DNA from: a virus
Length of the DNA: 64,000 bases
IMG/VR virus record: IMGVR_UViG_3300017917_003607
Location: 1 to 64,000 of that record
Direction: 5' to 3' (one strand)
Program-made: the position numbers and the translations under genes
Shown: positions 1 to 64,000 of the stretch, piece after piece
Numbering within the stretch: position 1 is the stretch's first letter
Layout of the letters: each line of letters starts with the position of its first letter
Notes under the pieces: model-generated
What the model was told of the DNA's origin: nothing
Seen by the model: the letters and a program-made list of their open reading frames with translations, nothing else
Database searches by the model: none

Positions 1-390
1 CACTTGTTCCTGAAGAACCTGATGTTCCGCTTGAGCCAGAACTACCTGATGTTCCGCTTGAGCCAGAACTACCTGATGTTCCGCTTGAGCCAGAACTACC
101 TGATGTTCCTGAAGAACCACTGGTTCCTGAAGAGCCTGAACTACCGCTAGTTCCTGAAGAACCACTTGAACCTGAAGTACCTGAGGAGCCACTTGTTCCG
201 CTAGAGCCTGAAGAACCCGAACTGCCTGATGTACCTGAAGAACCTGATGTTCCTGATGAACCACTTGAACCTGAGGTTCCTGATGAACCACTTGAACCTG
301 AAGTTCCTGAAGAACCACTTGAACCTGAAGTGCCGCTTGACCCAGATTTTCCTGAACTACCACTAGACCCTGATGTACCACTAGTTCCTG
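1..390 (-). repeat. Low-complexity array encoding SSG/TSG triplets
   Basis: Tandem 9-bp-based units on the minus strand, with synonymous variation between copies, encode Gly-Ser-Ser/Gly-Thr-Ser triplets. The array is in frame throughout and continues past the window edge. Synonymous variation suggests selection on the protein repeat rather than recent slippage. Confidence 0.85.
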
Positions 391-1030
391 TTGTTACTCC
401 CGTGATAGAAATTGTACCACCTGTACTATTAAATAATTCAATGGTGGATGCGCTTAGTACATAGGTACCACCTGTTATTTGAGTGTCTGTACCACGAAAT
501 ATTCTCCATCTAGCGTTATCTCGAGTAACCCCATTTTGTCCCTCAATTGTTGAGCCAGTCCAAGCACCAATGAAATCACGACCTGCTTGAGAACGGCTAT
601 TAATTACTGTGGAATAATCTGTTGTTGTAATTGCCGAACTACCAGTAAGTCCTGTAACCGCATTCCAAAGAGTATCGTAGTTAGGAATTATATATTGGTA
701 TACTAAGTCTGTCTCATACACATAAACTTGCATACCCAATCTTCTTCTTCCTGATGATACATTGTCGGAGTTAAGAGAGATTGAATCGGGAGAAAATGCT
801 GAGCCAGTACCTTTTGTAAAATTAATAGGTATTGTGTTTGCCGATAACTGAATTTGTGATGGGTATGTATCAGCGGTTAGTGTTAAACTTAAATCTGATA
901 AGTGTAAAACTTCCATGTATCCACCCACAGACAAAACTGAAAAATTAGTTCCATAAACGACGGTCCTTGGAACACTGTCTGGACCTGATAATTGTACTGA
1001 GGTTATTGGATTTTTATATGGAATAGACAT
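1..1030 (-). CDS. Fibre-like virion protein with SSG/TSG repeats (3' end cut by window edge)
   Basis: Open frame from ATG at 1030 to the left edge with no stop, so the C-terminus is missing. The first ~210 residues (start MSIPYKNPITSVQLSG) are a non-repetitive, Ser/Thr/Gly-rich beta-type domain. From about 390 down to 1 the protein becomes an array of SSG and TSG triplets with an occasional KSG. The same kind of array occurs in the protein at 4782-6869, where arrays separate folded domains, so more globular sequence probably follows outside the window. Role inferred: tail fibre or tail-tip adhesin, from composition and from its place at the end of the baseplate/fibre run. No Shine-Dalgarno site is visible; a TATTTAT box lies at 1082-1088 inside the end of the preceding gene. 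I recognise no named family. Confidence 0.75.
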   Translation of the reverse strand, partial: MSIPYKNPITSVQLSGPDSVPRTVVYGTNFSVLSVGGYMEVLHLSDLSLTLTADTYPSQIQLSANTIPINFTKGTGSAFSPDSISLNSDNVSSGRRRLGMQVYVYETDLVYQYIIPNYDTLWNAVTGLTGSSAITTTDYSTVINSRSQAGRDFIGAWTGSTIEGQNGVTRDNARWRIFRGTDTQITGGTYVLSASTIELFNSTGGTISITGVTTGTSGTSGSSGSSGKSGSSGTSGSSGSSGTSGSSGSSGTSGSSGSSGTSGSSGTSGSSGSSGSSGTSGSSGTSGSSGSSGTSGSSGSSGTSGSSGTSGSSGSSGTSGSSGSSGTSGSSGSSGTSGSSGTS

Positions 1031-1059
1031 TCGTTTCTAATTTGTAATTACACTTTAAT

Positions 1060-2085
1060 TTATGATTTTGTATCACCTTTGATAAATATTGATGAGTTTA
1101 AAATTGGTAATGGTCCAAGGGATGGATATCCTAAAATATTTGGTAACCATAGAACTCTGTATGTGCCTGATGGGATTGCACAACCTGAAGGAACTGTAAC
1201 ATTTATCCCCGCATTTGTAGTATCGGGAATTCCATTATCAACGATAGATACTGAACATGCCGTACTTCTACCAGCATCTACTGTCATATTTGTCATTGAC
1301 CCCCCTACACCCGCTAATGGTATCCAAATAGAATACGCATATTGTATGTCAGGGTCTACCATAGTTGTTGTAATTTCTACAGTTCCAAAGACATATTGGT
1401 TTTGAGGACATGAGTAAGAGTCGGTACCAACACCTGATGATTGTCTGATTGCACTTTTAATTGTACCAACGTTTGTTATAAAGTTACCTGAAGAACCAGT
1501 CCAACCTGAGTATTGAACATATATTCCCAAATTGCTCGCATAATTTGCACCTGATGGGTATACACCATCATTACCATAACCAAACCATGTAGAACCACTA
1601 TTCGATAGATACTGTCCTAAATCCAATTGAGATGTTGCATCTAAAGGTTCAGGGAATATATATGCGTAGTATGGTGCTTGAGATGGTGTTACTGTCGGTG
1701 TCGGTGTTACAGATGTCGTTGTTGTTGGTGTTACAGATGGTGTTGGTGTTACAGTTACTGTATTTGTTGGCGTTGGAGTGAGTGTTGGTGTTACAGATGG
1801 TGTTGGTGTCGGGGTAGGTGTAGTTAAACATATTGGGTCATTATTGTATACAATAATTGGTAACCCCGCCACCATTTGTGTTCTCGTAGCCGCTGAATAT
1901 ATTGCAGTGGTACCTGTAGAACCACTATAAACAGCAAAAGGTCCTAAGGCGTTGGATTGTGAACTTATTTTTACTAAATAAGTTTCAGAACATGCTGTCG
2001 TTGTAATTTGTGATTGTATTGTTGTTGCCGAACAGGTTGGGTCATTGTTAACAACAAAAATATTGAGGGTATATGCCGATGCCAT
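1060..2085 (-). CDS. PTPT-linker virion protein
   Basis: 341 residues. An N-terminal domain of ~85 residues (MASAYTLNIFVVNNDPTC...) has two similar halves, each carrying a NNDP-C-TT motif (residues ~13-20 and ~81-88), which suggests an internal duplication. Next comes a linker of about 50 residues built from [10 protein letters not shown] units, then a ~200-residue C-terminal domain rich in aromatic, Gly and Ser residues. The architecture of short domain, Thr-Pro linker and distal domain matches its neighbours at 2184, 2975 and 6897 and the gene at 61818. I infer a tail fibre or decoration protein with a receptor-binding C-terminus. The start is supported by AAAGGA about 6 nt upstream and by a TATTTAT box at 2102-2108. 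Function is not recognised beyond that. Confidence 0.7.
   Translation of the reverse strand: MASAYTLNIFVVNNDPTCSATTIQSQITTTACSETYLVKISSQSNALGPFAVYSGSTGTTAIYSAATRTQMVAGLPIIVYNNDPICLTTPTPTPTPSVTPTLTPTPTNTVTVTPTPSVTPTTTTSVTPTPTVTPSQAPYYAYIFPEPLDATSQLDLGQYLSNSGSTWFGYGNDGVYPSGANYASNLGIYVQYSGWTGSSGNFITNVGTIKSAIRQSSGVGTDSYSCPQNQYVFGTVEITTTMVDPDIQYAYSIWIPLAGVGGSMTNMTVDAGRSTACSVSIVDNGIPDTTNAGINVTVPSGCAIPSGTYRVLWLPNILGYPSLGPLPILNSSIFIKGDTKS
1672..1822 (-). repeat. PTPT-encoding minisatellite
   Basis: Degenerate GGTGTT-type units (plus strand) encode the Thr-Pro linker of the protein at 1060-2085. Related arrays occur at about 2396-2556, 3400-3590, 4227-4412, 6972-7170, 62281-62452, 62908-63395 and 63625-63724, always between two folded domains. 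Confidence 0.85.
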
Positions 2086-2183
2086 TTAAATCCTTTATAA
2101 CATAAATACAATAAGATTTAAAAGTGGGTTGTAAATTTTAATCAATAATTCTTTTAATTGATTGTTTGAATAAAATAAAATTT

Positions 2184-2843
2184 TTAAACACAAGTACAAT
2201 CGACATAACTACTATGAACTAAGTGGGTTACAAGTCCTGAATAATTACTCAAAACCTCATAGCAACCAGCAATTGGTGCACCCATAGGAGTTGTTTTTAA
2301 TTTTACAAAATCTCCGACATTAGCCGTACCATATGCAATTGTTTTCAAATTCAATGGGTCTGAACATTCTCGTACTAACATCGCATTAAAACCAGACGTA
2401 CTTGGCGTAATTGTTGGTGTAACCGACGGTGACACTGTAACTGTTGGTGTAATTGAAGTTGTAATTGACGGGGTTGGTGTTTGTGTAATTGTTGGAGTTA
2501 CAGAAGGTGTAATAGATGGTGTAGGAGTATTTGTTGGTGTTGGTGTCGGTGATACAGCAGTGATTGAAATACAAAACTGACACTGTACTGAGTTAATGAT
2601 TACATCAAACGGACAAGTTGTATCACAAGTTAGTGTTTTAATTACTTCACATCCATTATTATCAATCATTTTCAAAATTACTTGTGAAGCCCCAACAAAT
2701 ATTGATGGTAAAACAAAAGTTAGTGTTGGTGATGTTGTACTACCTGTACCAATCAAAATACAATTATTTAGGTCCAACCCACACATATAAAATGTGTATG
2801 GTGCGGTTCCCGTTACTGATGTTATGTATAATTTCGCGCCCAT
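2184..2843 (-). CDS. PTPT-linker virion protein, paralogue of the gene at 6897
   Basis: 219 residues. The N-terminal ~90 residues (MGAKLYITSVTGTAPYTFYM) align by eye with the N-terminus of the protein at 6897-7451: both have V-TG-PY near residue 10-17, an IDNNGCE motif followed by K-T--CD--C, and a cysteine-rich end. [11 protein letters not shown] linker covers ~residues 98-150. The C-terminal ~65 residues (FNAMLVRECSDPLNLK...) form a small Cys-containing domain with C at 177, 197 and near the terminus. The two paralogues share the N-domain but have unrelated C-termini, which fits a common virion-attachment domain carrying interchangeable tips. The start codon directly abuts the stop of the 42-residue ORF upstream. 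Confidence 0.7.
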   Translation of the reverse strand: MGAKLYITSVTGTAPYTFYMCGLDLNNCILIGTGSTTSPTLTFVLPSIFVGASQVILKMIDNNGCEVIKTLTCDTTCPFDVIINSVQCQFCISITAVSPTPTPTNTPTPSITPSVTPTITQTPTPSITTSITPTVTVSPSVTPTITPSTSGFNAMLVRECSDPLNLKTIAYGTANVGDFVKLKTTPMGAPIAGCYEVLSNYSGLVTHLVHSSYVDCTCV

Positions 2844-2972
2844 TTAATTTTCTTCTTTAATTATTGTATAATCCAAAATATTACCGTAAATATCTAACCA
2901 ATCAACACACTCTTGATATGTTTGATATTTTTGAATTACATTACCTGAATTTATTTCAATTATACTATACAT
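2844..2972 (-). CDS. Small ORF of 42 residues between two fibre genes
   Basis: ATG at 2972, TAA at 2844-2846. The protein begins MYSIIEINSGNVIQKYQTYQ and ends DYTIIKEEN. It fills the gap exactly: two bases separate its start from the stop of the gene at 2975, and its stop codon is immediately followed by the ATG of the gene at 2184, the packing seen across this operon. It has a balanced acidic/hydrophobic composition and no signal peptide. No family recognised. Translational coupling with both neighbours is the main support that it is real. Confidence 0.6.
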   Translation of the reverse strand: MYSIIEINSGNVIQKYQTYQECVDWLDIYGNILDYTIIKEEN

Positions 2973-2974
2973 CT

Positions 2975-4771
2975 TTAATAAAATTTAAGAGTTAGGGTCT
3001 GCGTTGCTGCACCAACTGTAGAACCAATGCCTCCCCAGTTTGAGTTGTTAATCCATGGTCTTAAGGCCGCGGTGCTGCTTCCACTACACAAAGCAACATT
3101 TGCAAATTCCACTGCACCATTTGCTGTTCCTCCAGCCCTACAAGTACAACAACCAACATTCCATGTTACACCACTTATTGTAGTTGCAAATGTTATACCT
3201 GTAGTACCCGTTCTCAATGCATTTGCAATTTGTTGAACTTTAACCGAGTCTGTAATTCCAGTATACCCTTGTCCGTTTGAGCTTGTAAAATCAAATTTTG
3301 TGTATGTTCCTGTAAGTTGTTCTCTAAAAGTTGTCCAAGCAGTTTCTATTGTAGTACCAGGCGCTTGACCTGATGTAAATGTTTGTGAGAAAGTAACCGC
3401 TGAAGAAGGTGGTGGAGTTGTACTTGGTGTTACTGTGTTTGTGGGTGTTATTGATGGTGTTACCGTAGTTGTTGGCGTTATTGATGGAGTAACCGTAACC
3501 GATGGTGTAGGTGTTACCGAATTTGTTGGGGTTACAGAATTAGTTGGAGTTATGGTGTTTGTTGGGGTTACTGTAGGTGTTGGTGTTGGTTCTATAAATC
3601 TTGGAGATAAGAAATCATATTGTTGAGTTATTTCAGATGGTGTTAAAGACCTATCATAGTAGTACATGTTTGCAACGTATCCAAATGGTTGACCAGGAAT
3701 GGAACCCCAATAATCATGTCTATTTCCTCCCGCATTATAAGATACTGTACCAACTTGACTTGAGTTAACATAATAGGTACTTCCTGTAGAATTCGCAACT
3801 ACTGTAAGTTGGACCCATGTGTCCACAATTGGTGTAACATCATAACCAGCGTTTATAAAACTTGCTGTGTCATTATCATAGAATCCTAAATTATTTGAAC
3901 CAACCGCAACTAATAATGGGTGGTCATTTGGTGCCGTTCTATATAATGTCCTCCAAGTTGAGGTACCACTCTTTAATCTCACCCAAGAGATGTATGTATA
4001 TCCTGATGTTGGAAGTGTTGGACCTGTTCCAACATTTCTAATATATGTGTTAGAAGAACCATTACAATCAAAACACTTAATTGTATTCAATATTGTATAT
4101 GGTGCATTTGTTAATGTGTGGTTGTAAGTTCCTGGCGATTGTAAATTAACAACAGTTGTTCCTGAACCAGGATAACTTTCAGTAGAATACGCATCAAGTT
4201 GGATTACCAACCCTGAAGTTACAATATTAGGTGTTGGAGTAATTGTTGGAGTTACAGTTGGTGTTGCGGTAGAACTTGGTGTTTGAGTAACTGTTGGAGT
4301 TGGAGTTACTGACTTTGTTGGTGTTGTAGTAACTGTTGGGGTAGGTGTTATAGTAGAACTTGGTGTTTGAGTTACCGTTGGTGTTATTGTTGGGGTAGGT
4401 GTAGGTGTTGGACTAACATTAACAAATGATGTCCAATATCCATTGTTGTTTAAATATGTTTTCGCTGTTGTGGTATCGGTAAAATTCTGCGTTTTAATTA
4501 CAGAATTACAAAGAGCAATAAACTCTTGGTCTGTAATTGTTTTAGTCCTCCAAAACTGAACATATCCAAAACCACCATATGGTGTTGGTTGTGTTCCTCC
4601 ACTTTGTGGATAAGCAATTACATAACCCAAATCCTCATCGGGACCATTCCACCATTGTATACCTGTTGATTCAAAACCACTTGTGGGGACACCAATAGCA
4701 AGGTTACCAACTTGTTCGGTACCTGATATTGTTGAACCTGTATTGTATGCAAATGGTCTTGATGTTGGCAT
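2975..4771 (-). CDS. Tail fibre-like protein with LamG/concanavalin-like domain and two PTPT linkers
   Basis: 598 residues in five parts. The N-terminal ~115 residues include a WNGPDEDLGYVIAYP stretch. A first PTPT linker spans ~120-185. A ~210-residue domain (GLVIQLDAYSTESYPGSG... to YYYDRSLTPSEITQQYD) has the hallmarks of a LamG/concanavalin A-like jelly roll: the YTYISWVRLK strand, a W-QLTVV-N strand and the typical closing phrase YDRSLTPSEI. A second linker covers ~395-460, followed by a ~135-residue C-terminal domain with a CCTC cysteine cluster. Such lectin-like domains bind glycans, so a receptor-binding role is inferred. The gene lies in the fibre cluster, 10 nt after the gene at 4782. 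Confidence 0.75.
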   Translation of the reverse strand: MPTSRPFAYNTGSTISGTEQVGNLAIGVPTSGFESTGIQWWNGPDEDLGYVIAYPQSGGTQPTPYGGFGYVQFWRTKTITDQEFIALCNSVIKTQNFTDTTTAKTYLNNNGYWTSFVNVSPTPTPTPTITPTVTQTPSSTITPTPTVTTTPTKSVTPTPTVTQTPSSTATPTVTPTITPTPNIVTSGLVIQLDAYSTESYPGSGTTVVNLQSPGTYNHTLTNAPYTILNTIKCFDCNGSSNTYIRNVGTGPTLPTSGYTYISWVRLKSGTSTWRTLYRTAPNDHPLLVAVGSNNLGFYDNDTASFINAGYDVTPIVDTWVQLTVVANSTGSTYYVNSSQVGTVSYNAGGNRHDYWGSIPGQPFGYVANMYYYDRSLTPSEITQQYDFLSPRFIEPTPTPTVTPTNTITPTNSVTPTNSVTPTPSVTVTPSITPTTTVTPSITPTNTVTPSTTPPPSSAVTFSQTFTSGQAPGTTIETAWTTFREQLTGTYTKFDFTSSNGQGYTGITDSVKVQQIANALRTGTTGITFATTISGVTWNVGCCTCRAGGTANGAVEFANVALCSGSSTAALRPWINNSNWGGIGSTVGAATQTLTLKFY

Positions 4772-4781
4772 TTATAAAATA

Positions 4782-6869
4782 TTATACTCCTTCGTAAGAA
4801 CCGTTAAATTGTAAACTATCTCCATCACCAAAAGAAAAAGGAAATATCCCTGATACTCCTTCTGATGAATTTGAACCAGCAGATTGAGCAATAATTCCAG
4901 TATAAGTTGTTTGTCCGAAGTATGTTCCATTTACAGTTCCTTGATACCAAGCAAGTCCATTGTTCAGCATTGAACATGGAAACTGTATTGTTTCTGAACT
5001 TGCAGCTTGTATTGGTAAACCGAATTCCCAAGCTCCATTTCCAACTGTTGTTGTAGTACCCAACAGTAATTTTACCCTAACAAATACTGTTTTACCAACC
5101 GTTGTGTAATAACCTTCTAAAGTTCCATTTCCTATAGATGGTTGTGGGGGGCCGCTCTGAGATGTCCAAGTAACAGGATAACTAACCCATGCAGTTGATG
5201 GTACGGTACCGCTTGTTCCGCTTGTTCCACTTGAGCCTGAGCTACCTGAAGTTCCTGAAGAACCAGATTTACCTGAAGAACCGCTTGAACCTGATGTTCC
5301 TGAACTACCTGAACTACCTGATGTCCCTGAACTACCTGAAGTTCCTGAAGAACCACTTGAACCTGAAGTTCCTGATGGTGTTTCTAGCGTTGTTACTAAA
5401 TATGAATAATGTAAAGTACCTTCGGAATAGAAAGTCACCGTTCTGTTTTGATTGTCATTATTATTAACATATAAATCAACAATTATTCTATCAGTAACAT
5501 CAAGAACAGCAGTGGTTGGTAATCCATTAATTTTAATCTCTACTGGTGTTGTATTGTTTGTATCCCACCCAATTTGAACCGCGCTTGATGTAAATAAAGT
5601 AGTTTTAGTACCACCAGTTGTATACTTAGAGACCACATAATATACACTTAAATTATCATTTTGAGTGTTCTTTGTAAAGTAACAGTAAGCATGCCACAAT
5701 CCATTAGGTATTACAACCGCATTTGGTAAACCTGAGTCAGTAATAAAACCCCCATTAACTAAGACATTTTGTTGGTTTGGGGTTAAATTTACCACCACTG
5801 TAGATTCGGGTTGACCGTCAGTAAATTCACCTAATTCTTTATATGGACTTACATCCTGAACGACTGATTGATTGAAAAATAAATTTTGTCCACCTGATAT
5901 ACCATCTTGTCCACTTGTTCCTGATGAACCTGAACTACCTGATGAACCTGAACTACCCGATGTTCCTGATGTCCCTGATGAACCTGAACTACCCGATGTT
6001 CCTGATGAACCTGATGAACTACCAACAGCGACCCCAACTTGTTTGAATATGAAAATTACAGATGGCGATGAAGGTCTTGTTGGTGTTGTTTGGATTGGAA
6101 GTGCGGCAAGTTGAACATCAGCATCATTTGCAGAACAATAAAGTTCAACGTAATCGCCAGCATTTAAATCAAAAATAAATGGGACAAATGGTAATTGATA
6201 CGCGCTGTTTGAAACTAAAGTAATAGTTGATGTTGTACCCGTTGCTGGAGTTCCATTTATAGCAATCCAAAACGAAATGTCTGTTGAAGTACCACCTTGT
6301 GTTCTTTCAACCTGTGCCGAAAAACCGAATTCATATTGACCGTCGTATGGTACTGTAAATCTACTGTTATTTACCAATGATATTCCATATTGATAATCAA
6401 TAGTATTGGCCGTTATTACCGTGGCAACATCTTCACCTATTAGTTGATTGGTTGTATCTGAATATTGTGCAGCCCAGTTAGCTATACCAGCACCACTTGT
6501 ACCTGGTGCACCATTAGTACCACTAGTTCCTGATGTTCCTGAAGAACCACTTGTTCCACTTGAACCTGATGTTCCTGAAGAACCGCTTGAACCTGAGGTT
6601 CCACTAGAACCTGAACTGCCTGATGTTCCTGATGAACCGCTTGAGCCTGATGTTCCTGAACTGCCTGAACTGCCAGATGTTCCTGATGAACCGCTTGAAC
6701 CTGAAGTTCCACTAGAACCTGATGAACCACTAAATTGTTGTGTTAAGGCTGAAAAGGGTATTGAATATGTCACACCAGATGCTACAACGTCATAATTAAC
6801 TATGACCATCAAAGAATCAGGTGAACCTGATGTTGCTAAAGGTAATTGTGATATTGGTAAATTTGCCAT
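4782..6869 (-). CDS. Tail fibre-like protein with three SSG/TSG arrays
   Basis: 695 residues. The N-terminus (MANLPISQLPLATSG, ~47 residues) looks like a short virion-attachment segment. Three SSG/TSG arrays (~48-120, ~285-325, ~505-570) separate three globular domains. The domain at ~125-280 has a C1q/TNF-like look: VPYDGQYEFGFSAQVERT, then I-INGT, then LNAGDYVELYC. The middle domain also ends in short beta strands. The last ~120 residues include a GNGAWEFGLPIQA strand and end in a Gly-rich strand. The layout recalls collagen-like spacer fibres, but the repeat is not Gly-X-Pro and has almost no proline. Role inferred: trimeric fibre with C1q-like knobs. A TATTTAT box sits at 6875-6881. Confidence 0.72.
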   Translation of the reverse strand: MANLPISQLPLATSGSPDSLMVIVNYDVVASGVTYSIPFSALTQQFSGSSGSSGTSGSSGSSGTSGSSGSSGTSGSSGSSGTSGSSGSSGTSGSSGSSGTSGSSGTSGSSGTSGTSGTNGAPGTSGAGIANWAAQYSDTTNQLIGEDVATVITANTIDYQYGISLVNNSRFTVPYDGQYEFGFSAQVERTQGGTSTDISFWIAINGTPATGTTSTITLVSNSAYQLPFVPFIFDLNAGDYVELYCSANDADVQLAALPIQTTPTRPSSPSVIFIFKQVGVAVGSSSGSSGTSGSSGSSGTSGTSGSSGSSGSSGSSGTSGQDGISGGQNLFFNQSVVQDVSPYKELGEFTDGQPESTVVVNLTPNQQNVLVNGGFITDSGLPNAVVIPNGLWHAYCYFTKNTQNDNLSVYYVVSKYTTGGTKTTLFTSSAVQIGWDTNNTTPVEIKINGLPTTAVLDVTDRIIVDLYVNNNDNQNRTVTFYSEGTLHYSYLVTTLETPSGTSGSSGSSGTSGSSGTSGSSGSSGTSGSSGSSGKSGSSGTSGSSGSSGTSGTSGTVPSTAWVSYPVTWTSQSGPPQPSIGNGTLEGYYTTVGKTVFVRVKLLLGTTTTVGNGAWEFGLPIQAASSETIQFPCSMLNNGLAWYQGTVNGTYFGQTTYTGIIAQSAGSNSSEGVSGIFPFSFGDGDSLQFNGSYEGV
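6487..6735 (-). repeat. SSG/TSG-encoding array (N-terminal array of the gene at 4782)
   Basis: In-frame tandem triplet array of about 80 codons. Two shorter arrays of the same unit in the same gene lie at about 5206-5372 and 5913-6022. The arrays are similar enough for homologous recombination between them and with the copy at 1-390. Confidence 0.8.
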
Positions 6870-6896
6870 TTTATATAAATATATTTTTTGATTTTA

Positions 6897-7451
6897 TTAT
6901 GCGGGGTTCCAAATTATTTTATCACCACTCTCTTGTAATATGAAATCTCCATTCTCCTGTAATAAGAAGAACGTCTCAAAACCAGATGGTGTTATTGTTG
7001 GGGTTGGAGTGTTGGTTGGAGTATTAGTTGGTGTATTAGTTGGTGTCTTAGTTACAGTGATTGAGGGCGTAACCGTAGGAGAAATAGTTGGTGTTACTGA
7101 TGGTGTAGGAGTGTTGGTTGGTGTAACCGAAATAGATGGTGTTATACTTGGTGTTGGAGATGGTGTAACATCAAATAAACACGGATAGTTTGTTTCATCA
7201 TAAAGAACTACTTGGAATGTGCAATTTTCATCACACATAATTGTTTTCTTTATCTCACATCCATTATTATCAATTAATTTTACCAATATAATTGGTGCAG
7301 TATCAAATAAGGATGATAAATAAAAAACTTGACCTAAAGTATCACCACTAAGTACACCAAGGTATTCACATAATACTTCGAAAAGATTACATACGTAAAC
7401 ATCATACGGAGTACTTCCCGTAACATTTTGTATGATTAATCTCGCTGCCAT
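6897..7451 (-). CDS. PTPT-linker virion protein with shared N-domain
   Basis: 184 residues: N-terminal ~95-residue domain ([27 protein letters not shown] then K-T-MCDENC), a [10 protein letters not shown] linker (~97-158), and a short C-terminus containing [16 protein letters not shown], in which a Q-(E/S)-G-D phrase is repeated. The N-domain is paralogous to that of the gene at 2184. Its start codon overlaps the stop of the upstream gene (TAATG). I infer a small fibre-tip or decoration subunit; the specific role is unknown. Confidence 0.7.
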
Positions 7452-9568
7452 TATGTTTCACAATTGATATCATAATTAATTATCAATCCGCTTATGAATT
7501 CAGAATCACTCAATTGGTCCGTAGTTCCCTCACACGCCGACTTCACTTGAATTGTGTTTGTTACTGGATTTACAATATATTCCGCAACACCAGTTATACC
7601 TGATATTAATCCTTCTATTGTATCAACCCATAGACTCTCAGATGGTACATCAGAAATTGTAGTTCCTGTATAAAAATTTTGAGTAAATGTGTTACCCGAA
7701 ACCTTAACAGTTGCAGTAAAAACCGCTGTTGACAAAACACAATTTGTATTTCCCGATGTTAAATCATAAAATCCTTCATTCAACATTGAGCTAATGTCTC
7801 TCTCGTTATTATATGTTGTTTTGAAATTGTCGCTAACAATTGGAATTGTTTGATAACCTGTCACTGTTGGTGTACATGGTACTATAACACTTCTTGTTAA
7901 TGTACAACCACTAGCATCTGTGATGGTCAAATTATATGTTCCACCACTAAGACCTGACAAATTTGGTGAGTTTGGTAATGAATTGTCCGACCATAAATAA
8001 TTAAAAGGTGGTGTACCCCCAACTATTGTTGTTACTATACTTCCCTCATTATTACCTGAACCACAGTTAGTTGCAACCATACCAAAATCTAAAGATTCTG
8101 AATCAGATATTACAAAATTATTTATTACCGAGCAATTGTCTTGGTCTCTGACTTGTAACTGATAAACACCAGATGTAAGTCCGTTAAAGGTTACTGCAGA
8201 TTGAATAATATCGATATACTGTGTTATTGAAACATCATTTTTGGTTAGTATAAAATCTAAAACTCCCGTGTATCCCGAACCAACAATTACATTACATGTA
8301 CCATTATCTAAACCACAAGTAGTCCCTGTGGTACTTGATGTTACTGAAAATTTATCGTTAGTATATATTGTAACCTCTTGTTGGTAAGTACAATTAGAAC
8401 CGTTACTAATTATAACTGTGTAAGTTCCTGATTCTAAATCAGTGTATGTTTGTTTAGTTAAGTTAGAAACTATTTGTTGGGATGATGAGTCAGGCTTAAT
8501 AAGTGTGTACGTAAAAGGTGTATTACCAATAACGTTTACTGTTATAGTCCCGCCACTCACCGAGCATGTTGAATTTGTTGCGGATATACCAACAACTGAA
8601 AAACCAGCTGACGCCTGTAGATATGTTGTACCCGTTACATTACATAAAGTGGCATCTGTAACAGTTACTATTGTTGTTCCAGGGCTAAATCCTGAGAATG
8701 TTACGTCAGTGGCATAAGATATTAATGTACTTCCATTACTCGCGGAATAATAAAATGGTCCCGTTCCTCCTGTTACAATAATTCTAACAGTACCATCACC
8801 TGAAAAACAAGATGGGCTTGTTGTTTGAATTGATGCAATTGTTAATGGGTCTGCGTTGTTAACTACAGCATCCTTTACAACTTGACATCCGCTTGAATCA
8901 CTAACCGTTACGGTGTATGTGTCGGCAGTAAGACCTGTAATTGTCGTACCTGTAGAGCCGTTATTCCAAAGGTATGTAAATGGAGGAGTTCCTGTTAATC
9001 CTGTTATTTGGACTTTACCAACATTGCCATAACAATTAGTGTCGTTAACAATATAAAAACCATAATCTAATGGTGTTGAAGGTAATACAATTATTGATTC
9101 TGAATATCCTGAACACCCACCATAATCTTCATAGTAGGCATCATATATACCACTCGGAAGTGAGTTAAATTCTAAAGTACCATCAGTTGTTGAACCTGAT
9201 TTAACTACGGTGGAACCCGAAAATAATTTAATAGTAATTGGGTAAGCTGTTGAAGCTCCTGTTATTGTTATTATTCCATTGTCTAATCCGCAAGTTGTTG
9301 CAGATACACTCGCAACATCTAAACACCCACCACTCGAGACAATTGCATTTATGTAAAATTCATTGTTTACATCACCCAACGCATCGTTAGCTCTAATGAT
9401 GTAAGCACCTGCCGACAATCCTGTTTTAGTTGAGCCTGTACCTAAGTTTGGTGTTACAAAATCGATAGTATATGGTTCAACACCACCCGAAATGGTTACA
9501 TTAATAATTCCCGAACCATTGTTCGTACAATCACCAGTAACATAAAGATTATAACCAAAAGCCGCCAT
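7451..9568 (-). CDS. Virion protein built of SprB-like repeats
   Basis: 705 residues. About seven consecutive Ig-like repeats of ~75-80 residues cover ~1-560. Each has the pattern C--G-G-I-V---GG-PPF-Y-W--G-----I--L--GTYTVTV-D--GC. Clear examples are [15 protein letters not shown] with [13 protein letters not shown], and [11 protein letters not shown] with [13 protein letters not shown]. This is the signature of the SprB repeat of Flavobacteriia gliding adhesins and related surface proteins. The last ~135 residues (after [11 protein letters not shown]) are a different domain, perhaps for assembly. No signal peptide or type IX sorting domain is visible, so secretion is not indicated. It lies in a chain of TATG-overlap genes with the gpI-like baseplate protein, pointing to a virion fibre that mimics or engages host surface adhesins. 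Confidence 0.75.
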
Positions 9569-12525
9569 TAACTACAAGAAATTTCTACGTTTATACCCAC
9601 ATTTAAAGTAAGGGTTTTATCTTTAAATAGTTCGACACATCCCGAGTTAGAAATTATTAATCTCTCACTATTAACATTATAGTTCATACCATATTGATAT
9701 ATTGTTTCAAGATAGGTGTCTAACGCATCAATCCATTGTTGTTCTGTTGGATATTCTAAGAACCCATAACCAACAAAAAATGGTTGTTTAATTAGTTGTA
9801 GGTCATCTAATTTTAAATCAACATACCAAGTCGACTTAATAGAATTTAAGTTACAATTTGATAAAGTGTACCCACTTTGGGTTACAACAAAATTTGTGGC
9901 AATTGATAAAGCATCTGAGAATGAATTTAGTATTGATGTCGTTCCACTCCAAGGAATTGTACTTGCAGAAATTGTTTCATCAATGCAATCATTGGATAAT
10001 ACAACACCATCAAACACACACGGTATACATTCTACCGCTGTGACAATACAACCTCTTTGTCTTCTGTAAACATATTTTTGTCTGTGAAAAGCTGAGTTTT
10101 CAAATTTGAGTCCTCCATTCCAAATTGTTGAGGATGGTATTACTTGTTCAACTAATTTTGTCCAGTAATCACCAATACCTAAACAATAATCAATCATCTT
10201 TTGATAAGTGTATTTGTTGGTTTGAATTCCCTTATCTTCCAAAGATTTTAAGTAGTTCCAATAAACTAATTGTAATGTTGGGTATCCTGACGACTTACCG
10301 TCAGTTGTAAACCATCTATTTCTAACATTTATCATGTTATGATAGAAATCTTGTGCAAATTCAGCAAATGTTTTTGTTTGTGGTTGTGGATTAACAAATG
10401 TCCAATCTATATTACCAGGTGATGGGTAAGGTGTTGTAAGACCAGTGTATGGTATTGGATAATCAGTTAGATTAGATTGTTCCCACACATCGTAAGTTAA
10501 ACCTTGTCCGACGTTTAAGAATAAATCTACGTTCTTTACATTTATTGCCAAACTATCATCCAAATTCAAAACATTTGTTGTACTGGCTGCGGCTTTAGCG
10601 GTTTCTTTTCTCGCTGTGACATTAAAACCAATACCATCCAAATTAGGAAACTTTCTGTATCTTTGTAAAAATTGTTGTCCAAATGATGGAGCTTGTTTAA
10701 TTACTTTAACACTTGGTGTTGTACTTGTATAGGTAAGTGTTGTCGTTTCAACTAAATTCTCACTAACGTGAAATGAATTTTGTTCGAACCAACCTTGACC
10801 TTTTTGGAAAAAGAAATTGTTTGTTTGGTCAGGTGTTTTAGGATACCCTGTTTCTGTTATTGGATAATCTAAAATATTAAATGTAGACGCAGATGAAACT
10901 ATATTGGTTGTAAACGCACTATATGTTTTACCCTTAATATTATATTCACTATTAACTAAATAAGAAGGTATTGATTGGTTATATGTACCTCCTGAAATAT
11001 TTGCAAACTTTTGTAAAAAATCTTCGTAAGAAACTTTTCTATCCGCCAAGTAAACGGTTTCGTTAAATTCTATTAGAGCATCTGGTGCTCCAACCATTCT
11101 CATAAGAAACTCAACAGATTTCCTCGTACCTTTAGATTTAAATAAATTTGAAGCGTTTATAACTAATTTTTTATAAAATTCAACATTTAATTCAGCAGGT
11201 GTTTGGTCTCGTGTCCAACCCTCATAAATTGATTTGTTTTTAACACCATAAGTTGATTCAAGAAAATCTTCATTAGAGATTGGTGATATATTTGTGTTCC
11301 AACCCAAAGTGTTTGCCAAATTAACGTACAAAGCCGATGGTAAGTCATTTTTAGAGATATACTGAAACGAATTCATTTTTGCCAACCCATCAATGAAAAG
11401 TTTTGTCTCATCAAAACTTCTACCGTAGATTTGAATAATCTTTTCCATTCTTTGGTCAGGAGTATCAAATTCTTTGAATGAGTCGGTCAAAAGGAATCTA
11501 CTAATTACATTTGTTTTGAAATTGTCTATTTGATTTGCAAAAGTATTTAACTTTTCCAAATAAACCGTAAATGCGTTTGTGATTACATCCAGATTCCAAT
11601 TTCCATATAAAGGCCATGTTAAGAATTCATATGATGTATAAAATTGTCCATCTTCCGTTTCTTTTGGTACCTTAAAGGTGGCTGTGTATTTTGGTATTAC
11701 AAATCTATTTAATAAAAATTCTTCAACAGGGTCCATATAATCCATAAAGGACATTTCTGTTTTAAGTTTGTTTGGTCTAATAATTAAAGATTTTGTAGTA
11801 CCAACCGATGTATATGTTTTGGTTTCTGCGGAATTAGCAGACAATCCAAAAGCGTCCCCTTCAACCCAAAATGTTAATTTACCCTCAGTGGATGTTTGTG
11901 ATGGAACAAAATACTTTACCTTATATTCGTTTGATTCTCCACTAAAAAATAATGCATAGTCAGTATAATAAGTTGTGAGATTTCTTAAATAACTAACTTC
12001 GGTTGGTCTTAGCGCGATGTTTCTTGTCGCATTTTCTGTAAAATCGATATCAAATATATTTTTAACAATCTCAACATTTATATCGAAACTTGTATAGTTT
12101 TCGTTCTTATTAAAAAATATGTTTGTTGCGGTATATCCTGTTGTATAATCAATATACAAACTATCCACCTCTAAAGCCGCGGGGAAGTAATTTATTATGT
12201 GAGTTACTGAAGTTGATAATCTTTTAGCCAATGAACCATATTGGGTAAAGTTGGTTACGTCTGTAAGGTCATAAGATGGATAAACTCTTAGGTCAATTGA
12301 TACCGCTTTCCTTGCTTGTTCAATATCTACCTTTAATGAATCTAAAGTTATTGGGTCCGAAAAAACTCCAGTTGCATAATCTTCATCAATTTTCTCAGTA
12401 ATACCATAACTCCAAACAAAGTTAGTATTGGTAAGTCCTCCACCTTGGGTGGTCTGAAAACCTACTAAATCTTCGTTGGGGTCAACAAACCCCGCTCCTA
12501 CGTTTGGAATTACAATTTTAGTCAT
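9568..12525 (-). CDS. Baseplate/tail-tip protein with P2 gpI-like segment
   Basis: 985 residues. The N-terminal ~260 residues are beta-rich. Around residues 270-500 the chain becomes helical and contains EFYKKLVINASNLFKSKGT followed by RKSVEFLMRMVGAPDALIEF. This resembles the segment of phage P2 gpI-type tail proteins in which a KGT--ai motif precedes a short helix and strand. The remainder is rich in Asn, Thr and aromatic residues and ends with a Cys-containing region. In phages the gpI family links the baseplate to the fibres, which fits its position between the baseplate block (upstream) and the fibre cluster (downstream). Start and stop overlap the neighbours by TAATG. The family match is by eye. 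Confidence 0.6.
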   Translation of the reverse strand: MTKIVIPNVGAGFVDPNEDLVGFQTTQGGGLTNTNFVWSYGITEKIDEDYATGVFSDPITLDSLKVDIEQARKAVSIDLRVYPSYDLTDVTNFTQYGSLAKRLSTSVTHIINYFPAALEVDSLYIDYTTGYTATNIFFNKNENYTSFDINVEIVKNIFDIDFTENATRNIALRPTEVSYLRNLTTYYTDYALFFSGESNEYKVKYFVPSQTSTEGKLTFWVEGDAFGLSANSAETKTYTSVGTTKSLIIRPNKLKTEMSFMDYMDPVEEFLLNRFVIPKYTATFKVPKETEDGQFYTSYEFLTWPLYGNWNLDVITNAFTVYLEKLNTFANQIDNFKTNVISRFLLTDSFKEFDTPDQRMEKIIQIYGRSFDETKLFIDGLAKMNSFQYISKNDLPSALYVNLANTLGWNTNISPISNEDFLESTYGVKNKSIYEGWTRDQTPAELNVEFYKKLVINASNLFKSKGTRKSVEFLMRMVGAPDALIEFNETVYLADRKVSYEDFLQKFANISGGTYNQSIPSYLVNSEYNIKGKTYSAFTTNIVSSASTFNILDYPITETGYPKTPDQTNNFFFQKGQGWFEQNSFHVSENLVETTTLTYTSTTPSVKVIKQAPSFGQQFLQRYRKFPNLDGIGFNVTARKETAKAAASTTNVLNLDDSLAINVKNVDLFLNVGQGLTYDVWEQSNLTDYPIPYTGLTTPYPSPGNIDWTFVNPQPQTKTFAEFAQDFYHNMINVRNRWFTTDGKSSGYPTLQLVYWNYLKSLEDKGIQTNKYTYQKMIDYCLGIGDYWTKLVEQVIPSSTIWNGGLKFENSAFHRQKYVYRRQRGCIVTAVECIPCVFDGVVLSNDCIDETISASTIPWSGTTSILNSFSDALSIATNFVVTQSGYTLSNCNLNSIKSTWYVDLKLDDLQLIKQPFFVGYGFLEYPTEQQWIDALDTYLETIYQYGMNYNVNSERLIISNSGCVELFKDKTLTLNVGINVEISCS

Positions 12526-13436
12526 TATGGTATGATGTTATTAAAGTCAACTGTGAAATCTACGTTATTTTGTCTATCCTGACGAATCTCATATAATATA
12601 TCACCAAAATCATTTCTAACCTCGAACAAGTTATATTGTTTATATATTCTACTTTCTGAGTCGTATATTGTATATAAACCAGTTTCTGATGATTTACTTT
12701 GGTTACCATACAACGCAATTGCCACACTATTTAAATCATATTCGGCCATCTCTATTTCGACAACAAACGGATTGAAATATGTGTTTGTTAGTATTACGTT
12801 TTGGCCAGGTTGTCCAATATATGGTATTGCGTTTGGGTTATTTGATGGTGCACTTGAGGGTGATACAGTACAAAAGACTAAGTTTCTTGCCGAAGGTGCG
12901 TCAATGTATCTATATCTAACTGAACTAATATTACTAGCGCCAGGTTGACTTACCACCGCATCCACAAAAAAGGAAGAGGTAACAATTCTATAAAAATTTG
13001 GTATCTTTTCACCATCTGAATTTAGATATTCAACTCTATATCCAACTAAACCTTGACTTACAAATCTATTTCTAAATTGTGAGGGAACGTTATTTGTATC
13101 AATAACTAAACCTTTAACACTTGGTAATGCAGATAAAACACCACAATCAGTTAAATTTGTTCTGATTTGTACAGGTCTAATCATTAATGTGTAGATACCG
13201 ATTTTGTTAAATTCATTTGCGGGTAGTTTCATATTGTATAAACCACCCAAGATTTCATCTGTTCCACCACCAGTGCTGGCATTGTTAAAATAAGGTGTTA
13301 GAATTTGAGACGCGTTTAATTTTTTTATAATGGGATTTGATGTAAAATCCCTTGATGGTGTATAAATCATAATGATTTCTACATCTTCAGGTGCCATGTC
13401 GGCTGGTCGTGTTATACCGTAGGTTCCAAGTGCCAT
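12525..13436 (-). CDS. Baseplate-associated structural protein, unrecognised
   Basis: 303 residues starting MALGTYGITRPADMAPEDVE. Predominantly beta, with few cysteines and no hydrophobic segment. It is the first gene of the next transcription unit: 69 bp with no coding signal lie upstream and contain a TATTTAT box at 13481-13487. Its stop overlaps the start of the gpI-like gene. A role as a baseplate wedge or fibre-adaptor component is inferred from position only; I do not recognise a family. Confidence 0.6.
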   Translation of the reverse strand: MALGTYGITRPADMAPEDVEIIMIYTPSRDFTSNPIIKKLNASQILTPYFNNASTGGGTDEILGGLYNMKLPANEFNKIGIYTLMIRPVQIRTNLTDCGVLSALPSVKGLVIDTNNVPSQFRNRFVSQGLVGYRVEYLNSDGEKIPNFYRIVTSSFFVDAVVSQPGASNISSVRYRYIDAPSARNLVFCTVSPSSAPSNNPNAIPYIGQPGQNVILTNTYFNPFVVEIEMAEYDLNSVAIALYGNQSKSSETGLYTIYDSESRIYKQYNLFEVRNDFGDILYEIRQDRQNNVDFTVDFNNIIP

Positions 13437-13505
13437 ATGTTTTTTTTACTCTTTAGTTTTTGCTGTTTAGCGTGTTATTCATAAATACTCAATTTAAAAA
13501 AATCC

Positions 13506-14630
13506 TTATTGTTCAATTATCTTAAAATATCCGTAACCGTATTTTGTAAGGTCACCTAAATTATCAATCTCACCTAATCTAAGAAAACTTTCTGTCCCCG
13601 ACAGTTTGCCTCTGTCAATGAAAACGTCAGATTGAATTTCTGTTCCGTTTACCATACCAATTAATATTTCTTCTTTAACTACGGGAACTGGTGTCATATT
13701 GTATTCGGTAAGACCTGAAACTATTGGAATTACTTTATCAGGTTGAGTTGGGTTTATGTATCCTGTTATAAACAAGGTGTACCCTTGTGGAAAATCGTAA
13801 TACAAAATATTATCGTATGTATACCCTGTAAAATCAGGACCTAAGTTTGTAACCCATCCCGCCAATTTATCTTTTTGATATACAGGTGCTCCAACCACAT
13901 ATGGATAAGGTCCGTATTGTTTTAGTTGTGTTAATTTAGATTGTGTAAAACCAGTGACAAAATAAGGAACTGTTGTGTAATTAGAACTCTTTTGTGCCTG
14001 AACTGAGTTATAACTGTCTCCCGTAAAAATCCATTTGTATGATATTGGTGTCGCAGACCAAACACCTGTATTCATCACAAAAAAATATTCTCCTTCAGGA
14101 TTTTCAAAACTCATTTCTTTGTAAGGTATTGTTATGTTTTTTACAGTCACGGTTGTTCCCCAAGCCGCAGTACCACTCAAACTAACACTATAAATTTTTG
14201 ATTGTCCATTACTTAAAGATGGATAAGTATGTTCAATAAAACTAGGGTATTTTTTTGTAAATGTTTCTACAGGTGAATCATCTCCCCAATTTATATCATA
14301 ACTGACTTGTTGTGATAATTCTTCGGATGTATTGTAAACATATAGGTTATATGGGGAACCTGTTGTTGCCGAGTATATAAAGTTATTGTTAATATCCTTT
14401 TGATATATCGCTCCGTCAAAACCTGAATAATATCCTATGTCTTTATAAGTTTGACTAAAAAAAACAGGTATAGTCAATCCTGTCAATACAGAATCACCAT
14501 TTGTACCACCCGATAACAAGTAGGTTAATCCTGTCCAACCACTAACTGTTTGACCAGAAATTTCTTGTGAAACAATTGCAGATTTTAAAACCTCCTGAGA
14601 TATTGTAATATTATAAGTTTCAGTTTTCAT
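13506..14630 (-). CDS. Structural protein with PKD-like domain
   Basis: 374 residues. Residues ~110-160 hold the PKD-like combination INWGDDSPVET, then HTYP, then YSVSLSG. The PKD Ig fold is common in extracellular Bacteroidota proteins and in phage tail proteins. The C-terminal ~50 residues (EIQSDVFIDRGK, LRLGEIDNLGDL, YGYGYFKI) read like a compact conserved tail domain. The gene overlaps the start of its upstream neighbour by 4 nt (ATGA). Virion structural role inferred; exact position in the tail is unknown. Confidence 0.6.
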   Translation of the reverse strand: MKTETYNITISQEVLKSAIVSQEISGQTVSGWTGLTYLLSGGTNGDSVLTGLTIPVFFSQTYKDIGYYSGFDGAIYQKDINNNFIYSATTGSPYNLYVYNTSEELSQQVSYDINWGDDSPVETFTKKYPSFIEHTYPSLSNGQSKIYSVSLSGTAAWGTTVTVKNITIPYKEMSFENPEGEYFFVMNTGVWSATPISYKWIFTGDSYNSVQAQKSSNYTTVPYFVTGFTQSKLTQLKQYGPYPYVVGAPVYQKDKLAGWVTNLGPDFTGYTYDNILYYDFPQGYTLFITGYINPTQPDKVIPIVSGLTEYNMTPVPVVKEEILIGMVNGTEIQSDVFIDRGKLSGTESFLRLGEIDNLGDLTKYGYGYFKIIEQ

Positions 14631-15484
14631 GGATTAACATATTCATACCATTTAATTGGGGCGGTTCTAGTCCCTCTTCTGTCTGAAAAAGAATTGACAT
14701 CTGTTTCATTATCAAATACTTGATATTGATAGGTATCATAATCTAATTTCAATACGTAATAAAAATATTCTTCTTGAGAAAAATTAAATTTATTTTGTAA
14801 CTCACCTTGGGGTTGTTTAATCATTCTTTTAAATTGTCCAATGCCAGCGTCATAATATTTACAACTCATATATAAAGTACCAGCATCTATAAAGTCTCTA
14901 TTTTTTAACCAATAAACATAATATCCTTCTTTATCACCTGTGTGATTAAGAGAAAATTTAGGTTTTCTAATTTTAACAATATTTTGTCCTATAACCGCAT
15001 CAAGGGTTTCGCCTTGTTGTACAGGTATTATAATTGTTAATAAAATTTGTTGACTTGTACTTTTAGTTGAATCATAAAAATCTAATTTAAAATAAGATTT
15101 TGAAAATACATTTTCATAATAGTAAATTTGTTGGTTGGTATAACCGTTGGCTCTATAATCAATAACCCAATTATCATTATTTGTAGTTGCGGTTACTGAT
15201 GAATTTGTAAGAGCAGAATAAAAATAAAACTCGTAGTTAATTGATGTATTGTTTGCTGGTCCATGAACCACACCTCTCCAAGCAGAATGTGAGTATCTTA
15301 TAGTTTCTAAATCATCTATTGGATTGATGCTTGCTCTTATAATTTCGTTTTCATATTCATCAATACTTTCGTTAACACCTGTAAAATCAAAAACAGATGA
15401 TATTGGTATTTTAATTCCAATATCATTAGTTGCACCAGTATTTGTTAGGCTGATTGGGTTGTATCTAAATCTGTAATTATTCAC
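14627..15484 (-). CDS. Baseplate/tail structural protein, unrecognised
   Basis: 285 residues, MNNYRFRYNPISLTNTG... Rich in Tyr, Asn and beta-strand-like stretches, with no hydrophobic helix. Overlaps 8 nt with the gene upstream and 4 nt with the gene downstream, so it is almost certainly translated as part of the same polycistron. No recognisable motif. I assign a structural role from context. Confidence 0.55.
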   Translation of the reverse strand: MNNYRFRYNPISLTNTGATNDIGIKIPISSVFDFTGVNESIDEYENEIIRASINPIDDLETIRYSHSAWRGVVHGPANNTSINYEFYFYSALTNSSVTATTNNDNWVIDYRANGYTNQQIYYYENVFSKSYFKLDFYDSTKSTSQQILLTIIIPVQQGETLDAVIGQNIVKIRKPKFSLNHTGDKEGYYVYWLKNRDFIDAGTLYMSCKYYDAGIGQFKRMIKQPQGELQNKFNFSQEEYFYYVLKLDYDTYQYQVFDNETDVNSFSDRRGTRTAPIKWYEYVNP

Positions 15485-17240
15485 AATCGTCTTTTATTGG
15501 TTGTGTTACCACGGGTGGGTTAAAGTTTAGGTTTTTATACGGTGTCGATAACATAAACGTTACATTTGTGAAAGGATAGTGTGCGTCATTTAAATATGGG
15601 TAGTTAACACCTAAATCCCCATCAGCATCACCGTATGGTATTATATCACGCCATATCCATCTATTTAAATTTTCAGAATAATAAGCCCAAGGTTTTCTTG
15701 TTGTTGAAACTTGACCTGTTGATTCTGAGAGAGTTGAATAAAAATCTCTGAGTTTTATTGGATAATGTGGTTGATAAAAATATCCTGGTGGGTTATCTGA
15801 ACCATTATCCTCTGTTTGGTACAATGCGTCGTTAAATGTTATTTTATGTTGACAGTTTGAAACTACGTATTCTAATTGTTCAATTTCATTATACTCACAG
15901 AAGTCGCCAACAAGTACATCTTCTTTTTTTAGTGGGCTATTATAGAAAAATCTATATGTTTTATTATTAGAGAATCTTGTATATGACTCTACAGGAATCT
16001 CTTCTAAACTGTCTATATTATTTATTTTCCACCAATCATCAATAGAATCTTCATGAAAGTTAAAATTCCAACCATACTGAAGTGCATTATTCGTATTAGA
16101 TAATGGTTTATTGAACCATCCATAATAACCTTTATTAACAATAGTTAGATAATATCTTGTAATTGGTTTTAAATTATTATCATAGTATTCGTCAATATTA
16201 AAATCATTTCTAAACGTATAACTATATGTTTGTGTACCCTCTTTTATTGAAACTCTTTGTTGTAGGTTTGGTGTAAGAGCGGAGTATTCAAGTTTTTGTT
16301 GTGTGCTAAATGCGTTGTTTTCAAATGCTAAATTATTAACATTTGAATCAGTTTCATCTGTTATAATTTTATGTAGTCTAACATAGTATCTTGATTTTGT
16401 TTCTGCAGAGTTTTCTATGTTTACTATTCTTTTAAAAGTTCCCGTAACCCCGTTAACAAATGTTGTACCTGTATATCCAATATCAACTATCGAAAAACTT
16501 GTTTCGTTATTTGAAAATCCAGGTTCACCAACAACGTCAACCCTAAAAGTTTTAATTCCATTATATTCAATTGATAACTCAACAAATTGTGAAACTGTCA
16601 AATTATGATTACCACCACATCTAAAAGTTATATATTTACTTCCGTTAAAGACATTATTGATAATCGTAAAAGGAATTCCATCCATAGCTTTAAATGTTAT
16701 GGTATTACCACTTAATTGTTTGTCAACATATGACATTCTTTGTTCTGTAATTGATGAAAACGGGTAACTTAAATATACCCCCCAATTATATGTTGACGCA
16801 CTTTGTGGTAGAACTCTAATGTGTGGATTATCATAATCGGTCCTTATGAAACTGAATTCATTGTATTGCGGATATCCATTCCATCTTAATCCAAAAGTAT
16901 CAGGTACTCTTTCAAAATTATTAAAAAGGGTTTGGTTTTTTTCCAAAACCTCTATAGGGTTAGTTAAAAATAAGAAATTTTTATAATTGTCATAATCTGT
17001 GGAGCCAATAATTGAATTTGAAAAAATGTTTGTGAGTTTACCACTTATTCTGAATATTGACGAGTTTTGCCTTTCAACCTCTGATTGTGTTAGTAAGTTC
17101 ACATTTCTAGTGCGGTCCGATTCAATTAATTCTTTTTGGTCAGATACAAACTCAGTAGGAATAGATATTATTCTTTCAGTCGCCCCTTTGTATCTGAGGT
17201 TTCCTTTAATTATTGTTATATCACTTTGATACGATGCCAT
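15477..17240 (-). CDS. Large baseplate-associated protein, unrecognised
   Basis: 587 residues, MASYQSDITIIKGNLRYKG. The chain is beta-rich with many Tyr, Asn and Phe. A domain of ~160 residues (~180-300) contains a repeated F-V----G--------FSI phrase. The C-terminus ends PVVTQPIKDDCE. Its order after gp25, gp6 and a gp7-sized protein matches the place of T4 gp8, but I see no sequence signature that proves this. The ATG overlaps the stop of the 1796-residue gene (TAATG-type). Confidence 0.5.
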   Translation of the reverse strand: MASYQSDITIIKGNLRYKGATERIISIPTEFVSDQKELIESDRTRNVNLLTQSEVERQNSSIFRISGKLTNIFSNSIIGSTDYDNYKNFLFLTNPIEVLEKNQTLFNNFERVPDTFGLRWNGYPQYNEFSFIRTDYDNPHIRVLPQSASTYNWGVYLSYPFSSITEQRMSYVDKQLSGNTITFKAMDGIPFTIINNVFNGSKYITFRCGGNHNLTVSQFVELSIEYNGIKTFRVDVVGEPGFSNNETSFSIVDIGYTGTTFVNGVTGTFKRIVNIENSAETKSRYYVRLHKIITDETDSNVNNLAFENNAFSTQQKLEYSALTPNLQQRVSIKEGTQTYSYTFRNDFNIDEYYDNNLKPITRYYLTIVNKGYYGWFNKPLSNTNNALQYGWNFNFHEDSIDDWWKINNIDSLEEIPVESYTRFSNNKTYRFFYNSPLKKEDVLVGDFCEYNEIEQLEYVVSNCQHKITFNDALYQTEDNGSDNPPGYFYQPHYPIKLRDFYSTLSESTGQVSTTRKPWAYYSENLNRWIWRDIIPYGDADGDLGVNYPYLNDAHYPFTNVTFMLSTPYKNLNFNPPVVTQPIKDDCE

Positions 17241-20200
17241 TATAAATCAATTAAATTTCTCTTAACAAATATGTCATATGCCGTTTTACCCGCCTTTAAT
17301 CCAAAATAAAAATGGAATGGAGCCCCAACCATTATTTCATTTGGACTGCCAGGGTCGGCGAATCCATCAAAGGTAAATCCTGTTACTACTCCTTTTGAGT
17401 CGGTAAGTCCACTTGAATCGTAAATATATCCAGGTCTTTGTGTTGTTGGATTTTTTACAGAACTTTTATAGTATGTACCATCATTTAATCGGTCTATTCC
17501 TTGGTATGGTGTAATTACAAACTTATTTGGGTCGTCTGTCAACCACTCATTTTTTTCCGAACCAAATATACTTATTTTACCATCAATCACTGTTTGATTA
17601 TCTAACTTCCATCTATACATCGGTACAATTTGTGATTTAATACCAAATGTATCATAAGCAAATTTAGTTGGTGTATCGATAAATATTTGACGACCAGGTG
17701 TTATATAATCTCTAGTTGTTGTACTTGCGGTAAAAAACACACCAATAGTGGCATCAGGTCTACCATCATAAAAAAGATTTTCATCTTTATATGTTTCAGG
17801 TGAAAATGGAGTGACCCCAATTTCACTATTTATACTATTCAATTGTGCAAAATCACCATCTATTTTTTTACCATTTCTACTAAAAAGTTGAGATACACTT
17901 CCTGATTTAGCTGAAAACATTAATTGTAAAAATTTAGCATTTGCCAATCTGCTTACCACAAAAAATTGTGCCAAGTCAGAAATACTGTTATATGAACTAG
18001 GTTTCAAGGTGTCCATATAGTATCCTTGAAATTCTGGTTTGGCGCAAACGAATTTTATTAAGTTGTCTTTCGGTCCCAAGTCAACAATCGTTGTTGGGTT
18101 CCCTAAGAAGTATTTGTTAGAACCAATTTTAGGGTCTGTTTGACCACTATCTTTTCCTATAAATTTTCCTTCTATTTGATTAAATGGTGATGACCTATAA
18201 AAGAAAGAATTATTTTCTAATCTAAATGTAATTTTATCTTTACAAAAATCGTAATTTCCAAAAGCGTTTGGTCCCGCGCCAGGTCTTGAGGTTGTATCAA
18301 GGCCTCGATAAATTCTGTCGTTTTGGAATCCTGGCATATACAATACACCATTTACCCATTGGTTTGTGAATGTCATTCCAAAAATATTTCTACACAAAGC
18401 AAAACCTAAAATGTATCTTGCTTTCCATTCTGAAAATACTTCCAAATCACCAGCGATTGCTAAATCTCTTTCACAAACAACATAACATCCTTTTACTACT
18501 TTAGGGAATCCTTGCACACCGCCATTATCATATACAGGATTTGGTTTTGGTTTAATTCGTAAAGCCTGACCTGGTAATTGTTCGTAGGCACCCAATGGTA
18601 CAATTGAGTCACAACTAAACGAACTTAACACCGAGGTTACTTGCGAACCGTAGTCTTCTTGGAAATCTTCGGATTGTCCTCTACTAAAGTCATTTGCATT
18701 TGCAACCGCAACCAAAGGAACATCCGCATATCCTTTATCGGGTACTACATACATTGCAAACGCTTTGTTTTGAGCCAATACAAAATTATTATCAAACGCA
18801 TCAGACCTTGGTAGTCTGTCAGTCCTCATTACTATGTTCACATTTGAAGACATGTTAAGTGTGTTACCCGTTGGGGTATAAACGCTTCTATAATATTTAC
18901 TATCACCAACGTCTTCATTTCTTTCGTTTTTTCGTTTGTATTCACCATCATCGTATTTCAAGTAATAACCTACAGGTGTTTTGAAAAATACTCTTGCCAT
19001 TTCTGAACCACCGCCAACATATTCAAATGGGTAATATCCATCAATACCTGGTGTTAAGAATTTATTACCTTCTTTATCGTTACCAGTATTTTTACTACCA
19101 TTATAAGAACTATAAAGTCTATGGTTATTAGTTGTAAACGCGGAATATCTCCAATTTTTTTCTGTTGTTGTTTGTGTTGAAGGTGTGAAAAAATATGATG
19201 GATAGAAAATTTGTGTTCCAACATTTGAGGTATAATCTGTGTGTTGTTTTAAGTTTAAATCAGGTTGTATTGGTATATTTAATTTGTATTCCAAATCCGT
19301 GACCATAGTACCTTCTTTAGTACCAAAAACTCTTGATACATCAATTTTAGTTCTTTGCCTAGGCGAATATGGGTCAACACCTTTCATCATTACAACCGCC
19401 ACTAAATTATTTCTTATTTCTTGAGGAATTTGGTCAATAGCAATTTGTTTATCAACCCCATTACAAAATGAGTTACCAATTACCCTATCATTTTCTTCAT
19501 CTCTAAAAGCCCACGCCACATTCATTTCTCCCTTTATTACTCTTCGATAAAATGAATTATTATAGTAGGAATAATCAATAGTATTACCATTAACTATTTG
19601 ACTTAATTGTAATAATGTATATCCTGTTACAATTTGATAATATTCAATATCCGATGGAAAATTATAAGATGTAACACCACTGTATAAGTTTTGTTGAATT
19701 GTGAATTGTTTAGTTATTGGTATTAAATTACTTGAGTTGCTTGGGTCCGCATATTGTATTGTAATTTTTGTAGTTCCTAAAGTTGGTGTAGAACCAGTTA
19801 CGTTTCTAGTGCCTAATAAGTTTTTTTCTGATGTTACACCTGAAACATTTATGTCTTTAGTATTATTTGCCGAAACAAATGATAACATAGTACCCGCACT
19901 AAACGTAGATAAAAATCCTCTATCACAAAGAACAACCAAAGGTTGGTCTTCGTAAAAAGCGGCATTGGTGTAAGATGAAACAGTTGCACCATTACCTGAG
20001 TAATTTGGGTAAATTTTAATTCTATTACTCATACCACCTGAAGTGTTATTAAAATAGTGTGCCTTTGTGTTATATAAGTTTACTCTTTCAGGTATTGGTA
20101 GTGTATATTGTTGTTTATCCTCTGTTGCACAATCATCCCCATTACCTGTTTGGTCAGGGTCAAGTTTACCCGATGTCCAATAATCATTATTCCTAAATTC

Positions 20201-22630
20201 ATATCTAGGTGTTCTAGCTCCATCGGCTTCACTATCTGAATCTTTATCATCTCTACCCGCAGCAATTTGACCATACCCTTGGGATATAAGAACTTCAGTA
20301 AATGGTCCTTCAGTACCATATGGTTGATAAATTGATGGTGTATTAATGTCAGCTAAATAACTTGTATTTATTTCACCAATTGGTGGTCCGTCAGCAACTT
20401 CATAATCACCACAATCACATGAAGAACAATCAGGGTAGGTAATCATAGGAAACTTTATAGGTCCTAATCTCAATCTTGTAATTTTTTTGAAAAATGCACC
20501 TGTAAGGACTCCAACCGCAGCCCACACTAATAGTTCTAAACTTTCTCTCAAAATAGAACCTAATACAGGTCCACCAGCATTTATTAAACCAGCGATTACC
20601 ACACCTGTAGTAACCACCTTATAACCACAATACGCAATAAAAAAGGCGGCGATGAAAACTGCAAAATTATTCCATAAAAATTTTACTAAACTATAAACAG
20701 GTATTAAAATGAAAGCTAAAATACTAATTATTTGAAATAAGCTTTGGATTACTAAAAATAACAAATCAAAGTTTCTAACACCGTCGTTTACGGGAAATTT
20801 GTTTACTTCGCTCTCACAACTTCTATCTAATATTTCTTTAATTGATAAAAATCCACCTGAATTTTTTCCTTTCCTATATTCATCAATTAACTGTGCCGTT
20901 GTATAAACTTTATTGTATGTGAATTCATAGAAAAAATCTTTACACGATATTGCCTCTTGTTTATCAGGATAATCATTCCAATTCAATGAAAAGGAATATG
21001 ATTTCTGTAATAAAGCTTTTCTATAATCCAATCTTGTAAAATTCAACCTAACACTGTAGTATGAATTGAAAGTTTGTGTTCCCGAACCAAAAGTTATTGT
21101 TTTTCTTTTCTTTTGTAAAATAATCTTTAACTGACCTCCGTTTGGTATATCTAACCACTTTGAATTTACTTTTTCAAAACTGTCGGTTGCGTTTGGTCCT
21201 TTGATATAAAACTCAAGTTTCTCGTACTGTCCTTCGACTTTATCAAGAACTAAAGTTGTACCTTGTGGGTTATTAAATGGTTCGGTAATTTCTTCTGTTT
21301 GAAGAGACTCGTTAGTAAATGTAAAGGTTTCGTATGTGTCTACAATTTTATTTGGGTCGTCAGTACTGTTTTCCCACCCGTACTCCTTAATGTTTGGTAT
21401 AAGGTAATTAGCTCGTTGTAACTCCCCTTTTGGATTAAATGCTTGTAGGTTCAAAAGACCAGGACCTATTAAACTTTCACTTGTTTGAATTGCACCTAAT
21501 TCTTTTTCACCATCTTCCCACTTTATTTTAAATCTGTACTTACCTTTTGTTGGTATACCAATTTTTGGGTCATTTGATAATGTTAATTCTCCAAATTCAT
21601 TTGTTGTTACATAATCTAAATTCATTGGGACATCGACAACAAATGCGCCGTTTTCATCAATAACTTTACCACCTTGTTCCAACTGATATTGTTCTAAGAT
21701 TGGGTCTCCATCGGCATCTGAACGTATTGTTTGTCTTATCGCTAATATTCTACCAGGACCTGCAACCATACCACATAGGTCACCTTGTTCAGATTTTGGT
21801 TTACAACTTTTTCTCAAATACGTTTCCTTACTTGAGGACATTATTGACCCCATGAAAGTCGCAACAGGTTCTATTGTAATGTTTGACTCCCTCAAATCAA
21901 AATCGACACGGGTAATTCCAACATCACACTGTCCTTGTACACCCCAAAAACTTGAGATAGCAACAGACTTTGTTTGTGTTACAATTTGTGGTAAAGAAGC
22001 TAAATCTTCAGATGTTTTAAATTGTGCACCATCAAATTGTTTTTCATTGGCTCTACCCATTCTAATTAGGTCCGTTGGTCTCAACGAAAAACAACCCATG
22101 TCAGATAAGTCAACATCCAAAAATATTTGTTGGTTTCCTAAAGGAACTCCTACAATCATGTAATCACCAGATTCATTTGTCTTTACTGTATACTTGTAGT
22201 ACTTGTCATAGATTTTAAGAACTTCTTTTCTTGTTAAAACATCTTCCCTTGTTGGAAATGTTCCTGTGGCTGCATGTCCATCATATGATGGGCTATATGG
22301 AAGAAGGTTATATCTATAACCATCTTCATTTTTGTCAGTAATACTTTTGTAAGGGTATAGTGTGGAAATTACAGGGTCGTTCTCGTCCAAATCATCCAAA
22401 GGAACAAAAACGGAAACTCGTGCGTTCGGTACCCCAAAACCACCATTGGCAACAACTCTTCCAACAATAACACCATAATCAGCACAAAAACGTTGGTATA
22501 CATCAGATTGAGTTAACTTAAGTGATAATACCTCCAAGAAATCAAAATCTTGGTCTATCTGTACTCTTATTGTTTTATCTGAACCAGGTGTACCATCAAC
22601 AGACGTTCTTATCCTATAACTTTTCGGCAT
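17240..22630 (-). CDS. Giant baseplate protein with Ig-like domain and internal membrane-like helices
   Basis: 1796 residues, placed like T4 gp7 after gp25 and gp6 but longer (T4 gp7 is ~1030 residues). Residues ~50-175 look like a carboxypeptidase-regulatory-like Ig fold (VGRVVANGGFGVPNARVSV; TNESGDYMIVGVPLGNQ). Residues 621-714 are strikingly hydrophobic, with about four helices (FDLLFLVIQSLFQIISILAF, FAVFIAAFFIAYCGY, VVIAGLINAGGPVL, LLVWAAVGVLTGAFF). A cysteine cluster C734, C737, C739 follows. The rest is a long series of beta-type structural domains ending KTAYDIFVKRNLIDL. Membrane-spanning segments inside a baseplate protein are not known to me from T4; they could insert into a host membrane during ejection or be buried in the tail. 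Promoter-like TATTTAT at 22646-22652. Confidence 0.7.
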   Translation of the reverse strand: MPKSYRIRTSVDGTPGSDKTIRVQIDQDFDFLEVLSLKLTQSDVYQRFCADYGVIVGRVVANGGFGVPNARVSVFVPLDDLDENDPVISTLYPYKSITDKNEDGYRYNLLPYSPSYDGHAATGTFPTREDVLTRKEVLKIYDKYYKYTVKTNESGDYMIVGVPLGNQQIFLDVDLSDMGCFSLRPTDLIRMGRANEKQFDGAQFKTSEDLASLPQIVTQTKSVAISSFWGVQGQCDVGITRVDFDLRESNITIEPVATFMGSIMSSSKETYLRKSCKPKSEQGDLCGMVAGPGRILAIRQTIRSDADGDPILEQYQLEQGGKVIDENGAFVVDVPMNLDYVTTNEFGELTLSNDPKIGIPTKGKYRFKIKWEDGEKELGAIQTSESLIGPGLLNLQAFNPKGELQRANYLIPNIKEYGWENSTDDPNKIVDTYETFTFTNESLQTEEITEPFNNPQGTTLVLDKVEGQYEKLEFYIKGPNATDSFEKVNSKWLDIPNGGQLKIILQKKRKTITFGSGTQTFNSYYSVRLNFTRLDYRKALLQKSYSFSLNWNDYPDKQEAISCKDFFYEFTYNKVYTTAQLIDEYRKGKNSGGFLSIKEILDRSCESEVNKFPVNDGVRNFDLLFLVIQSLFQIISILAFILIPVYSLVKFLWNNFAVFIAAFFIAYCGYKVVTTGVVIAGLINAGGPVLGSILRESLELLVWAAVGVLTGAFFKKITRLRLGPIKFPMITYPDCSSCDCGDYEVADGPPIGEINTSYLADINTPSIYQPYGTEGPFTEVLISQGYGQIAAGRDDKDSDSEADGARTPRYEFRNNDYWTSGKLDPDQTGNGDDCATEDKQQYTLPIPERVNLYNTKAHYFNNTSGGMSNRIKIYPNYSGNGATVSSYTNAAFYEDQPLVVLCDRGFLSTFSAGTMLSFVSANNTKDINVSGVTSEKNLLGTRNVTGSTPTLGTTKITIQYADPSNSSNLIPITKQFTIQQNLYSGVTSYNFPSDIEYYQIVTGYTLLQLSQIVNGNTIDYSYYNNSFYRRVIKGEMNVAWAFRDEENDRVIGNSFCNGVDKQIAIDQIPQEIRNNLVAVVMMKGVDPYSPRQRTKIDVSRVFGTKEGTMVTDLEYKLNIPIQPDLNLKQHTDYTSNVGTQIFYPSYFFTPSTQTTTEKNWRYSAFTTNNHRLYSSYNGSKNTGNDKEGNKFLTPGIDGYYPFEYVGGGSEMARVFFKTPVGYYLKYDDGEYKRKNERNEDVGDSKYYRSVYTPTGNTLNMSSNVNIVMRTDRLPRSDAFDNNFVLAQNKAFAMYVVPDKGYADVPLVAVANANDFSRGQSEDFQEDYGSQVTSVLSSFSCDSIVPLGAYEQLPGQALRIKPKPNPVYDNGGVQGFPKVVKGCYVVCERDLAIAGDLEVFSEWKARYILGFALCRNIFGMTFTNQWVNGVLYMPGFQNDRIYRGLDTTSRPGAGPNAFGNYDFCKDKITFRLENNSFFYRSSPFNQIEGKFIGKDSGQTDPKIGSNKYFLGNPTTIVDLGPKDNLIKFVCAKPEFQGYYMDTLKPSSYNSISDLAQFFVVSRLANAKFLQLMFSAKSGSVSQLFSRNGKKIDGDFAQLNSINSEIGVTPFSPETYKDENLFYDGRPDATIGVFFTASTTTRDYITPGRQIFIDTPTKFAYDTFGIKSQIVPMYRWKLDNQTVIDGKISIFGSEKNEWLTDDPNKFVITPYQGIDRLNDGTYYKSSVKNPTTQRPGYIYDSSGLTDSKGVVTGFTFDGFADPGSPNEIMVGAPFHFYFGLKAGKTAYDIFVKRNLIDL

Positions 22631-22645
22631 GTGCTAATCTTTTCC

Positions 22646-22652
22646 ATAAATA
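22646..22652 (-). promoter_or_regulatory. TATTTAT box upstream of the 1796-residue baseplate gene
   Basis: Coding-strand sequence AACTATTTATGGAAAAG, about 16 nt from the ATG, in a 71-bp gap that contains nothing else I can name. One of the 17 boxes listed in the findings. Confidence 0.5.
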
Positions 22653-22701
22653 GTTTATGTGTGATTTTAATAAAATAGTCAAAGTAAAAACCTTGTGAAG
22701 A

Positions 22702-24522
22702 TTACTGTTGAACTCTAATACCTATATCGTTGTTTGGGAATCTGATTTGATAAAATTCTGTTGGTTGCGCATAAACAATATCATTAATCAATTTAATTTG
22801 TTTAGTCGCTTTATCTTCATATTTTTGGGATGTTTGTGATGAAGAATATTTCCCACCGACTCTATTGAAAACGTTAACAGTTGATACGTTCGCAACTCCT
22901 TGTATTCCTTGTACAATTCTTTTGATTTCAGATACCAAAACATTCTGACCAAATTCTCTTGATTGTGGTAACATATAATCATTAACTTGAGAAACAATTT
23001 CTGAGATTATTGCATTTTGGTTTGATGTTTTTAATAGTGAAACATATATCTCAAAAGCTAAATCAATTGCCTTTCCAGTATCAACTTGTATGTAATCATT
23101 CATCATCCTATAGTTAGATAGATAAGTTGCAATGTTATCTTTCATAACTTGAGGTACATTTTGGGTCATTTTACCATCAGAATCTTGATTCAATAAAATT
23201 ATATTAATTTTATTGTTGTTTTCTAATACACCAACTTTCGCGGGTACACCAAATTGACCAGGCATTTTAGAAAGTAAAAGATAATAATCACCGATTGTTA
23301 CTGCTCTGTTTTGTGATGAAAAATTAAATGTAACAAGTTGTCTAACTTCTTCAACTGATGGTGGGTTCGCACCTCCAATAGCCGCTGTAACATTGTTTAC
23401 TTGTATTGAGTTTCTAACTGCATTTGCAACTTGTACTGAATTACCATTAACCACAAAATCTACGGTACCAACAGTATTAATTGTATTTACCCCCACGTTA
23501 CTTGCTAATCCTCCGCCAACTCTATATTGTATAAATAAAGTTGTATTTGCCTTTGGTATTGTTCCTAAACTTAAATTATTTTGATAGTCATTTAATCGTA
23601 ATGGAACTCCTGTTTGTGCAAAATTTGCCAACTGAGCATTTGTTGTTGTATTACCACCACCAAATGTAATTTTCATAAAATTTTCAGGAGTAAACTCAGT
23701 CATGAATTTTGTTTCAGGTTTGATGTATCTACCTACTTTAATCCCTGCAGCATCTACTGGTTTTGTTGGGTCGGGAACAAACACATATTCTTCAGATAAA
23801 GAAGGAACTTCGTACCATTTACCTATTGTTGATAAAAATTCCGAATTAGATGGAACATTGTTATATGTAATACCGTCCTTTTGAATTATTGCTGTTACAC
23901 CCAAAACATTTCTTTCAGGTAAAAACAAACTTAAAAATGGAGTGGCGTCGGCAGGTGTAATTACTTTTTTGAATACTTTGGTAACACCGTTAACTAAAAC
24001 TTCTCTTTTAGTTATGTTATAACTACTGTAATTACCTTGAGCATCAAGTACAGGTATTACCTTTTGGTTTGGTATTCCATTTGCGTCAAAATTAGATGCA
24101 AAATTAATATCATTTACGTTTTCAAAAGTTTGCCCCGCTCCAATGAATTGTGAACCAGCCTTAATCACACCCATATAATCTACGTTAGGAAATTGTCCTG
24201 TTGAAACAGGGACGTTAATACTTATGTCACAAACAACCACTGATGGTCTATTTCCTGGTATTTTTAAACCGTATGTTCTGGCTATATTGTAAATTGAGCT
24301 TCTTTGTTGTGCAAATTCTAAAACTGTCTCTTGGATACTTCTATCTATGTGATAATGTAGGTTGTCAGTTACAGCCGCGTTTAGGTCCATTAAAACAGAA
24401 TAAATTGAAGCGTCGTTAAAATTATCAATAAGGTCAGGGTAATACCTTCTTGTATAATCAATTAATTCTTGTCTGAGAGCCGCAAAATCTCTGACCGTAT
24501 ATGATATTCTTCTTTCTGCCAT
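22702..24522 (-). CDS. Baseplate wedge protein, gp6-like (gpJ family)
   Basis: 606 residues (T4 gp6 is 660). The start, ERRISYTVRDFAALRQELID with YYPDLIDNFNDASIYSVLMD, is typical of gp6/gpJ-type wedge proteins: an early helix pair with a DF-N-S--SVL motif followed by a HYHIDRSIQE helix. The middle holds a beta domain (residues ~100-400). Near 410-470 the chain has the conserved NRAVTIGDYYLLLSKMPGQFG phrase, which in this family precedes an alpha/beta domain. Gp6 forms the hexameric ring of the baseplate and partners gp25. That gene lies directly upstream, separated by 6 nt. Assignment is confident from sequence and context. Confidence 0.85.
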   Translation of the reverse strand: MAERRISYTVRDFAALRQELIDYTRRYYPDLIDNFNDASIYSVLMDLNAAVTDNLHYHIDRSIQETVLEFAQQRSSIYNIARTYGLKIPGNRPSVVVCDISINVPVSTGQFPNVDYMGVIKAGSQFIGAGQTFENVNDINFASNFDANGIPNQKVIPVLDAQGNYSSYNITKREVLVNGVTKVFKKVITPADATPFLSLFLPERNVLGVTAIIQKDGITYNNVPSNSEFLSTIGKWYEVPSLSEEYVFVPDPTKPVDAAGIKVGRYIKPETKFMTEFTPENFMKITFGGGNTTTNAQLANFAQTGVPLRLNDYQNNLSLGTIPKANTTLFIQYRVGGGLASNVGVNTINTVGTVDFVVNGNSVQVANAVRNSIQVNNVTAAIGGANPPSVEEVRQLVTFNFSSQNRAVTIGDYYLLLSKMPGQFGVPAKVGVLENNNKINIILLNQDSDGKMTQNVPQVMKDNIATYLSNYRMMNDYIQVDTGKAIDLAFEIYVSLLKTSNQNAIISEIVSQVNDYMLPQSREFGQNVLVSEIKRIVQGIQGVANVSTVNVFNRVGGKYSSSQTSQKYEDKATKQIKLINDIVYAQPTEFYQIRFPNNDIGIRVQQ

Positions 24523-24528
24523 TTAATA

Positions 24529-24987
24529 TTAAATATTGATAATTATAAAATCCCTTGACTGAAATGTATTATCACTAATAGTATAGTCAATCCTCATTTT
24601 AGCGGTATATTCTTCAGTCCCTCTTCCCGCAACCCTGTAAACACCACTACCTAAATTTTCTGTATTGAGTGTTCCCTCAGACTCATACTCGTTATAAGGT
24701 AATATTATTATATCATTAATAATAAGGTTAGGAATATATTTTGCAACATTATCTCTAATGTCATCCTTCAAAGCTTCAAATGTTATACCGTCTAAAGGTT
24801 CAAAAATAAATTCGAATATTTTTGTACCAAAATCAGGTAAATAATATCTACTACCTTTTCTAGTTAAAATTAAATGAACTAAATTACTTCTTATTTCCTC
24901 ATCGGGATTTTGTGATAATGAAACATAGTCCCCTTTTATTGAATTTCTGAAGGGAAAATTTATACCGTATGTAACTCCATTAGCCAT
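24529..24987 (-). CDS. Baseplate wedge protein, gp25-like (lysozyme-related fold)
   Basis: I choose ATG at 24987 (MANGVTYGINFPFRNS), giving 152 residues, close to T4 gp25 (132). An in-frame start 72 nt earlier would lie wholly within the upstream gene and adds a hydrophobic tail not expected here. Diagnostic parts are NPDEEIRSNLVHLILTRKGS-Y-P-FG, then FEPLD followed by a helix and the NLIINDIII strand, as in gp25/GpW wedge proteins. Gp25 sits in the wedge core with gp6 and the sheath attaches to it. It overlaps 8 nt with the preceding ORF. Confidence 0.85.
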   Translation of the reverse strand: MANGVTYGINFPFRNSIKGDYVSLSQNPDEEIRSNLVHLILTRKGSRYYLPDFGTKIFEFIFEPLDGITFEALKDDIRDNVAKYIPNLIINDIIILPYNEYESEGTLNTENLGSGVYRVAGRGTEEYTAKMRIDYTISDNTFQSRDFIIINI

Positions 24988-25207
24988 TTTCAATAAATAT
25001 AGTTGTGTTCCCTTTTTTGTGAGCAGGATAAAAAGGACAATGTCTACAACCCGAACCACAACAATATCCTCGTTTTAAATGAAATTCTTTTGTAAATACA
25101 TATTTTCCATCTTCAATGTAAAAAGAAGAAGGGGAAAGTTGTTCACTTCCCCCCTCCTGTTTGGTTTCAATGTTGATTTTATTTGATTTCACAAGCTCCG
25201 CCAGCAC
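24980..25207 (-). CDS. Small cysteine-rich protein with RGYCCGSGCRHCPF motif
   Basis: 75 residues from ATG at 25207, which lies inside the last 29 nt of the reductase gene. The C-terminal half contains FTKEFHLKRGYCCGSGC followed by RHCPF, an almost invariant motif of a short uncharacterised cysteine-rich family (I believe DUF5522) that I know from Bacteroidota genomes. The four clustered cysteines and one His suggest a metal site. The stop is 8 nt inside the gp25 gene. A strong hairpin lies within the first third of the ORF, so an alternative non-ATG start after it (near IEDGKY) is possible. Function unknown; placement beside a ribonucleotide reductase hints at redox or metal handling, which is inference. 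Confidence 0.7.
   Translation of the reverse strand: MLAELVKSNKINIETKQEGGSEQLSPSSFYIEDGKYVFTKEFHLKRGYCCGSGCRHCPFYPAHKKGNTTIFIENG
25121..25152 (-). terminator. Hairpin with T-rich tail after the ribonucleotide reductase gene
   Basis: Arms GGGGAAAGT (25131-25139) and ACTTCCCC (25145-25152) pair with one bulged A around a 5-nt loop. On the minus strand the stem is followed by CTTCTTCTTTTT. It lies ~27 nt past the reductase stop. It is also inside the overlapping small ORF, so it may attenuate that gene and gp25 rather than end the operon completely. Confidence 0.55.
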
Positions 25208-27038
25208 AAGCTAATTCACCACTTAAATCAGTTTCATCAGACATCTCAACAACTTTTGACAAATCAATTGTGTTAAGTTTTGAGAATAATCTTTCGTATT
25301 CTTCTTTCGTACAATCTTCAAATGGTGCTTGAATATAAGTTCCGCCATCGTAAGGAAGTACTGACAATCCGTTATAGAAGTCACGATTTTCCCACATCCA
25401 CTCACCAGCTAATTCCCAATCTTCAGGTTTTAAACTGATAGTTGCAGATACGTTGTGTGTGTTTGAACCTGTTCTGTGACCAGGTCTTACCCATTCTTGA
25501 GTAATCTTTTTAACACGGTCTAACAATTGGAATGGTGATTCTGTTCTCAGAATTGCTCCTTCAGGTGCTTTTTGTGGTACCGAAATAACCGCAGTATCGT
25601 GTGGTCTGAAATATTCATCTTCAACCAATTCAGGATGGAAGATAGACAAATATTGGTAAATAGCCTCATTCTTACCTACACGGATTCTACGAATGTAGTA
25701 ATCATTATGCCAAGCGTGAATACCTGAAGATGTACCCAAAGTCAACGAAGTTGTACCTGCTGGTTTTACAGTTGTTGTACGAGCCGATTTGTTGATACCA
25801 ATAAGTTCAGCAACTCTTGCATTTTCTTCTTTTACAAGTTTAGCAGCTTCTTTCATGTCGTAACCTAAAACCACGCCCGAACCAATACCTGTCATTGATA
25901 CACCGATAAGAGCTTCTTTTTCAGTTGTACGTTTCCACACATCTCTCAAGTAATGGAAATCAGTATATCCAGCTTGAAGTGTTCCTATAAACGCTGCCGC
26001 CTTGACACGATTGTTTAAATCTTCTTGTGATTCAATATCAGAAACATTTACCTCACAAAGGTTACAGAATTGATTTGGTCTCAAAGCAATTTCACAACAT
26101 GGATTGGTTCCCCAATCTTTATCGTTTGTAAAATAGATACCAGGTTCACCCGCACCTGAAGCTTCAACACGTTTCCACAAATCCATAAAAAATTCTTTTG
26201 TAATTTTGTGTCTAACCAAAGCTGCTGAGTTGTTTGCTCTACCTCTTTGTGGGTTTGTTTCCCACCACGCACCTGACTTACAAGCAATCATTTCATGGTC
26301 ATCAGCAGAGAACAATGAAATCAAAGCGGCTCTACGAATACCACCTGCAAGAACTGCGTCTGCAATGTGACATACCATATCATGTACTTCAATTGGTGTT
26401 AGTTTATCACCATCTTCTTTAGCATCTAACATTCCCTTCAATTTGTGAAGACAATCTTTTAGTGGTTGAGGACCTGGTGCTTTACCACCTGATGTTACAA
26501 GTTGTGCTCCTTTTGGTCTGATATCTGAAAAATCAAAATCAGGTGTTGATAGGTTTTCACCGAAGTATGACTTCATCAATACTTTAATTGCGTCAGCCCA
26601 ACCTTCGATAGAATCACCAACCAAGAATCTTCTTGTTCTGTTTGAATTTGGTTTTCTAATCTCAGGTAATTTATCTACGTGATGTTTTTGCACTGAATAC
26701 CCAACACCTGTTCCACCCAATAACAAAAACATTGTTTCTGAAAATGCGTCCAAGTGGTCGATAGGTAAATAAGCACAGTTGTAAATTCTGTTTGGTGAAA
26801 TTTCAATTGGTTTTCCACCGAATTGCATTGACCTCATAGAAGGTAATACTTTTTTATCATAAACATATTTGTATACCTTCATAATTTCGCCACCTAAATG
26901 TGGGTACTTTTTGATATGCATGTTCATGTTTCTTGTTACTAGTTCTTCCCAAGTTTCTCTTCTGTTAAACTCAGGTACAAATTTAGCGTACTTCATGTGG
27001 ACAGTTAAGTCCGACAGTATCTTTTGTGATGCGTCCAT
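25179..27038 (-). CDS. nrdJ: Adenosylcobalamin-dependent ribonucleoside-triphosphate reductase (class II, monomeric type)
   Basis: 619 residues. Reduces ribonucleotides to deoxyribonucleotides with coenzyme B12, supplying dNTPs for phage replication. All key residues of the Lactobacillus leichmannii-type enzyme appear with the right spacing: C88 in YNCAYLPI (like C119); C314-x-E316 in NPCCEIAL (like the thiyl C408 and E410); C325 eleven residues later (like C419); and a C-terminal C611-x4-C616 pair in ACAGGACE (like C731/C736). No NrdB-type subunit lies nearby, which fits class II. The chain is ~120 residues shorter than the bacterial enzyme. An AAGGAGA site lies 14 nt upstream of the ATG. 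The enzyme would depend on host or environmental B12. Confidence 0.9.
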   Translation of the reverse strand: MDASQKILSDLTVHMKYAKFVPEFNRRETWEELVTRNMNMHIKKYPHLGGEIMKVYKYVYDKKVLPSMRSMQFGGKPIEISPNRIYNCAYLPIDHLDAFSETMFLLLGGTGVGYSVQKHHVDKLPEIRKPNSNRTRRFLVGDSIEGWADAIKVLMKSYFGENLSTPDFDFSDIRPKGAQLVTSGGKAPGPQPLKDCLHKLKGMLDAKEDGDKLTPIEVHDMVCHIADAVLAGGIRRAALISLFSADDHEMIACKSGAWWETNPQRGRANNSAALVRHKITKEFFMDLWKRVEASGAGEPGIYFTNDKDWGTNPCCEIALRPNQFCNLCEVNVSDIESQEDLNNRVKAAAFIGTLQAGYTDFHYLRDVWKRTTEKEALIGVSMTGIGSGVVLGYDMKEAAKLVKEENARVAELIGINKSARTTTVKPAGTTSLTLGTSSGIHAWHNDYYIRRIRVGKNEAIYQYLSIFHPELVEDEYFRPHDTAVISVPQKAPEGAILRTESPFQLLDRVKKITQEWVRPGHRTGSNTHNVSATISLKPEDWELAGEWMWENRDFYNGLSVLPYDGGTYIQAPFEDCTKEEYERLFSKLNTIDLSKVVEMSDETDLSGELACAGGACEIK

Positions 27039-27062
27039 ATAATTTTTTTAATCTCCTTAAAT

Positions 27063-28442
27063 TTAATTTATTGTTTGTTGTTGTTTTCTTTTCGCCAATA
27101 ATTCATTGACTCTGTTTCTATTTCTTTCTTCCTTTTGTTCCTCTAATCCTAAGAATGTTACCGAACTTTCAGTATCAATTTGCATTAGTTCGTTATCAAA
27201 TTTACAATTTTCAAACACGATACCATCACGACCAATTCTTGATTTGGTAATAGCTATTGTCGCGAGTTTCATTTCTTTTTGTTGAAGACTCTTTGCAACT
27301 GAAATAATAACGTGTCCTACTTGTGCTTTCTTGATTGAACCGCCCATTTGGTCTGTGGTTACAACATCTGAAGAAATAGAACTTCTGTTTCCTTGTGTCG
27401 CGGTCCATCCCGCAACATCAAGTTCGTGACACAATGCCTCGTAAGCTCTCATAACTGAGCCTTCACTCTTCCACTCGTCACCTAAATTTTTATCAGGTAC
27501 TATACAATCAATATAATCCAAAACTATCAAATCAATCTTATTACCTTCAGCAATCATTTTTCTTACTTGGTTTTTGATTTGAGACATAGTTAAAGTGTCT
27601 GAGGGATATTTTTTCAAAATTAATTTATTTTTAGTATTTTCCCTAATTTCTCTAACTTTTTCCATAACTTCTTCTTTGTAGAAAGATAACTCATCAGGCG
27701 CAATACCTGTCCACATTGTGAAGTGTTTTCTTTGGATAATTTTTGGGTTGTCTTCAAAGAATATTTGAAGAACGTTGTAACCCAAATTGAATGCATGGTT
27801 TGCGATTTTTGAAAGTACTGTGGTTTTACCTACACCTGTTGGAGCCAATATTACCCCTAATTCTCCCTTTGCCAATCCGCCTTTTAATAGGTTGTCAATA
27901 CCTGGGATTCCAATAGGAATTGGGTGACGGTAATCATCATCTAATACTTCATCTAAGTTTGTAAACACATCTTGTTCACCCTCCTCAATTTCACCTACCT
28001 GAAGAGCTTTATTAACCATTTCTTCTAATTGGTCATAACTTTCGAAATCACCTTTGTCGATGATTTTTTGGGCCTTAGTCATTACTTTCTGTAGCTCTTG
28101 TTGCTTACAGAACTTAAGTGCCTTTTCAATTACGAACTGATGACCTTCTAAATTAGAATCTTTGATTTGAATTAATGTGTCTTGTACTATTCTTCTCGCA
28201 GCCTCTGATGCGATTTCGGAACGAGTCAATTGGTCTAATGTGTCAAATGAGGGAACACTCTCATACTTCTTATAATACTCTTTAATCATTTGAACGATGA
28301 TTTTGAAGTACTGATTATCGAAATATTTTGAATCCAAAACGTCAATAATAGAACGAGCAAAATCTTTGTTAATGATTAATTGATTAATAAGTTGTATTTG
28401 AAAAGTGTTACCTAAATAACCGAAATTTTTGTCGTTCCCCAT
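27063..28442 (-). CDS. Replicative DNA helicase, DnaB/T4 gp41-like
   Basis: 459 residues. Helical N-terminal domain (1-155), then a RecA-type ATPase domain: Walker A APTGVGKTT at 200-208, Walker B LIVLDYID with D309, and a later S-K-QQKEMKLATIAITKSRIGRDG region as in DnaB/gp41 helicases. It should act as the hexameric helicase at the fork with the polymerase and gp32 of this window. No primase is visible beside it. A TATTTAT box lies at 28466-28472 upstream; the reductase gene follows after 24 nt. Confidence 0.85.
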   Translation of the reverse strand: MGNDKNFGYLGNTFQIQLINQLIINKDFARSIIDVLDSKYFDNQYFKIIVQMIKEYYKKYESVPSFDTLDQLTRSEIASEAARRIVQDTLIQIKDSNLEGHQFVIEKALKFCKQQELQKVMTKAQKIIDKGDFESYDQLEEMVNKALQVGEIEEGEQDVFTNLDEVLDDDYRHPIPIGIPGIDNLLKGGLAKGELGVILAPTGVGKTTVLSKIANHAFNLGYNVLQIFFEDNPKIIQRKHFTMWTGIAPDELSFYKEEVMEKVREIRENTKNKLILKKYPSDTLTMSQIKNQVRKMIAEGNKIDLIVLDYIDCIVPDKNLGDEWKSEGSVMRAYEALCHELDVAGWTATQGNRSSISSDVVTTDQMGGSIKKAQVGHVIISVAKSLQQKEMKLATIAITKSRIGRDGIVFENCKFDNELMQIDTESSVTFLGLEEQKEERNRNRVNELLAKRKQQQTIN

Positions 28443-28475
28443 AACTATTTTTTAGACCTGTTTTGATAAATACTA

Positions 28476-28931
28476 TCAAGCGAGTTGATAGTTCAAATAT
28501 GTTTTAGAAAAATTTTTGCCTGAAAAAATGTCAGTCAATTCAGCTAGTATATTTTTTATGTCTGGTCGTATATCCACGGTGTATCTAGCCTTTGGTGGGT
28601 ATGGTTTTGCGTCAAACCCTCTCTGACAAATTGTCTGTTCTCCAAGTTTGATAGAGACGTTGAACCACTCGGGTCCATCGGTTTTTGATGTGTTCATAAC
28701 TGAAGGGTCGTTGATAATCAACTCCTTGTTTTCGTTCATGTAATCGTGGGTCTTTAACCATAACTGGTCTTGGAGAACCTCACAAACCCACGATAGTGCT
28801 TCGTTAATTTCTAAACTATAACGACACTCCTCGTTAAAGTTCCTGACATTAAAAAATCTCTGCACTACGATGTTTTCGTTAAGTTTTACCAAGAATTCCA
28901 CTTTCGTCGCGTCCATTTGTTTTTCTTTCAT
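28476..28931 (-). CDS. Two-repeat protein of unknown function in the replication cluster
   Basis: 151 residues; ATG at 28931 or, equally possible, the internal ATG at codon 6 (MDATKVEF). The protein is a tandem duplication. Residues ~12-48 (FLVKLNENIVVQRFF-V... to CRYSLEINEAL) align with ~88-125 (FNVSIKLGEQTICQRGFDA... to ARYTVDIRPDI). The shared pattern is KL-E--I-QR-F--------(C/A)RY-(L/V)-I. It is packed between RNase H (2 nt) and the helicase, so a role in replication such as helicase loading is possible, but I recognise no family. Confidence 0.65.
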   Translation of the reverse strand: MKEKQMDATKVEFLVKLNENIVVQRFFNVRNFNEECRYSLEINEALSWVCEVLQDQLWLKTHDYMNENKELIINDPSVMNTSKTDGPEWFNVSIKLGEQTICQRGFDAKPYPPKARYTVDIRPDIKNILAELTDIFSGKNFSKTYLNYQLA

Positions 28932-28932
28932 A

Positions 28933-29934
28933 TTACTTATTTTTAAATCTACTTTTTTCTTTTCTTGTTAATTTTAATATTGGTTGTAAAAATTCTACCC
29001 ACACATTGTCTTTTTGTGGTAGATATTTAAAAAATCCATCGTCTATCATCATTCTCATTAGATTTTTGTAACCCCTACCTTCAGGGTCCATATCTTCTGA
29101 AAAATAAAGTTCAACTTCTTTTTTCGCTTCTTCTGTAATTATTGGGTTTGACAAGCTAACAATCTTTTCCCTAAGTGAAAAGTATTCCATTCCTTCTGAA
29201 CCTGATTTGGTTCTACCTGATAATAAATTTTGAATCGGTTTTTGAGTTTTGTCATTTGTGATTAATTGTTGTCCCTTTTCCAAAATATCATCAATAGAAA
29301 TTACTTTATCAAGGACCTCAGGAAAATACTTTATAAGTTTCTTATCACCCAAACTATAAATCCCTTCAATATTATCAGATTTATCACCCAATAATATTTT
29401 AACTAATTTAACATTTTGTACGGGAATTTCTAAGGTTCCAATTTTGACCTTGTGTTTGTCTGTAATCCACTCTTTTGCAATTGGTGAGTAGATGTGTACT
29501 TTTGGGGTGATAAGCTGTGTAAGGTCCTTGTCTGATGATAATATGGTAATCTTTTCATCACTTACCTGACAATAGTGTGCAATTAGGTCATCACACTCGT
29601 GGTCGTCAATACAAATCTGTCTGACGAACATTTCTTCTAAGTATTGTCTGACTCTTGTCTTTTGAGAATAATAAGATTCTTTCTTATCCTCGTTCATCGT
29701 CAACCGACGATTTTCTTTATATAACGGGTAAAGTTTTTTTCTTTGAGATGCGTTGTTATTACCATCCCAAAATACAATAATTTTGTCGTAATTATAATCC
29801 GATAAAAATCGTTGAATTACATTAATGAAGTGGTAAATTCCACCAATATGTTTCCCTTCGTGGTAGAAATCTCTAACCCCGTGAAATCCAATCTTAAATA
29901 AGTTGTCTCCGTCAACTACTAATGTTTTTACCAC
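28933..29934 (-). CDS. 5'-3' exonuclease / RNase H, T4 rnh-like (FEN family)
   Basis: 333 residues (T4 RNase H is 305). The acidic metal-binding clusters of the FEN/PIN-like nucleases are in order: LVVDGDNLF (D8, D10), VFWDGNNN, HECDDLIAHY, LSSDKDLTQL, then the helix-hairpin-helix region LLGDKSDNIEGI. It should remove RNA primers and flap ends on the lagging strand. Neighbours are UvsX upstream (11 nt) and the duplicated-domain protein downstream, as expected of a replication operon. Confidence 0.85.
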   Translation of the reverse strand: MVKTLVVDGDNLFKIGFHGVRDFYHEGKHIGGIYHFINVIQRFLSDYNYDKIIVFWDGNNNASQRKKLYPLYKENRRLTMNEDKKESYYSQKTRVRQYLEEMFVRQICIDDHECDDLIAHYCQVSDEKITILSSDKDLTQLITPKVHIYSPIAKEWITDKHKVKIGTLEIPVQNVKLVKILLGDKSDNIEGIYSLGDKKLIKYFPEVLDKVISIDDILEKGQQLITNDKTQKPIQNLLSGRTKSGSEGMEYFSLREKIVSLSNPIITEEAKKEVELYFSEDMDPEGRGYKNLMRMMIDDGFFKYLPQKDNVWVEFLQPILKLTRKEKSRFKNK

Positions 29935-29945
29935 TTCAGTTTATT

Positions 29946-30959
29946 TTATTCTAATACCCTATCTTCTTTTTCCTCTTTCAAATCGAAGTCACCTTCAACT
30001 CCGATAATCTCACTCCAATAATCTGCGTATTCTTTTTTGTACGCTTCAATCGAAGCTTTTTCTTCTGTCGAGTCTTTACCCGCCAAGAATCCGTGAGGTG
30101 TAACAATAATCTTACCATCCTCATATCCCAAACCATTAATATGGTTTTTCAATACAGAAACTTTACTACGGATTGCAAACTTAACACTACGTTTGTCTTT
30201 GGTTGCGGTAATCTTATTTGTACCCGCACCTTTTTGATTTCCAAACAAGAATACCAAAGATGAATTCAACCAAATTGCTTCACCACCTTTAGCTTTAATC
30301 TTAGGTTGACCAAATGGATTATCAGGAAGTTCAACCCATGGCTGATTAATAATAATCAATGTGTTTTCATGTTTTGAATCCGATTTTCTTGAACCTGAAA
30401 TTCTTTGGTTAATACCCATACCAATCTTGTCAGCAAGAACCGCTGCATTATGTTGTTTACCACCTTTACCTTCATAAGTCATCTTACAAGGTACTGAACC
30501 AACTGAATCCCAAATAAAACACAAATCATAATCCAACTCACCTTTGGACTGAGCATCCAATAATGAATTAATATAATCCGTAATTTCTTCTATGTAATTG
30601 AAGTTGTTGTTGAAGATATAAAATCCATCCCAATCAGCTTCACCTGTTTCTTGGTCTACAACTTCATCACATTCAAAACCCATAAGTTTTGCGTGTTCGA
30701 AACTCCACTTCTGTTCTGTAATAATGAACACAGGAAGAACGCCCATCTTTTGAGCGGCCACTGCAGCTTTCACCGCCGCAGTTGTTTTACCAGTATCTGA
30801 GTGACCCAAGAACATATTCAAGTGTCCTATTGCAGGACCTGGTAATCCCACCGCATCCAAAAAGTCTTTACCTAAATCAAGGTATCTTTGTGGTTTGTAT
30901 TTTGCAGAAGTTGAGAACTTCTTTTTAATTGTACTGAAATCGTTTTTCTTAATCGCCAT
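29946..30959 (-). CDS. uvsX: Recombinase, UvsX/RecA-like
   Basis: 337 residues. Walker A GHSDTGKTT at 52-60, Walker B LCFIWDSVG with D151, and an IIINQPWVELPDNPFGQP stretch characteristic of the RecA/UvsX core (DNA-binding loop region). The C-terminus is acidic (EGDFDLKEEKEDRVLE), as in RecA proteins, where it tunes DNA binding. It catalyses strand exchange for repair and recombination-dependent replication with gp32. It overlaps the preceding small gene by 11 nt. Confidence 0.88.
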   Translation of the reverse strand: MAIKKNDFSTIKKKFSTSAKYKPQRYLDLGKDFLDAVGLPGPAIGHLNMFLGHSDTGKTTAAVKAAVAAQKMGVLPVFIITEQKWSFEHAKLMGFECDEVVDQETGEADWDGFYIFNNNFNYIEEITDYINSLLDAQSKGELDYDLCFIWDSVGSVPCKMTYEGKGGKQHNAAVLADKIGMGINQRISGSRKSDSKHENTLIIINQPWVELPDNPFGQPKIKAKGGEAIWLNSSLVFLFGNQKGAGTNKITATKDKRSVKFAIRSKVSVLKNHINGLGYEDGKIIVTPHGFLAGKDSTEEKASIEAYKKEYADYWSEIIGVEGDFDLKEEKEDRVLE

Positions 30960-31170
30960 AATTGTATTTGTAAAACTCTTTTAATGTTTCCAATTTATCA
31001 TTTGCATTTGCCAATTTTTCAACAAACTTGTCCATTTCTTCCAAGTGTTGTGGATGTTCTCCAATACCAACAGCGTTTTCCATGTAAACCATAAGTGTTG
31101 CTTCTGCTTCTGCGATTTCACTCTCATATTTTTTTGTAAGAGAGTCATACATCAATTTTCTTATTTTCAT
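30949..31170 (-). CDS. Small coiled-coil protein between gp32 and uvsX
   Basis: I take ATG at 31170 (MKIRKLMYDSLTKKYESEI), 73 residues. The in-frame ATG 36 nt earlier would be encoded by the U-tract of the gp32 terminator (MSKLFLLKRKNK) and is unlikely. The chain is nearly all helix with many Glu, Lys and Leu residues, ending ETLKEFYKYNYGD, and could form a coiled coil. No family recognised. Overlap with uvsX suggests translational coupling and a role connected to recombination. Confidence 0.6.
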   Translation of the reverse strand: MKIRKLMYDSLTKKYESEIAEAEATLMVYMENAVGIGEHPQHLEEMDKFVEKLANANDKLETLKEFYKYNYGD

Positions 31171-31187
31171 TTTGTTTTTTCTTTTTA

Positions 31188-31230
31188 ATAAAAAAAGCTT
31201 GGACACAATGTCTTAGTATGTGTCCAAGCT
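31188..31230 (-). terminator. Rho-independent terminator after the gp32-like gene
   Basis: Perfect 12-bp stem AGCTTGGACACA (31196-31207) / TGTGTCCAAGCT (31219-31230) with an 11-nt loop, then TTTTTTT on the minus strand. It lies 11 nt past the gp32 stop and 25 nt before the start of the next gene, and would boost gp32 mRNA relative to uvsX. Confidence 0.9.
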
Positions 31231-31241
31231 CGTAAGTTTTT

Positions 31242-32081
31242 TTAGAATGGTAATTCCTCGTCAGCGTCCATTCCCGCTTGTGGGTCTTTGTAGTTTCCAC
31301 CACCAAGAACTTCCATAGACTCATCACCATAAACATACTTTTTAGCTTCTGAATCCCAACGTGGAACTTCACCACGAGCAATTGCCTCCAAGTACTCAAC
31401 GGGTTTCTTTGAGTAAACATCTTCCCAAGTTGTGGTATCGTTTTTCCACTCTTCCAATTGAGTTTTGTCTTGTGAAAGTGCGCTTGGGTCATCGTGCATA
31501 ATAGTCTGAATTGTGGTATATTCTTTACCTTTTGGGGTTTTAGATTTTACCAACTGAATAATTAAGTCACGACCTTCGTTAACATCAGTGATGTTTCCTT
31601 TGGACCTCCAAATAGGAATAATCTTGTCCAACACACCATCTTGTTTGTAATTGTGTTTGAAACGCCAGAATTTAACTCCTTCGTCTTCGTGGTCACGGTC
31701 AATTACTTTTACAATGTAGAATTTACGTGCCTTATACTGTTTGGCAAGTTCTTTGTCAGATTCCTTACCTGTCTTCATCAATTCTTCGTAAACTTCTGTG
31801 AGGGGTGAACGACCGCCTTCATTTTTGTCTGGGTCGTAGAATTTGTTGTAAACTCCATTAACTTGGATTTCATGGAACCATACTTCTTTAAATGGGGAGC
31901 TACCATCTGTAGTAGGAAGAATACGAATTCTTCTTTGTCCTGAATTTTCACCTTTAGGTAGAATTGCTGCGAAATATCGCTTCATTCTTTCCTCCTGTGT
32001 CATAGGGGTTGAATCACCATAAGGTTTTGTGTTTTGTTCGTACTGTGCCAATACGGCATCAAATGTTGAATCTAGCATCAT
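31242..32081 (-). CDS. Single-stranded DNA-binding protein, gp32-like
   Basis: 279 residues (T4 gp32 is 301). It has the gp32 order: short basic/hydrophobic N-terminus (EERMKRYFAAILPKGENSGQ), an OB-fold core rich in aromatics (KEVWFHEIQ, YIVKVIDRDHEDEGVKFWRF, IIPIWRSKGN) and an acidic C-terminal tail. There is no cysteine, so the zinc site of T4 gp32 is absent. The last residues, DADEELPF, resemble the conserved tip of bacterial SSB (acidic residues ending in PF). Two ATGs begin the frame (MM); either may be used. Own terminator and a structured leader surround the gene. It coats ssDNA and organises replication and recombination proteins. Confidence 0.85.
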   Translation of the reverse strand: MMLDSTFDAVLAQYEQNTKPYGDSTPMTQEERMKRYFAAILPKGENSGQRRIRILPTTDGSSPFKEVWFHEIQVNGVYNKFYDPDKNEGGRSPLTEVYEELMKTGKESDKELAKQYKARKFYIVKVIDRDHEDEGVKFWRFKHNYKQDGVLDKIIPIWRSKGNITDVNEGRDLIIQLVKSKTPKGKEYTTIQTIMHDDPSALSQDKTQLEEWKNDTTTWEDVYSKKPVEYLEAIARGEVPRWDSEAKKYVYGDESMEVLGGGNYKDPQAGMDADEELPF

Positions 32082-32145
32082 AATCTTTGTTCTTAAAACT
32101 GTTATTTATTTATAACAAGTATAACAAAGATTCTCAATAAATCAA
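32082..32145 (-). promoter_or_regulatory. gp32 leader: nested inverted repeats and a possible host-type promoter
   Basis: Directly before the ATG, AATCTTTGTT (32082-32091) is the exact inverse complement of AACAAAGATT (32123-32132). Inside it, TGTTAT (32100-32105) pairs with ATAACA (32112-32117). The same stretch has TTG (32143-32145), 19 nt, then TATACTTG (32116-32123) on the minus strand, close to the Bacteroidota -33/-7 consensus TTG-N17-23-TAnnTTTG. If that promoter is used, the outer left arm would not be transcribed, so the outer repeat would be a DNA operator; if transcription starts further upstream, it would be an RNA stem ending at the start codon. Confidence 0.45.
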
Positions 32146-32146
32146 A

Positions 32147-32821
32147 TTACTGTGCCAATCCTTGGTCAAAAGTTTTTCTGATTTCTCTATGGTCCACATC
32201 TTCAACATCTTCAGGTGTTAAAATATACTCATTTTTTCCTGTCTTTTCCATGTCTTCACTTTTTTCACCAAAGAAATCAGTAAGTTTTTGATTGAAGGGG
32301 TATGAATCTAAAGACCTTAGTTGTAACTTTTCTTCAGGTGTTTTAGTTCTATACTTTTCAATTTTTTCTTCAATGTTATTTATCTTTTCAAAGATACTAT
32401 CCATTTGAGAAAGTTTTTGCTCTAAATCATCCAACTTGGACATCATTGAGGTCATATACTCCTCTTGTTTTGTTTCTACATTTTTTTGACTTTTTACCAA
32501 TTCAGTAATATCTAACTCTTCCGTACCACTATCTTCTTCACTATTATCTTTTGGTTCATCGGTAGATTCTTCTTCATCACCCTTTATTTCTTCAACATCA
32601 GGGTCATTAGCAACATCGATTGGTGCACCAGGTTCAGCCGCAGGTTCTGATGGTGGTGGAGTTGCACCTCCCAAAGTGGTATCACCAGGTAATGTTGGTG
32701 TTACTTCTGCCTCATCCGCAGGAGGTTCTGCCGCTGGTGCGTCTTGCTCAACAATATATTTGTTAATTTGATTGTGTCTATTTAATTCTTCTAGTAGGGC
32801 TTGTGAAACTGTTTTTTTCAT
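32147..32821 (-). CDS. Acidic, proline-rich coiled-coil protein, unrecognised
   Basis: 224 residues. Short helical start (MKKTVSQALLEELNRHNQIN), then a disordered Pro/Glu/Asp/Ala stretch (~25-105), a coiled coil (~110-165; heptad-like LDDLEQKLSQMDSIFEKI) and a C-terminal region with LDSYPFNQKLTDFF and EYILTPEDVEDVDHREIR. The composition resembles assembly or scaffold proteins, but nothing more specific can be said. It is transcribed after the hub-like gene and a 75-residue gene, which favours a virion or assembly role over replication. Confidence 0.55.
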   Translation of the reverse strand: MKKTVSQALLEELNRHNQINKYIVEQDAPAAEPPADEAEVTPTLPGDTTLGGATPPPSEPAAEPGAPIDVANDPDVEEIKGDEEESTDEPKDNSEEDSGTEELDITELVKSQKNVETKQEEYMTSMMSKLDDLEQKLSQMDSIFEKINNIEEKIEKYRTKTPEEKLQLRSLDSYPFNQKLTDFFGEKSEDMEKTGKNEYILTPEDVEDVDHREIRKTFDQGLAQ

Positions 32822-32825
32822 AATA

Positions 32826-33053
32826 TTAATCTTTTAGTAACGTTTTAACACCTGTTGGCGTTTCTACTTTTAATGTTCTATTCAATTTTTTAGTATTGTC
32901 GACACGTTCAATAAGACCATCTTTCATTCTTACAGTGTAACAATCTCCAGTTTGAAGGTCGCAAACTTCTTTGTATCCATTACCTAAATCTTTTTCTGCG
33001 ATAACAACGTCTTTATTAAGATAGTTATCCAATAATGTTTTTAGAGTATTCAT
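32826..33053 (-). CDS. Small protein of 75 residues, unrecognised
   Basis: MNTLKTLLDNYLNKDVVIAE; contains a beta-type GYKEVCDLQTGDCYTVRMKDG stretch with two cysteines seven residues apart. It has its own TATTTAT box (33065-33071, 12 nt before the ATG) and ends 4 nt before the acidic coiled-coil gene. Compact and charged; no signal peptide. Function unknown. Confidence 0.6.
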   Translation of the reverse strand: MNTLKTLLDNYLNKDVVIAEKDLGNGYKEVCDLQTGDCYTVRMKDGLIERVDNTKKLNRTLKVETPTGVKTLLKD

Positions 33054-33089
33054 ATTTTTTATTTATAAATATTATGATTTTTCAATTTA

Positions 33090-36000
33090 TTACAAACCTA
33101 ATATAATTGCTTGTTCTATTGCCCAATCTAGTGTAGTTCTCCACCCTGAATAATTTTTATCTTTATCTAACGGATTAGAAGTTGAGACTGGCGGACCTGA
33201 AGTATACCAGTTTTCATAAAATACTTTAAGAAAAGCTTCAATTACATCACCTGTTTCATTTTTATTAATTTTATCAAAATCTATGGTTTTGTTTTTAAAA
33301 TATGAGGCAACCATGTTAATGTGTTCTCTTATTGTGTTAAAACTACCAAATGGTCTTGTTGTTCCATTTACTGTTTTTAAACATTTGAAGGCGTTAATGG
33401 TTCCTCTCATCGATACAAAATTATCAACATCTAAAATAACACCATATAAATTATTGTTTTTATAATTCAATGACTGTTGAATATTTGTTTCATACCCCTG
33501 TAAATAAATCATAGAGAATAAAAATCTTCTTGTTAGTATGTCCCTATCTGTTGTACCTACAACCGCATTTTTTATTTCCTCTACAAGAGCTTTTGGTTTT
33601 ATTGAACCTTGTCTGTCTTCAGTGTCAGCACTTAGTGACCCGTAACCCGCGTTAACATTATCTATACAATCTTGATTTGGTGAAAATTCCGTTCTCGCCA
33701 TAAAACCCAAATATGGAATTGTTCCTTGTAGTATGAATTTTTTTGCGTCATCCCCTGACAGATACTGATTTATGTTTTGGTCAAAAGTAACCAATGTATT
33801 GTTATCAACAAATTGTTTAACTTTATCTTCTAATTTTTTTGAAAAGTCCTCATTAACACTCGCCAAGTCATCAGATATTGTTGTATTTATGTTTGCCGAA
33901 ATTCTTTGACCTTCAAACTCCGTGTTGAAACTACCTGAACTTATATTGTGTTTTACATTTCTAATTACATAGGTCCCATTAAACATCGGCATATGTCTTA
34001 AAACAAAATACATAGTGGGTTGTATCATCATATTACCCAATGTTTTTACCGTACAGTTATATGAACGGTTTTTATAAAAATCAAACAAAGCTGTAGTCTG
34101 TTGCATTGTTTTTTTACCCGCACTTTGGTTACCCATATCTATAATCGTTTGAATTTGTTCGGAAGATGTTACACCTTGTTCTTGATTAATGTCTACCGAT
34201 TTAAAAACACTTTGGTCCATAGTCGCAAAATCGACAACAAAGCCAACCGCTTTATTGTTTGTGTTTTGGTTTGCTGGTTGTTGTGTTTGTCTTATAGGGT
34301 TGTTTGTTGGATTACCCAAATCAAAACTATCGTCCTTGAATGGGTAATTTGGGTCGTTATCTAATGATAATGTTTGGGATGGTCTGTCAATAAATTGACA
34401 CAAAAATTTAGGAGAAAATGAAGTTTCATCAACATAATTAAAGGTACCAAACACGTCATTCGCATTATTCACTATTACTTGCGGTTTATTTGACGATGCA
34501 CCATAAAAATTAATATATGCTGGCATTACAAAGAAGTTCATTCTATTATTAACCAAAACTTCTCTAATTAAACTCATAATTGATGTAGAAGCGTTGTCCC
34601 AATTACAGAATTTTCTAATTGTGTCAACATTAATAACTAAGTCATCACCTATGTCTCTATTTGCTCGGTCAAAAAATAAAAATTGGTCAAAAAGTAATTT
34701 ATTGTTAAAGTTTACACCTGAAACCCATTTGTCATTTATACTTTTAAACAATTCGTATTGTTCAAGTTTCACAACATCACCATTAAGTTTTGAATTATTA
34801 GATTCCGTTTCTACCGTTGGTATATTTTGTATTGAACCTAATTTTGGTCGCAATACATTTTCAATTTGTTGTCTTTTATTTTCTAACGGAATTAATATTT
34901 GCTCAGATATTGCCTTTTGAAATTTTTCTTTGTTATATCCGTTGTCTAATTTTTTTTGTGTTGCGTAAATTTTAATTAGTGGGGATAAATTTTTTATATT
35001 ATCAACTGTAAATGGTATATTGTTGTCGATAAAAAAATCGTATATTGTTGATGTTTGACCGTAGGATATTCCATCAATTGTTGAAAAACCAACATATTCA
35101 TATAGTGCTGCCCACTCGGATTTATATGAGTTTTTTGACGCTTGGAGTGTTAAAGTGGTTGACGGTAATTTGGGTTTTCCAGGGTCCAAATAATTACCAC
35201 CATAAAAGTTTTGGGGTACTTGAGGTGAGAATTTAGGGTTATTTGATATTACACCAAATTGGATTCTGTCAAACTTTTTTGGGTTACCTATTTTAAGATA
35301 AACATCTATATCTATAAATTTACTTATAACTTCTGTTAAGGTCGCAATTTGCGCGTCACCAATTTTTTTAGCATCTACATCTGCGGTTTTTATAATAAAC
35401 ATTTCTTTCAGTAAGTTTATTATGTTTTTGTACTTACTGTCCTGTTCTTCAGGTTTAAATATTTTTGATTCACCTTCTTCTTTGCAAAATTCTAAGAACT
35501 CGTACTCAAAAGTATCAAGCTGTTCTTTAGTGAACACGCCAAATAGGTCCTCAATAGAACTATAATTTTGACCAATATCAAAATCACTTTGTTGAGATTT
35601 TGAAGGTTCAACATATTTCATGTATTCATATGGTGTTGGTTTTCTAAGTTGTGTGTTATCAAACCATCCAAAATTAGGTGAGTTCCACAAAGCTCTAACA
35701 CTACCATTAAACATAGGTGTAGAAGAAATTAATTCTTGGTATGTGATATTATTGAAAGTGTTGTTTTCGTTTCTTATTTCAAAAAAACTTTGTTCAAATG
35801 GTAGGTATCCTGCCGAAGGAAACATCAACTTATAATCAACTTTTGACGGGTCAAAATATTTTTGATATGTTATACCAATATCCAAATAACTATAATATGA
35901 GTTCATTGGTCCACCAAATTTAACAGATGGACTCGTATTTGCCTGTATTTTTAGGTTAGTAAAAACTTCTGTTTCTAAATCAAAATTACCACCACCAGAA

Positions 36001-39000
36001 TATGATGAAAATAAATTTCTTTTTGTTAATAATTTGTAAAAACTATTAATAACCAAAGGATAAAATCCATTTTGTATATTATTACCATTACTCAATTGAT
36101 AATTCCTTGGTTTAGTATCCGTTGTTCCGTAAGGAATTTTATAAACCCTGTCTGTTTTAGAATTTTTTGGGTCGTAGGCCTTTCTATAATCAAAGTCTTT
36201 CCATATTGAATCCAGTATATCTACATTAGTGTTTACATATTTTTTGTACCTGTACCAAACTGACCCCATTTTTAATATCCAAGCGTAAGGTAATTTATGA
36301 ACTCCTGAAAATTTATTCAAACCTGCATATGTGAAATCTTTAAATGTATTATCCTTAGTTTCTAATAGTTTCTCATATAGCGTTGAGAGTGGCAATGAAT
36401 TAAGTAGGAGGTATCCTATTTTAGTATATGATTCGTTTGTTATTGTGTTTGCGGATGTTGCGTCAATAACCGCATTTACAAAGTAGGGTGTATTTAAAAT
36501 ACTTGTGGATTGAAATGTTCCAATGTTTTGGTCGGAGGCGTAGGTAACTAATCCTTCTGTGAAAAAATTATTTATTTGTCTTGAGGAATAAAAATTAACT
36601 ATAGTTTGATGACTTAAGTTATTTGTATCAGTAAATCCTTGTGTGGTTTGTGTACTTCTCGTGTATGGTCTAAGATTTTTTGTAGTAAAATTAGTAATCA
36701 CTAATTTTTTATCGTCAAAATCATACGTGTCTAATGTTTTATATCTATCGGACTCATTTGGTTTTTGAACCATTTTTTGACCAAAAGAATCTATTCTAAA
36801 AGGATATGTATCAAACAAAGAAACCTGTTTTGTTACATCTTCTTTTAAGAAGTTACCAATATTAGATAAACTTTCTAAACGAACAGGATTTGGACTTGAA
36901 GCAACAAATTCTTTTGGTGATAGGATTTGGAAGTTGTTTTCTACTAATTTTTTGATGTAGTCTTTAACAAAATTTTGTGATACAAAAGTTGTCCATAAAT
37001 TACCACCGTCACCATTCCCTTTTGTTTTATTTAACCAATCATATAAGCTTGGGGATTTTGAAACCTCATTAATTAAAACATCCCTAAGACTTCCTTGTGG
37101 ACTAGATTGTCTAATGTTTGAAATTTCAATATCATAAACGGTTGATTCAAGTTTGTTTCTTGTATTACCAAACATAAACAATCCCGAATAAAAAACGTTC
37201 ATGTATAATCTTTCATACATTTCATAAACATATTCTTCTGTTGGTTGTTGTTTGTAAACATTATCTTTTAATGGTAGTTCAATTGCGTGTTCTGGAGTAT
37301 ATTTTAGTGATATTGTTTGATTGGGTAATACATCACTATTAAATGTTTTGTCTTTATTTATAACACCCTTAAGATACTCCTCAACAAATTCTACCTCGGG
37401 CCAAATATTACCATCTATCGCCTTGGTAAAGTCTTTAACAGATTCGGCACCAGGATATGTTACCTCATATTGTGTTTTACCTTGTATTTCCTTTTTTTGT
37501 ACGAACTGTGGCCATGGATATACAAAATAATTAGGGTTGTTGATTGTGGTATTTTGTACTGAATTTTTACCTTCTTGGGATGGTGCGTCAGTTATTACCG
37601 ATTTCAATCTATTAATATCTTCTTTTTTTGTCCACGCTTTATCATGTACATCGGACATTAATTGGTAAAAAGCGTCAACAGATGCCATTAAAACACCAAT
37701 CACGTTTCTTACCGTTGGTCTAAAAGACAAATCTTGTACATTACCATTTGTTCTAATTTTTGACTTCAAAACATTGTTTAATCGGTCTACCTCTTCTTTT
37801 CTTTTTTGTTCTATTTGTGCCTTTATATTTTTTGTATTCGCAATTTGAAAATCAAGGGTATAATATAGTTCGTTTTTTTGAGCAACTGGTACTGTTTTTG
37901 CCGAAGATTCTTTTATTAATGCACCAATATTTTTTATTTCATTTATTTTTTCTGTTGACCACCTTTTGTAGTTTTCATCTGTGTTTGGATTTGTTACTTC
38001 AAACCCTGTATTATCAGTATAAGTTGCAGGTAAATTAATGTCCGATTCTGTGAATTTTAGTTTGAACTTATCAACAGTAAAATCGGAATCATTAATTGTT
38101 ATTTGTTTTGCAACGGAGCCAGGTACAGAACGAAATATTTTTAGGTTTCTTGAAAGTATTTCGTTTAGTTTTGTTTCCGCTCGTTCTTTTGGTGTTTTAT
38201 TCTCATCAACCTGTGATGTGTTTATTGTATTTGTTTTTAATGGATAAATCTTTTGTTTATTCAATTTATCGCTCAATATCAAAGGTACTTGGTAGTCTAA
38301 ATATTCCTGTCCCCATTCAACTAATTCATTACTAAATGTATTGATTGAGTCGTTATACCTGTCTAATGCAACAACATTTGAAAAGTCTAATTTTTCAAAT
38401 TCTCTATTTAAAAATTCGGTGTATCTTTTCAGTCTCTCGGACATTTCATTTATCGTCAGAACAGGAACATCTTTATCTATTAGTCCTTTACCATTACCAT
38501 AAAAATTTTTGTATTTTTCAAAAACTTGTTTAAGTTTAGAATATCCTTTAGATGTTGGTGTTACTGTTAGGTCTTGGGTTGTACCAGCACCTGTACTTTG
38601 TACCGTTGCGGTTGCGGTACTAGTAGTATTAGGTATTTGTGGGTTTGAAGTTGTATAAGTACTATACATGTGTGGAAGAGCATATAGATAACCTAATCTT
38701 ATGTCATCTAACATTGCACTTGTCCTTGATATAAATTTTAAATTAACTATGTAGTTTCCTGAACTAGCCTCAAAAGATGCCTGAAAATTTAACAACATTA
38801 ATTCATAGGTTATCGACTTACCATAAAACCCTTTAAGGGTAAGTCTAAACATCGGATAAGGGTAATATAAGAAAACAGAATATGGTGAGTTACCTCCCGT
38901 TTGGAACAAACTTCGTCCTTGAACATCAATTAGAGTCATTGTTACTGTTGGAACCCCATTAAACTGAACTTGTACATTAATATCTCGTATACCTAAAATT

Positions 39001-39398
39001 TGTGTGTCGACATAATTTGTTAGTTGTGGATTTTGTCCTTGATTAAATTTAATTTGATTTATTGTTCCACCTTGTGCGTTTCTAGCACCTGTAACTTCAT
39101 CAGTATAACTTGTATCAAAATAATTTTTATCTTTTGGTCTTAAAAAATTTAGTCGATTATCTATTGATGCAATACTAACCGTGTTTGAAACTCCTGTTTC
39201 TAAATCCTGACCTATTGCTAAACGTGTTCTTGGAACCACATCCGCTTCTAAATTGGCATACATAATTAGATTTTCCTGTTTGATAGTTCTAGGTTTTTTT
39301 ACACCTCGAGAATCTACCACAGCGTTTGGGTCAATCAAAACTATGTTAAAATCGTCCTCATAATAAATGTTTTCAATACCTGTTAAGTTATCTGCCAT
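33090..39398 (-). CDS. Very large baseplate hub-like protein with possible peptidoglycan hydrolase end
   Basis: 2102 residues from ATG at 39398 (MADNLTGIENIYYEDD), the start that overlaps the upstream gene by only 11 nt; a start 51 nt earlier is possible. Residues ~130-250 contain NVQVQFNGVPTVTMTLIDVQ, PMFRLTLKGFYG and YIVNLKFISRTSAML, resembling gp27-like hub folds. Near the C-terminal third, MFNGTYVIRNVKHNIS followed by FNTEFEGQRI is the closing phrase of phage hub/gpD-type proteins. The last ~150 residues (RRFLFSMIYLQGYET, NNNLYGVI, then FGSFNTIREHINMVASYF) resemble a GH73 glucosaminidase end, though the catalytic Glu cannot be assigned safely. T4 gp5 likewise joins hub and lysozyme. The central ~1500 residues are unrecognised. 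Confidence 0.65.
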   Translation of the reverse strand: MADNLTGIENIYYEDDFNIVLIDPNAVVDSRGVKKPRTIKQENLIMYANLEADVVPRTRLAIGQDLETGVSNTVSIASIDNRLNFLRPKDKNYFDTSYTDEVTGARNAQGGTINQIKFNQGQNPQLTNYVDTQILGIRDINVQVQFNGVPTVTMTLIDVQGRSLFQTGGNSPYSVFLYYPYPMFRLTLKGFYGKSITYELMLLNFQASFEASSGNYIVNLKFISRTSAMLDDIRLGYLYALPHMYSTYTTSNPQIPNTTSTATATVQSTGAGTTQDLTVTPTSKGYSKLKQVFEKYKNFYGNGKGLIDKDVPVLTINEMSERLKRYTEFLNREFEKLDFSNVVALDRYNDSINTFSNELVEWGQEYLDYQVPLILSDKLNKQKIYPLKTNTINTSQVDENKTPKERAETKLNEILSRNLKIFRSVPGSVAKQITINDSDFTVDKFKLKFTESDINLPATYTDNTGFEVTNPNTDENYKRWSTEKINEIKNIGALIKESSAKTVPVAQKNELYYTLDFQIANTKNIKAQIEQKRKEEVDRLNNVLKSKIRTNGNVQDLSFRPTVRNVIGVLMASVDAFYQLMSDVHDKAWTKKEDINRLKSVITDAPSQEGKNSVQNTTINNPNYFVYPWPQFVQKKEIQGKTQYEVTYPGAESVKDFTKAIDGNIWPEVEFVEEYLKGVINKDKTFNSDVLPNQTISLKYTPEHAIELPLKDNVYKQQPTEEYVYEMYERLYMNVFYSGLFMFGNTRNKLESTVYDIEISNIRQSSPQGSLRDVLINEVSKSPSLYDWLNKTKGNGDGGNLWTTFVSQNFVKDYIKKLVENNFQILSPKEFVASSPNPVRLESLSNIGNFLKEDVTKQVSLFDTYPFRIDSFGQKMVQKPNESDRYKTLDTYDFDDKKLVITNFTTKNLRPYTRSTQTTQGFTDTNNLSHQTIVNFYSSRQINNFFTEGLVTYASDQNIGTFQSTSILNTPYFVNAVIDATSANTITNESYTKIGYLLLNSLPLSTLYEKLLETKDNTFKDFTYAGLNKFSGVHKLPYAWILKMGSVWYRYKKYVNTNVDILDSIWKDFDYRKAYDPKNSKTDRVYKIPYGTTDTKPRNYQLSNGNNIQNGFYPLVINSFYKLLTKRNLFSSYSGGGNFDLETEVFTNLKIQANTSPSVKFGGPMNSYYSYLDIGITYQKYFDPSKVDYKLMFPSAGYLPFEQSFFEIRNENNTFNNITYQELISSTPMFNGSVRALWNSPNFGWFDNTQLRKPTPYEYMKYVEPSKSQQSDFDIGQNYSSIEDLFGVFTKEQLDTFEYEFLEFCKEEGESKIFKPEEQDSKYKNIINLLKEMFIIKTADVDAKKIGDAQIATLTEVISKFIDIDVYLKIGNPKKFDRIQFGVISNNPKFSPQVPQNFYGGNYLDPGKPKLPSTTLTLQASKNSYKSEWAALYEYVGFSTIDGISYGQTSTIYDFFIDNNIPFTVDNIKNLSPLIKIYATQKKLDNGYNKEKFQKAISEQILIPLENKRQQIENVLRPKLGSIQNIPTVETESNNSKLNGDVVKLEQYELFKSINDKWVSGVNFNNKLLFDQFLFFDRANRDIGDDLVINVDTIRKFCNWDNASTSIMSLIREVLVNNRMNFFVMPAYINFYGASSNKPQVIVNNANDVFGTFNYVDETSFSPKFLCQFIDRPSQTLSLDNDPNYPFKDDSFDLGNPTNNPIRQTQQPANQNTNNKAVGFVVDFATMDQSVFKSVDINQEQGVTSSEQIQTIIDMGNQSAGKKTMQQTTALFDFYKNRSYNCTVKTLGNMMIQPTMYFVLRHMPMFNGTYVIRNVKHNISSGSFNTEFEGQRISANINTTISDDLASVNEDFSKKLEDKVKQFVDNNTLVTFDQNINQYLSGDDAKKFILQGTIPYLGFMARTEFSPNQDCIDNVNAGYGSLSADTEDRQGSIKPKALVEEIKNAVVGTTDRDILTRRFLFSMIYLQGYETNIQQSLNYKNNNLYGVILDVDNFVSMRGTINAFKCLKTVNGTTRPFGSFNTIREHINMVASYFKNKTIDFDKINKNETGDVIEAFLKVFYENWYTSGPPVSTSNPLDKDKNYSGWRTTLDWAIEQAIILGL

Positions 39399-39705
39399 AA
39401 TAATTGAATCTAGAAAGTACTGCATTATTATAGTCCTGTAATGATGCAATTAAAGGGAATGGTATTATAATTATTGAATTGTCAGGAATACCCCATTCTA
39501 AACCACCATATTCTGGATTAGCTTGTTGTATCAACCAACCGAAAAATGGAGAACCATAATATTCTTGACTTATCTTATCCAACCTACTCATACCCGCTTT
39601 GTATATGTACTTTATGTCTGTGGTTTTTCTTGGTAATACAAGTCCAGGAACAACGGTTTGTTCACCGTTTAATAAAAATTGATTATATCTATTGTAGTAT
39701 TCCAT
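39388..39705 (-). CDS. Baseplate wedge protein, gp53-like with LysM fold
   Basis: 105 residues. The core YKAGMSRLDKISQEYYGSPF then FGWLIQQANPEYGG and IPDNSIIIIPFP is a LysM-like unit (LD-IS--YYG-P-----I---N----, then a P-G/N-x-I-xIP strand), as in T4 gp53 and small LysM tail proteins. Gp53 clamps wedge to wedge in the baseplate. It sits between the hub-like protein and the 1568-residue structural protein, sharing its ATG base with the stop of the latter. Confidence 0.75.
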   Translation of the reverse strand: MEYYNRYNQFLLNGEQTVVPGLVLPRKTTDIKYIYKAGMSRLDKISQEYYGSPFFGWLIQQANPEYGGLEWGIPDNSIIIIPFPLIASLQDYNNAVLSRFNYYGR

Positions 39706-42700
39706 TAGAATGTTACTTTACCGTTGAATGTGTTAGTGCTTGGGTCCGAATTTTGACTAGTGTACAAATCTTTGAGTCTTTGTATTTCTTGGTCAGTTGG
39801 TCCTGACTTAAGAGTAATGTTAACTTCTCTTTTGTCTTTTTCCATAGTGGCAATATTTTCTGGTTTAAAATTCTTAACCGCGTTTTGGCTCTTTGAGTCG
39901 GAGAACACTTTTTTCATTACTTTGTATTCGTTTAGCGTTTCTTTTTTTATTTTTTCTATTTCCCCTTTAACAAATTTTTCCCACGAAGATTTATTTTTTT
40001 GGTCAATTTTAACTATTAATGATTCTACAAAAGCGTCTGAATCATTTGCAATGTCTTTTCCAAAAACCAAATAAAACCTTTTGTCCGCAGGACTTGATTG
40101 AAACCCTGAACCTGGTAGTTGGTAACTTTGGTCGTCATTATAGTTATCGGAAATAATTGCGGTATTTTTTGTCTCACCATAAACAGGATTATTTAAAGAA
40201 GCGTAGAACGCATTTATTTTGTCTCCAAAACTCAACAAATCAACCCTCAAACCATCAACAGTACTTCCTGATGTATCATATATTTGTGCAACACCTTTGG
40301 TATCAACATAACCATCAGTATTCTGTAAGACATAATTTAGTTTGTCTATTTTTTTGGTCATGTTAAGTTGTAATGTACTTAAATCATTAGTAATTTGATT
40401 TAGTTTATTAGGGAAGTTAACCTTTTTTTCTCTTGTTAAGGTGGTCAAATTATTTTTAAATATGGTAAAATCTTGTTCTCTGAAAGTGTTAGTTGATAAA
40501 TTAAGTTGAGCGGCAGTTAAAATAGTCAGACTGTTTTCATCAATATTTTTTTGTAAACCGTCAAACAGTTGTGTTATTCTACCCTCATAAATTGATTTAC
40601 CAAATATTTGTACATCCTTTGCCGAACCACCAACTTCCCATTTGTTGATTTTCCCATCTATGTATTCTCTAGCTCCATTACTTGATTTTGTATATAACAT
40701 CAATATTCCATCGTTATACTCATCATGTACCTCTTTGAGTTTATTTTGTACACCCTCAACATACGATTCAAACGAACTTACAAATTCATTAAAGATAGGT
40801 TTGTAACTTAATAATGCTGTTGTTCCTGAATTTTCAAAAGCACCCTGTACTGACCCTATAGTTGTACCCGCATCATTTTGTAATGTTGAATTTGTGTTTA
40901 CGGTGTTTTCACCAGTATTTTCTGTCTGTTCAATAAATTCTTTATTGTATGCTGATAAAGTTGATGAATCAGTAGCTCTTTCATCGTACATTTCAGTATT
41001 GGCATAAAAATTAAATGAAAGTGCATTTTGTAATTCGTCAATTGGTCCACGTAGTCCTTGACCTCCAATAAACTTGAAGTTTATTGTAACACCGACAATC
41101 ATCGGTTGGACACCAATACCTTCAGGGTTTAAATCAAATTTACTGTCGTCGTAACTAAAACTAACCCCATCCAAAACTACTTTAGAGTGGAAGAAATCAC
41201 CTACTCTCAATATACAAACAGGGGGTGCTCCAAATGACGTGTTTCTTGCATCTTTGTCCACTAATGTGTTATCGGACTTTTTCGTAGGTATTGTATCACC
41301 AGGTCTTACACATTGATTTAAAAATGTTAATCTTTCATTCAACCCTTCAGGGGTCATAGAGTGAAAAGCTGGGTGAAAATATTTTAATTTTTCCCTCAAA
41401 GAATCGTATACAAATGGGTTTGTTTCTTTTACAAATTGGAAATAATCCGCTTCGGATAATAATTTTCTTATTACTTTTTTACTTATTTGTTCTTGAGTTA
41501 ATCCTTGTTGAGTAGTACTTGTTGGTGATACTAATCCTCTACCCGCGGCTAATATCCTATCAAATCTTGTTGGTTGACTTGTTGTTACACCTCCATTTGG
41601 ATTGTTAAGGTTGGGAATTGGGGTTTCAATAATGTCAGTAATTACGGCTCTTCTACACGCGACAGGACCAGTTCCATATGGTGAATTGTTTACTGTGTTA
41701 CAATCATATGCTGGCGATGTTAATGTTTCTAATGTTGAACCAACTAATTCATCAACAAAAGTAACCTTTGGGTTATTTTTTATTAAGTCTTTTATTGTTG
41801 ATTTTAAACATAGACTTCTGTTTTCTTGTACCTCTTGTCCTTCGTTATAACTTGAACCCCCTTTAATTTTTATTTGAATCTTCACATTGTTATTGGATTC
41901 TAATAAATTGGTAATACTTTGTGTAAAAGCGGTCAACACGTTTGTTGATTCGGCGATTTCGTTTTTTTGTGTGTCATTTATTAAATTATTATAACTATTT
42001 GAATTAATATAACTTTTGGTTAAGGACACATAGTCTGATTGTGCGGTTGGTAGGTTTTCATCAAAATAAAAAACAGAGTTTTTAAATTTAGTTAATTGGG
42101 GAGTATAAACTTGTTCTCCAACCGAGTTGTTGGAAGTCATTGAGCCACCAGCTCCGTCACCACCAGGTGTAAGTGTTGAGTTAACCGCGTCTTTTATTTT
42201 TTCTCTATTTCCCGAATTGTTAATTAAGTTTTGTAACTCAGCTAGTTCTGTTTGAGAAAAATTTGTATATCTTTTTGATAGTTCGTAAATGTCAAATTTA
42301 GTTAGTCCCGCAAAAAATGAATCCAATACTTGGTCTGCAACCTGATTTGATGCTGGGTTTGTTAAAACTTTATTTACCAAAACGTTCATAATTGATGGGT
42401 GGTCAACAACAATTTTAAAACTTATTTGTCCTGTTCTTTCAGTACTCTGATAAGTGTATATAGGTTCAGGTCTACCTAAGAAAGTATTTTTTTCCCACCC
42501 TGTTGAACTACTATCTGAAAAATTTAAATCATATGGTGGGAACCACATTATTCTACCACCGTTAGGTCCTTTTTCTGATTCAGGTAAATCGTTATATGTT
42601 ACACCAGCTCTTCTTGAGCTTCTCCATGCTAAATTCTCCAAAGACAACATGTATTTTTTCACTGAAGCCCCACCCAAGGTAGTTGACTCAGGACCCGATG

Positions 42701-44411
42701 TTGGGTATATGTTTAAATTATATGTACTGTTAAGAACTGAAAATGGATTTTTTCTTATGTTCCCATCCACTTTTTGTAATTTATTCATGTCCAAATATGG
42801 AATATCTTTTGCAAAAACTCTACCATATTCTTCTCCTTTAAAAGTACCGTTGTTATCTATGTATCTAACAACACGAGAACCTTTAGTTATTTCTTTATAT
42901 CCGTCATTGAACACTTTGGATACTTGGTCAATTGCATTTCCAACATGTTGTAATCTTTTTCCTCCATTTGGGGGTTGGGATTGAATTATTCTTTGTGTGT
43001 CGTCTAAAATTGAACCTCTTTTAAGTGGGTAATTTACTGATTGACTACGGCTATACTGTGCGTTTATTTGTGGGAACGCATCGTCTTGACCAAATGTTTC
43101 ACCACCAGGTCCAGTCTTTTTACCTGCATTTCCTTTATATTTTGGTGATACCCATGTAAATCCACCCTGTACTCCACCACCTTCTATTGTTGGTATAGAG
43201 TTCAAACCAAATTCAAAATTTACGTCGTTTTCGTAAAGTTTACCTAAAACACTTGGACCATAAACATTTGTTTCTACTTCTACACCAAATTCATTTACAG
43301 GTATCTGACCTGAAGGTGAAACAATATCTAAAGGTTCTGAGGTACGGCTACCAATGTAATAGTTACCAGGGGGTGCTGTTAAATTAAGATTTCCTAAAAA
43401 ATTTCCTTTATAATCAGGTGCATATCTGTTTGCTCTTAAATTAGAAAATAGAGCTTTTCTCTGTCCTCCACTTGTAAAAGACAAGAAAACATCTGATGAG
43501 CTTTTTCTTTCAGGTAGTACTTTCGGAAACCCAAATAATCCCGCAACGGTGTTAATTACTTGATTTGTAACACTTTTATTTTGTACAGTTGAGAAGTAAT
43601 CTCCAGGTATAATTGAATATGGTGAGTATAATCCCGCAATTCTTGATATAAAATCTATACCTCTACCTATTAATGTTGACGGAACGGTAATCTTGTAGTC
43701 GGGTTCAATAAGTGAATCTCTACCTGTTGCAAGGTTTAGTATTCTATATGGGTCGCCATTTGTTTGTAAAACATTTGCCCTACCCAATGTTTGTTGGTAG
43801 GTCTCAAAAGCAATTGACTCTTGAAATAGTTTCTTAAGGCTTTTAGCACTTAGTTGTGCCAATGTAGAATCTTGAGATAATCTACCGTCACTACCTACAG
43901 GGTTAGGTGAAATTAAAACGTTAAATGGTGAATAAGATGATGGAATAAAATTAAAATATTCGTCCCTTATACTTGGCTGTCTTATGTTAACCTCTAAATT
44001 TGAAGAGCCATCTTCCCAACCATCTTGTGGACCATATTGGTTTGTTACTATTAATTCTTTTTGTTTTAAAGCACTTTCTACAAATTTTTTTGTTTGACCA
44101 TTAAACCACTGAAATTCTCCTTGGTTGGCGCTTTTTACCAAAAGTGGTAGAGTTATAAAATTTCTATATCCTCCTGTTGGTCCATACTGATTTACACCAT
44201 AAAGTCTTGTTTTTTCAGGTTTACCTGTATCAGCCAAATCTGGTTGATTTATTAATGGTACTTCACTAAAAATAAATTCCTTTGTACCTACTTGTGACTT
44301 AGGTATCAATTGAGTACTAGAATTTCTTACAAAGTAGGGCTCTAAATTCCTTACTAATAAATCTTTTCTAAGTTTTTCGGTTGCAGAAAAAGAAAGGTTA
44401 CTTATTGCCAT
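39705..44411 (-). CDS. Large tail/baseplate structural protein with possible OmpA-like domain
   Basis: 1568 residues, MAISNLSFSATEKLRKDLLV. Residues ~1-580 are Gly/Pro/Asn-rich with a repeated NQYGP phrase (~74 and ~124). Residues 650-690 (GQISFKIVVDHPSIMNVLVN) and ~1110-1210 (GVQPMIVGVTINFKFIGGQG) look like tail structural domains. Residues ~778-900 have an OmpA-like pattern: VFYFDENLPTAQSDYVSL, then VKIQIKIKGGSSYNEG, then ENRSLCLKSTIKDLI and NPKVTF, the arrangement used to bind peptidoglycan. The C-terminal ~300 residues are largely helical. Its place between the tape measure and gp53 indicates a tail-tube tip or baseplate role. TATTTAT at 44426-44432. Confidence 0.55.
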   Translation of the reverse strand: MAISNLSFSATEKLRKDLLVRNLEPYFVRNSSTQLIPKSQVGTKEFIFSEVPLINQPDLADTGKPEKTRLYGVNQYGPTGGYRNFITLPLLVKSANQGEFQWFNGQTKKFVESALKQKELIVTNQYGPQDGWEDGSSNLEVNIRQPSIRDEYFNFIPSSYSPFNVLISPNPVGSDGRLSQDSTLAQLSAKSLKKLFQESIAFETYQQTLGRANVLQTNGDPYRILNLATGRDSLIEPDYKITVPSTLIGRGIDFISRIAGLYSPYSIIPGDYFSTVQNKSVTNQVINTVAGLFGFPKVLPERKSSSDVFLSFTSGGQRKALFSNLRANRYAPDYKGNFLGNLNLTAPPGNYYIGSRTSEPLDIVSPSGQIPVNEFGVEVETNVYGPSVLGKLYENDVNFEFGLNSIPTIEGGGVQGGFTWVSPKYKGNAGKKTGPGGETFGQDDAFPQINAQYSRSQSVNYPLKRGSILDDTQRIIQSQPPNGGKRLQHVGNAIDQVSKVFNDGYKEITKGSRVVRYIDNNGTFKGEEYGRVFAKDIPYLDMNKLQKVDGNIRKNPFSVLNSTYNLNIYPTSGPESTTLGGASVKKYMLSLENLAWRSSRRAGVTYNDLPESEKGPNGGRIMWFPPYDLNFSDSSSTGWEKNTFLGRPEPIYTYQSTERTGQISFKIVVDHPSIMNVLVNKVLTNPASNQVADQVLDSFFAGLTKFDIYELSKRYTNFSQTELAELQNLINNSGNREKIKDAVNSTLTPGGDGAGGSMTSNNSVGEQVYTPQLTKFKNSVFYFDENLPTAQSDYVSLTKSYINSNSYNNLINDTQKNEIAESTNVLTAFTQSITNLLESNNNVKIQIKIKGGSSYNEGQEVQENRSLCLKSTIKDLIKNNPKVTFVDELVGSTLETLTSPAYDCNTVNNSPYGTGPVACRRAVITDIIETPIPNLNNPNGGVTTSQPTRFDRILAAGRGLVSPTSTTQQGLTQEQISKKVIRKLLSEADYFQFVKETNPFVYDSLREKLKYFHPAFHSMTPEGLNERLTFLNQCVRPGDTIPTKKSDNTLVDKDARNTSFGAPPVCILRVGDFFHSKVVLDGVSFSYDDSKFDLNPEGIGVQPMIVGVTINFKFIGGQGLRGPIDELQNALSFNFYANTEMYDERATDSSTLSAYNKEFIEQTENTGENTVNTNSTLQNDAGTTIGSVQGAFENSGTTALLSYKPIFNEFVSSFESYVEGVQNKLKEVHDEYNDGILMLYTKSSNGAREYIDGKINKWEVGGSAKDVQIFGKSIYEGRITQLFDGLQKNIDENSLTILTAAQLNLSTNTFREQDFTIFKNNLTTLTREKKVNFPNKLNQITNDLSTLQLNMTKKIDKLNYVLQNTDGYVDTKGVAQIYDTSGSTVDGLRVDLLSFGDKINAFYASLNNPVYGETKNTAIISDNYNDDQSYQLPGSGFQSSPADKRFYLVFGKDIANDSDAFVESLIVKIDQKNKSSWEKFVKGEIEKIKKETLNEYKVMKKVFSDSKSQNAVKNFKPENIATMEKDKREVNITLKSGPTDQEIQRLKDLYTSQNSDPSTNTFNGKVTF

Positions 44412-44449
44412 ATTCTACTTTATGTATAAATAGAATGAATGTGTTTTTT

Positions 44450-46042
44450 TTATCTTGTTGCGGTACCAGAAGAATAACCTCTTGCATTTAGTTGGTTAGA
44501 TACTTCAGTAACTATTGTTGTTTTAATTACATCAGCCAATTTTAAATCAATTCCTGTAACGTTTACATCTAATGAGCCTTTAACTATGTTGCTAGCGTCA
44601 CCTGTTTTACCTGCTAAAATTCTATCTACCGCAACACTAAACCCTTCTGTTATTGCGGTTGTATAGGTATCCATTTTACCTTCTGCGGAACCAAGTAATC
44701 CAGTAGTTCTGTTAGAAACAGCACCTACTAATTTTGTAAACTGTTCTGTAACTGAACCCGCAATTGTTTTTAAACTATCAAATGATTTTGATAAATCATC
44801 TTGTTTTAAAATTGATATTGTATATGCATTATTAAGTTTATTAGTTGCAAGTTGTAGTTGTTCGTTTGCAGACAAATTGTTTTGTATTGCATCGACATTC
44901 TTAGTTACTGAATTTTGAAGTCTTTCATCTTCTTTTGGTCTTAGTGTTTCTAACAATTTAGTAAAATTTGTTTCCTGTGTGACTTTTTGACCCTTTATTT
45001 CAACAACACCACCCTTAGTTATCTGAGCGTAATTGGCAATAAGTTCTTTATCCTCATCTTTTAGATTTTTAAATCCTGTTGGACTAAAATTTAATTCTTG
45101 TATTATTTTTTCTTGTTTTGCCAGTTTAAGAGCAGTTTCCTCAATTTTATCAACGTCTAAATTAAGATTCTTAAGTTGTTTTAATCTCAACCTTTCATTC
45201 GCACTTATTTGAAATTGTCCCGTTTCTTTATTAAATGTTGCAATACCTCTTGTTGCGTTTATAATTTGGTCTTGTAGACCTTTTAAGTCATTCTGAGCCA
45301 TATACAAGAGTTGAGCGCCATCACCTAATTGAGAAAATGAACCTCCTAAGGTTTGGAGTTGCGCAGCGTATTCGTAGGCTTTTTCGGGACTATCCATAAT
45401 TGAGTCGGCAAACCCTTGTGCAACACTTAAAGTGTCTCCTAAAATTTTTGATTTTGCAACCATAGACGCCAAATCATCAACACCTTTTGGGAATCCATAT
45501 TTGTTTAATTTGTCCATTTGAGACGCCACATCCTGAACAAATTTACCAGCGTTTAAACCATAGTCCTGAGCTGTTCTAACTAATTCTATAGTTTGTCCCA
45601 TTGCTTGGTCCATTCCTCCACCAACTTTATCAAAAAATTTAACAAATGTACTTATTGTTTCCTCTCCAACACCAAATTGTTTTACCGCTTGTACATTACT
45701 TAGAAAGTCAGATGAAAAATATGTTGTTCTTTCTAACGCCGAATTCATTTTTTCTAAAACAACAATTGCGTCTCCTAAATTACCACCCAAATAAACAGTA
45801 TTAATTGCTGCCTGTGCAATTTCTTTTTGAATACTTTTGGTATAATTTACACTTAAACCTAAAGTTCTATTTGTAACAATAAGTTTTTCTTCGAAAGCCG
45901 CTGCATTTTCAATACCCTTTTTCATTACTTTAGGTATTACACCATCAAGTTCACCTAAATCTTTAATTGCGGTTTTTATATTATCTAATTTTGATGTTGA
46001 AGTTGTTTCTGCTTGTTGTATACCTGTATCATTACTTGCCAT
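44450..46042 (-). CDS. Tape measure-like protein
   Basis: 530 residues, mainly helical. It contains AAAFEEKLIVTNRTLGLSVN, FGVGEETISTFVKFFDKVG and ANERLRLKQLKNLNLDVDKI, the kind of long amphipathic helices found in tape measure proteins (T4 gp29 is 590 residues). The context is strong: the gp26/gp51-like chaperone pair and the tube gene lie directly upstream, the standard tail order. If it is the ruler, a tail of roughly 80 nm would follow at about 0.15 nm per residue (inference). No clear membrane segment. TATTTAT at 46048-46054, about 6 nt before the ATG. Confidence 0.6.
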   Translation of the reverse strand: MASNDTGIQQAETTSTSKLDNIKTAIKDLGELDGVIPKVMKKGIENAAAFEEKLIVTNRTLGLSVNYTKSIQKEIAQAAINTVYLGGNLGDAIVVLEKMNSALERTTYFSSDFLSNVQAVKQFGVGEETISTFVKFFDKVGGGMDQAMGQTIELVRTAQDYGLNAGKFVQDVASQMDKLNKYGFPKGVDDLASMVAKSKILGDTLSVAQGFADSIMDSPEKAYEYAAQLQTLGGSFSQLGDGAQLLYMAQNDLKGLQDQIINATRGIATFNKETGQFQISANERLRLKQLKNLNLDVDKIEETALKLAKQEKIIQELNFSPTGFKNLKDEDKELIANYAQITKGGVVEIKGQKVTQETNFTKLLETLRPKEDERLQNSVTKNVDAIQNNLSANEQLQLATNKLNNAYTISILKQDDLSKSFDSLKTIAGSVTEQFTKLVGAVSNRTTGLLGSAEGKMDTYTTAITEGFSVAVDRILAGKTGDASNIVKGSLDVNVTGIDLKLADVIKTTIVTEVSNQLNARGYSSGTATR

Positions 46043-46070
46043 AATTTATAAATATAAATCAAAGTTTTTT

Positions 46071-46223
46071 TTACTCTTCTTTGTTCCTATCATACTCCTC
46101 AATCATTTTACCCAAAAAATATTTTCTTTGATACGTAGGCATTGAATATAAATCCGAATATGTGAAGTTCGAATTTTTAACTAAAATATAAATTTCATCT
46201 AAAATTATTTTTCTATAGTCCAA
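46071..46223 (-). CDS. gp51-like tail assembly ORF, in +1 frame to the gp26-like gene
   Basis: A 50-residue reading frame from TTG at 46223 to TAA at 46071; it stays open a few codons further upstream. It reads LDYRKIILDEIYILVKNS, then FTYSDLYSMPTYQRKYFLGK, then MIEEYDRNKEE. This resembles the short C-terminal parts of tail assembly chaperones (helix, then MP-Y-R--F, then charged helix), including gp51-like proteins of marine T4-like phages. There is no good ATG before codon 28 and no ribosome site. It overlaps the end of the gp26-like gene by 11 nt in the +1 (or -2) frame. Likely expressed by programmed frameshift onto the gp26-like protein, or from the TTG; the shorter ATG start at 46142 leaves only 23 residues. 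Confidence 0.65.
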   Translation of the reverse strand: MDYRKIILDEIYILVKNSNFTYSDLYSMPTYQRKYFLGKMIEEYDRNKEE

Positions 46224-46974
46224 AGAAAGGGCGAAAAAACTCAACCCCAAAGCCGATATTTACATCAACTTCTTCTCCTGACGGGGCTTTAACTTTTTTC
46301 TTTAGGTCTAAACTTGGTTCGGAGTCCAACAAAAATTTTCTAATGTGTTTTGAATCTTTTATTGGCATTTTTTGTACATACTGTGAAATAAACATTTTTT
46401 CAGAGTTACCATTAATTGATACAATTTGAGTTTCTAATTTTTTAGTCACTTTTGGTACCACCATATTTTTCGGATATTTATCCATTTCAGCGTCTATCGC
46501 ATTTTCTTCACCGTATGTTAAAAAACGCAATTTTACATTATCTCCACTAACGGGAAGTAATGTATCGATATGACCATTACTGTCAGGTACTATATTATTA
46601 TTTCTAATATTTAATTCACTCAAATCTAAAGTCAATTCAAACGGTTTCATAGTTCCTGGGTCAACAACACGAATTGTATAATCACTACCAAATGCGGTAT
46701 TCCTTAAAAACAATAAAACCGCCTCTACATCACCCGCTAACATTTCATCAATTTTAAATTCAGGTTCGTATATTTTAGACCTCAACAAAGTACTAATAAT
46801 CTGTGTAGGGTCCATATTGGGTGAGGTTAGAAGATTTTCATCTTGTGCGGTTAAGTAACCAACCTTAACACTTTTCTTTTTATTTTTGTAAAAAATTCCT
46901 TGTGAAGGTAATGGTACCACATCGTGTGGTAAATTAAAATCCATTTGTCCGTATTTGATTTCGTTGTTTTCCAT
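46213..46974 (-). CDS. Tail assembly chaperone, gp26-like (T4_baseplate family)
   Basis: 253 residues, MENNEIKYGQMDFNLPHDVV. Features expected of the gp26 family: N-terminal PLPSQGIFYKNKKKSVKVGYLTA, where this family has LPS-G--Y, then DENLLTSPN and a helix I-STLLRSKI, then EAVLLFLRNTAFGSDYTIRV with V-DPGT--PFELTLDL, and a C-terminal KMPIKDSKHIRKFL helix. In tailed phages such proteins bind the tape measure before tube assembly. It lies between tube and tape measure, and its 3' end overlaps a +1-frame ORF. A terminator hairpin ends only a few bases before its ATG, so its expression must depend on read-through. Confidence 0.7.
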   Translation of the reverse strand: MENNEIKYGQMDFNLPHDVVPLPSQGIFYKNKKKSVKVGYLTAQDENLLTSPNMDPTQIISTLLRSKIYEPEFKIDEMLAGDVEAVLLFLRNTAFGSDYTIRVVDPGTMKPFELTLDLSELNIRNNNIVPDSNGHIDTLLPVSGDNVKLRFLTYGEENAIDAEMDKYPKNMVVPKVTKKLETQIVSINGNSEKMFISQYVQKMPIKDSKHIRKFLLDSEPSLDLKKKVKAPSGEEVDVNIGFGVEFFRPFFGL

Positions 46975-47004
46975 AATAAAAAAAGCCAGAGTGACTCTGG
47001 CTTT
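46975..47004 (-). terminator. Rho-independent terminator of the tube gene, directly before the gp26-like ATG
   Basis: 10-bp perfect stem: AAAGCCAGAG (46982-46991) and CTCTGGCTTT (46995-47004), 3-nt loop, then TTTTTTTATT on the minus strand and immediately ATG at 46974. It follows the tube stop by about 32 nt. Confidence 0.88.
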
Positions 47005-47036
47005 AAATATAAACTGACTTTATTTTTTTGTAAATA

Positions 47037-47525
47037 TTAGTATACAAGTATACATCTATCAGGTCTCATGGTGCAAGAGATTGTCTGTAATCCATCATCT
47101 GAATATGTTACCGCTTGGAAGTCCACGTCTGTTAAGAAACATCCTTGCATAATCCACTTTTCCACCGCAACACCTGTTGGGTCCAACATTTCTAATGTTA
47201 CGTCTTTTTTGTAACCAGCAGCATAACCCATACGTCCTGTAACTGATTCAGCGTGTAAACGAACCCATTCCATTAGAGCTTGAGCCGCTGATGGTCCGAT
47301 TGGGTCACGGAATGTAACGGAGATAGGTCCCCATTCGAAACTACCTGCAACATAAGTTTTTGTGTTTAGGAACGGAATGTCCTTAGATTGTATTGTAATT
47401 TTTGGTCTTGCAGTAGATTCTACATACCAAGAATTGATACCCAATGAAGAAGGAAACGTCAAAATAAATCGGTTTTTTTTCTTTGGTTCATACGGGTCGG
47501 GCATTTTCATTAATAAGTCAGCCAT
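47037..47525 (-). CDS. Tail tube protein, gp19-like
   Basis: 162 residues, the size of T4 gp19 (163). It contains DPYEPKKKNRFILTFPSSLG, then TARPKITIQSKDIPFLNTKT, YVAGSFEWGPISVTFRDPIG and WVRLHAESVTGRMGYAAGYK, the usual tube sequence path of an exposed loop, a beta sandwich and the helix. It polymerises inside the sheath and conducts DNA. Own leader (114 nt) with TATTTAT at 47566-47572 and own terminator, as expected for an abundant protein. Confidence 0.85.
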   Translation of the reverse strand: MADLLMKMPDPYEPKKKNRFILTFPSSLGINSWYVESTARPKITIQSKDIPFLNTKTYVAGSFEWGPISVTFRDPIGPSAAQALMEWVRLHAESVTGRMGYAAGYKKDVTLEMLDPTGVAVEKWIMQGCFLTDVDFQAVTYSDDGLQTISCTMRPDRCILVY

Positions 47526-47565
47526 GTGTATATCTTTTTTTTAGTTTTTCTTGTTTATTTTTATT

Positions 47566-47572
47566 ATAAATA
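47566..47572 (-). promoter_or_regulatory. TATTTAT box upstream of the tube gene
   Basis: Coding-strand sequence AATATTTATAATAAAAATA, 41 nt before the ATG, in the 114-nt gap between the HAD-like gene and the tube gene. The rest of the gap is A/T-rich with no ORF. Confidence 0.5.
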
Positions 47573-47639
47573 TTGACTACTTGGTTTTTTTTGTCATATA
47601 TTTCCTAGGCGTTCTAGTTTGTTATTTAAATCTAGTTTA

Positions 47640-48494
47640 TTAATATTTTATTTTAGTATTTGCTTTTGTTAAATAAGTTTGCACTGGGCTTTGTTTTCCA
47701 AATTCCTTATTTAAAAATTCTTTAACCTTTTCTATATTTTTTAAGTCGTCATCGGAAAACCCTATTTTTGGAATCACAAAATTATTGGTCACGTCATTTT
47801 TAAACAACACTTTACCCCCAATTTGTTGTGATAGTTGTTTTACATATCCGATAAATTCACGAAGTGCGTTTATTTTACCCTCTTCAGGATTTGCTTCAGC
47901 ACCTGTACCAAATGACACAGGATAAAACCTACACATATCCAAATAGTCCGAAATCATTGTGTCATCACCTTTCATCTCTTCACCAGCGATTTCTCTATAA
48001 TCTTTTAATGATTGAACTAATTTTTCTTGGTCAATACCTCCTATATCATTTTTGATTAAAATATAGACTGCTTGTTTAAGTGTGTTTGGGTTGTGTCCAC
48101 GAGCGGTGATGATTGAAAAAATCGACCCACCATTAATACACTCAACAAAATCGTCCCACGATGGACCGAAACTAGCTAATAATACGTCTTTTAAAAATTG
48201 TTGGTCACCACCCTCTCTGAAAAATCTAAAAGGACCTTCAGCATACCCGACAATATTTTTTCCATCATAGACAAATGGTTCTTTACCTAAAATGTGTCTA
48301 TACTCAGCAAAATCTTCAGTAGACAGACCAACCTCTGTACCGTTTTCATCTACTACCATTATTTTTGTTGGCATGTTCATTATGTTATCATCCCAATCAA
48401 ATGCATAGTATTTGTGGTCTGGTATTTTATTAGGGTCCAAACCTTCGTTTACTAAACTTAATAAATTTTGACGTACAATCTTGTGTAGAGACAT
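47640..48494 (-). CDS. HAD-superfamily-like hydrolase in the tail cluster
   Basis: 284 residues. HAD motifs can be placed in order: motif I AFDWDDNIM (D33, D35), motif II SIITARG (T130), motif III Lys in EEGKINAL (K207), motif IV GFSDDD (D248-D250). These are the catalytic parts of haloacid dehalogenase-type phosphohydrolases, so an active phosphatase or nucleotidase is possible. Motif I has DxD, as in phosphatases. Sitting between sheath and tube is odd for an enzyme; it may be a virion-associated or assembly enzyme. The start overlaps the stop of a 47-residue ORF (TAATG). Substrate unknown. Confidence 0.7.
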   Translation of the reverse strand: MSLHKIVRQNLLSLVNEGLDPNKIPDHKYYAFDWDDNIMNMPTKIMVVDENGTEVGLSTEDFAEYRHILGKEPFVYDGKNIVGYAEGPFRFFREGGDQQFLKDVLLASFGPSWDDFVECINGGSIFSIITARGHNPNTLKQAVYILIKNDIGGIDQEKLVQSLKDYREIAGEEMKGDDTMISDYLDMCRFYPVSFGTGAEANPEEGKINALREFIGYVKQLSQQIGGKVLFKNDVTNNFVIPKIGFSDDDLKNIEKVKEFLNKEFGKQSPVQTYLTKANTKIKY

Positions 48495-48637
48495 TATTTC
48501 TTTTTGGACAATTTAGCAATTATTCTTTCTAATTGTGATTCAGTTACAATAACCGACTGCGGTTTTTCAGAAAACGTTTTTAAACCACTTAATTTAACGT
48601 TCAAATTTTCGAGTAAAACTTTTTTTTCGAATTTCAT
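48494..48637 (-). CDS. Small basic protein of 47 residues
   Basis: ATG at 48637, TAA sharing bases with the ATG of the HAD-like gene (TAATG). Sequence begins MKFEKKVLLENLNVKLSGLK and ends RIIAKLSKKK. Lys-rich and helical. The overlap with the next start implies translational coupling. It begins about 20 nt after the strong hairpin that follows the sheath gene. No family recognised. Confidence 0.6.
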   Translation of the reverse strand: MKFEKKVLLENLNVKLSGLKTFSEKPQSVIVTESQLERIIAKLSKKK

Positions 48638-48655
48638 GATATTTTTTTTTAATTT

Positions 48656-48678
48656 GGGGGTAGGAATGACCTACCCCC
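48656..48678 (-). other. Strong 9-bp stem-loop after the sheath gene, without U-tract
   Basis: GGGGGTAGG (48656-48664) and CCTACCCCC (48670-48678) form a perfect stem with a 5-nt loop, 14 nt after the sheath stop. On the minus strand the next bases are A-rich, not T-rich, so it is not a classical intrinsic terminator on that strand. It could be a 3'-end stabiliser, an RNA-processing site or a weak terminator. Confidence 0.7.
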
Positions 48679-48692
48679 GTTTATAATATGTA

Positions 48693-51600
48693 TTAGATAT
48701 TTTCAAAAGAAGCACCTGTTGGAGTAATTAAGAATTCAATATCTATAAATTCAAGTGCTTTAGTTGGTTTAAGGTAAATTTTACCTGTTAAAGTATTTCT
48801 GTCTAAGTCTTCAGGTGTATTTGTTACAACAACTCTAAAGTCAATCAAACCTCTATCTCTTCTTATTGAATCCAAAATTGGGTTAACAGAATCCAAGAAG
48901 TCCTGTCTAACTTTATCGTCGTTTTGTTCAAACAACAACCTTACAGCCACAGCCGAAATCAATTTACGAGCTTGTAACAACAATCTTCTTACGTTGATTC
49001 TATCAAGAGCTGATTGTGCAACTTGTGTTGTTTTATTACCCCAAATCAAAGTTCCCACATCAGAGAAAGTTGCAATTGGGTTAATTCTTCCTTGATAAAG
49101 TGTATCTCTATCATCTTGTGTAAGTTTTTTACGTGCTTTGATTGAACTTACGATACCTCTTGTGTAACCCGCAGATGCGAACCATGGGAAAGAAATATTA
49201 TCAGTTAACGCTAAGTTTTTACAAACCTCAGCAGTTGGAGGTAAATAAATCTGTGTATTGTTTACTGTATCTCTTGTTAATACCCAAGGATAATAAGTTG
49301 CGGTGTAATTTGAATCTATACCCGCAGTATCTAAGTTGTCTACCGCTTCTGTTGGGTAAATCAAATCAGTTGCTGGTGTTGTTGAGGTAGGTGCAAATAA
49401 ATCATAATCAGGACATGTCATGATGTATAATGAATCCGCTCTTTGAGATTCAATCATATCAATAGCATCTGCAACTAAATTAGAGTTATTAACAAAATCA
49501 ATACCTGGAGTAACAAAAACGTTGATATTTGTAGCTTCAGGATTTGCAAATGTTTCTTGTCCTAAAAGATATGCGTAATAGTCTGTGTTTGCCCAATCAG
49601 TTGCGTTGTTGTTTATTACTATTCTTTTGAATGCTCCCCAACCTGTCGCGTCAGGAAACTGAGATGAAGGTGCCGCTCCTTTTTTATAGTTACCACCACC
49701 TAAAACATAATCATCACCATTAGTTCTATATTTTCTGTAGATATCCCATCCGTCAAAACCACCATTTACAAATAGAGTAAATTTACGTGATTGTAATCTG
49801 TAGTAAGGGTCTGTAGAACTTGTTGGGTCAGAGGTAAAAGACGCAGCTCCAACCTCAAACGCCGAAGTTCCTGAAGTACTAAATGACGATGAAATAGTTA
49901 CAACTGTTGCCCCACTATCCATATGGAAACCTTTAGATTTGTAATCCCAAGGTGTTGAGGTTGTTGCCTCTGCAATATCACTAGGTGTTTGTTTACCCTT
50001 ATAGTCAAAAAACTCAGAGTCATAACCTATTGTATCTGAAAGACCTAAGAAAGTTCTATTTATTTTATCACCCGAACTTCTTTGTACTGAAGAAAATGGT
50101 GGTTGGAAAGTAATTTCACCAGCGGTAAAATATTTAGTTTTGTATGTTGGGAAAGGAGTTAAAGCTCCATTATAATTTCTCATTGAGTATCCTTCAAAAC
50201 CACAAGGTAGTGCGTCTACAGGTGCTTCAGGATTAATTTCCAACATTACAAACTTAGACCTCTGTTGATATTCGCCATCACTTGTTCCTATTTTTACACC
50301 CACAAAACTGTTTGAATTTGGGTTCATAGAACAATTTGTAAATTTCTCCAAATATACAGGGTTAGCGTCAGTGTCGTTGAAAGCTCTAATACCAACATCA
50401 AAAGTTCCGTTGTTAAATGATATGTTGAGTATTGATATTTTTATTTCTTGGTTTGCTGCGTTACCGTCAGATATTGAAATAAATTTAAATAATTGATAAA
50501 CTTTATTACCTCTCAATTCTGAAACCAAATAAGGTGTTTCAGGAGTTTGGTATTGTTCTAAGTACCAACCAATTGATGTAAGCGTTCCATTATCGTCTTG
50601 TGCAGAAGGTAAAGAGGTCAAGTTAGAACTTATACCTCTAATATAACCTTTCTTATAACCGTAGTTTAATAAATTACTAAATTCTTCTTCAACAAATAAA
50701 GGTACTTGTTCACTTGGTTTTGCAAAGTTTGAAAGACCTAAAACTCTAGAAATGTAATTACTATCTGTCGAGTCCATAGAAACTTTAAACTCAAATGAAG
50801 TTCCGTTATTTGAAACCCCTGATATGCCAAATGGTGAATAAGGACTAAAAGTCGCTGCTGAATATACGCTATTAAAATCTAAAGTAACATCACTTGTTCC
50901 CGATACAACCCAAACAGGATTTACCGAAGATGTGTATGTAGAAACACCTCTTGAGCGAAGTGTTGCAACTACCACATTATTATACTCAGTAAATGCAGTA
51001 CCGATTTGTGTGAAACCTGAAACAGAAACTGAACCTGAGAATTGTCCTGCGACACCATAAGTAGTTCCTGACAAAGTATTTACCCTTGAAATAAACGAGT
51101 AACCTGAATAAGCGTTTCCTGTTGTAGGTTTAAATTGTGCGTAATACCAAGCGTCGTTATCTCTACTACCATAAGTGGTCAAACTATCTTTAACACTTGG
51201 TACATTATATACGTTAGTAATTCCTGTCCATCCCGCACCTGTTAGGGCATCATATCTTGCATCTGGAACCGTACCGAAAACATATGCTGATGTACCACTT
51301 GTTGCAGGTGTTGCAAATACACCACTTAGTAAAGATTTTAATTTAGCCGAAATACTTGTTGAAGTACCATTATTTAAACTTAATACTCTATTCAAATCAG
51401 AATTAAATATTGCGGAAGAAGTTGAGCCAAGCTCAATTGTTGAGGTTCCGCCAGTTGTTCCTGTAAATGTTACGATTACTTCAGTGAGTGAAGAATTCTG
51501 AGAAACAGAACCACCACTTACGTTTGCTATTGTTTTGATTGACCAAGAAGGTCCCGCATCATAACCCGAAAGTCCTAATACTCTTGTAACAAACAATTGA

Positions 51601-51866
51601 TTAGATTGTTGTAAATAAGCCTTTGCAATATAGGCCGCTTCGTATTTAGGGATTTGTGTTTCCACGAATTTTTCAGGAGTTGTTCCACCAAACACTGTTT
51701 GGAATTGGTCAAAATCTGAAATGAAAATAGGTTCAAATGCTGGTCCCTTTAAGGTTTCACCAACAATGCCCAAAGTTGTAACACCTACACTTTGTGCTAC
51801 GAATGATAAATCACGTTCTGAAGTATAAACTCCAGGTGAAACGAATACTTTATTGGATGTTGCCAT
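48693..51866 (-). CDS. Tail sheath protein, gp18-like
   Basis: 1057 residues, well above T4 gp18 (659). The N-terminus (VFVSPGVYTSERDLSFVAQS then GIVGETLKGPAFEP and DFDQFQTVFGG) and the C-terminal third (GFGAFKR-type region, FAS-GYTRG, QGRINPIATFSDVGTLIWGN, INVRRLLLQARKLIS, then RVVVTNTPEDLDRN and TPTGASF) are unmistakable sheath signatures. The extra length lies in the middle (~150-550), a Ser/Thr/Gly-rich insertion that should form an outward domain. It contracts to drive the tube. TATTTAT box at 51905-51911. Confidence 0.92.
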   Translation of the reverse strand: MATSNKVFVSPGVYTSERDLSFVAQSVGVTTLGIVGETLKGPAFEPIFISDFDQFQTVFGGTTPEKFVETQIPKYEAAYIAKAYLQQSNQLFVTRVLGLSGYDAGPSWSIKTIANVSGGSVSQNSSLTEVIVTFTGTTGGTSTIELGSTSSAIFNSDLNRVLSLNNGTSTSISAKLKSLLSGVFATPATSGTSAYVFGTVPDARYDALTGAGWTGITNVYNVPSVKDSLTTYGSRDNDAWYYAQFKPTTGNAYSGYSFISRVNTLSGTTYGVAGQFSGSVSVSGFTQIGTAFTEYNNVVVATLRSRGVSTYTSSVNPVWVVSGTSDVTLDFNSVYSAATFSPYSPFGISGVSNNGTSFEFKVSMDSTDSNYISRVLGLSNFAKPSEQVPLFVEEEFSNLLNYGYKKGYIRGISSNLTSLPSAQDDNGTLTSIGWYLEQYQTPETPYLVSELRGNKVYQLFKFISISDGNAANQEIKISILNISFNNGTFDVGIRAFNDTDANPVYLEKFTNCSMNPNSNSFVGVKIGTSDGEYQQRSKFVMLEINPEAPVDALPCGFEGYSMRNYNGALTPFPTYKTKYFTAGEITFQPPFSSVQRSSGDKINRTFLGLSDTIGYDSEFFDYKGKQTPSDIAEATTSTPWDYKSKGFHMDSGATVVTISSSFSTSGTSAFEVGAASFTSDPTSSTDPYYRLQSRKFTLFVNGGFDGWDIYRKYRTNGDDYVLGGGNYKKGAAPSSQFPDATGWGAFKRIVINNNATDWANTDYYAYLLGQETFANPEATNINVFVTPGIDFVNNSNLVADAIDMIESQRADSLYIMTCPDYDLFAPTSTTPATDLIYPTEAVDNLDTAGIDSNYTATYYPWVLTRDTVNNTQIYLPPTAEVCKNLALTDNISFPWFASAGYTRGIVSSIKARKKLTQDDRDTLYQGRINPIATFSDVGTLIWGNKTTQVAQSALDRINVRRLLLQARKLISAVAVRLLFEQNDDKVRQDFLDSVNPILDSIRRDRGLIDFRVVVTNTPEDLDRNTLTGKIYLKPTKALEFIDIEFLITPTGASFENI

Positions 51867-51904
51867 TATTTTTAATTTTTCTTTTTACGGTTTTATTTTT
51901 ATAC

Positions 51905-51911
51905 ATAAATA
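51905..51911 (-). promoter_or_regulatory. TATTTAT box upstream of the sheath gene
   Basis: Coding-strand ACAATATTTATGTATAAAA, 39 nt from the sheath ATG. The plus-strand mini-gene at 51992 has a mirrored box at 51948-51954, so the two boxes are divergent 37 bp apart. Confidence 0.5.
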
Positions 51912-51947
51912 TTGTTGATTTTTTCAAAAAACTTTGTAACGCATTTA

Positions 51948-51954
51948 TATTTAT
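51948..51954 (+). promoter_or_regulatory. TATTTAT box upstream of the plus-strand mini-gene
   Basis: TATATTTATAAAG on the plus strand, 37 nt before the ATG at 51992. It supports the orientation rule, because here the box is turned with the gene. Confidence 0.5.
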
Positions 51955-51991
51955 AAAGTGGTGGGAATAAATTCTGCCTTTTTTCTACCAT

Positions 51992-52162
51992 ATGAAAAAA
52001 ACACCCAAGAAGATAAAAAACATAAAGATTTCTATAGAATCACATCAGATTCTTAAAGATTACTGTAATAAAAAAGGATATAAGATATACGGTTTTTTAG
52101 AAGAACTTATTAAGAATAATTGTAAAATAAAAACCGACCTATATGGTGACCCATTAGATTAA
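51992..52162 (+). CDS. Small ribbon-helix-helix-like protein
   Basis: ATG at 51992, TAA at 52160-52162, 56 residues: MKKTPKKIKNIKISIESHQ, then ILKDYCNKKGYKIYGFLEEL, then IKNNC. The pattern of a basic lead, a single strand (IKISIESHQ) and two helices (HQILKDYC, FLEELIKNN) matches small ribbon-helix-helix regulators common in phages. It is alone on the plus strand between minus-strand genes, and its 3' end overlaps the stop of the gp15-like gene by 9 nt, convergently. It might repress nearby divergent promoters. Too short for a firm family call. Confidence 0.6.
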   Translation: MKKTPKKIKNIKISIESHQILKDYCNKKGYKIYGFLEELIKNNCKIKTDLYGDPLD

Positions 52163-53197
52163 ATCTACTTTAAATAGAATATTTGCATCTTGTCCGACAA
52201 CTTCTTTTGTTACATTAATTCTTAAAGTGTCATTAGTATTAATTTGAAAATAAGTTAAATCGTTCCCAATCAAATTACCATTAATTAAAACTTCATAAGT
52301 CAAAACATTTTCTGTTTTTACTAAATGATAATCGTAGTTAGCACTTACCAAATCAATTAAAGAATTGTTAGAACCTAAAAACTGAAAATTACCAACTATT
52401 GTATTTTCGTTTGGTTGTAATGATGTTGCTTGTCTAGCTCTTGTTTTGGTAGATATATCATACATCGTTAAAACTCTTGAAACCGCAGGAGACACCTCAA
52501 ATTGTTCTTCATCTAACAAAATACCCAACATCTTAAAAGTGTAGTTTTGTATGTAGTATCTTCTTTTTTGTAATTCAACAACGGATTCATCAGAAATCGA
52601 ATCCATTATTATTGGTATGTATCTTCCTTTTATTAATGTATATGCTTGTCTTGAAGAAAATTTTTCCAACACTTTTTTATTGAATGAATTTATTTCTCTC
52701 ATTCTATTACAAAAGATTTTAACTTCATATGTTATATCTACAGGAATTGGTTGTGGTATTTTATATACATCATATCCATTTCTTGTACCATCAAAATTAG
52801 GGACCAATGAGTATTGAAAAAGTGGTCTACCTGGAATTCTATAAGCATTTGCACCTTGATTTGTACCATATGGTGTCTCAGGTTTTCTTATAGTCGCAAC
52901 AAATGGTGGAGAAATATTATTATCCAAATCATTAAAATTCCAAGTTTGAGTAAACTGAGCCCAGTTTTGTGTGGTAATCAAAACGTCAACCGTGTTAACT
53001 TTTTTTCCGTCAACGGATATACCAAGGTCATCTTTTACAAAATCTAACATTCCCCTATCTAAATCCGCATGATAAATACCCTTAGGTAAATAAGTACCAT
53101 CCTTTTGTATTTGTTCTAAAAGCTCTTCTCTTCTCTGTTGTAGAATTTTAGGAGAAGTTAAATTAATCGTTTTTAAAAGTTTTTTTGGAGTTGCCAT
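52154..53197 (-). CDS. Tail sheath stabiliser/neck-type protein, gp15-like
   Basis: 347 residues. The middle resembles tail-completion gp15 proteins: GYDVYKIPQPIPVDITYEVK, then IFCNRMREINSFNKKVLEKF, then IPIIMDSISDESVVEL and RRYYIQNYTFKMLGILL. The first ~110 residues are helical; the last ~110 include a small Ig-like domain (TYEVLINGNLIGNDLTYFQI). T4 gp15 (272 residues) caps the sheath at the neck. It sits two genes from the sheath and overlaps the next protein by a shared base. The match is by eye. Confidence 0.55.
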   Translation of the reverse strand: MATPKKLLKTINLTSPKILQQRREELLEQIQKDGTYLPKGIYHADLDRGMLDFVKDDLGISVDGKKVNTVDVLITTQNWAQFTQTWNFNDLDNNISPPFVATIRKPETPYGTNQGANAYRIPGRPLFQYSLVPNFDGTRNGYDVYKIPQPIPVDITYEVKIFCNRMREINSFNKKVLEKFSSRQAYTLIKGRYIPIIMDSISDESVVELQKRRYYIQNYTFKMLGILLDEEQFEVSPAVSRVLTMYDISTKTRARQATSLQPNENTIVGNFQFLGSNNSLIDLVSANYDYHLVKTENVLTYEVLINGNLIGNDLTYFQINTNDTLRINVTKEVVGQDANILFKVDLI

Positions 53198-53709
53198 TAT
53201 ATACCTCTAAACTCATCTTCACTTACTGGTGTACAAATAAATGTTTTATAAAACGGTTTATAACCACCATAAGTATGTTTATTGTCCGAAACAATCCTAC
53301 CATCATCAGCAACAGAATAATATCTCATTCTACTTTCAGTTTCAGCATAACCAATATAATCACCATATTGTACTTGAACATTTAATTCTTCCAAATGATG
53401 TAAATACACACTAAACTTCATGTTACCAGGTTCTGTTTGAGTTAATCTAGAATTCCCAAACGTAGGATTTTCGGGTGCTAATATTTGAAGGAACCCTTTA
53501 ACCTCAACAGGAGGTAAAAAACTAATTGAGTCTTTTAATGCCTCACCATACACATCGTCTTGATTTGTTTTTGACCTATCTATTCGATATAGTACTACAC
53601 TAAAATTCATATCTCCAAATAACCATTCTTCACCCAAAGAAATATTTAATTGAAAATCTTTCTCTCCAAAAAACCTTGAAATTCGCGTAATTGGGACTTT
53701 GTTACTCAT
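53197..53709 (-). CDS. Neck/connector structural protein
   Basis: ATG at 53709 (MSNKVPITRISRFFGE), 170 residues. A GTG 15 nt earlier lies in the TATTTAT box and is rejected. Notable phrases are SFLPPVEVKGFLQILAPENP, VQYGDYIGYAETESRMRYYS, VADDGRI-SDNKHTYGGYKP and TFICTPVSEDEFRGI. Its position beside the gp15-like gene, divergent from the helicase, suggests a head-tail connector or neck component (T4 gp14 position), but I cannot tie it to a family with certainty. Confidence 0.5.
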   Translation of the reverse strand: MSNKVPITRISRFFGEKDFQLNISLGEEWLFGDMNFSVVLYRIDRSKTNQDDVYGEALKDSISFLPPVEVKGFLQILAPENPTFGNSRLTQTEPGNMKFSVYLHHLEELNVQVQYGDYIGYAETESRMRYYSVADDGRIVSDNKHTYGGYKPFYKTFICTPVSEDEFRGI

Positions 53710-53751
53710 TATTGATAAATACACTAAAATTGATTATTATTATAAGGATTA

Positions 53752-55521
53752 ATGTCAGATAATTCACCAATAGAATTAGTTTCACTTGTTGAACAAAAAG
53801 CTCTGAATGTTTTAGAGAACTATAACGGTGCAAATAACTATATACTGAAACTTAAAAATATATACGGACCTAATAAAAAAGGTATTCCAACGAGAAGTCA
53901 ATCTGATTATATTATAACCTATCAAAATACAGTTCCAAAAATAGCTCGTAAGTGGGTAGAATTAGATAGTTATTTTTCTGAAAAAATCGCAAACGAAAAA
54001 TTATACACCGAACCCCCAAAACAAGTTTGGGTAGAAAAGTTATTAGTTGAAAAAGACAAATCATATCATGTGTGGGGTAAATTCCTCGAGAGTGAACAAC
54101 TATCAGAATTTTGGATTCCAAAAGTTGCGATTATTAAAAACCCCGAACAATACTATAAAGAAATAGATTTTTCAAAGTATTCACATAGACCATTATTATC
54201 ACATCAAATAGAAGCGGTAAACAAACTTGTAAGAACAAAAAGATTTATATTAGCGGATGATATGGGATTGGGAAAAACTACATCAACTGTGGTTGCTGCG
54301 TTAGAAACCGAAGCCAAAAAAGTTTTGGTAATTTGTCCTGCATCGTTAAAGATAAATTGGCAAAGAGAAATACAAAACTATACAGATAGACCAACTTTTA
54401 TTTGTGATGGAAAAAAATATGAAGATACTGATTTTGTAATAATTAACTATGATATCATTAAAAATTTTCATGACCCCGAAAATGAAAAAGAATCTTTAAT
54501 ATTAAAAAGTAAATTTGATTTAATAATAATTGATGAGGCACATTACATACAGAATAAATCAGCACAAAGAACAAAATTAATCAATAGTTTTGTTAAAGAT
54601 GTTGATAGATTGTGGTTACTAACAGGTACACCAATGACCTCAAGACCCATGAATTATTATAATCTTTTAAATCTTGTTGAATCACCCGTGGCGGCAAATT
54701 GGATGGCTTACGTTAGAAGATATTGTAATGGATACCAATTCAAAGTCGGAAATAGAAAAATATGGAACGTCACGGGCGCATCAAATTTAGAAGAACTAAG
54801 AGACAGAACATCAAAACAAGTTTTACGTAGATTAAAAACTGAAGTGTTAGACTTACCTGATAAGATTATAACACCTGTATATTTGAGATTAAAATCAAAA
54901 GAATATGAAAATTTAATGGGTGAATATTATGATTGGTATGATAAAAATCCCGATGAAAGTACATCACTAACCGTCCAATTTACAAAACTTACAAAAATAA
55001 GACAGGTAATCGCAAGTGAAAAAATAAACTCAACAATAGAATTAATTGAAAACATTTTAGAACAAGATAAAAAAGTAATAGTTTTTACAAACTTTACAGA
55101 GACATTACACACAATACATTCACACTTTGGAAAAAAATCGGTTTATCTTGATGGTTCTTGTAGTCCAAAACAAAGACAGGACGCGGTAGACAATTTTCAA
55201 AACAATGAAGAAATTAGAGTGTTTGTCGGAAACCTGAAAGCCGCGGGTGTTGGTATTACACTAACCGCGGCTGAGGCTGTTATTATGAATGACTTATCAT
55301 TTGTACCATCAGACCATTCACAAGCTGAAGACAGAAGTTATAGATACGGACAGAAATCAAATGTTTCTGTTTATTATCCAATATTTGAAAATACAATCGA
55401 AGGAGTTATATACGATATACTAAATCATAAGAAAAATATTTTTGAGACTGTAATGGGTGATAATCAATCAAGAGCGGATGTTGTACAAGAAATAATGAGT
55501 CGAATTAATGAACGAATGTAA
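53752..55521 (+). CDS. SNF2-type DNA helicase/translocase (UvsW-like role)
   Basis: 589 residues. An N-terminal region (~1-130) is a small non-helicase domain. Residues ~140-590 carry the SF2/SNF2 core: LLSHQIEAVNKLV (Q-motif-like, ~148), Walker A ADDMGLGKTT (168-177), CPASLKINWQ (Ia), DEAH (261-264), LTGTPM (III), then ITLTAAEAVIMNDLSFVPSD and QAEDRSYRYGQ (motifs V/VI). The layout recalls SMARCAL1/HARP-type annealing helicases, which rewind forks; T4 UvsW performs branch migration. It starts the plus-strand block with TAAGGA 5 nt before the ATG. No nuclease domain. Confidence 0.85.
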   Translation: MSDNSPIELVSLVEQKALNVLENYNGANNYILKLKNIYGPNKKGIPTRSQSDYIITYQNTVPKIARKWVELDSYFSEKIANEKLYTEPPKQVWVEKLLVEKDKSYHVWGKFLESEQLSEFWIPKVAIIKNPEQYYKEIDFSKYSHRPLLSHQIEAVNKLVRTKRFILADDMGLGKTTSTVVAALETEAKKVLVICPASLKINWQREIQNYTDRPTFICDGKKYEDTDFVIINYDIIKNFHDPENEKESLILKSKFDLIIIDEAHYIQNKSAQRTKLINSFVKDVDRLWLLTGTPMTSRPMNYYNLLNLVESPVAANWMAYVRRYCNGYQFKVGNRKIWNVTGASNLEELRDRTSKQVLRRLKTEVLDLPDKIITPVYLRLKSKEYENLMGEYYDWYDKNPDESTSLTVQFTKLTKIRQVIASEKINSTIELIENILEQDKKVIVFTNFTETLHTIHSHFGKKSVYLDGSCSPKQRQDAVDNFQNNEEIRVFVGNLKAAGVGITLTAAEAVIMNDLSFVPSDHSQAEDRSYRYGQKSNVSVYYPIFENTIEGVIYDILNHKKNIFETVMGDNQSRADVVQEIMSRINERM

Positions 55522-55536
55522 AGTTTTGTGGAACTC

Positions 55537-55547
55537 TATTTATTTAT
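55537..55547 (+). promoter_or_regulatory. Double TATTTAT box upstream of the SOD-containing gene
   Basis: Two overlapping copies, TATTTATTTAT at 55537-55547, followed by AATAAAAGTAGAG and the ATG at 55563. The spacing is 15-19 nt. They are on the plus strand, as is the gene. Confidence 0.45.
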
Positions 55548-55562
55548 AATAAAAGTAGAGAC

Positions 55563-57125
55563 ATGAAATTGAAAAAGTTAGAATCCGAAATTGAAGAACT
55601 ACAAAGTATAATCGAAGGTACCGAAAACACACAAGAAATACTTCAAGAGCAACAAAAAGAAATTATTAACGAAATGAAGAAAATAGGTATTGAAAAATTA
55701 CCTTACTCTTATTCTTCACTCCAACGATTCATTGACCCAAAAACAATGAATATCCACTATAACAAACATTACAAAGGATATGTGGATAAACTAAACAAAG
55801 CATTAGAAAAACAAAAAGACAACGATTTAGACCTCGAAGAGATAGTTAAAGGTATTTCTCGTTTTAGTAAAACCGTTAGAAATAATGCTGGTGGGGCTTT
55901 TAACCACGCATTGTTTTGGAAAATGTTAACACCAAAAAAACAAAAGATTAAAGGTGAAATTTTAGAAAAAATCATTAAAGATTTTGGTTCATACGAAGAA
56001 TTTAAAAAACAGTTCATTGAAAAATCAAAATTAAATTTTGGTTCAGGTTGGTGTTGGTTGGTTATTACAAAAACAGGTAAATTAAAAATTGTAACCACGC
56101 CAAATCAAGACAATCCATTAATGAATGTTATTAAAGATGGCGGATACCCACTTTTGGGGTTAGACCTTTGGGAACACGCATATTATCTTAGATATCAAAA
56201 CAAAAAAGATGAATATATTGAAAAGTTTTTTTTAGTTGTTAATTGGGAATTTGTAAATTCTCTATATACGGCAAAAACCGAGAAGAAATTAAATGAAGAA
56301 AAATTAGTATCACAAATTTTAACAGAAGAACAAAGAAGTATGGGATGTAATTCATCACAAGTGAAACAAATTAACAGATTGTTTTCAACAAACCCACAAG
56401 TAAAATACAAGTTTATGAACACCATTAACACAATATTAAAAAGTGTTTATGCCGAATATTGGAAAGAAAAAGACGAATATGAACCAGGTTCTATGTCAGG
56501 AATATATGATTTTGGTACCAAAGGACGTTCAGTTTTAAATAAACTAAACACAAACTACAGTTCATTTTGTATTTTAATGAACGACCTCAATATTTTTTTA
56601 ATTTCAAAAGAAAAACAACCAATTATGTTCTCTATGAACAATAAAGAACAACAACTACAAGAGGTTGAAAGATTTTGTAACTATTTGGAGTTACTCAAAG
56701 ATAGAATTTTTAATTTGTCTACATCGAAAACATTCCAAGAAATTTTCAAAAAATTAAAAGAGACTGACCAAAGAGGTGAAAAAAGAGAAGACGATACGGT
56801 AATACAACTTAAAAAAATATTCAAAACCGATAAAGTTGAAAAAATTGGTGGTCTTGGGAATGAAGAAGATATGATTTCAGGTGTAGACGCAATTATTGAT
56901 GTTAATGGTGAAAGGAAAACCGCACAAATTAAACCATTTAGTTACACTAAAGACATCTCAGATAATGAAGTTATGGTATTTGGTGCTAGTGCACCTAAAA
57001 AATACAAAACCGATTTTATTGTTTTTAATAACCCAAGTAGAACTTTGGTTTTTAAAAATCAAGGAACAAAAATATTAGACGGAAATTACGTTTTTCCAAA
57101 AGAAAGCGAAATTAAATCTGTTTAA
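55563..57125 (+). CDS. Mn/Fe superoxide dismutase domain with coiled-coil N-terminus and nuclease-like C-terminal domain
   Basis: 520 residues, more than twice the size of a normal SOD (~200). Residues 1-43 form a Glu/Lys coiled coil. Residues ~45-235 match SodA from end to end: H65 and Y73 in NIHYNKHYKGYV, H115 in GGAFNHALFW, D201 and H205 in LDLWEHAYYL, with the NQDNPLM loop (Q182), which favours the Mn type; all four metal ligands are intact. Residues ~240-400 are helical. Residues ~405-500 look like a PD-(D/E)XK-type fold: ISGVDAIID (D442), then TAQIK (Q455, K457). SOD converts superoxide to peroxide and oxygen; the nuclease-like part is inferred from pattern only and may be inactive (Gln replaces Glu). 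It lies between the helicase and gp13-like genes; a plain SOD or a virion protein are alternatives. Confidence 0.7.
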   Translation: MKLKKLESEIEELQSIIEGTENTQEILQEQQKEIINEMKKIGIEKLPYSYSSLQRFIDPKTMNIHYNKHYKGYVDKLNKALEKQKDNDLDLEEIVKGISRFSKTVRNNAGGAFNHALFWKMLTPKKQKIKGEILEKIIKDFGSYEEFKKQFIEKSKLNFGSGWCWLVITKTGKLKIVTTPNQDNPLMNVIKDGGYPLLGLDLWEHAYYLRYQNKKDEYIEKFFLVVNWEFVNSLYTAKTEKKLNEEKLVSQILTEEQRSMGCNSSQVKQINRLFSTNPQVKYKFMNTINTILKSVYAEYWKEKDEYEPGSMSGIYDFGTKGRSVLNKLNTNYSSFCILMNDLNIFLISKEKQPIMFSMNNKEQQLQEVERFCNYLELLKDRIFNLSTSKTFQEIFKKLKETDQRGEKREDDTVIQLKKIFKTDKVEKIGGLGNEEDMISGVDAIIDVNGERKTAQIKPFSYTKDISDNEVMVFGASAPKKYKTDFIVFNNPSRTLVFKNQGTKILDGNYVFPKESEIKSV

Positions 57126-57132
57126 TATTTAT
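57126..57132 (+). promoter_or_regulatory. TATTTAT box immediately before the gp13-like gene
   Basis: AATATTTATAATAAATGG: box overlapping the stop region of the SOD gene and 5 nt from the ATG at 57138. A transcript starting from it would be almost leaderless. Confidence 0.45.
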
Positions 57133-57137
57133 AATAA

Positions 57138-58265
57138 ATGGCAGTAATACAAGAACCCGAAAGAAGTAAATTATACAGACGTATCCGTAATCTTCTTGGT
57201 GCACCTGTTAGGGGTGTTGAATTGGAGGACGAACAAATGGATGCATTGTTAGAGTTGGCTATAGGAGACTATACTCAATATGTTTTAAATTGGTTAATTG
57301 ACGCTCAATGGACATCTCTTAATGGTTTGAATTTGGATGAGCGTTCAGTGGCAAATGCTTTGATTACTCGTAGTTTAGATTGGGAAACTCAATACACATA
57401 CGCTTATTCAAAAATAGTAGGGTTACAAGCTGGCGGACCATGGGTATTAAAAAAGGATTATTTTGATTTAGTCCCTAATCAACAATTATACGAGATACCT
57501 GCTGGTAGAGAAATCAATGAGTTGTTATGGTTTCAAAGAGCCGAATTAAATGACACGTTTTTTGACCCATTTATGGGTGGATTGTATGGGTTTGGAGGTA
57601 CTGGATTAGGAGGTCCTGCAGGATACTCACAGTTTGGTGTTGGTGGTAGTTATTTTATGATGCCAGCATTTGATGTTCTGTTGAGAATGGCGGACAGAAA
57701 TATAAAACAGAGAATCATAATTGGTGATTTAACTTATAGAATAACCGCAGCTCCTGATGGTAAAAAAATAGTTCATTTGTACAACGTACCTGGTGGGAGA
57801 TTTGATTTTTCAAACATTTCTTTTAATAAATACAGATGTTGGTATTGGTATTATGATACTACAGATGCAGATAGAGATGATTGTTTGAAAAAAAATCCAG
57901 ACATTGTTAAACTACCTTCAGATGTTCCTTTGGATGAATTAAGTTGGTCTGAATTGAATACTCCCGCACAACAATGGGTGAGACGTTGGTTTACCGCCTA
58001 TTGTAAAGAAACCTTATCACGAATTTGGGGTAAGTATCAAGGAAATATTAAAACACCCGATTCTGAACTTACTTTGGATTATGCATCATTAGCCACTGAG
58101 GCTAAAGATGAAAAATTAAAATTAATGGAGGATTTAACGGGTCCTGAAGGCACTCTCACAAGGCTCAGACCTGACAAAGTCATGGAAAGAGAGGCTTTAA
58201 TTGCTGAAAACTTAAATAAACAACTTAAGTTTAGAGCTTTTCCTGGTAATTTTTATGTAATATAA
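57138..58265 (+). CDS. Neck protein, gp13-like
   Basis: 375 residues. N-terminus with RIRNLLGAPVRGVELEDEQM and DALLELAIGDYTQYV, a pattern used in gp13/connector proteins (gene-specific loop, then an LS-DQLD-LL-LAI helix). The C-terminal WVRRWFTAYCKETLSRIWGKYQGN helix is the most diagnostic phrase for gp13-type neck proteins. A Gly-rich loop (FGGTGLGGPAGYSQFGVGG, ~150-170) is unusual. Gp13 helps seal the filled head and forms the neck ring. It overlaps the following small gene by the TAATG rule. Confidence 0.65.
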   Translation: MAVIQEPERSKLYRRIRNLLGAPVRGVELEDEQMDALLELAIGDYTQYVLNWLIDAQWTSLNGLNLDERSVANALITRSLDWETQYTYAYSKIVGLQAGGPWVLKKDYFDLVPNQQLYEIPAGREINELLWFQRAELNDTFFDPFMGGLYGFGGTGLGGPAGYSQFGVGGSYFMMPAFDVLLRMADRNIKQRIIIGDLTYRITAAPDGKKIVHLYNVPGGRFDFSNISFNKYRCWYWYYDTTDADRDDCLKKNPDIVKLPSDVPLDELSWSELNTPAQQWVRRWFTAYCKETLSRIWGKYQGNIKTPDSELTLDYASLATEAKDEKLKLMEDLTGPEGTLTRLRPDKVMEREALIAENLNKQLKFRAFPGNFYVI

Positions 58266-58600
58266 TGGCAGTTTTACGAAGTATACCATCAAAAAAAATA
58301 GTAAATGGTCACGAGATAACCACATCAGAAAATTTACTAATATCAGAATCATTTTACAAAACAAATGGTGAATATGCAATTGTAATAAAAGGAGTTGATT
58401 TCTGTGAATTAATTTTAAATAGTGATACTTCAGACCACGTTGTTGTAAAAGCTTTGACACATGTTTTAATTAAACCCGATAAAAACAAAATTGATGAGGA
58501 ATACGATGAAGTAGAAATCAACAAAGGTGCTTGTGTCGAGTTCTACTTCATGGGTGGTTGTTGGTATATCCTTTCCTCAGACGGACTCAAATTGAGTTAA
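58265..58600 (+). CDS. Small virion-associated protein, unrecognised
   Basis: 111 residues. MAVLRSIPSKKIVNGHEITT; contains EYAIVIKGVDFCELILNSDT and EINKGACVEFYFMGGCWYIL, a beta-rich barrel-like pattern. Coupled to the gp13-like gene (shared base). Its last 24 nt overlap, convergently, the 3' end of the DNA polymerase gene, with no visible terminator. I infer a head-tail or decoration protein from context; no family recognised. Confidence 0.55.
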   Translation: MAVLRSIPSKKIVNGHEITTSENLLISESFYKTNGEYAIVIKGVDFCELILNSDTSDHVVVKALTHVLIKPDKNKIDEEYDEVEINKGACVEFYFMGGCWYILSSDGLKLS

Positions 58601-61309
58601 CTTGTCTTCCCAACCTTCTTCAGCTAATTCGTATATGTAATTTGGTTCTAATCCTCTTTTATTCCAATATTTAACCTCATCAGGTGATATAATCAAAACG
58701 TCTTCATCAAGTCTATCTTGGTCACCATCACCTAATGGATATCCATTCACTAATTCACATTGTTCTTTAGTGTAAAACTCTCTTTTAGTTGGGTCATCAA
58801 TTAATAAAGTTTCTCTAACATCATCTTTAAAAACAACCATTAAAGGTTCTAATCTTTTGTTAAATGTAGCAACCGCTCTAGGTACATTATACTCCCCAAC
58901 CATATCGGGATTTTTTTCTAACTCATCATTTTCTAATCTGTAACAATTTATTTGAATTGTGTCACCTTTCTTTTGAACGTCACCATGAGATGCTCTTGAG
59001 CCATTATTAACGTAATAAATCACATCCCCCAAATTAACATTAAGACCATCTCTAATTGCCAATTCCATATGTGCCATCCGAGACATCAGATTTCCTGCTT
59101 TTGTCTTTTGAGTACATCTTGTTCTGTAATCGTCTAAACTAAGTTTTACCTTCGCTCTTGAAGCAATCAACTTAAGAGGGATTTTCATACTAACAATTTT
59201 TTCCAAATACTCATAGTAATACTCAACAAATTCTTGTCCCTTACCATTTAGTAAAAGTTTCAAACCTTTATCCAAAAATTCTTCAATATATAGAGGTAGT
59301 TTCTTTGATTTAATTGTATTGCCAACAAGTTTGATTTTTCCTTTATCGGTCATAAGAGCGTAGTTTTTACGAGCCACGTTAATACATGATGGCCAAACAC
59401 CATCGTTATCTAAAGCCATTTCACCTCTCATGAATATGTCATTATATTCGGCAATATCGGCAGCGGCTCCTGTATATTCTTTACCCTCTTTAACTTTCCA
59501 ATTGTTTCCACGACCAATATACTTGCGAGTCTCAATATCAGAAGGTGCGGAGAAGTTTACACCGTCCGTGTCCATTACAAGTGGTTGATAACCACGAGTC
59601 ATGAAGAATTTAATCATTTGACGTAGGTACTGTCTACCTGTACAGGTAATTTGTTCTCCCATGTACATATCACCCCAATGAAACACCTGAGGAGCGGATA
59701 AAGCACCGAACATTGAGTTAATAAAAATCTTAATTGGTAACTGTTTGTTTGAATATGTTTCAGAAAGTTTTGGGTCTGTTTTTTCGTATTTTTCCGCCAA
59801 TTCTTTATAGTGAATACGGGTGTCACGGAAATATTTTAACATTCCTTTCATTGCACCTGTTACATCACATTTTGGAAACACATCGTGAACCAATTGAATT
59901 GATGGATATAGTGAACTAAAGTCAAGTTTCAATACGTTAGTTGAGTAACCAACTTTTAGTAATCGTGACAAACCACCAACAAAGTCTGTCTTACCTTGTT
60001 TTTCAGGAATAGCCAAACCATGTTTGTAAGACCACGCAACCATCAACATTTTCCAAAGAGTTGCAGTACCCATAGTAGATACACGTTCATAAGTTGTTGG
60101 AATCATGGATGCAAGTAAGAAAGATGCTTGGTTAAATTCTTTATCAACCAACAGAGTTTCTTCCAAGTCATCATCAAGATATCTTTCAACTATATTATCA
60201 CCCGTGGTCTTAAGGTAAGTGTCACTTCTTCGAGAACAAATGTCATCAATTTTTGGGTCCAAACCAACCTTTTTGTAATTACCATTCTTAATATTTAACC
60301 AATATTCTTCTTTCTTTTTATATAAAGAACCAATATCTGTGTGCTGAATATAAACACGGTCCTCAGCTTCGAGGTCCAAATATTGTGTAATATATTTCAA
60401 ACCAGCGGCTTTAATGTTGGAGTTAATTGCTTGTGCTCTACGAACAGAGTGTAGGATATCAATTACATTATATCCCCAAATTGAAGTTTGTTGATAATCT
60501 TCTATTTCGTTAGCTAACTTAAGTATTTGCTTTGTTTGAGTTATACTCTTTTCAGGATTGAGTGAGTGACACACTTTTTTTATATCCAAACCAAGAGCTT
60601 TACATCTTTCAAATATCCAATACCAGTCAAAGTTAAATGAGTTATATCCACCAATAATTGAAGGTCTAAGTTCATCAATTACTTTGAAAAATTCAATGAT
60701 ACCTTCTCTTTCTTGGTCTTCTTCCATACATTCAATCACCCTGTGGTAACCCTTGTTTGTTTTTAATCCAATCATGAATATACGACCATCCTTTGGTTCA
60801 AGTGAGGTCGTTTCTAAGTCAAATACCAATCGAGTTACTTCATCGTAATCTGCAAAACCTTTGAATAATCGTTTTTCTTTCTGAACTAAGAATTGTTCTA
60901 CGGGCGGTAACATCAAGATTTTATCTTTCATTTTTTCACCCCAAGGGTCTAACCCTCCATCCCTAAAAAATTGAATTAGAGTCCTATATCCTTTGAGTGA
61001 TTTAACCATAAATGTAAGACCTCTTTCAAGTCTCTCATCACCCATAGTTTCAAGTTTGTCAATTACAATACCATACTTGGTCATTGCTTCTTTTTGTAAA
61101 CCTTTAGAACCTTGATAAAAGTTTAATCCTCGTAAATCACCAACCCATGCAAAAGCAACAAAAGTATCCCTTTGAATGACTTTTCCCTTACCAGGAATTT
61201 CTTTAATTTTGTAAATGTAGTCTGATTGATAATCGAATTCTATCGATGTGATGAATTCTTCGGGGTCAGCACCCTCCAAAAACTGCTTAATTTCTTCTTG
61301 TGATATCAT
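58577..61309 (-). CDS. DNA polymerase, family B (T4 gp43-like) with 3'-5' exonuclease
   Basis: 910 residues (T4 gp43 is 898). Exonuclease motifs: ExoI VFDLETTSL (D164, E166), ExoII GYNSFNFDWYW (D228), ExoIII ERYLDDDLEET (Y377, D381). Polymerase motifs: A LDFSSLYPSI (D463), B KIFINSMFG (K527), C VMDTDGVNF (D580, D582). The C-terminus EEGWEDKLTQFESV could carry the clamp-binding peptide. It works with the gp32-like SSB and helicase of this window. ATG at 61309 has AAGGA 6 nt upstream. The 3' end overlaps the plus-strand small gene by 24 nt. Confidence 0.92.
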   Translation of the reverse strand: MISQEEIKQFLEGADPEEFITSIEFDYQSDYIYKIKEIPGKGKVIQRDTFVAFAWVGDLRGLNFYQGSKGLQKEAMTKYGIVIDKLETMGDERLERGLTFMVKSLKGYRTLIQFFRDGGLDPWGEKMKDKILMLPPVEQFLVQKEKRLFKGFADYDEVTRLVFDLETTSLEPKDGRIFMIGLKTNKGYHRVIECMEEDQEREGIIEFFKVIDELRPSIIGGYNSFNFDWYWIFERCKALGLDIKKVCHSLNPEKSITQTKQILKLANEIEDYQQTSIWGYNVIDILHSVRRAQAINSNIKAAGLKYITQYLDLEAEDRVYIQHTDIGSLYKKKEEYWLNIKNGNYKKVGLDPKIDDICSRRSDTYLKTTGDNIVERYLDDDLEETLLVDKEFNQASFLLASMIPTTYERVSTMGTATLWKMLMVAWSYKHGLAIPEKQGKTDFVGGLSRLLKVGYSTNVLKLDFSSLYPSIQLVHDVFPKCDVTGAMKGMLKYFRDTRIHYKELAEKYEKTDPKLSETYSNKQLPIKIFINSMFGALSAPQVFHWGDMYMGEQITCTGRQYLRQMIKFFMTRGYQPLVMDTDGVNFSAPSDIETRKYIGRGNNWKVKEGKEYTGAAADIAEYNDIFMRGEMALDNDGVWPSCINVARKNYALMTDKGKIKLVGNTIKSKKLPLYIEEFLDKGLKLLLNGKGQEFVEYYYEYLEKIVSMKIPLKLIASRAKVKLSLDDYRTRCTQKTKAGNLMSRMAHMELAIRDGLNVNLGDVIYYVNNGSRASHGDVQKKGDTIQINCYRLENDELEKNPDMVGEYNVPRAVATFNKRLEPLMVVFKDDVRETLLIDDPTKREFYTKEQCELVNGYPLGDGDQDRLDEDVLIISPDEVKYWNKRGLEPNYIYELAEEGWEDKLTQFESV

Positions 61310-61401
61310 ATTTTCCTTTCCGAGTGGTGTATTAGCTGCCGTGGTTCACGACATTTACCTTACTCATTCATGGATAAATATAATTTGGTGAAGTTGTATT
61401 A
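61310..61401 (-). promoter_or_regulatory. DNA polymerase leader with hairpin and TATTTAT box
   Basis: TATTTAT box at 61374-61380, a small hairpin GTCGTG-AAC-CACGGC (61338-61352 on plus; one G-U pair), then GGAAAGGAAA before the ATG. A hairpin near the ribosome site recalls the operator by which T4/RB69 gp43 represses its own translation, but the hairpin is ~29 nt from the ATG, so this is only a suggestion. Confidence 0.35.
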
Positions 61402-61782
61402 TCAACAACAGTATTGAGTTTTTATAAACGAATCTGTTACGTTTATGTATAGGTTTTCTCTTATTGGAACAATTAGTTCACCCTGAGATGTTGTCACACT
61501 AAATTCCCCTAAAAATCTACCTGTAGATTTTGTGTCTTTATCTGTGAACTGATAATAGATATAATATTCTGTTGGTGCATCAGGATTATCCAATATTTTT
61601 TCAACAATATATGCGGGTTTGGATGCAATCTTTAAAACACCATCACCTTCATTTCTCATCGAAAATGTTATAACTGCATTTTCCAAATCCTCCATAAAAT
61701 TACGAAAATCATTTCTACCATCCTTAACTATTTGCATTTTAAGAATAGGAAGAGTAGCACCTTTTTTGATAAAAAATTCCAT
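61402..61782 (-). CDS. Small tail protein, possibly baseplate upper-protein (BppU-like)
   Basis: 126 residues, MEFFIKKGATLPILKMQIVK. The phrases ITFSMRNEGDGVLKIASKPA, YQFTDKDTKSTGRFLGEFSV and GELIVPIRENLYINVTDSF fit the small beta fold of BppU N-terminal-like domains (rising strand, T-F-M----G, then a G-F-GEF turn), which attach receptor-binding proteins. It follows the large fibre gene at 61818 in the same direction. The match is by eye. TATTTAT box at 61788-61794, 5 nt before the ATG. Confidence 0.5.
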   Translation of the reverse strand: MEFFIKKGATLPILKMQIVKDGRNDFRNFMEDLENAVITFSMRNEGDGVLKIASKPAYIVEKILDNPDAPTEYYIYYQFTDKDTKSTGRFLGEFSVTTSQGELIVPIRENLYINVTDSFIKTQYCC

Positions 61783-61787
61783 TATAT

Positions 61788-61794
61788 ATAAATA
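61788..61794 (-). promoter_or_regulatory. TATTTAT box before the BppU-like gene
   Basis: Coding-strand ATAATATTTATATATATGG. The box ends 5 nt before the ATG, the shortest spacing seen together with 53715-53721 and 57126-57132. Confidence 0.45.
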
Positions 61795-61817
61795 TTATGT
61801 TTTGTTAATTAAAAATT

Positions 61818-64000
61818 CTATCCAATATTTAATCTTAATGTTCCTGCGTTGGCACCACTACCCCAAGTATAGTCATATGTTCCTGTGGTTACACCTAAGG
61901 TTGATAATGTTTTTCCTGTAAAAGTTGATTGAGTTGTTAAAGTCGTATTTGAAGTGTATCCTGAAGGAACCACTAAATAATATATTAGTCCTTGTTTAAT
62001 AACACTTACTAAATCTCCGCTACCAGAATTAGCATTTGTAAGACCTGAAACACCAAAATTAGTTGGGAATGTAAGTGTTGAACCCGTGTATAAATCAACA
62101 GGTTTTGTTGAAATACCCGTTCCTGAGCTAAGTGATGCGGTATTTGGAGTTACAAAACTATTAAAATTACCAGATTGTCTATAAGTCAAATTAGTGAGAT
62201 TAAACTTACCCGTACCCGATAATATTACATCAGAACCAGATTCAAATAACCTCATTTCAAATGAAGAACCCGACACACTTGTACTACTTGGTGTTGGAGT
62301 AATTGTGTTTGTTGGTGTCACACTGGGTGTATTGGTTGGTGTATTAGTTGGTGTATCTGTAATTGTAGGGGTTATTGAAGGAGTTACAGAACTTGTTGGA
62401 GTATTAGTTGGTGTTTCAGTTGGCGTTACCGTAGGAGTTGGGGTTATCCCACCATTAATTGTTAAACTCACATAAACAGTTACTCCCGTAACCCATTCGG
62501 TTGTTGCGGATTGTATTAAAATTGCACTTCCTGAAGGTGTTCCAAGAGGTGGCACTCCAATCCCTGTTCCAAACACAAATCCAGTTCCAGGAACGCCAGG
62601 AGGTGTACCTGTATTGCCCGACCAAAACTTGAATGCGTTTGTATCTCCTGAATAAATTGCTGTACTTCCTGTTTGACTTAAAGTAATTGTAATACTTTGT
62701 CCTGTAAATCCTGAAAAATAATTAGTTCTGTCAGTATTGGTAGTATCAATTGAATTAAAGTAAAAACCGTTTCCTGTGATTGAGAATACGTTAGGGTCTG
62801 TTGTACCAGTTTGTCCACCCAATGCTTGTTCTGTCATAATTGTATTTCCTGATGATGGGAAATTATACGGAAGAACAATTAAATTATATCCATAACCCGT
62901 TACAGGTATTGGTGTTGATGTTGGTGTTGGTGTATTGGTTGGAGTTACAGTACTCGTAGGAGTTTCTGTTACAGTTGGTGTTACAGTACTTGTAGGGGTT
63001 TCTGTCACAGTTGGAGTATTAGTTGGTGTGCTGGTTGGTGTATCTGTAATTGTAGGAGTTATAGATGGTGTTATCGAACTTGTTGGAGTATTGGTTGGTG
63101 TATCTGTAATTGTAGGAGTTATAGAAGGTGTTATCGAACTTGTTGGGGTATTGGTTGGTGTGATGGTTGGGGTATTTGTAATTGTAGGAGTTATTGAAGG
63201 TGTTATAGAACTTGTTGGGGTAATTGTGGTTGTACTTGTTGGGGTATTTGTAATTGTGGGGGTTGCGGAAGGTGTTATAGAATTTGTTGGTGTATTGGTT
63301 GGTGTTGTTGACGGAGTTATTGTATTAGTTGGACTAACTGTTGGTGTGTTGGTTGGGGTTTGAGTTGGCGTCTTAGTTGGTGTTGGAGTTGGTGTTGGTG
63401 ACGGGCACATTCCCAAATCAACAATTGTTAAAGAATTAACACCGCCAGTTCTAACAATACTATTTTTCTTAGCACATAGATAAAAATCAGGATTTGGTCC
63501 TAATATATTACCACTGATTAGGTTACCATCACAATCTATATATGAATAAATTACACTACCTAATATTGAGTCGTTAATTAATTGGTATCTCTCACAACCT
63601 TGATAATTAATTGTAGACGTAACACTAGGTGTGATTGTTGGGGTTTGAGTTGGTGTTTTTGTTACCGTTGATGTGACTGTCTGAGTTAATGTTTGTGTCG
63701 GTGTTGGGGTTGGTGTTGGCGTAATCATTTGATTAACGGAAATACTAACATAAACTGTTTGACCTGTCACCCACTGTGTTGTTGCTGATTGTATCAAAAC
63801 GGCATTTCCTGAAGGTGTATTAGATGGTGGTACACCTATTCTAGTACCGAAAACAAAACCAGATTTACCTGATGTTGACCAATATTTAAATGAACTTGTG
63901 TCCCCTGAGTAAATCGCCACACTTCCACCTTGATTTAAAGTAATTGTAACACTTTGACCCGTAAAATTCGAGAAATAACTTGTTCTATCAATACCATTTA
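61818..64000 (-). CDS. Giant PTPT fibre protein with duplicated module (5' end cut by window edge)
   Basis: The frame is open from 64000 to the stop at 61818 (727 codons). A GTG at 63920 is an internal codon, because the frame and a homologous module continue upstream, so the true start is outside. A ~95-residue module (DRTSYFSNFTGQSVTITL, AIYSGDT, GFVFGT-IGVPP--TPSG, LIQSATT-WVTG-TVYVS) occurs twice, at the edge (~63724-64000) and at ~62447-62740. The two copies are separated by a Cys-containing insert (YQGCERYQLINDS) and a ~150-residue PTNTPT linker. A second linker leads to a C-terminal ~150-residue domain (SSFEMRLFESGSDVILSG to LRLNIG). Modular fibre or adhesin inferred. Confidence 0.72.
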   Translation of the reverse strand, partial: NGIDRTSYFSNFTGQSVTITLNQGGSVAIYSGDTSSFKYWSTSGKSGFVFGTRIGVPPSNTPSGNAVLIQSATTQWVTGQTVYVSISVNQMITPTPTPTPTQTLTQTVTSTVTKTPTQTPTITPSVTSTINYQGCERYQLINDSILGSVIYSYIDCDGNLISGNILGPNPDFYLCAKKNSIVRTGGVNSLTIVDLGMCPSPTPTPTPTKTPTQTPTNTPTVSPTNTITPSTTPTNTPTNSITPSATPTITNTPTSTTTITPTSSITPSITPTITNTPTITPTNTPTSSITPSITPTITDTPTNTPTSSITPSITPTITDTPTSTPTNTPTVTETPTSTVTPTVTETPTSTVTPTNTPTPTSTPIPVTGYGYNLIVLPYNFPSSGNTIMTEQALGGQTGTTDPNVFSITGNGFYFNSIDTTNTDRTNYFSGFTGQSITITLSQTGSTAIYSGDTNAFKFWSGNTGTPPGVPGTGFVFGTGIGVPPLGTPSGSAILIQSATTEWVTGVTVYVSLTINGGITPTPTVTPTETPTNTPTSSVTPSITPTITDTPTNTPTNTPSVTPTNTITPTPSSTSVSGSSFEMRLFESGSDVILSGTGKFNLTNLTYRQSGNFNSFVTPNTASLSSGTGISTKPVDLYTGSTLTFPTNFGVSGLTNANSGSGDLVSVIKQGLIYYLVVPSGYTSNTTLTTQSTFTGKTLSTLGVTTGTYDYTWGSGANAGTLRLNIG
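62908..63395 (-). repeat. Longest PTPT/PTNTPT-encoding array
   Basis: About 160 codons of Thr-Pro-rich units with a 6-18-bp period, some tandem copies nearly identical at DNA level (for example the SSITPSITPTIT unit repeated four times). It could expand or contract by slippage or recombination. Confidence 0.8.

What the first reader, a model, noticed from the sequence alone, without database searches (positions are those of the whole stretch)
55563..57125. Superoxide dismutase fused to a PD-(D/E)XK-like domain in a phage
Seen: all SodA metal ligands (H65, H115, D201, H205), the Tyr gate and the NQD loop are present in a 520-residue chain with a coiled-coil start and ~285 extra C-terminal residues. 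The extra part has a D-x12-Q-x-K pattern (GVDAIID ... AQIK). Known: SOD detoxifies superoxide; PD-(D/E)XK folds are nucleases. Inference: a virion or intracellular enzyme joining oxidative-stress defence with a DNA- or protein-binding module, perhaps protecting the phage or host during infection, or a defence/counter-defence effector. I know of no such fusion.
Basis: partly seen in the sequence, partly recalled or inferred. Interest (0 to 1): 0.85.

Follow-up and report, generated by a model that had tools for sequence, protein, structure and literature searches.

The report
Phage superoxide dismutase with swappable nuclease domain
Hundreds of uncultured T4-like phages carry, at one fixed genome position, a superoxide dismutase gene to which interchangeable extra domains (here a predicted DNA-cutting domain) are attached through a linker that looks like a cutting site of the phage's own head-assembly protease, which suggests that these proteins are packed into the virus head and injected into the host.

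Summary
ORF 55563-57125(+) is an intact 520-aa protein: a Mn/Fe superoxide dismutase (SOD) plus a ~270-aa C-terminal region. It is no assembly error: over 40 contigs carry the same fusion at the same place.

The PD-(D/E)XK idea is supported. D442-x12-Q455-x-K457 is conserved (84 of 85 distinct relatives keep D-x(n)-Q/E-x-K), and the AlphaFold model's top 17 PDB neighbours are all PD-(D/E)XK enzymes (I-Ssp6803I, Hjc).

The larger finding is around it. The gene fills a hypervariable slot between a SNF2 helicase and a neck gene in a T4-like lineage. SOD occurs there alone, with an N-terminal HEWxH domain, and/or with one of several tails; some phages keep the nuclease without SOD. An [L/I/V]-x-E motif marks the SOD-tail joint in all 106 tailed proteins compared, inside a variable linker. 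It matches the T4 gp21 prohead-protease motif and this lineage's capsid propeptide (LINE|A). In one phage pair DNA homology stops exactly at this motif.

Best reading: a head-packaged, protease-processed precursor analogous to T4's polymorphic internal proteins, but built around SOD. Packaging, processing and enzyme activities are inferred, not shown.

The parts
55563..57125 (+). Whole gene: leader + SOD + PD-(D/E)XK-type tail, 520 aa
55563..55673 (+). Leader, residues 1-37, ending in I35-N36-E37 (candidate prohead-protease site INE|M)
   Evidence: E37 nearly invariant; [LIVMF]xE before the SOD in 104/104 distinct proteins
55689..56273 (+). Mn/Fe superoxide dismutase domain, residues 43-237; ligands H65, H115, D201, H205
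56289..56297 (+). Joint motif 1, L243-N244-E245 (candidate cleavage LNE|E)
   Evidence: E invariant and P3 always L/I/V in 106 tailed proteins, flanks 42% conserved; 89/89 distinct linkers
56319..56327 (+). Joint motif 2, L253-T254-E255 (candidate cleavage LTE|E), disordered in the model
   Evidence: E invariant in A1; model residues 1-10 pLDDT < 50; second motif in 86/89 linkers
56349..56708 (+). Helical subdomain of the tail, about residues 263-382, with the conserved GRSVxNxLNTNY motif
   Evidence: shared with class c tails
56727..57098 (+). PD-(D/E)XK-like domain, about residues 389-512; predicted active site E409, D442, Q455, K457
53752..55521 (+). SNF2-type helicase, conserved upstream border of the variable slot
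   Evidence: Pfam SNF2-rel_dom 2e-29; upstream neighbour in 44 of 45 loci
57138..58265 (+). Neck / head-tail adaptor gene, conserved downstream border of the slot
   Evidence: phrog_211 head-tail adaptor 8e-10; relative annotated head completion protein in Flavobacterium phage immuto; downstream neighbour in 44 of 45 loci, the other ending first

Best explanation
The gene encodes a precursor of internal (ejected) head proteins of a T4-like phage. Shown from sequence: it sits in a fixed slot next to a neck gene and consists of a leader, a SOD with intact active site and an interchangeable tail that here is a predicted PD-(D/E)XK nuclease; its joints carry conserved [L/I/V]-x-E motifs; and in at least one phage pair the tail was exchanged exactly at this motif. 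Inferred: the leader targets the protein to the prohead core; the phage's gp21-type protease cuts at INE37|M, LNE245|E and/or LTE255|E; mature SOD (about 38-245) and mature nuclease (about 256-520) are packed with the DNA and injected. In the cell SOD would remove superoxide that harms incoming DNA or early phage proteins, and the nuclease would act on host or competitor DNA or on a defence system. The exchange of tails would reflect an arms race, as for T4 internal proteins.
For: Fixed slot with variable content. Active sites conserved. PD-(D/E)XK fold. The record encodes a Peptidase_S77 gp21-type protease, gp23 and gp20. T4 gp21 cuts after L/I-X-E (PMC9026906); this lineage's capsid protein carries INE|A or INE|S at the gp23 propeptide position in all 76 sequences extracted. 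Joint motif in 106/106 tailed proteins with poorly conserved flanks, unlike conserved LxE motifs in control proteins; most tail-less SODs stop before it. DNA homology between L075 and L056 ends at the LKE codons. Separate genes in the slot often start with a short leader ending in LxE|S, e.g. MKIIITE|S (17/31 against 12/95).
Against: No virion proteomics or cleavage data. L/I-x-E is a short motif and common by chance (36% of 20-residue windows), sequences are related, and many motifs inside the SOD domain must then be protected by folding. HEWxH-containing forms have no obvious N-terminal leader. No similarity of the leader to the T4 capsid-targeting sequence was tested or claimed. The leader test compared few, related genes.
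Confidence: 0.6

Rival explanations
1. Ordinary intracellular enzyme. The uncut fusion is made during infection: SOD protects the infected cell and the nuclease part degrades host DNA or helps recombination. It is not packaged, and the linker is conserved for structural reasons.
For: SOD genes also occur as plain accessory genes in other large phages. Nothing here proves packaging. The gene lies directly downstream of a helicase gene on the same strand.
Against: The only strictly conserved element of an otherwise variable, disordered linker is the prohead-protease motif; it is kept with unrelated tails and usually absent without a tail; tails are found as separate genes with the same kind of N-terminal motif.
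Confidence: 0.22
2. The tail nuclease is a selfish, homing-type element that has settled in frame at the end of the SOD gene; the slot is merely a site of frequent insertion.
For: Best structural neighbour is the homing endonuclease I-Ssp6803I. Tail presence/absence varies among close relatives, e.g. L076 and L060. HNH-type genes lie in the slot of L195 and L209.
Against: Tail classes d and e show no relation to class b, and class e has no nuclease match, yet use the same joint; the N-terminal HEWxH domain is also variable; about 300 contigs keep the class b tail with conserved residues; the tail has a conserved helical subdomain.
Confidence: 0.12
3. The SOD fold is used as a structural part of the neck or head and the tail as an adaptor; neither is an enzyme in the phage.
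For: Always next to the neck gene and present in most members.
Against: All metal ligands and NQD are kept, as is the nuclease active-site pattern; SOD-less phages exist in the same lineage (L178, L189, L195, L209, L210).
Confidence: 0.06

Closest known systems
T-even internal head proteins IPI, IPII, IPIII and Alt
   Same: T4-like phage with gp21-type protease; [L/I]-x-E sites near the start of the mature part; diverse proteins exchanged at a fixed position; plausible injected effectors (PMC3012670, PMC12373910, PMC9026906).
   Different: Multi-domain chain with SOD as the commonest element; sites lie also between domains; tails include a predicted nuclease; different genome position (helicase/neck slot); virion presence unproven; relation of the leader to the T4 targeting sequence not tested.
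Cellular Mn/Fe superoxide dismutase (SodA/SodB)
   Same: Whole SOD domain, ligands and NQD loop.
   Different: Flanked by leader and tail; encoded in a phage slot. Scores stay below NCBIfam's equivalog cut-offs for bacterial SodA and SodB.
Archaeal Holliday junction resolvase Hjc and homing endonuclease I-Ssp6803I
   Same: PD-(D/E)XK fold by Foldseek, probability up to 0.99.
   Different: Low global TM-score, because only about half of the tail is that fold; extra helical subdomain; Q in place of the acidic residue of the classical motif; no detectable sequence similarity in PDB.
UniProt A0A6J5L953, 'superoxide dismutase' of an uncultured Caudovirales phage, 501 aa
   Same: Model of the tail matches it over 257 columns at 33% identity, E=4e-22; length fits the same architecture.
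   Different: Deposited without comment on the tail, as far as its title shows.
Plain SOD genes in large phages (Pseudomonas phage PA5oct group, Vibrio phage 2.275.O)
   Same: Phage-encoded Mn/Fe SOD.
   Different: 26% identity, cover only the SOD part, no such tail match.

Membership tests
Mn/Fe superoxide dismutase | Both Pfam domains and the four metal ligands (3 His, 1 Asp) | tested here: met
Mn/Fe superoxide dismutase | Dismutase activity and metal content | not testable with these tools
   needs purified protein
PD-(D/E)XK nuclease superfamily | Conserved D-x(n)-(D/E/Q)-x-K signature with preceding helix carrying Glu | tested here: met
   D442, Q455, K457 conserved in 84/85 distinct class b domains; E409 invariant in alignment A1
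PD-(D/E)XK nuclease superfamily | Core fold | tested here: met
   top 17 PDB neighbours all of this superfamily, but E-values 0.009-0.45
PD-(D/E)XK nuclease superfamily | Clustering of E409, D442, Q455, K457 in space | not tested
PD-(D/E)XK nuclease superfamily | Nucleic-acid cutting | not testable with these tools
   needs assay
T4-type internal (ejected) head protein | Phage encodes gp21-type protease and gp23 with a fitting cleavage motif | tested here: met
   Peptidase_S77 3e-21, Gp23 4e-71; INE|A/S in all 76 capsid sequences
T4-type internal (ejected) head protein | L/I-x-E processing motif at the start of the mature part | tested here: met
   motif present and conserved at domain borders; cutting itself not shown
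T4-type internal (ejected) head protein | Polymorphic content at a fixed position | tested here: met
T4-type internal (ejected) head protein | Capsid-targeting sequence | tested here: inconclusive
   short leaders with LxE|S on many slot genes, but function and relation to the T4 sequence unknown
T4-type internal (ejected) head protein | Presence in the virion and injection | not testable with these tools
   needs virion proteomics
Bacterial polymorphic toxin system | Immunity gene next to each toxin tail | tested here: not met
   in most loci the slot holds only the fusion gene, followed directly by the neck gene

The most novel reading that the evidence does not exclude
A family of head-packaged phage polyproteins in which SOD travels with interchangeable effectors (nucleases, a HEWxH metallo-domain, unknown domains), cut apart inside the prohead by the gp21-type protease, with the cleavage-site codons also serving as the joint at which recombination swaps the modules.
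Probability: 0.5. Interest if true: 0.88.

Novelty: new variant of a known kind. Interest (0 to 1): 0.74.

Why it matters
If right, injected phage proteins are not only small inhibitors but also enzymes built from swappable parts, and aquatic phages bring a superoxide dismutase into the cell with their DNA, which implies that superoxide is a real obstacle at infection. The slot between the SNF2 helicase and the neck gene is a ready place to mine for new phage effectors in the at least 597 contigs of this lineage. LxE-bounded joints give a simple, testable signature of packaged cargo in uncultured T4-like phages.

Tried and rejected
Assembly error or chance fusion: rejected (many contigs, same synteny). 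Bacterial origin of the tail: a genome-contig scan with the tail profile found no relative; the phage collection had none for the tail. Sequence-level match of the tail in PDB: none credible. PADLOC defence families: none. HEWxH domain: no Pfam, PHROG or PDB assignment, so called zincin-like by motif only; an ImmA/IrrE-like reading is a lead from memory, not tested. Class e tail as a nuclease: the AF2 model (pLDDT 81) had no meaningful PDB neighbour, so it is not claimed in spite of a D...E-x-K pattern. Class d tail: E...D...CK pattern only by eye, no model made. T4 late-promoter motif TATAAATA: scattered in this AT-rich sequence and on the other strand near the gene; uninformative. The SOD of 'freshwater phage' MW462191 sits among cell-like metabolic genes and has no such tail. 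Searches for a paper on a phage SOD fusion found none.

Full report
OBSERVATION. The ORF at 55563-57125(+) is as described: 520 aa, intact. Residues 43-237 are a Mn/Fe SOD (Pfam 6e-22 and 4e-38; PDB SODs up to 207 bits). Ligands H65, H115, D201 and H205, plus Y73 and Q182, are invariant in 22 divergent relatives. In the wider set 103 of 139 cores matched my strict motif patterns; I read the others and the metal ligands are present in them too, the mismatches being neighbouring substitutions or core ends trimmed. The window belongs to a 111,691-bp viral record with a T4-type head module at 95979-103926 of the record: gp23 capsid protein, gp21-type protease and gp20 portal by Pfam.

C-TERMINAL DOMAIN. 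In 18 relatives (34-92% identity, alignment A1) E409, D436, D442, Q455 and K457 are invariant (A1 position + 249 = protein residue). A D-x(n)-[QE]-x-K pattern is found in 84/85 distinct class b domains and in 12/12 of the related class c, mostly with n = 12. AF2 gave mean pLDDT 86, with the first ten residues, around joint motif 2, below 50. In PDB the first 17 neighbours are all I-Ssp6803I or archaeal Hjc (probability up to 0.99, E 0.009-0.45). In the viral library, entries named PD(D/E)XK endonuclease and Holliday junction resolvase recur. I take this domain to be a PD-(D/E)XK fold at about 85% confidence.

FAMILY AND SLOT. A viral-contig scan with the protein confirmed 125 relatives; a scan with the tail profile confirmed 300. 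In 45 loci chosen to span the architectures, the SNF2 helicase lies upstream in 44 and the neck gene downstream in 44, the exceptions being L143 and the end of L042's contig. It holds SOD alone (~240 aa), HEWxH+SOD (~370), SOD+tail (~515-610), HEWxH+SOD+tail (~700-960), the class b nuclease without SOD (L178, L189; L195 and L209 with further genes), or two class c-like genes and no SOD (L210), and at times small separate genes. Clustering of modules: b and c together 116 instances, HEWxH domain 42, class e 15, class d 9. b and c are homologous (hhalign probability 96%, E=1.4e-9); e and d show no relation to b. Some tails are fused in one phage and separate neighbouring genes in another (class c in L177, class e in L186, L221, L228). 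On a tree of 129 SOD cores the tail class needs at least 14 changes.

THE JOINT. After the SOD comes a variable linker in which one motif stands out: [L/I/V]-x-E, usually followed by S, E or T. In 106 tailed proteins of four tail classes the E is invariant and P3 is always L, I or V, while the flanking columns are only 42% conserved; conserved LxE motifs in the neighbouring SNF2, neck and polymerase proteins sit in 57-88% conserved surroundings and two further neighbours have none. The motif is in 89/89 distinct linkers, a second one in 86/89, against 36% of random 20-residue windows; 13 of 19 tail-less or short-tailed forms lack it. The N-terminal border of the SOD has the motif in 104/104, here INE37|M. 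In the pair L075/L056 the DNA is 90-100% identical through HEWxH and SOD, identity stops at the codons for LKE, the tails are unrelated (classes c and e), and identity returns at the neck gene. In L211 further repeat modules inside the chain are again preceded by INES.

WHY A PROHEAD PROTEASE. T4 gp21 cuts head and internal proteins after L/I-X-E (PMC9026906 section 2.5). This lineage has the protease, and its capsid protein has INE|A or INE|S at the position of the gp23 propeptide border in all 76 sequences extracted. The scaffold candidate next to it contains LVKES, TIKES and VVKES. Separate genes in the slot have short leaders such as MKIIITE|SS, MKYIFTE|SQ and MKKTIRLTE|SD (17/31 against 12/95 other genes of the record, Fisher p=6e-6, but the sequences are not independent). 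SOD-less nuclease genes begin with a leader resembling that of the SOD genes, e.g. MKNTENKVNLIIEEI in L189 beside MKSLEEKAKLLTEDI in L186 (similarity by eye).

MECHANISM. Most likely (0.6) the product is targeted to the prohead, cut there into SOD and nuclease, and injected with the DNA. T-even internal proteins are the precedent: injected, diverse, sharing only a targeting sequence, and active against restriction enzymes (PMC3012670; PMC12373910). Shown: architecture, conservation, tail exchange at the motif, presence of the protease. Inferred: targeting, cutting, packaging, injection, and the tasks of SOD and nuclease in the cell. Rivals are an uncut intracellular enzyme (0.22), a selfish homing-type tail (0.12) and a structural use of the SOD fold (0.06).

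NOVELTY. No paper found describes it, though a similar protein is in UniProt under the plain name superoxide dismutase. It works, on this reading, like T4 internal proteins; membership in that class is unproven because presence in the virion could not be tested. I file it as a new variant of a known kind.

Noticed in passing
L195:687-1416, L209:3297-3981: HNH-type endonuclease-like genes (CxxC pairs and HIDHIIPLS...NLQPL motifs, by eye) lie inside the variable slot, next to a small gene resembling a ribbon-helix-helix protein.
   Followed up: no
L211:5194-5878, L224:4908-5914, L235:5597-5912: Tandem small genes of about 105-120 aa beginning MKIIITESS and sharing a W-L-N-K-x-F-G-D-L-T-P domain; the same domain is also found fused behind the SOD.
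   Followed up: partly
L197:3499-4268 and L198, L199, L200, L205: Small Cys-containing genes in the slot that begin MKKTIRLTESDLxRxxRRVI+E; a possible packaging leader worth a census in uncultured phages.
   Followed up: partly
L054:4668-5055 and 41 other proteins: N-terminal HEWxH...EDEANAxAG domain of about 120 aa in front of the SOD; no Pfam, PHROG or PDB assignment.
   Followed up: partly
BFVD A0A8D9CCA0 (1113 aa, uncultured marine phage): The tail domain occurs inside a much longer phage protein (Foldseek E=1e-16); its other domains were not examined.
   Followed up: no
window 61818-63920 (-): Protein with long PTPTPT/TPTSTITPS repeats, probably a tail-fibre or adhesin-like protein.
   Followed up: no
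record positions 73399-87590 (beyond the window): Block of genes that look like glycosyltransferases and sugar or methyltransferase enzymes (by eye from start sequences).
   Followed up: no
L025, L040, L044: Frame breaks (L025, L044) or an internal deletion (L040) in the fusion gene of a few relatives; sequencing artefact or decay.
   Followed up: no
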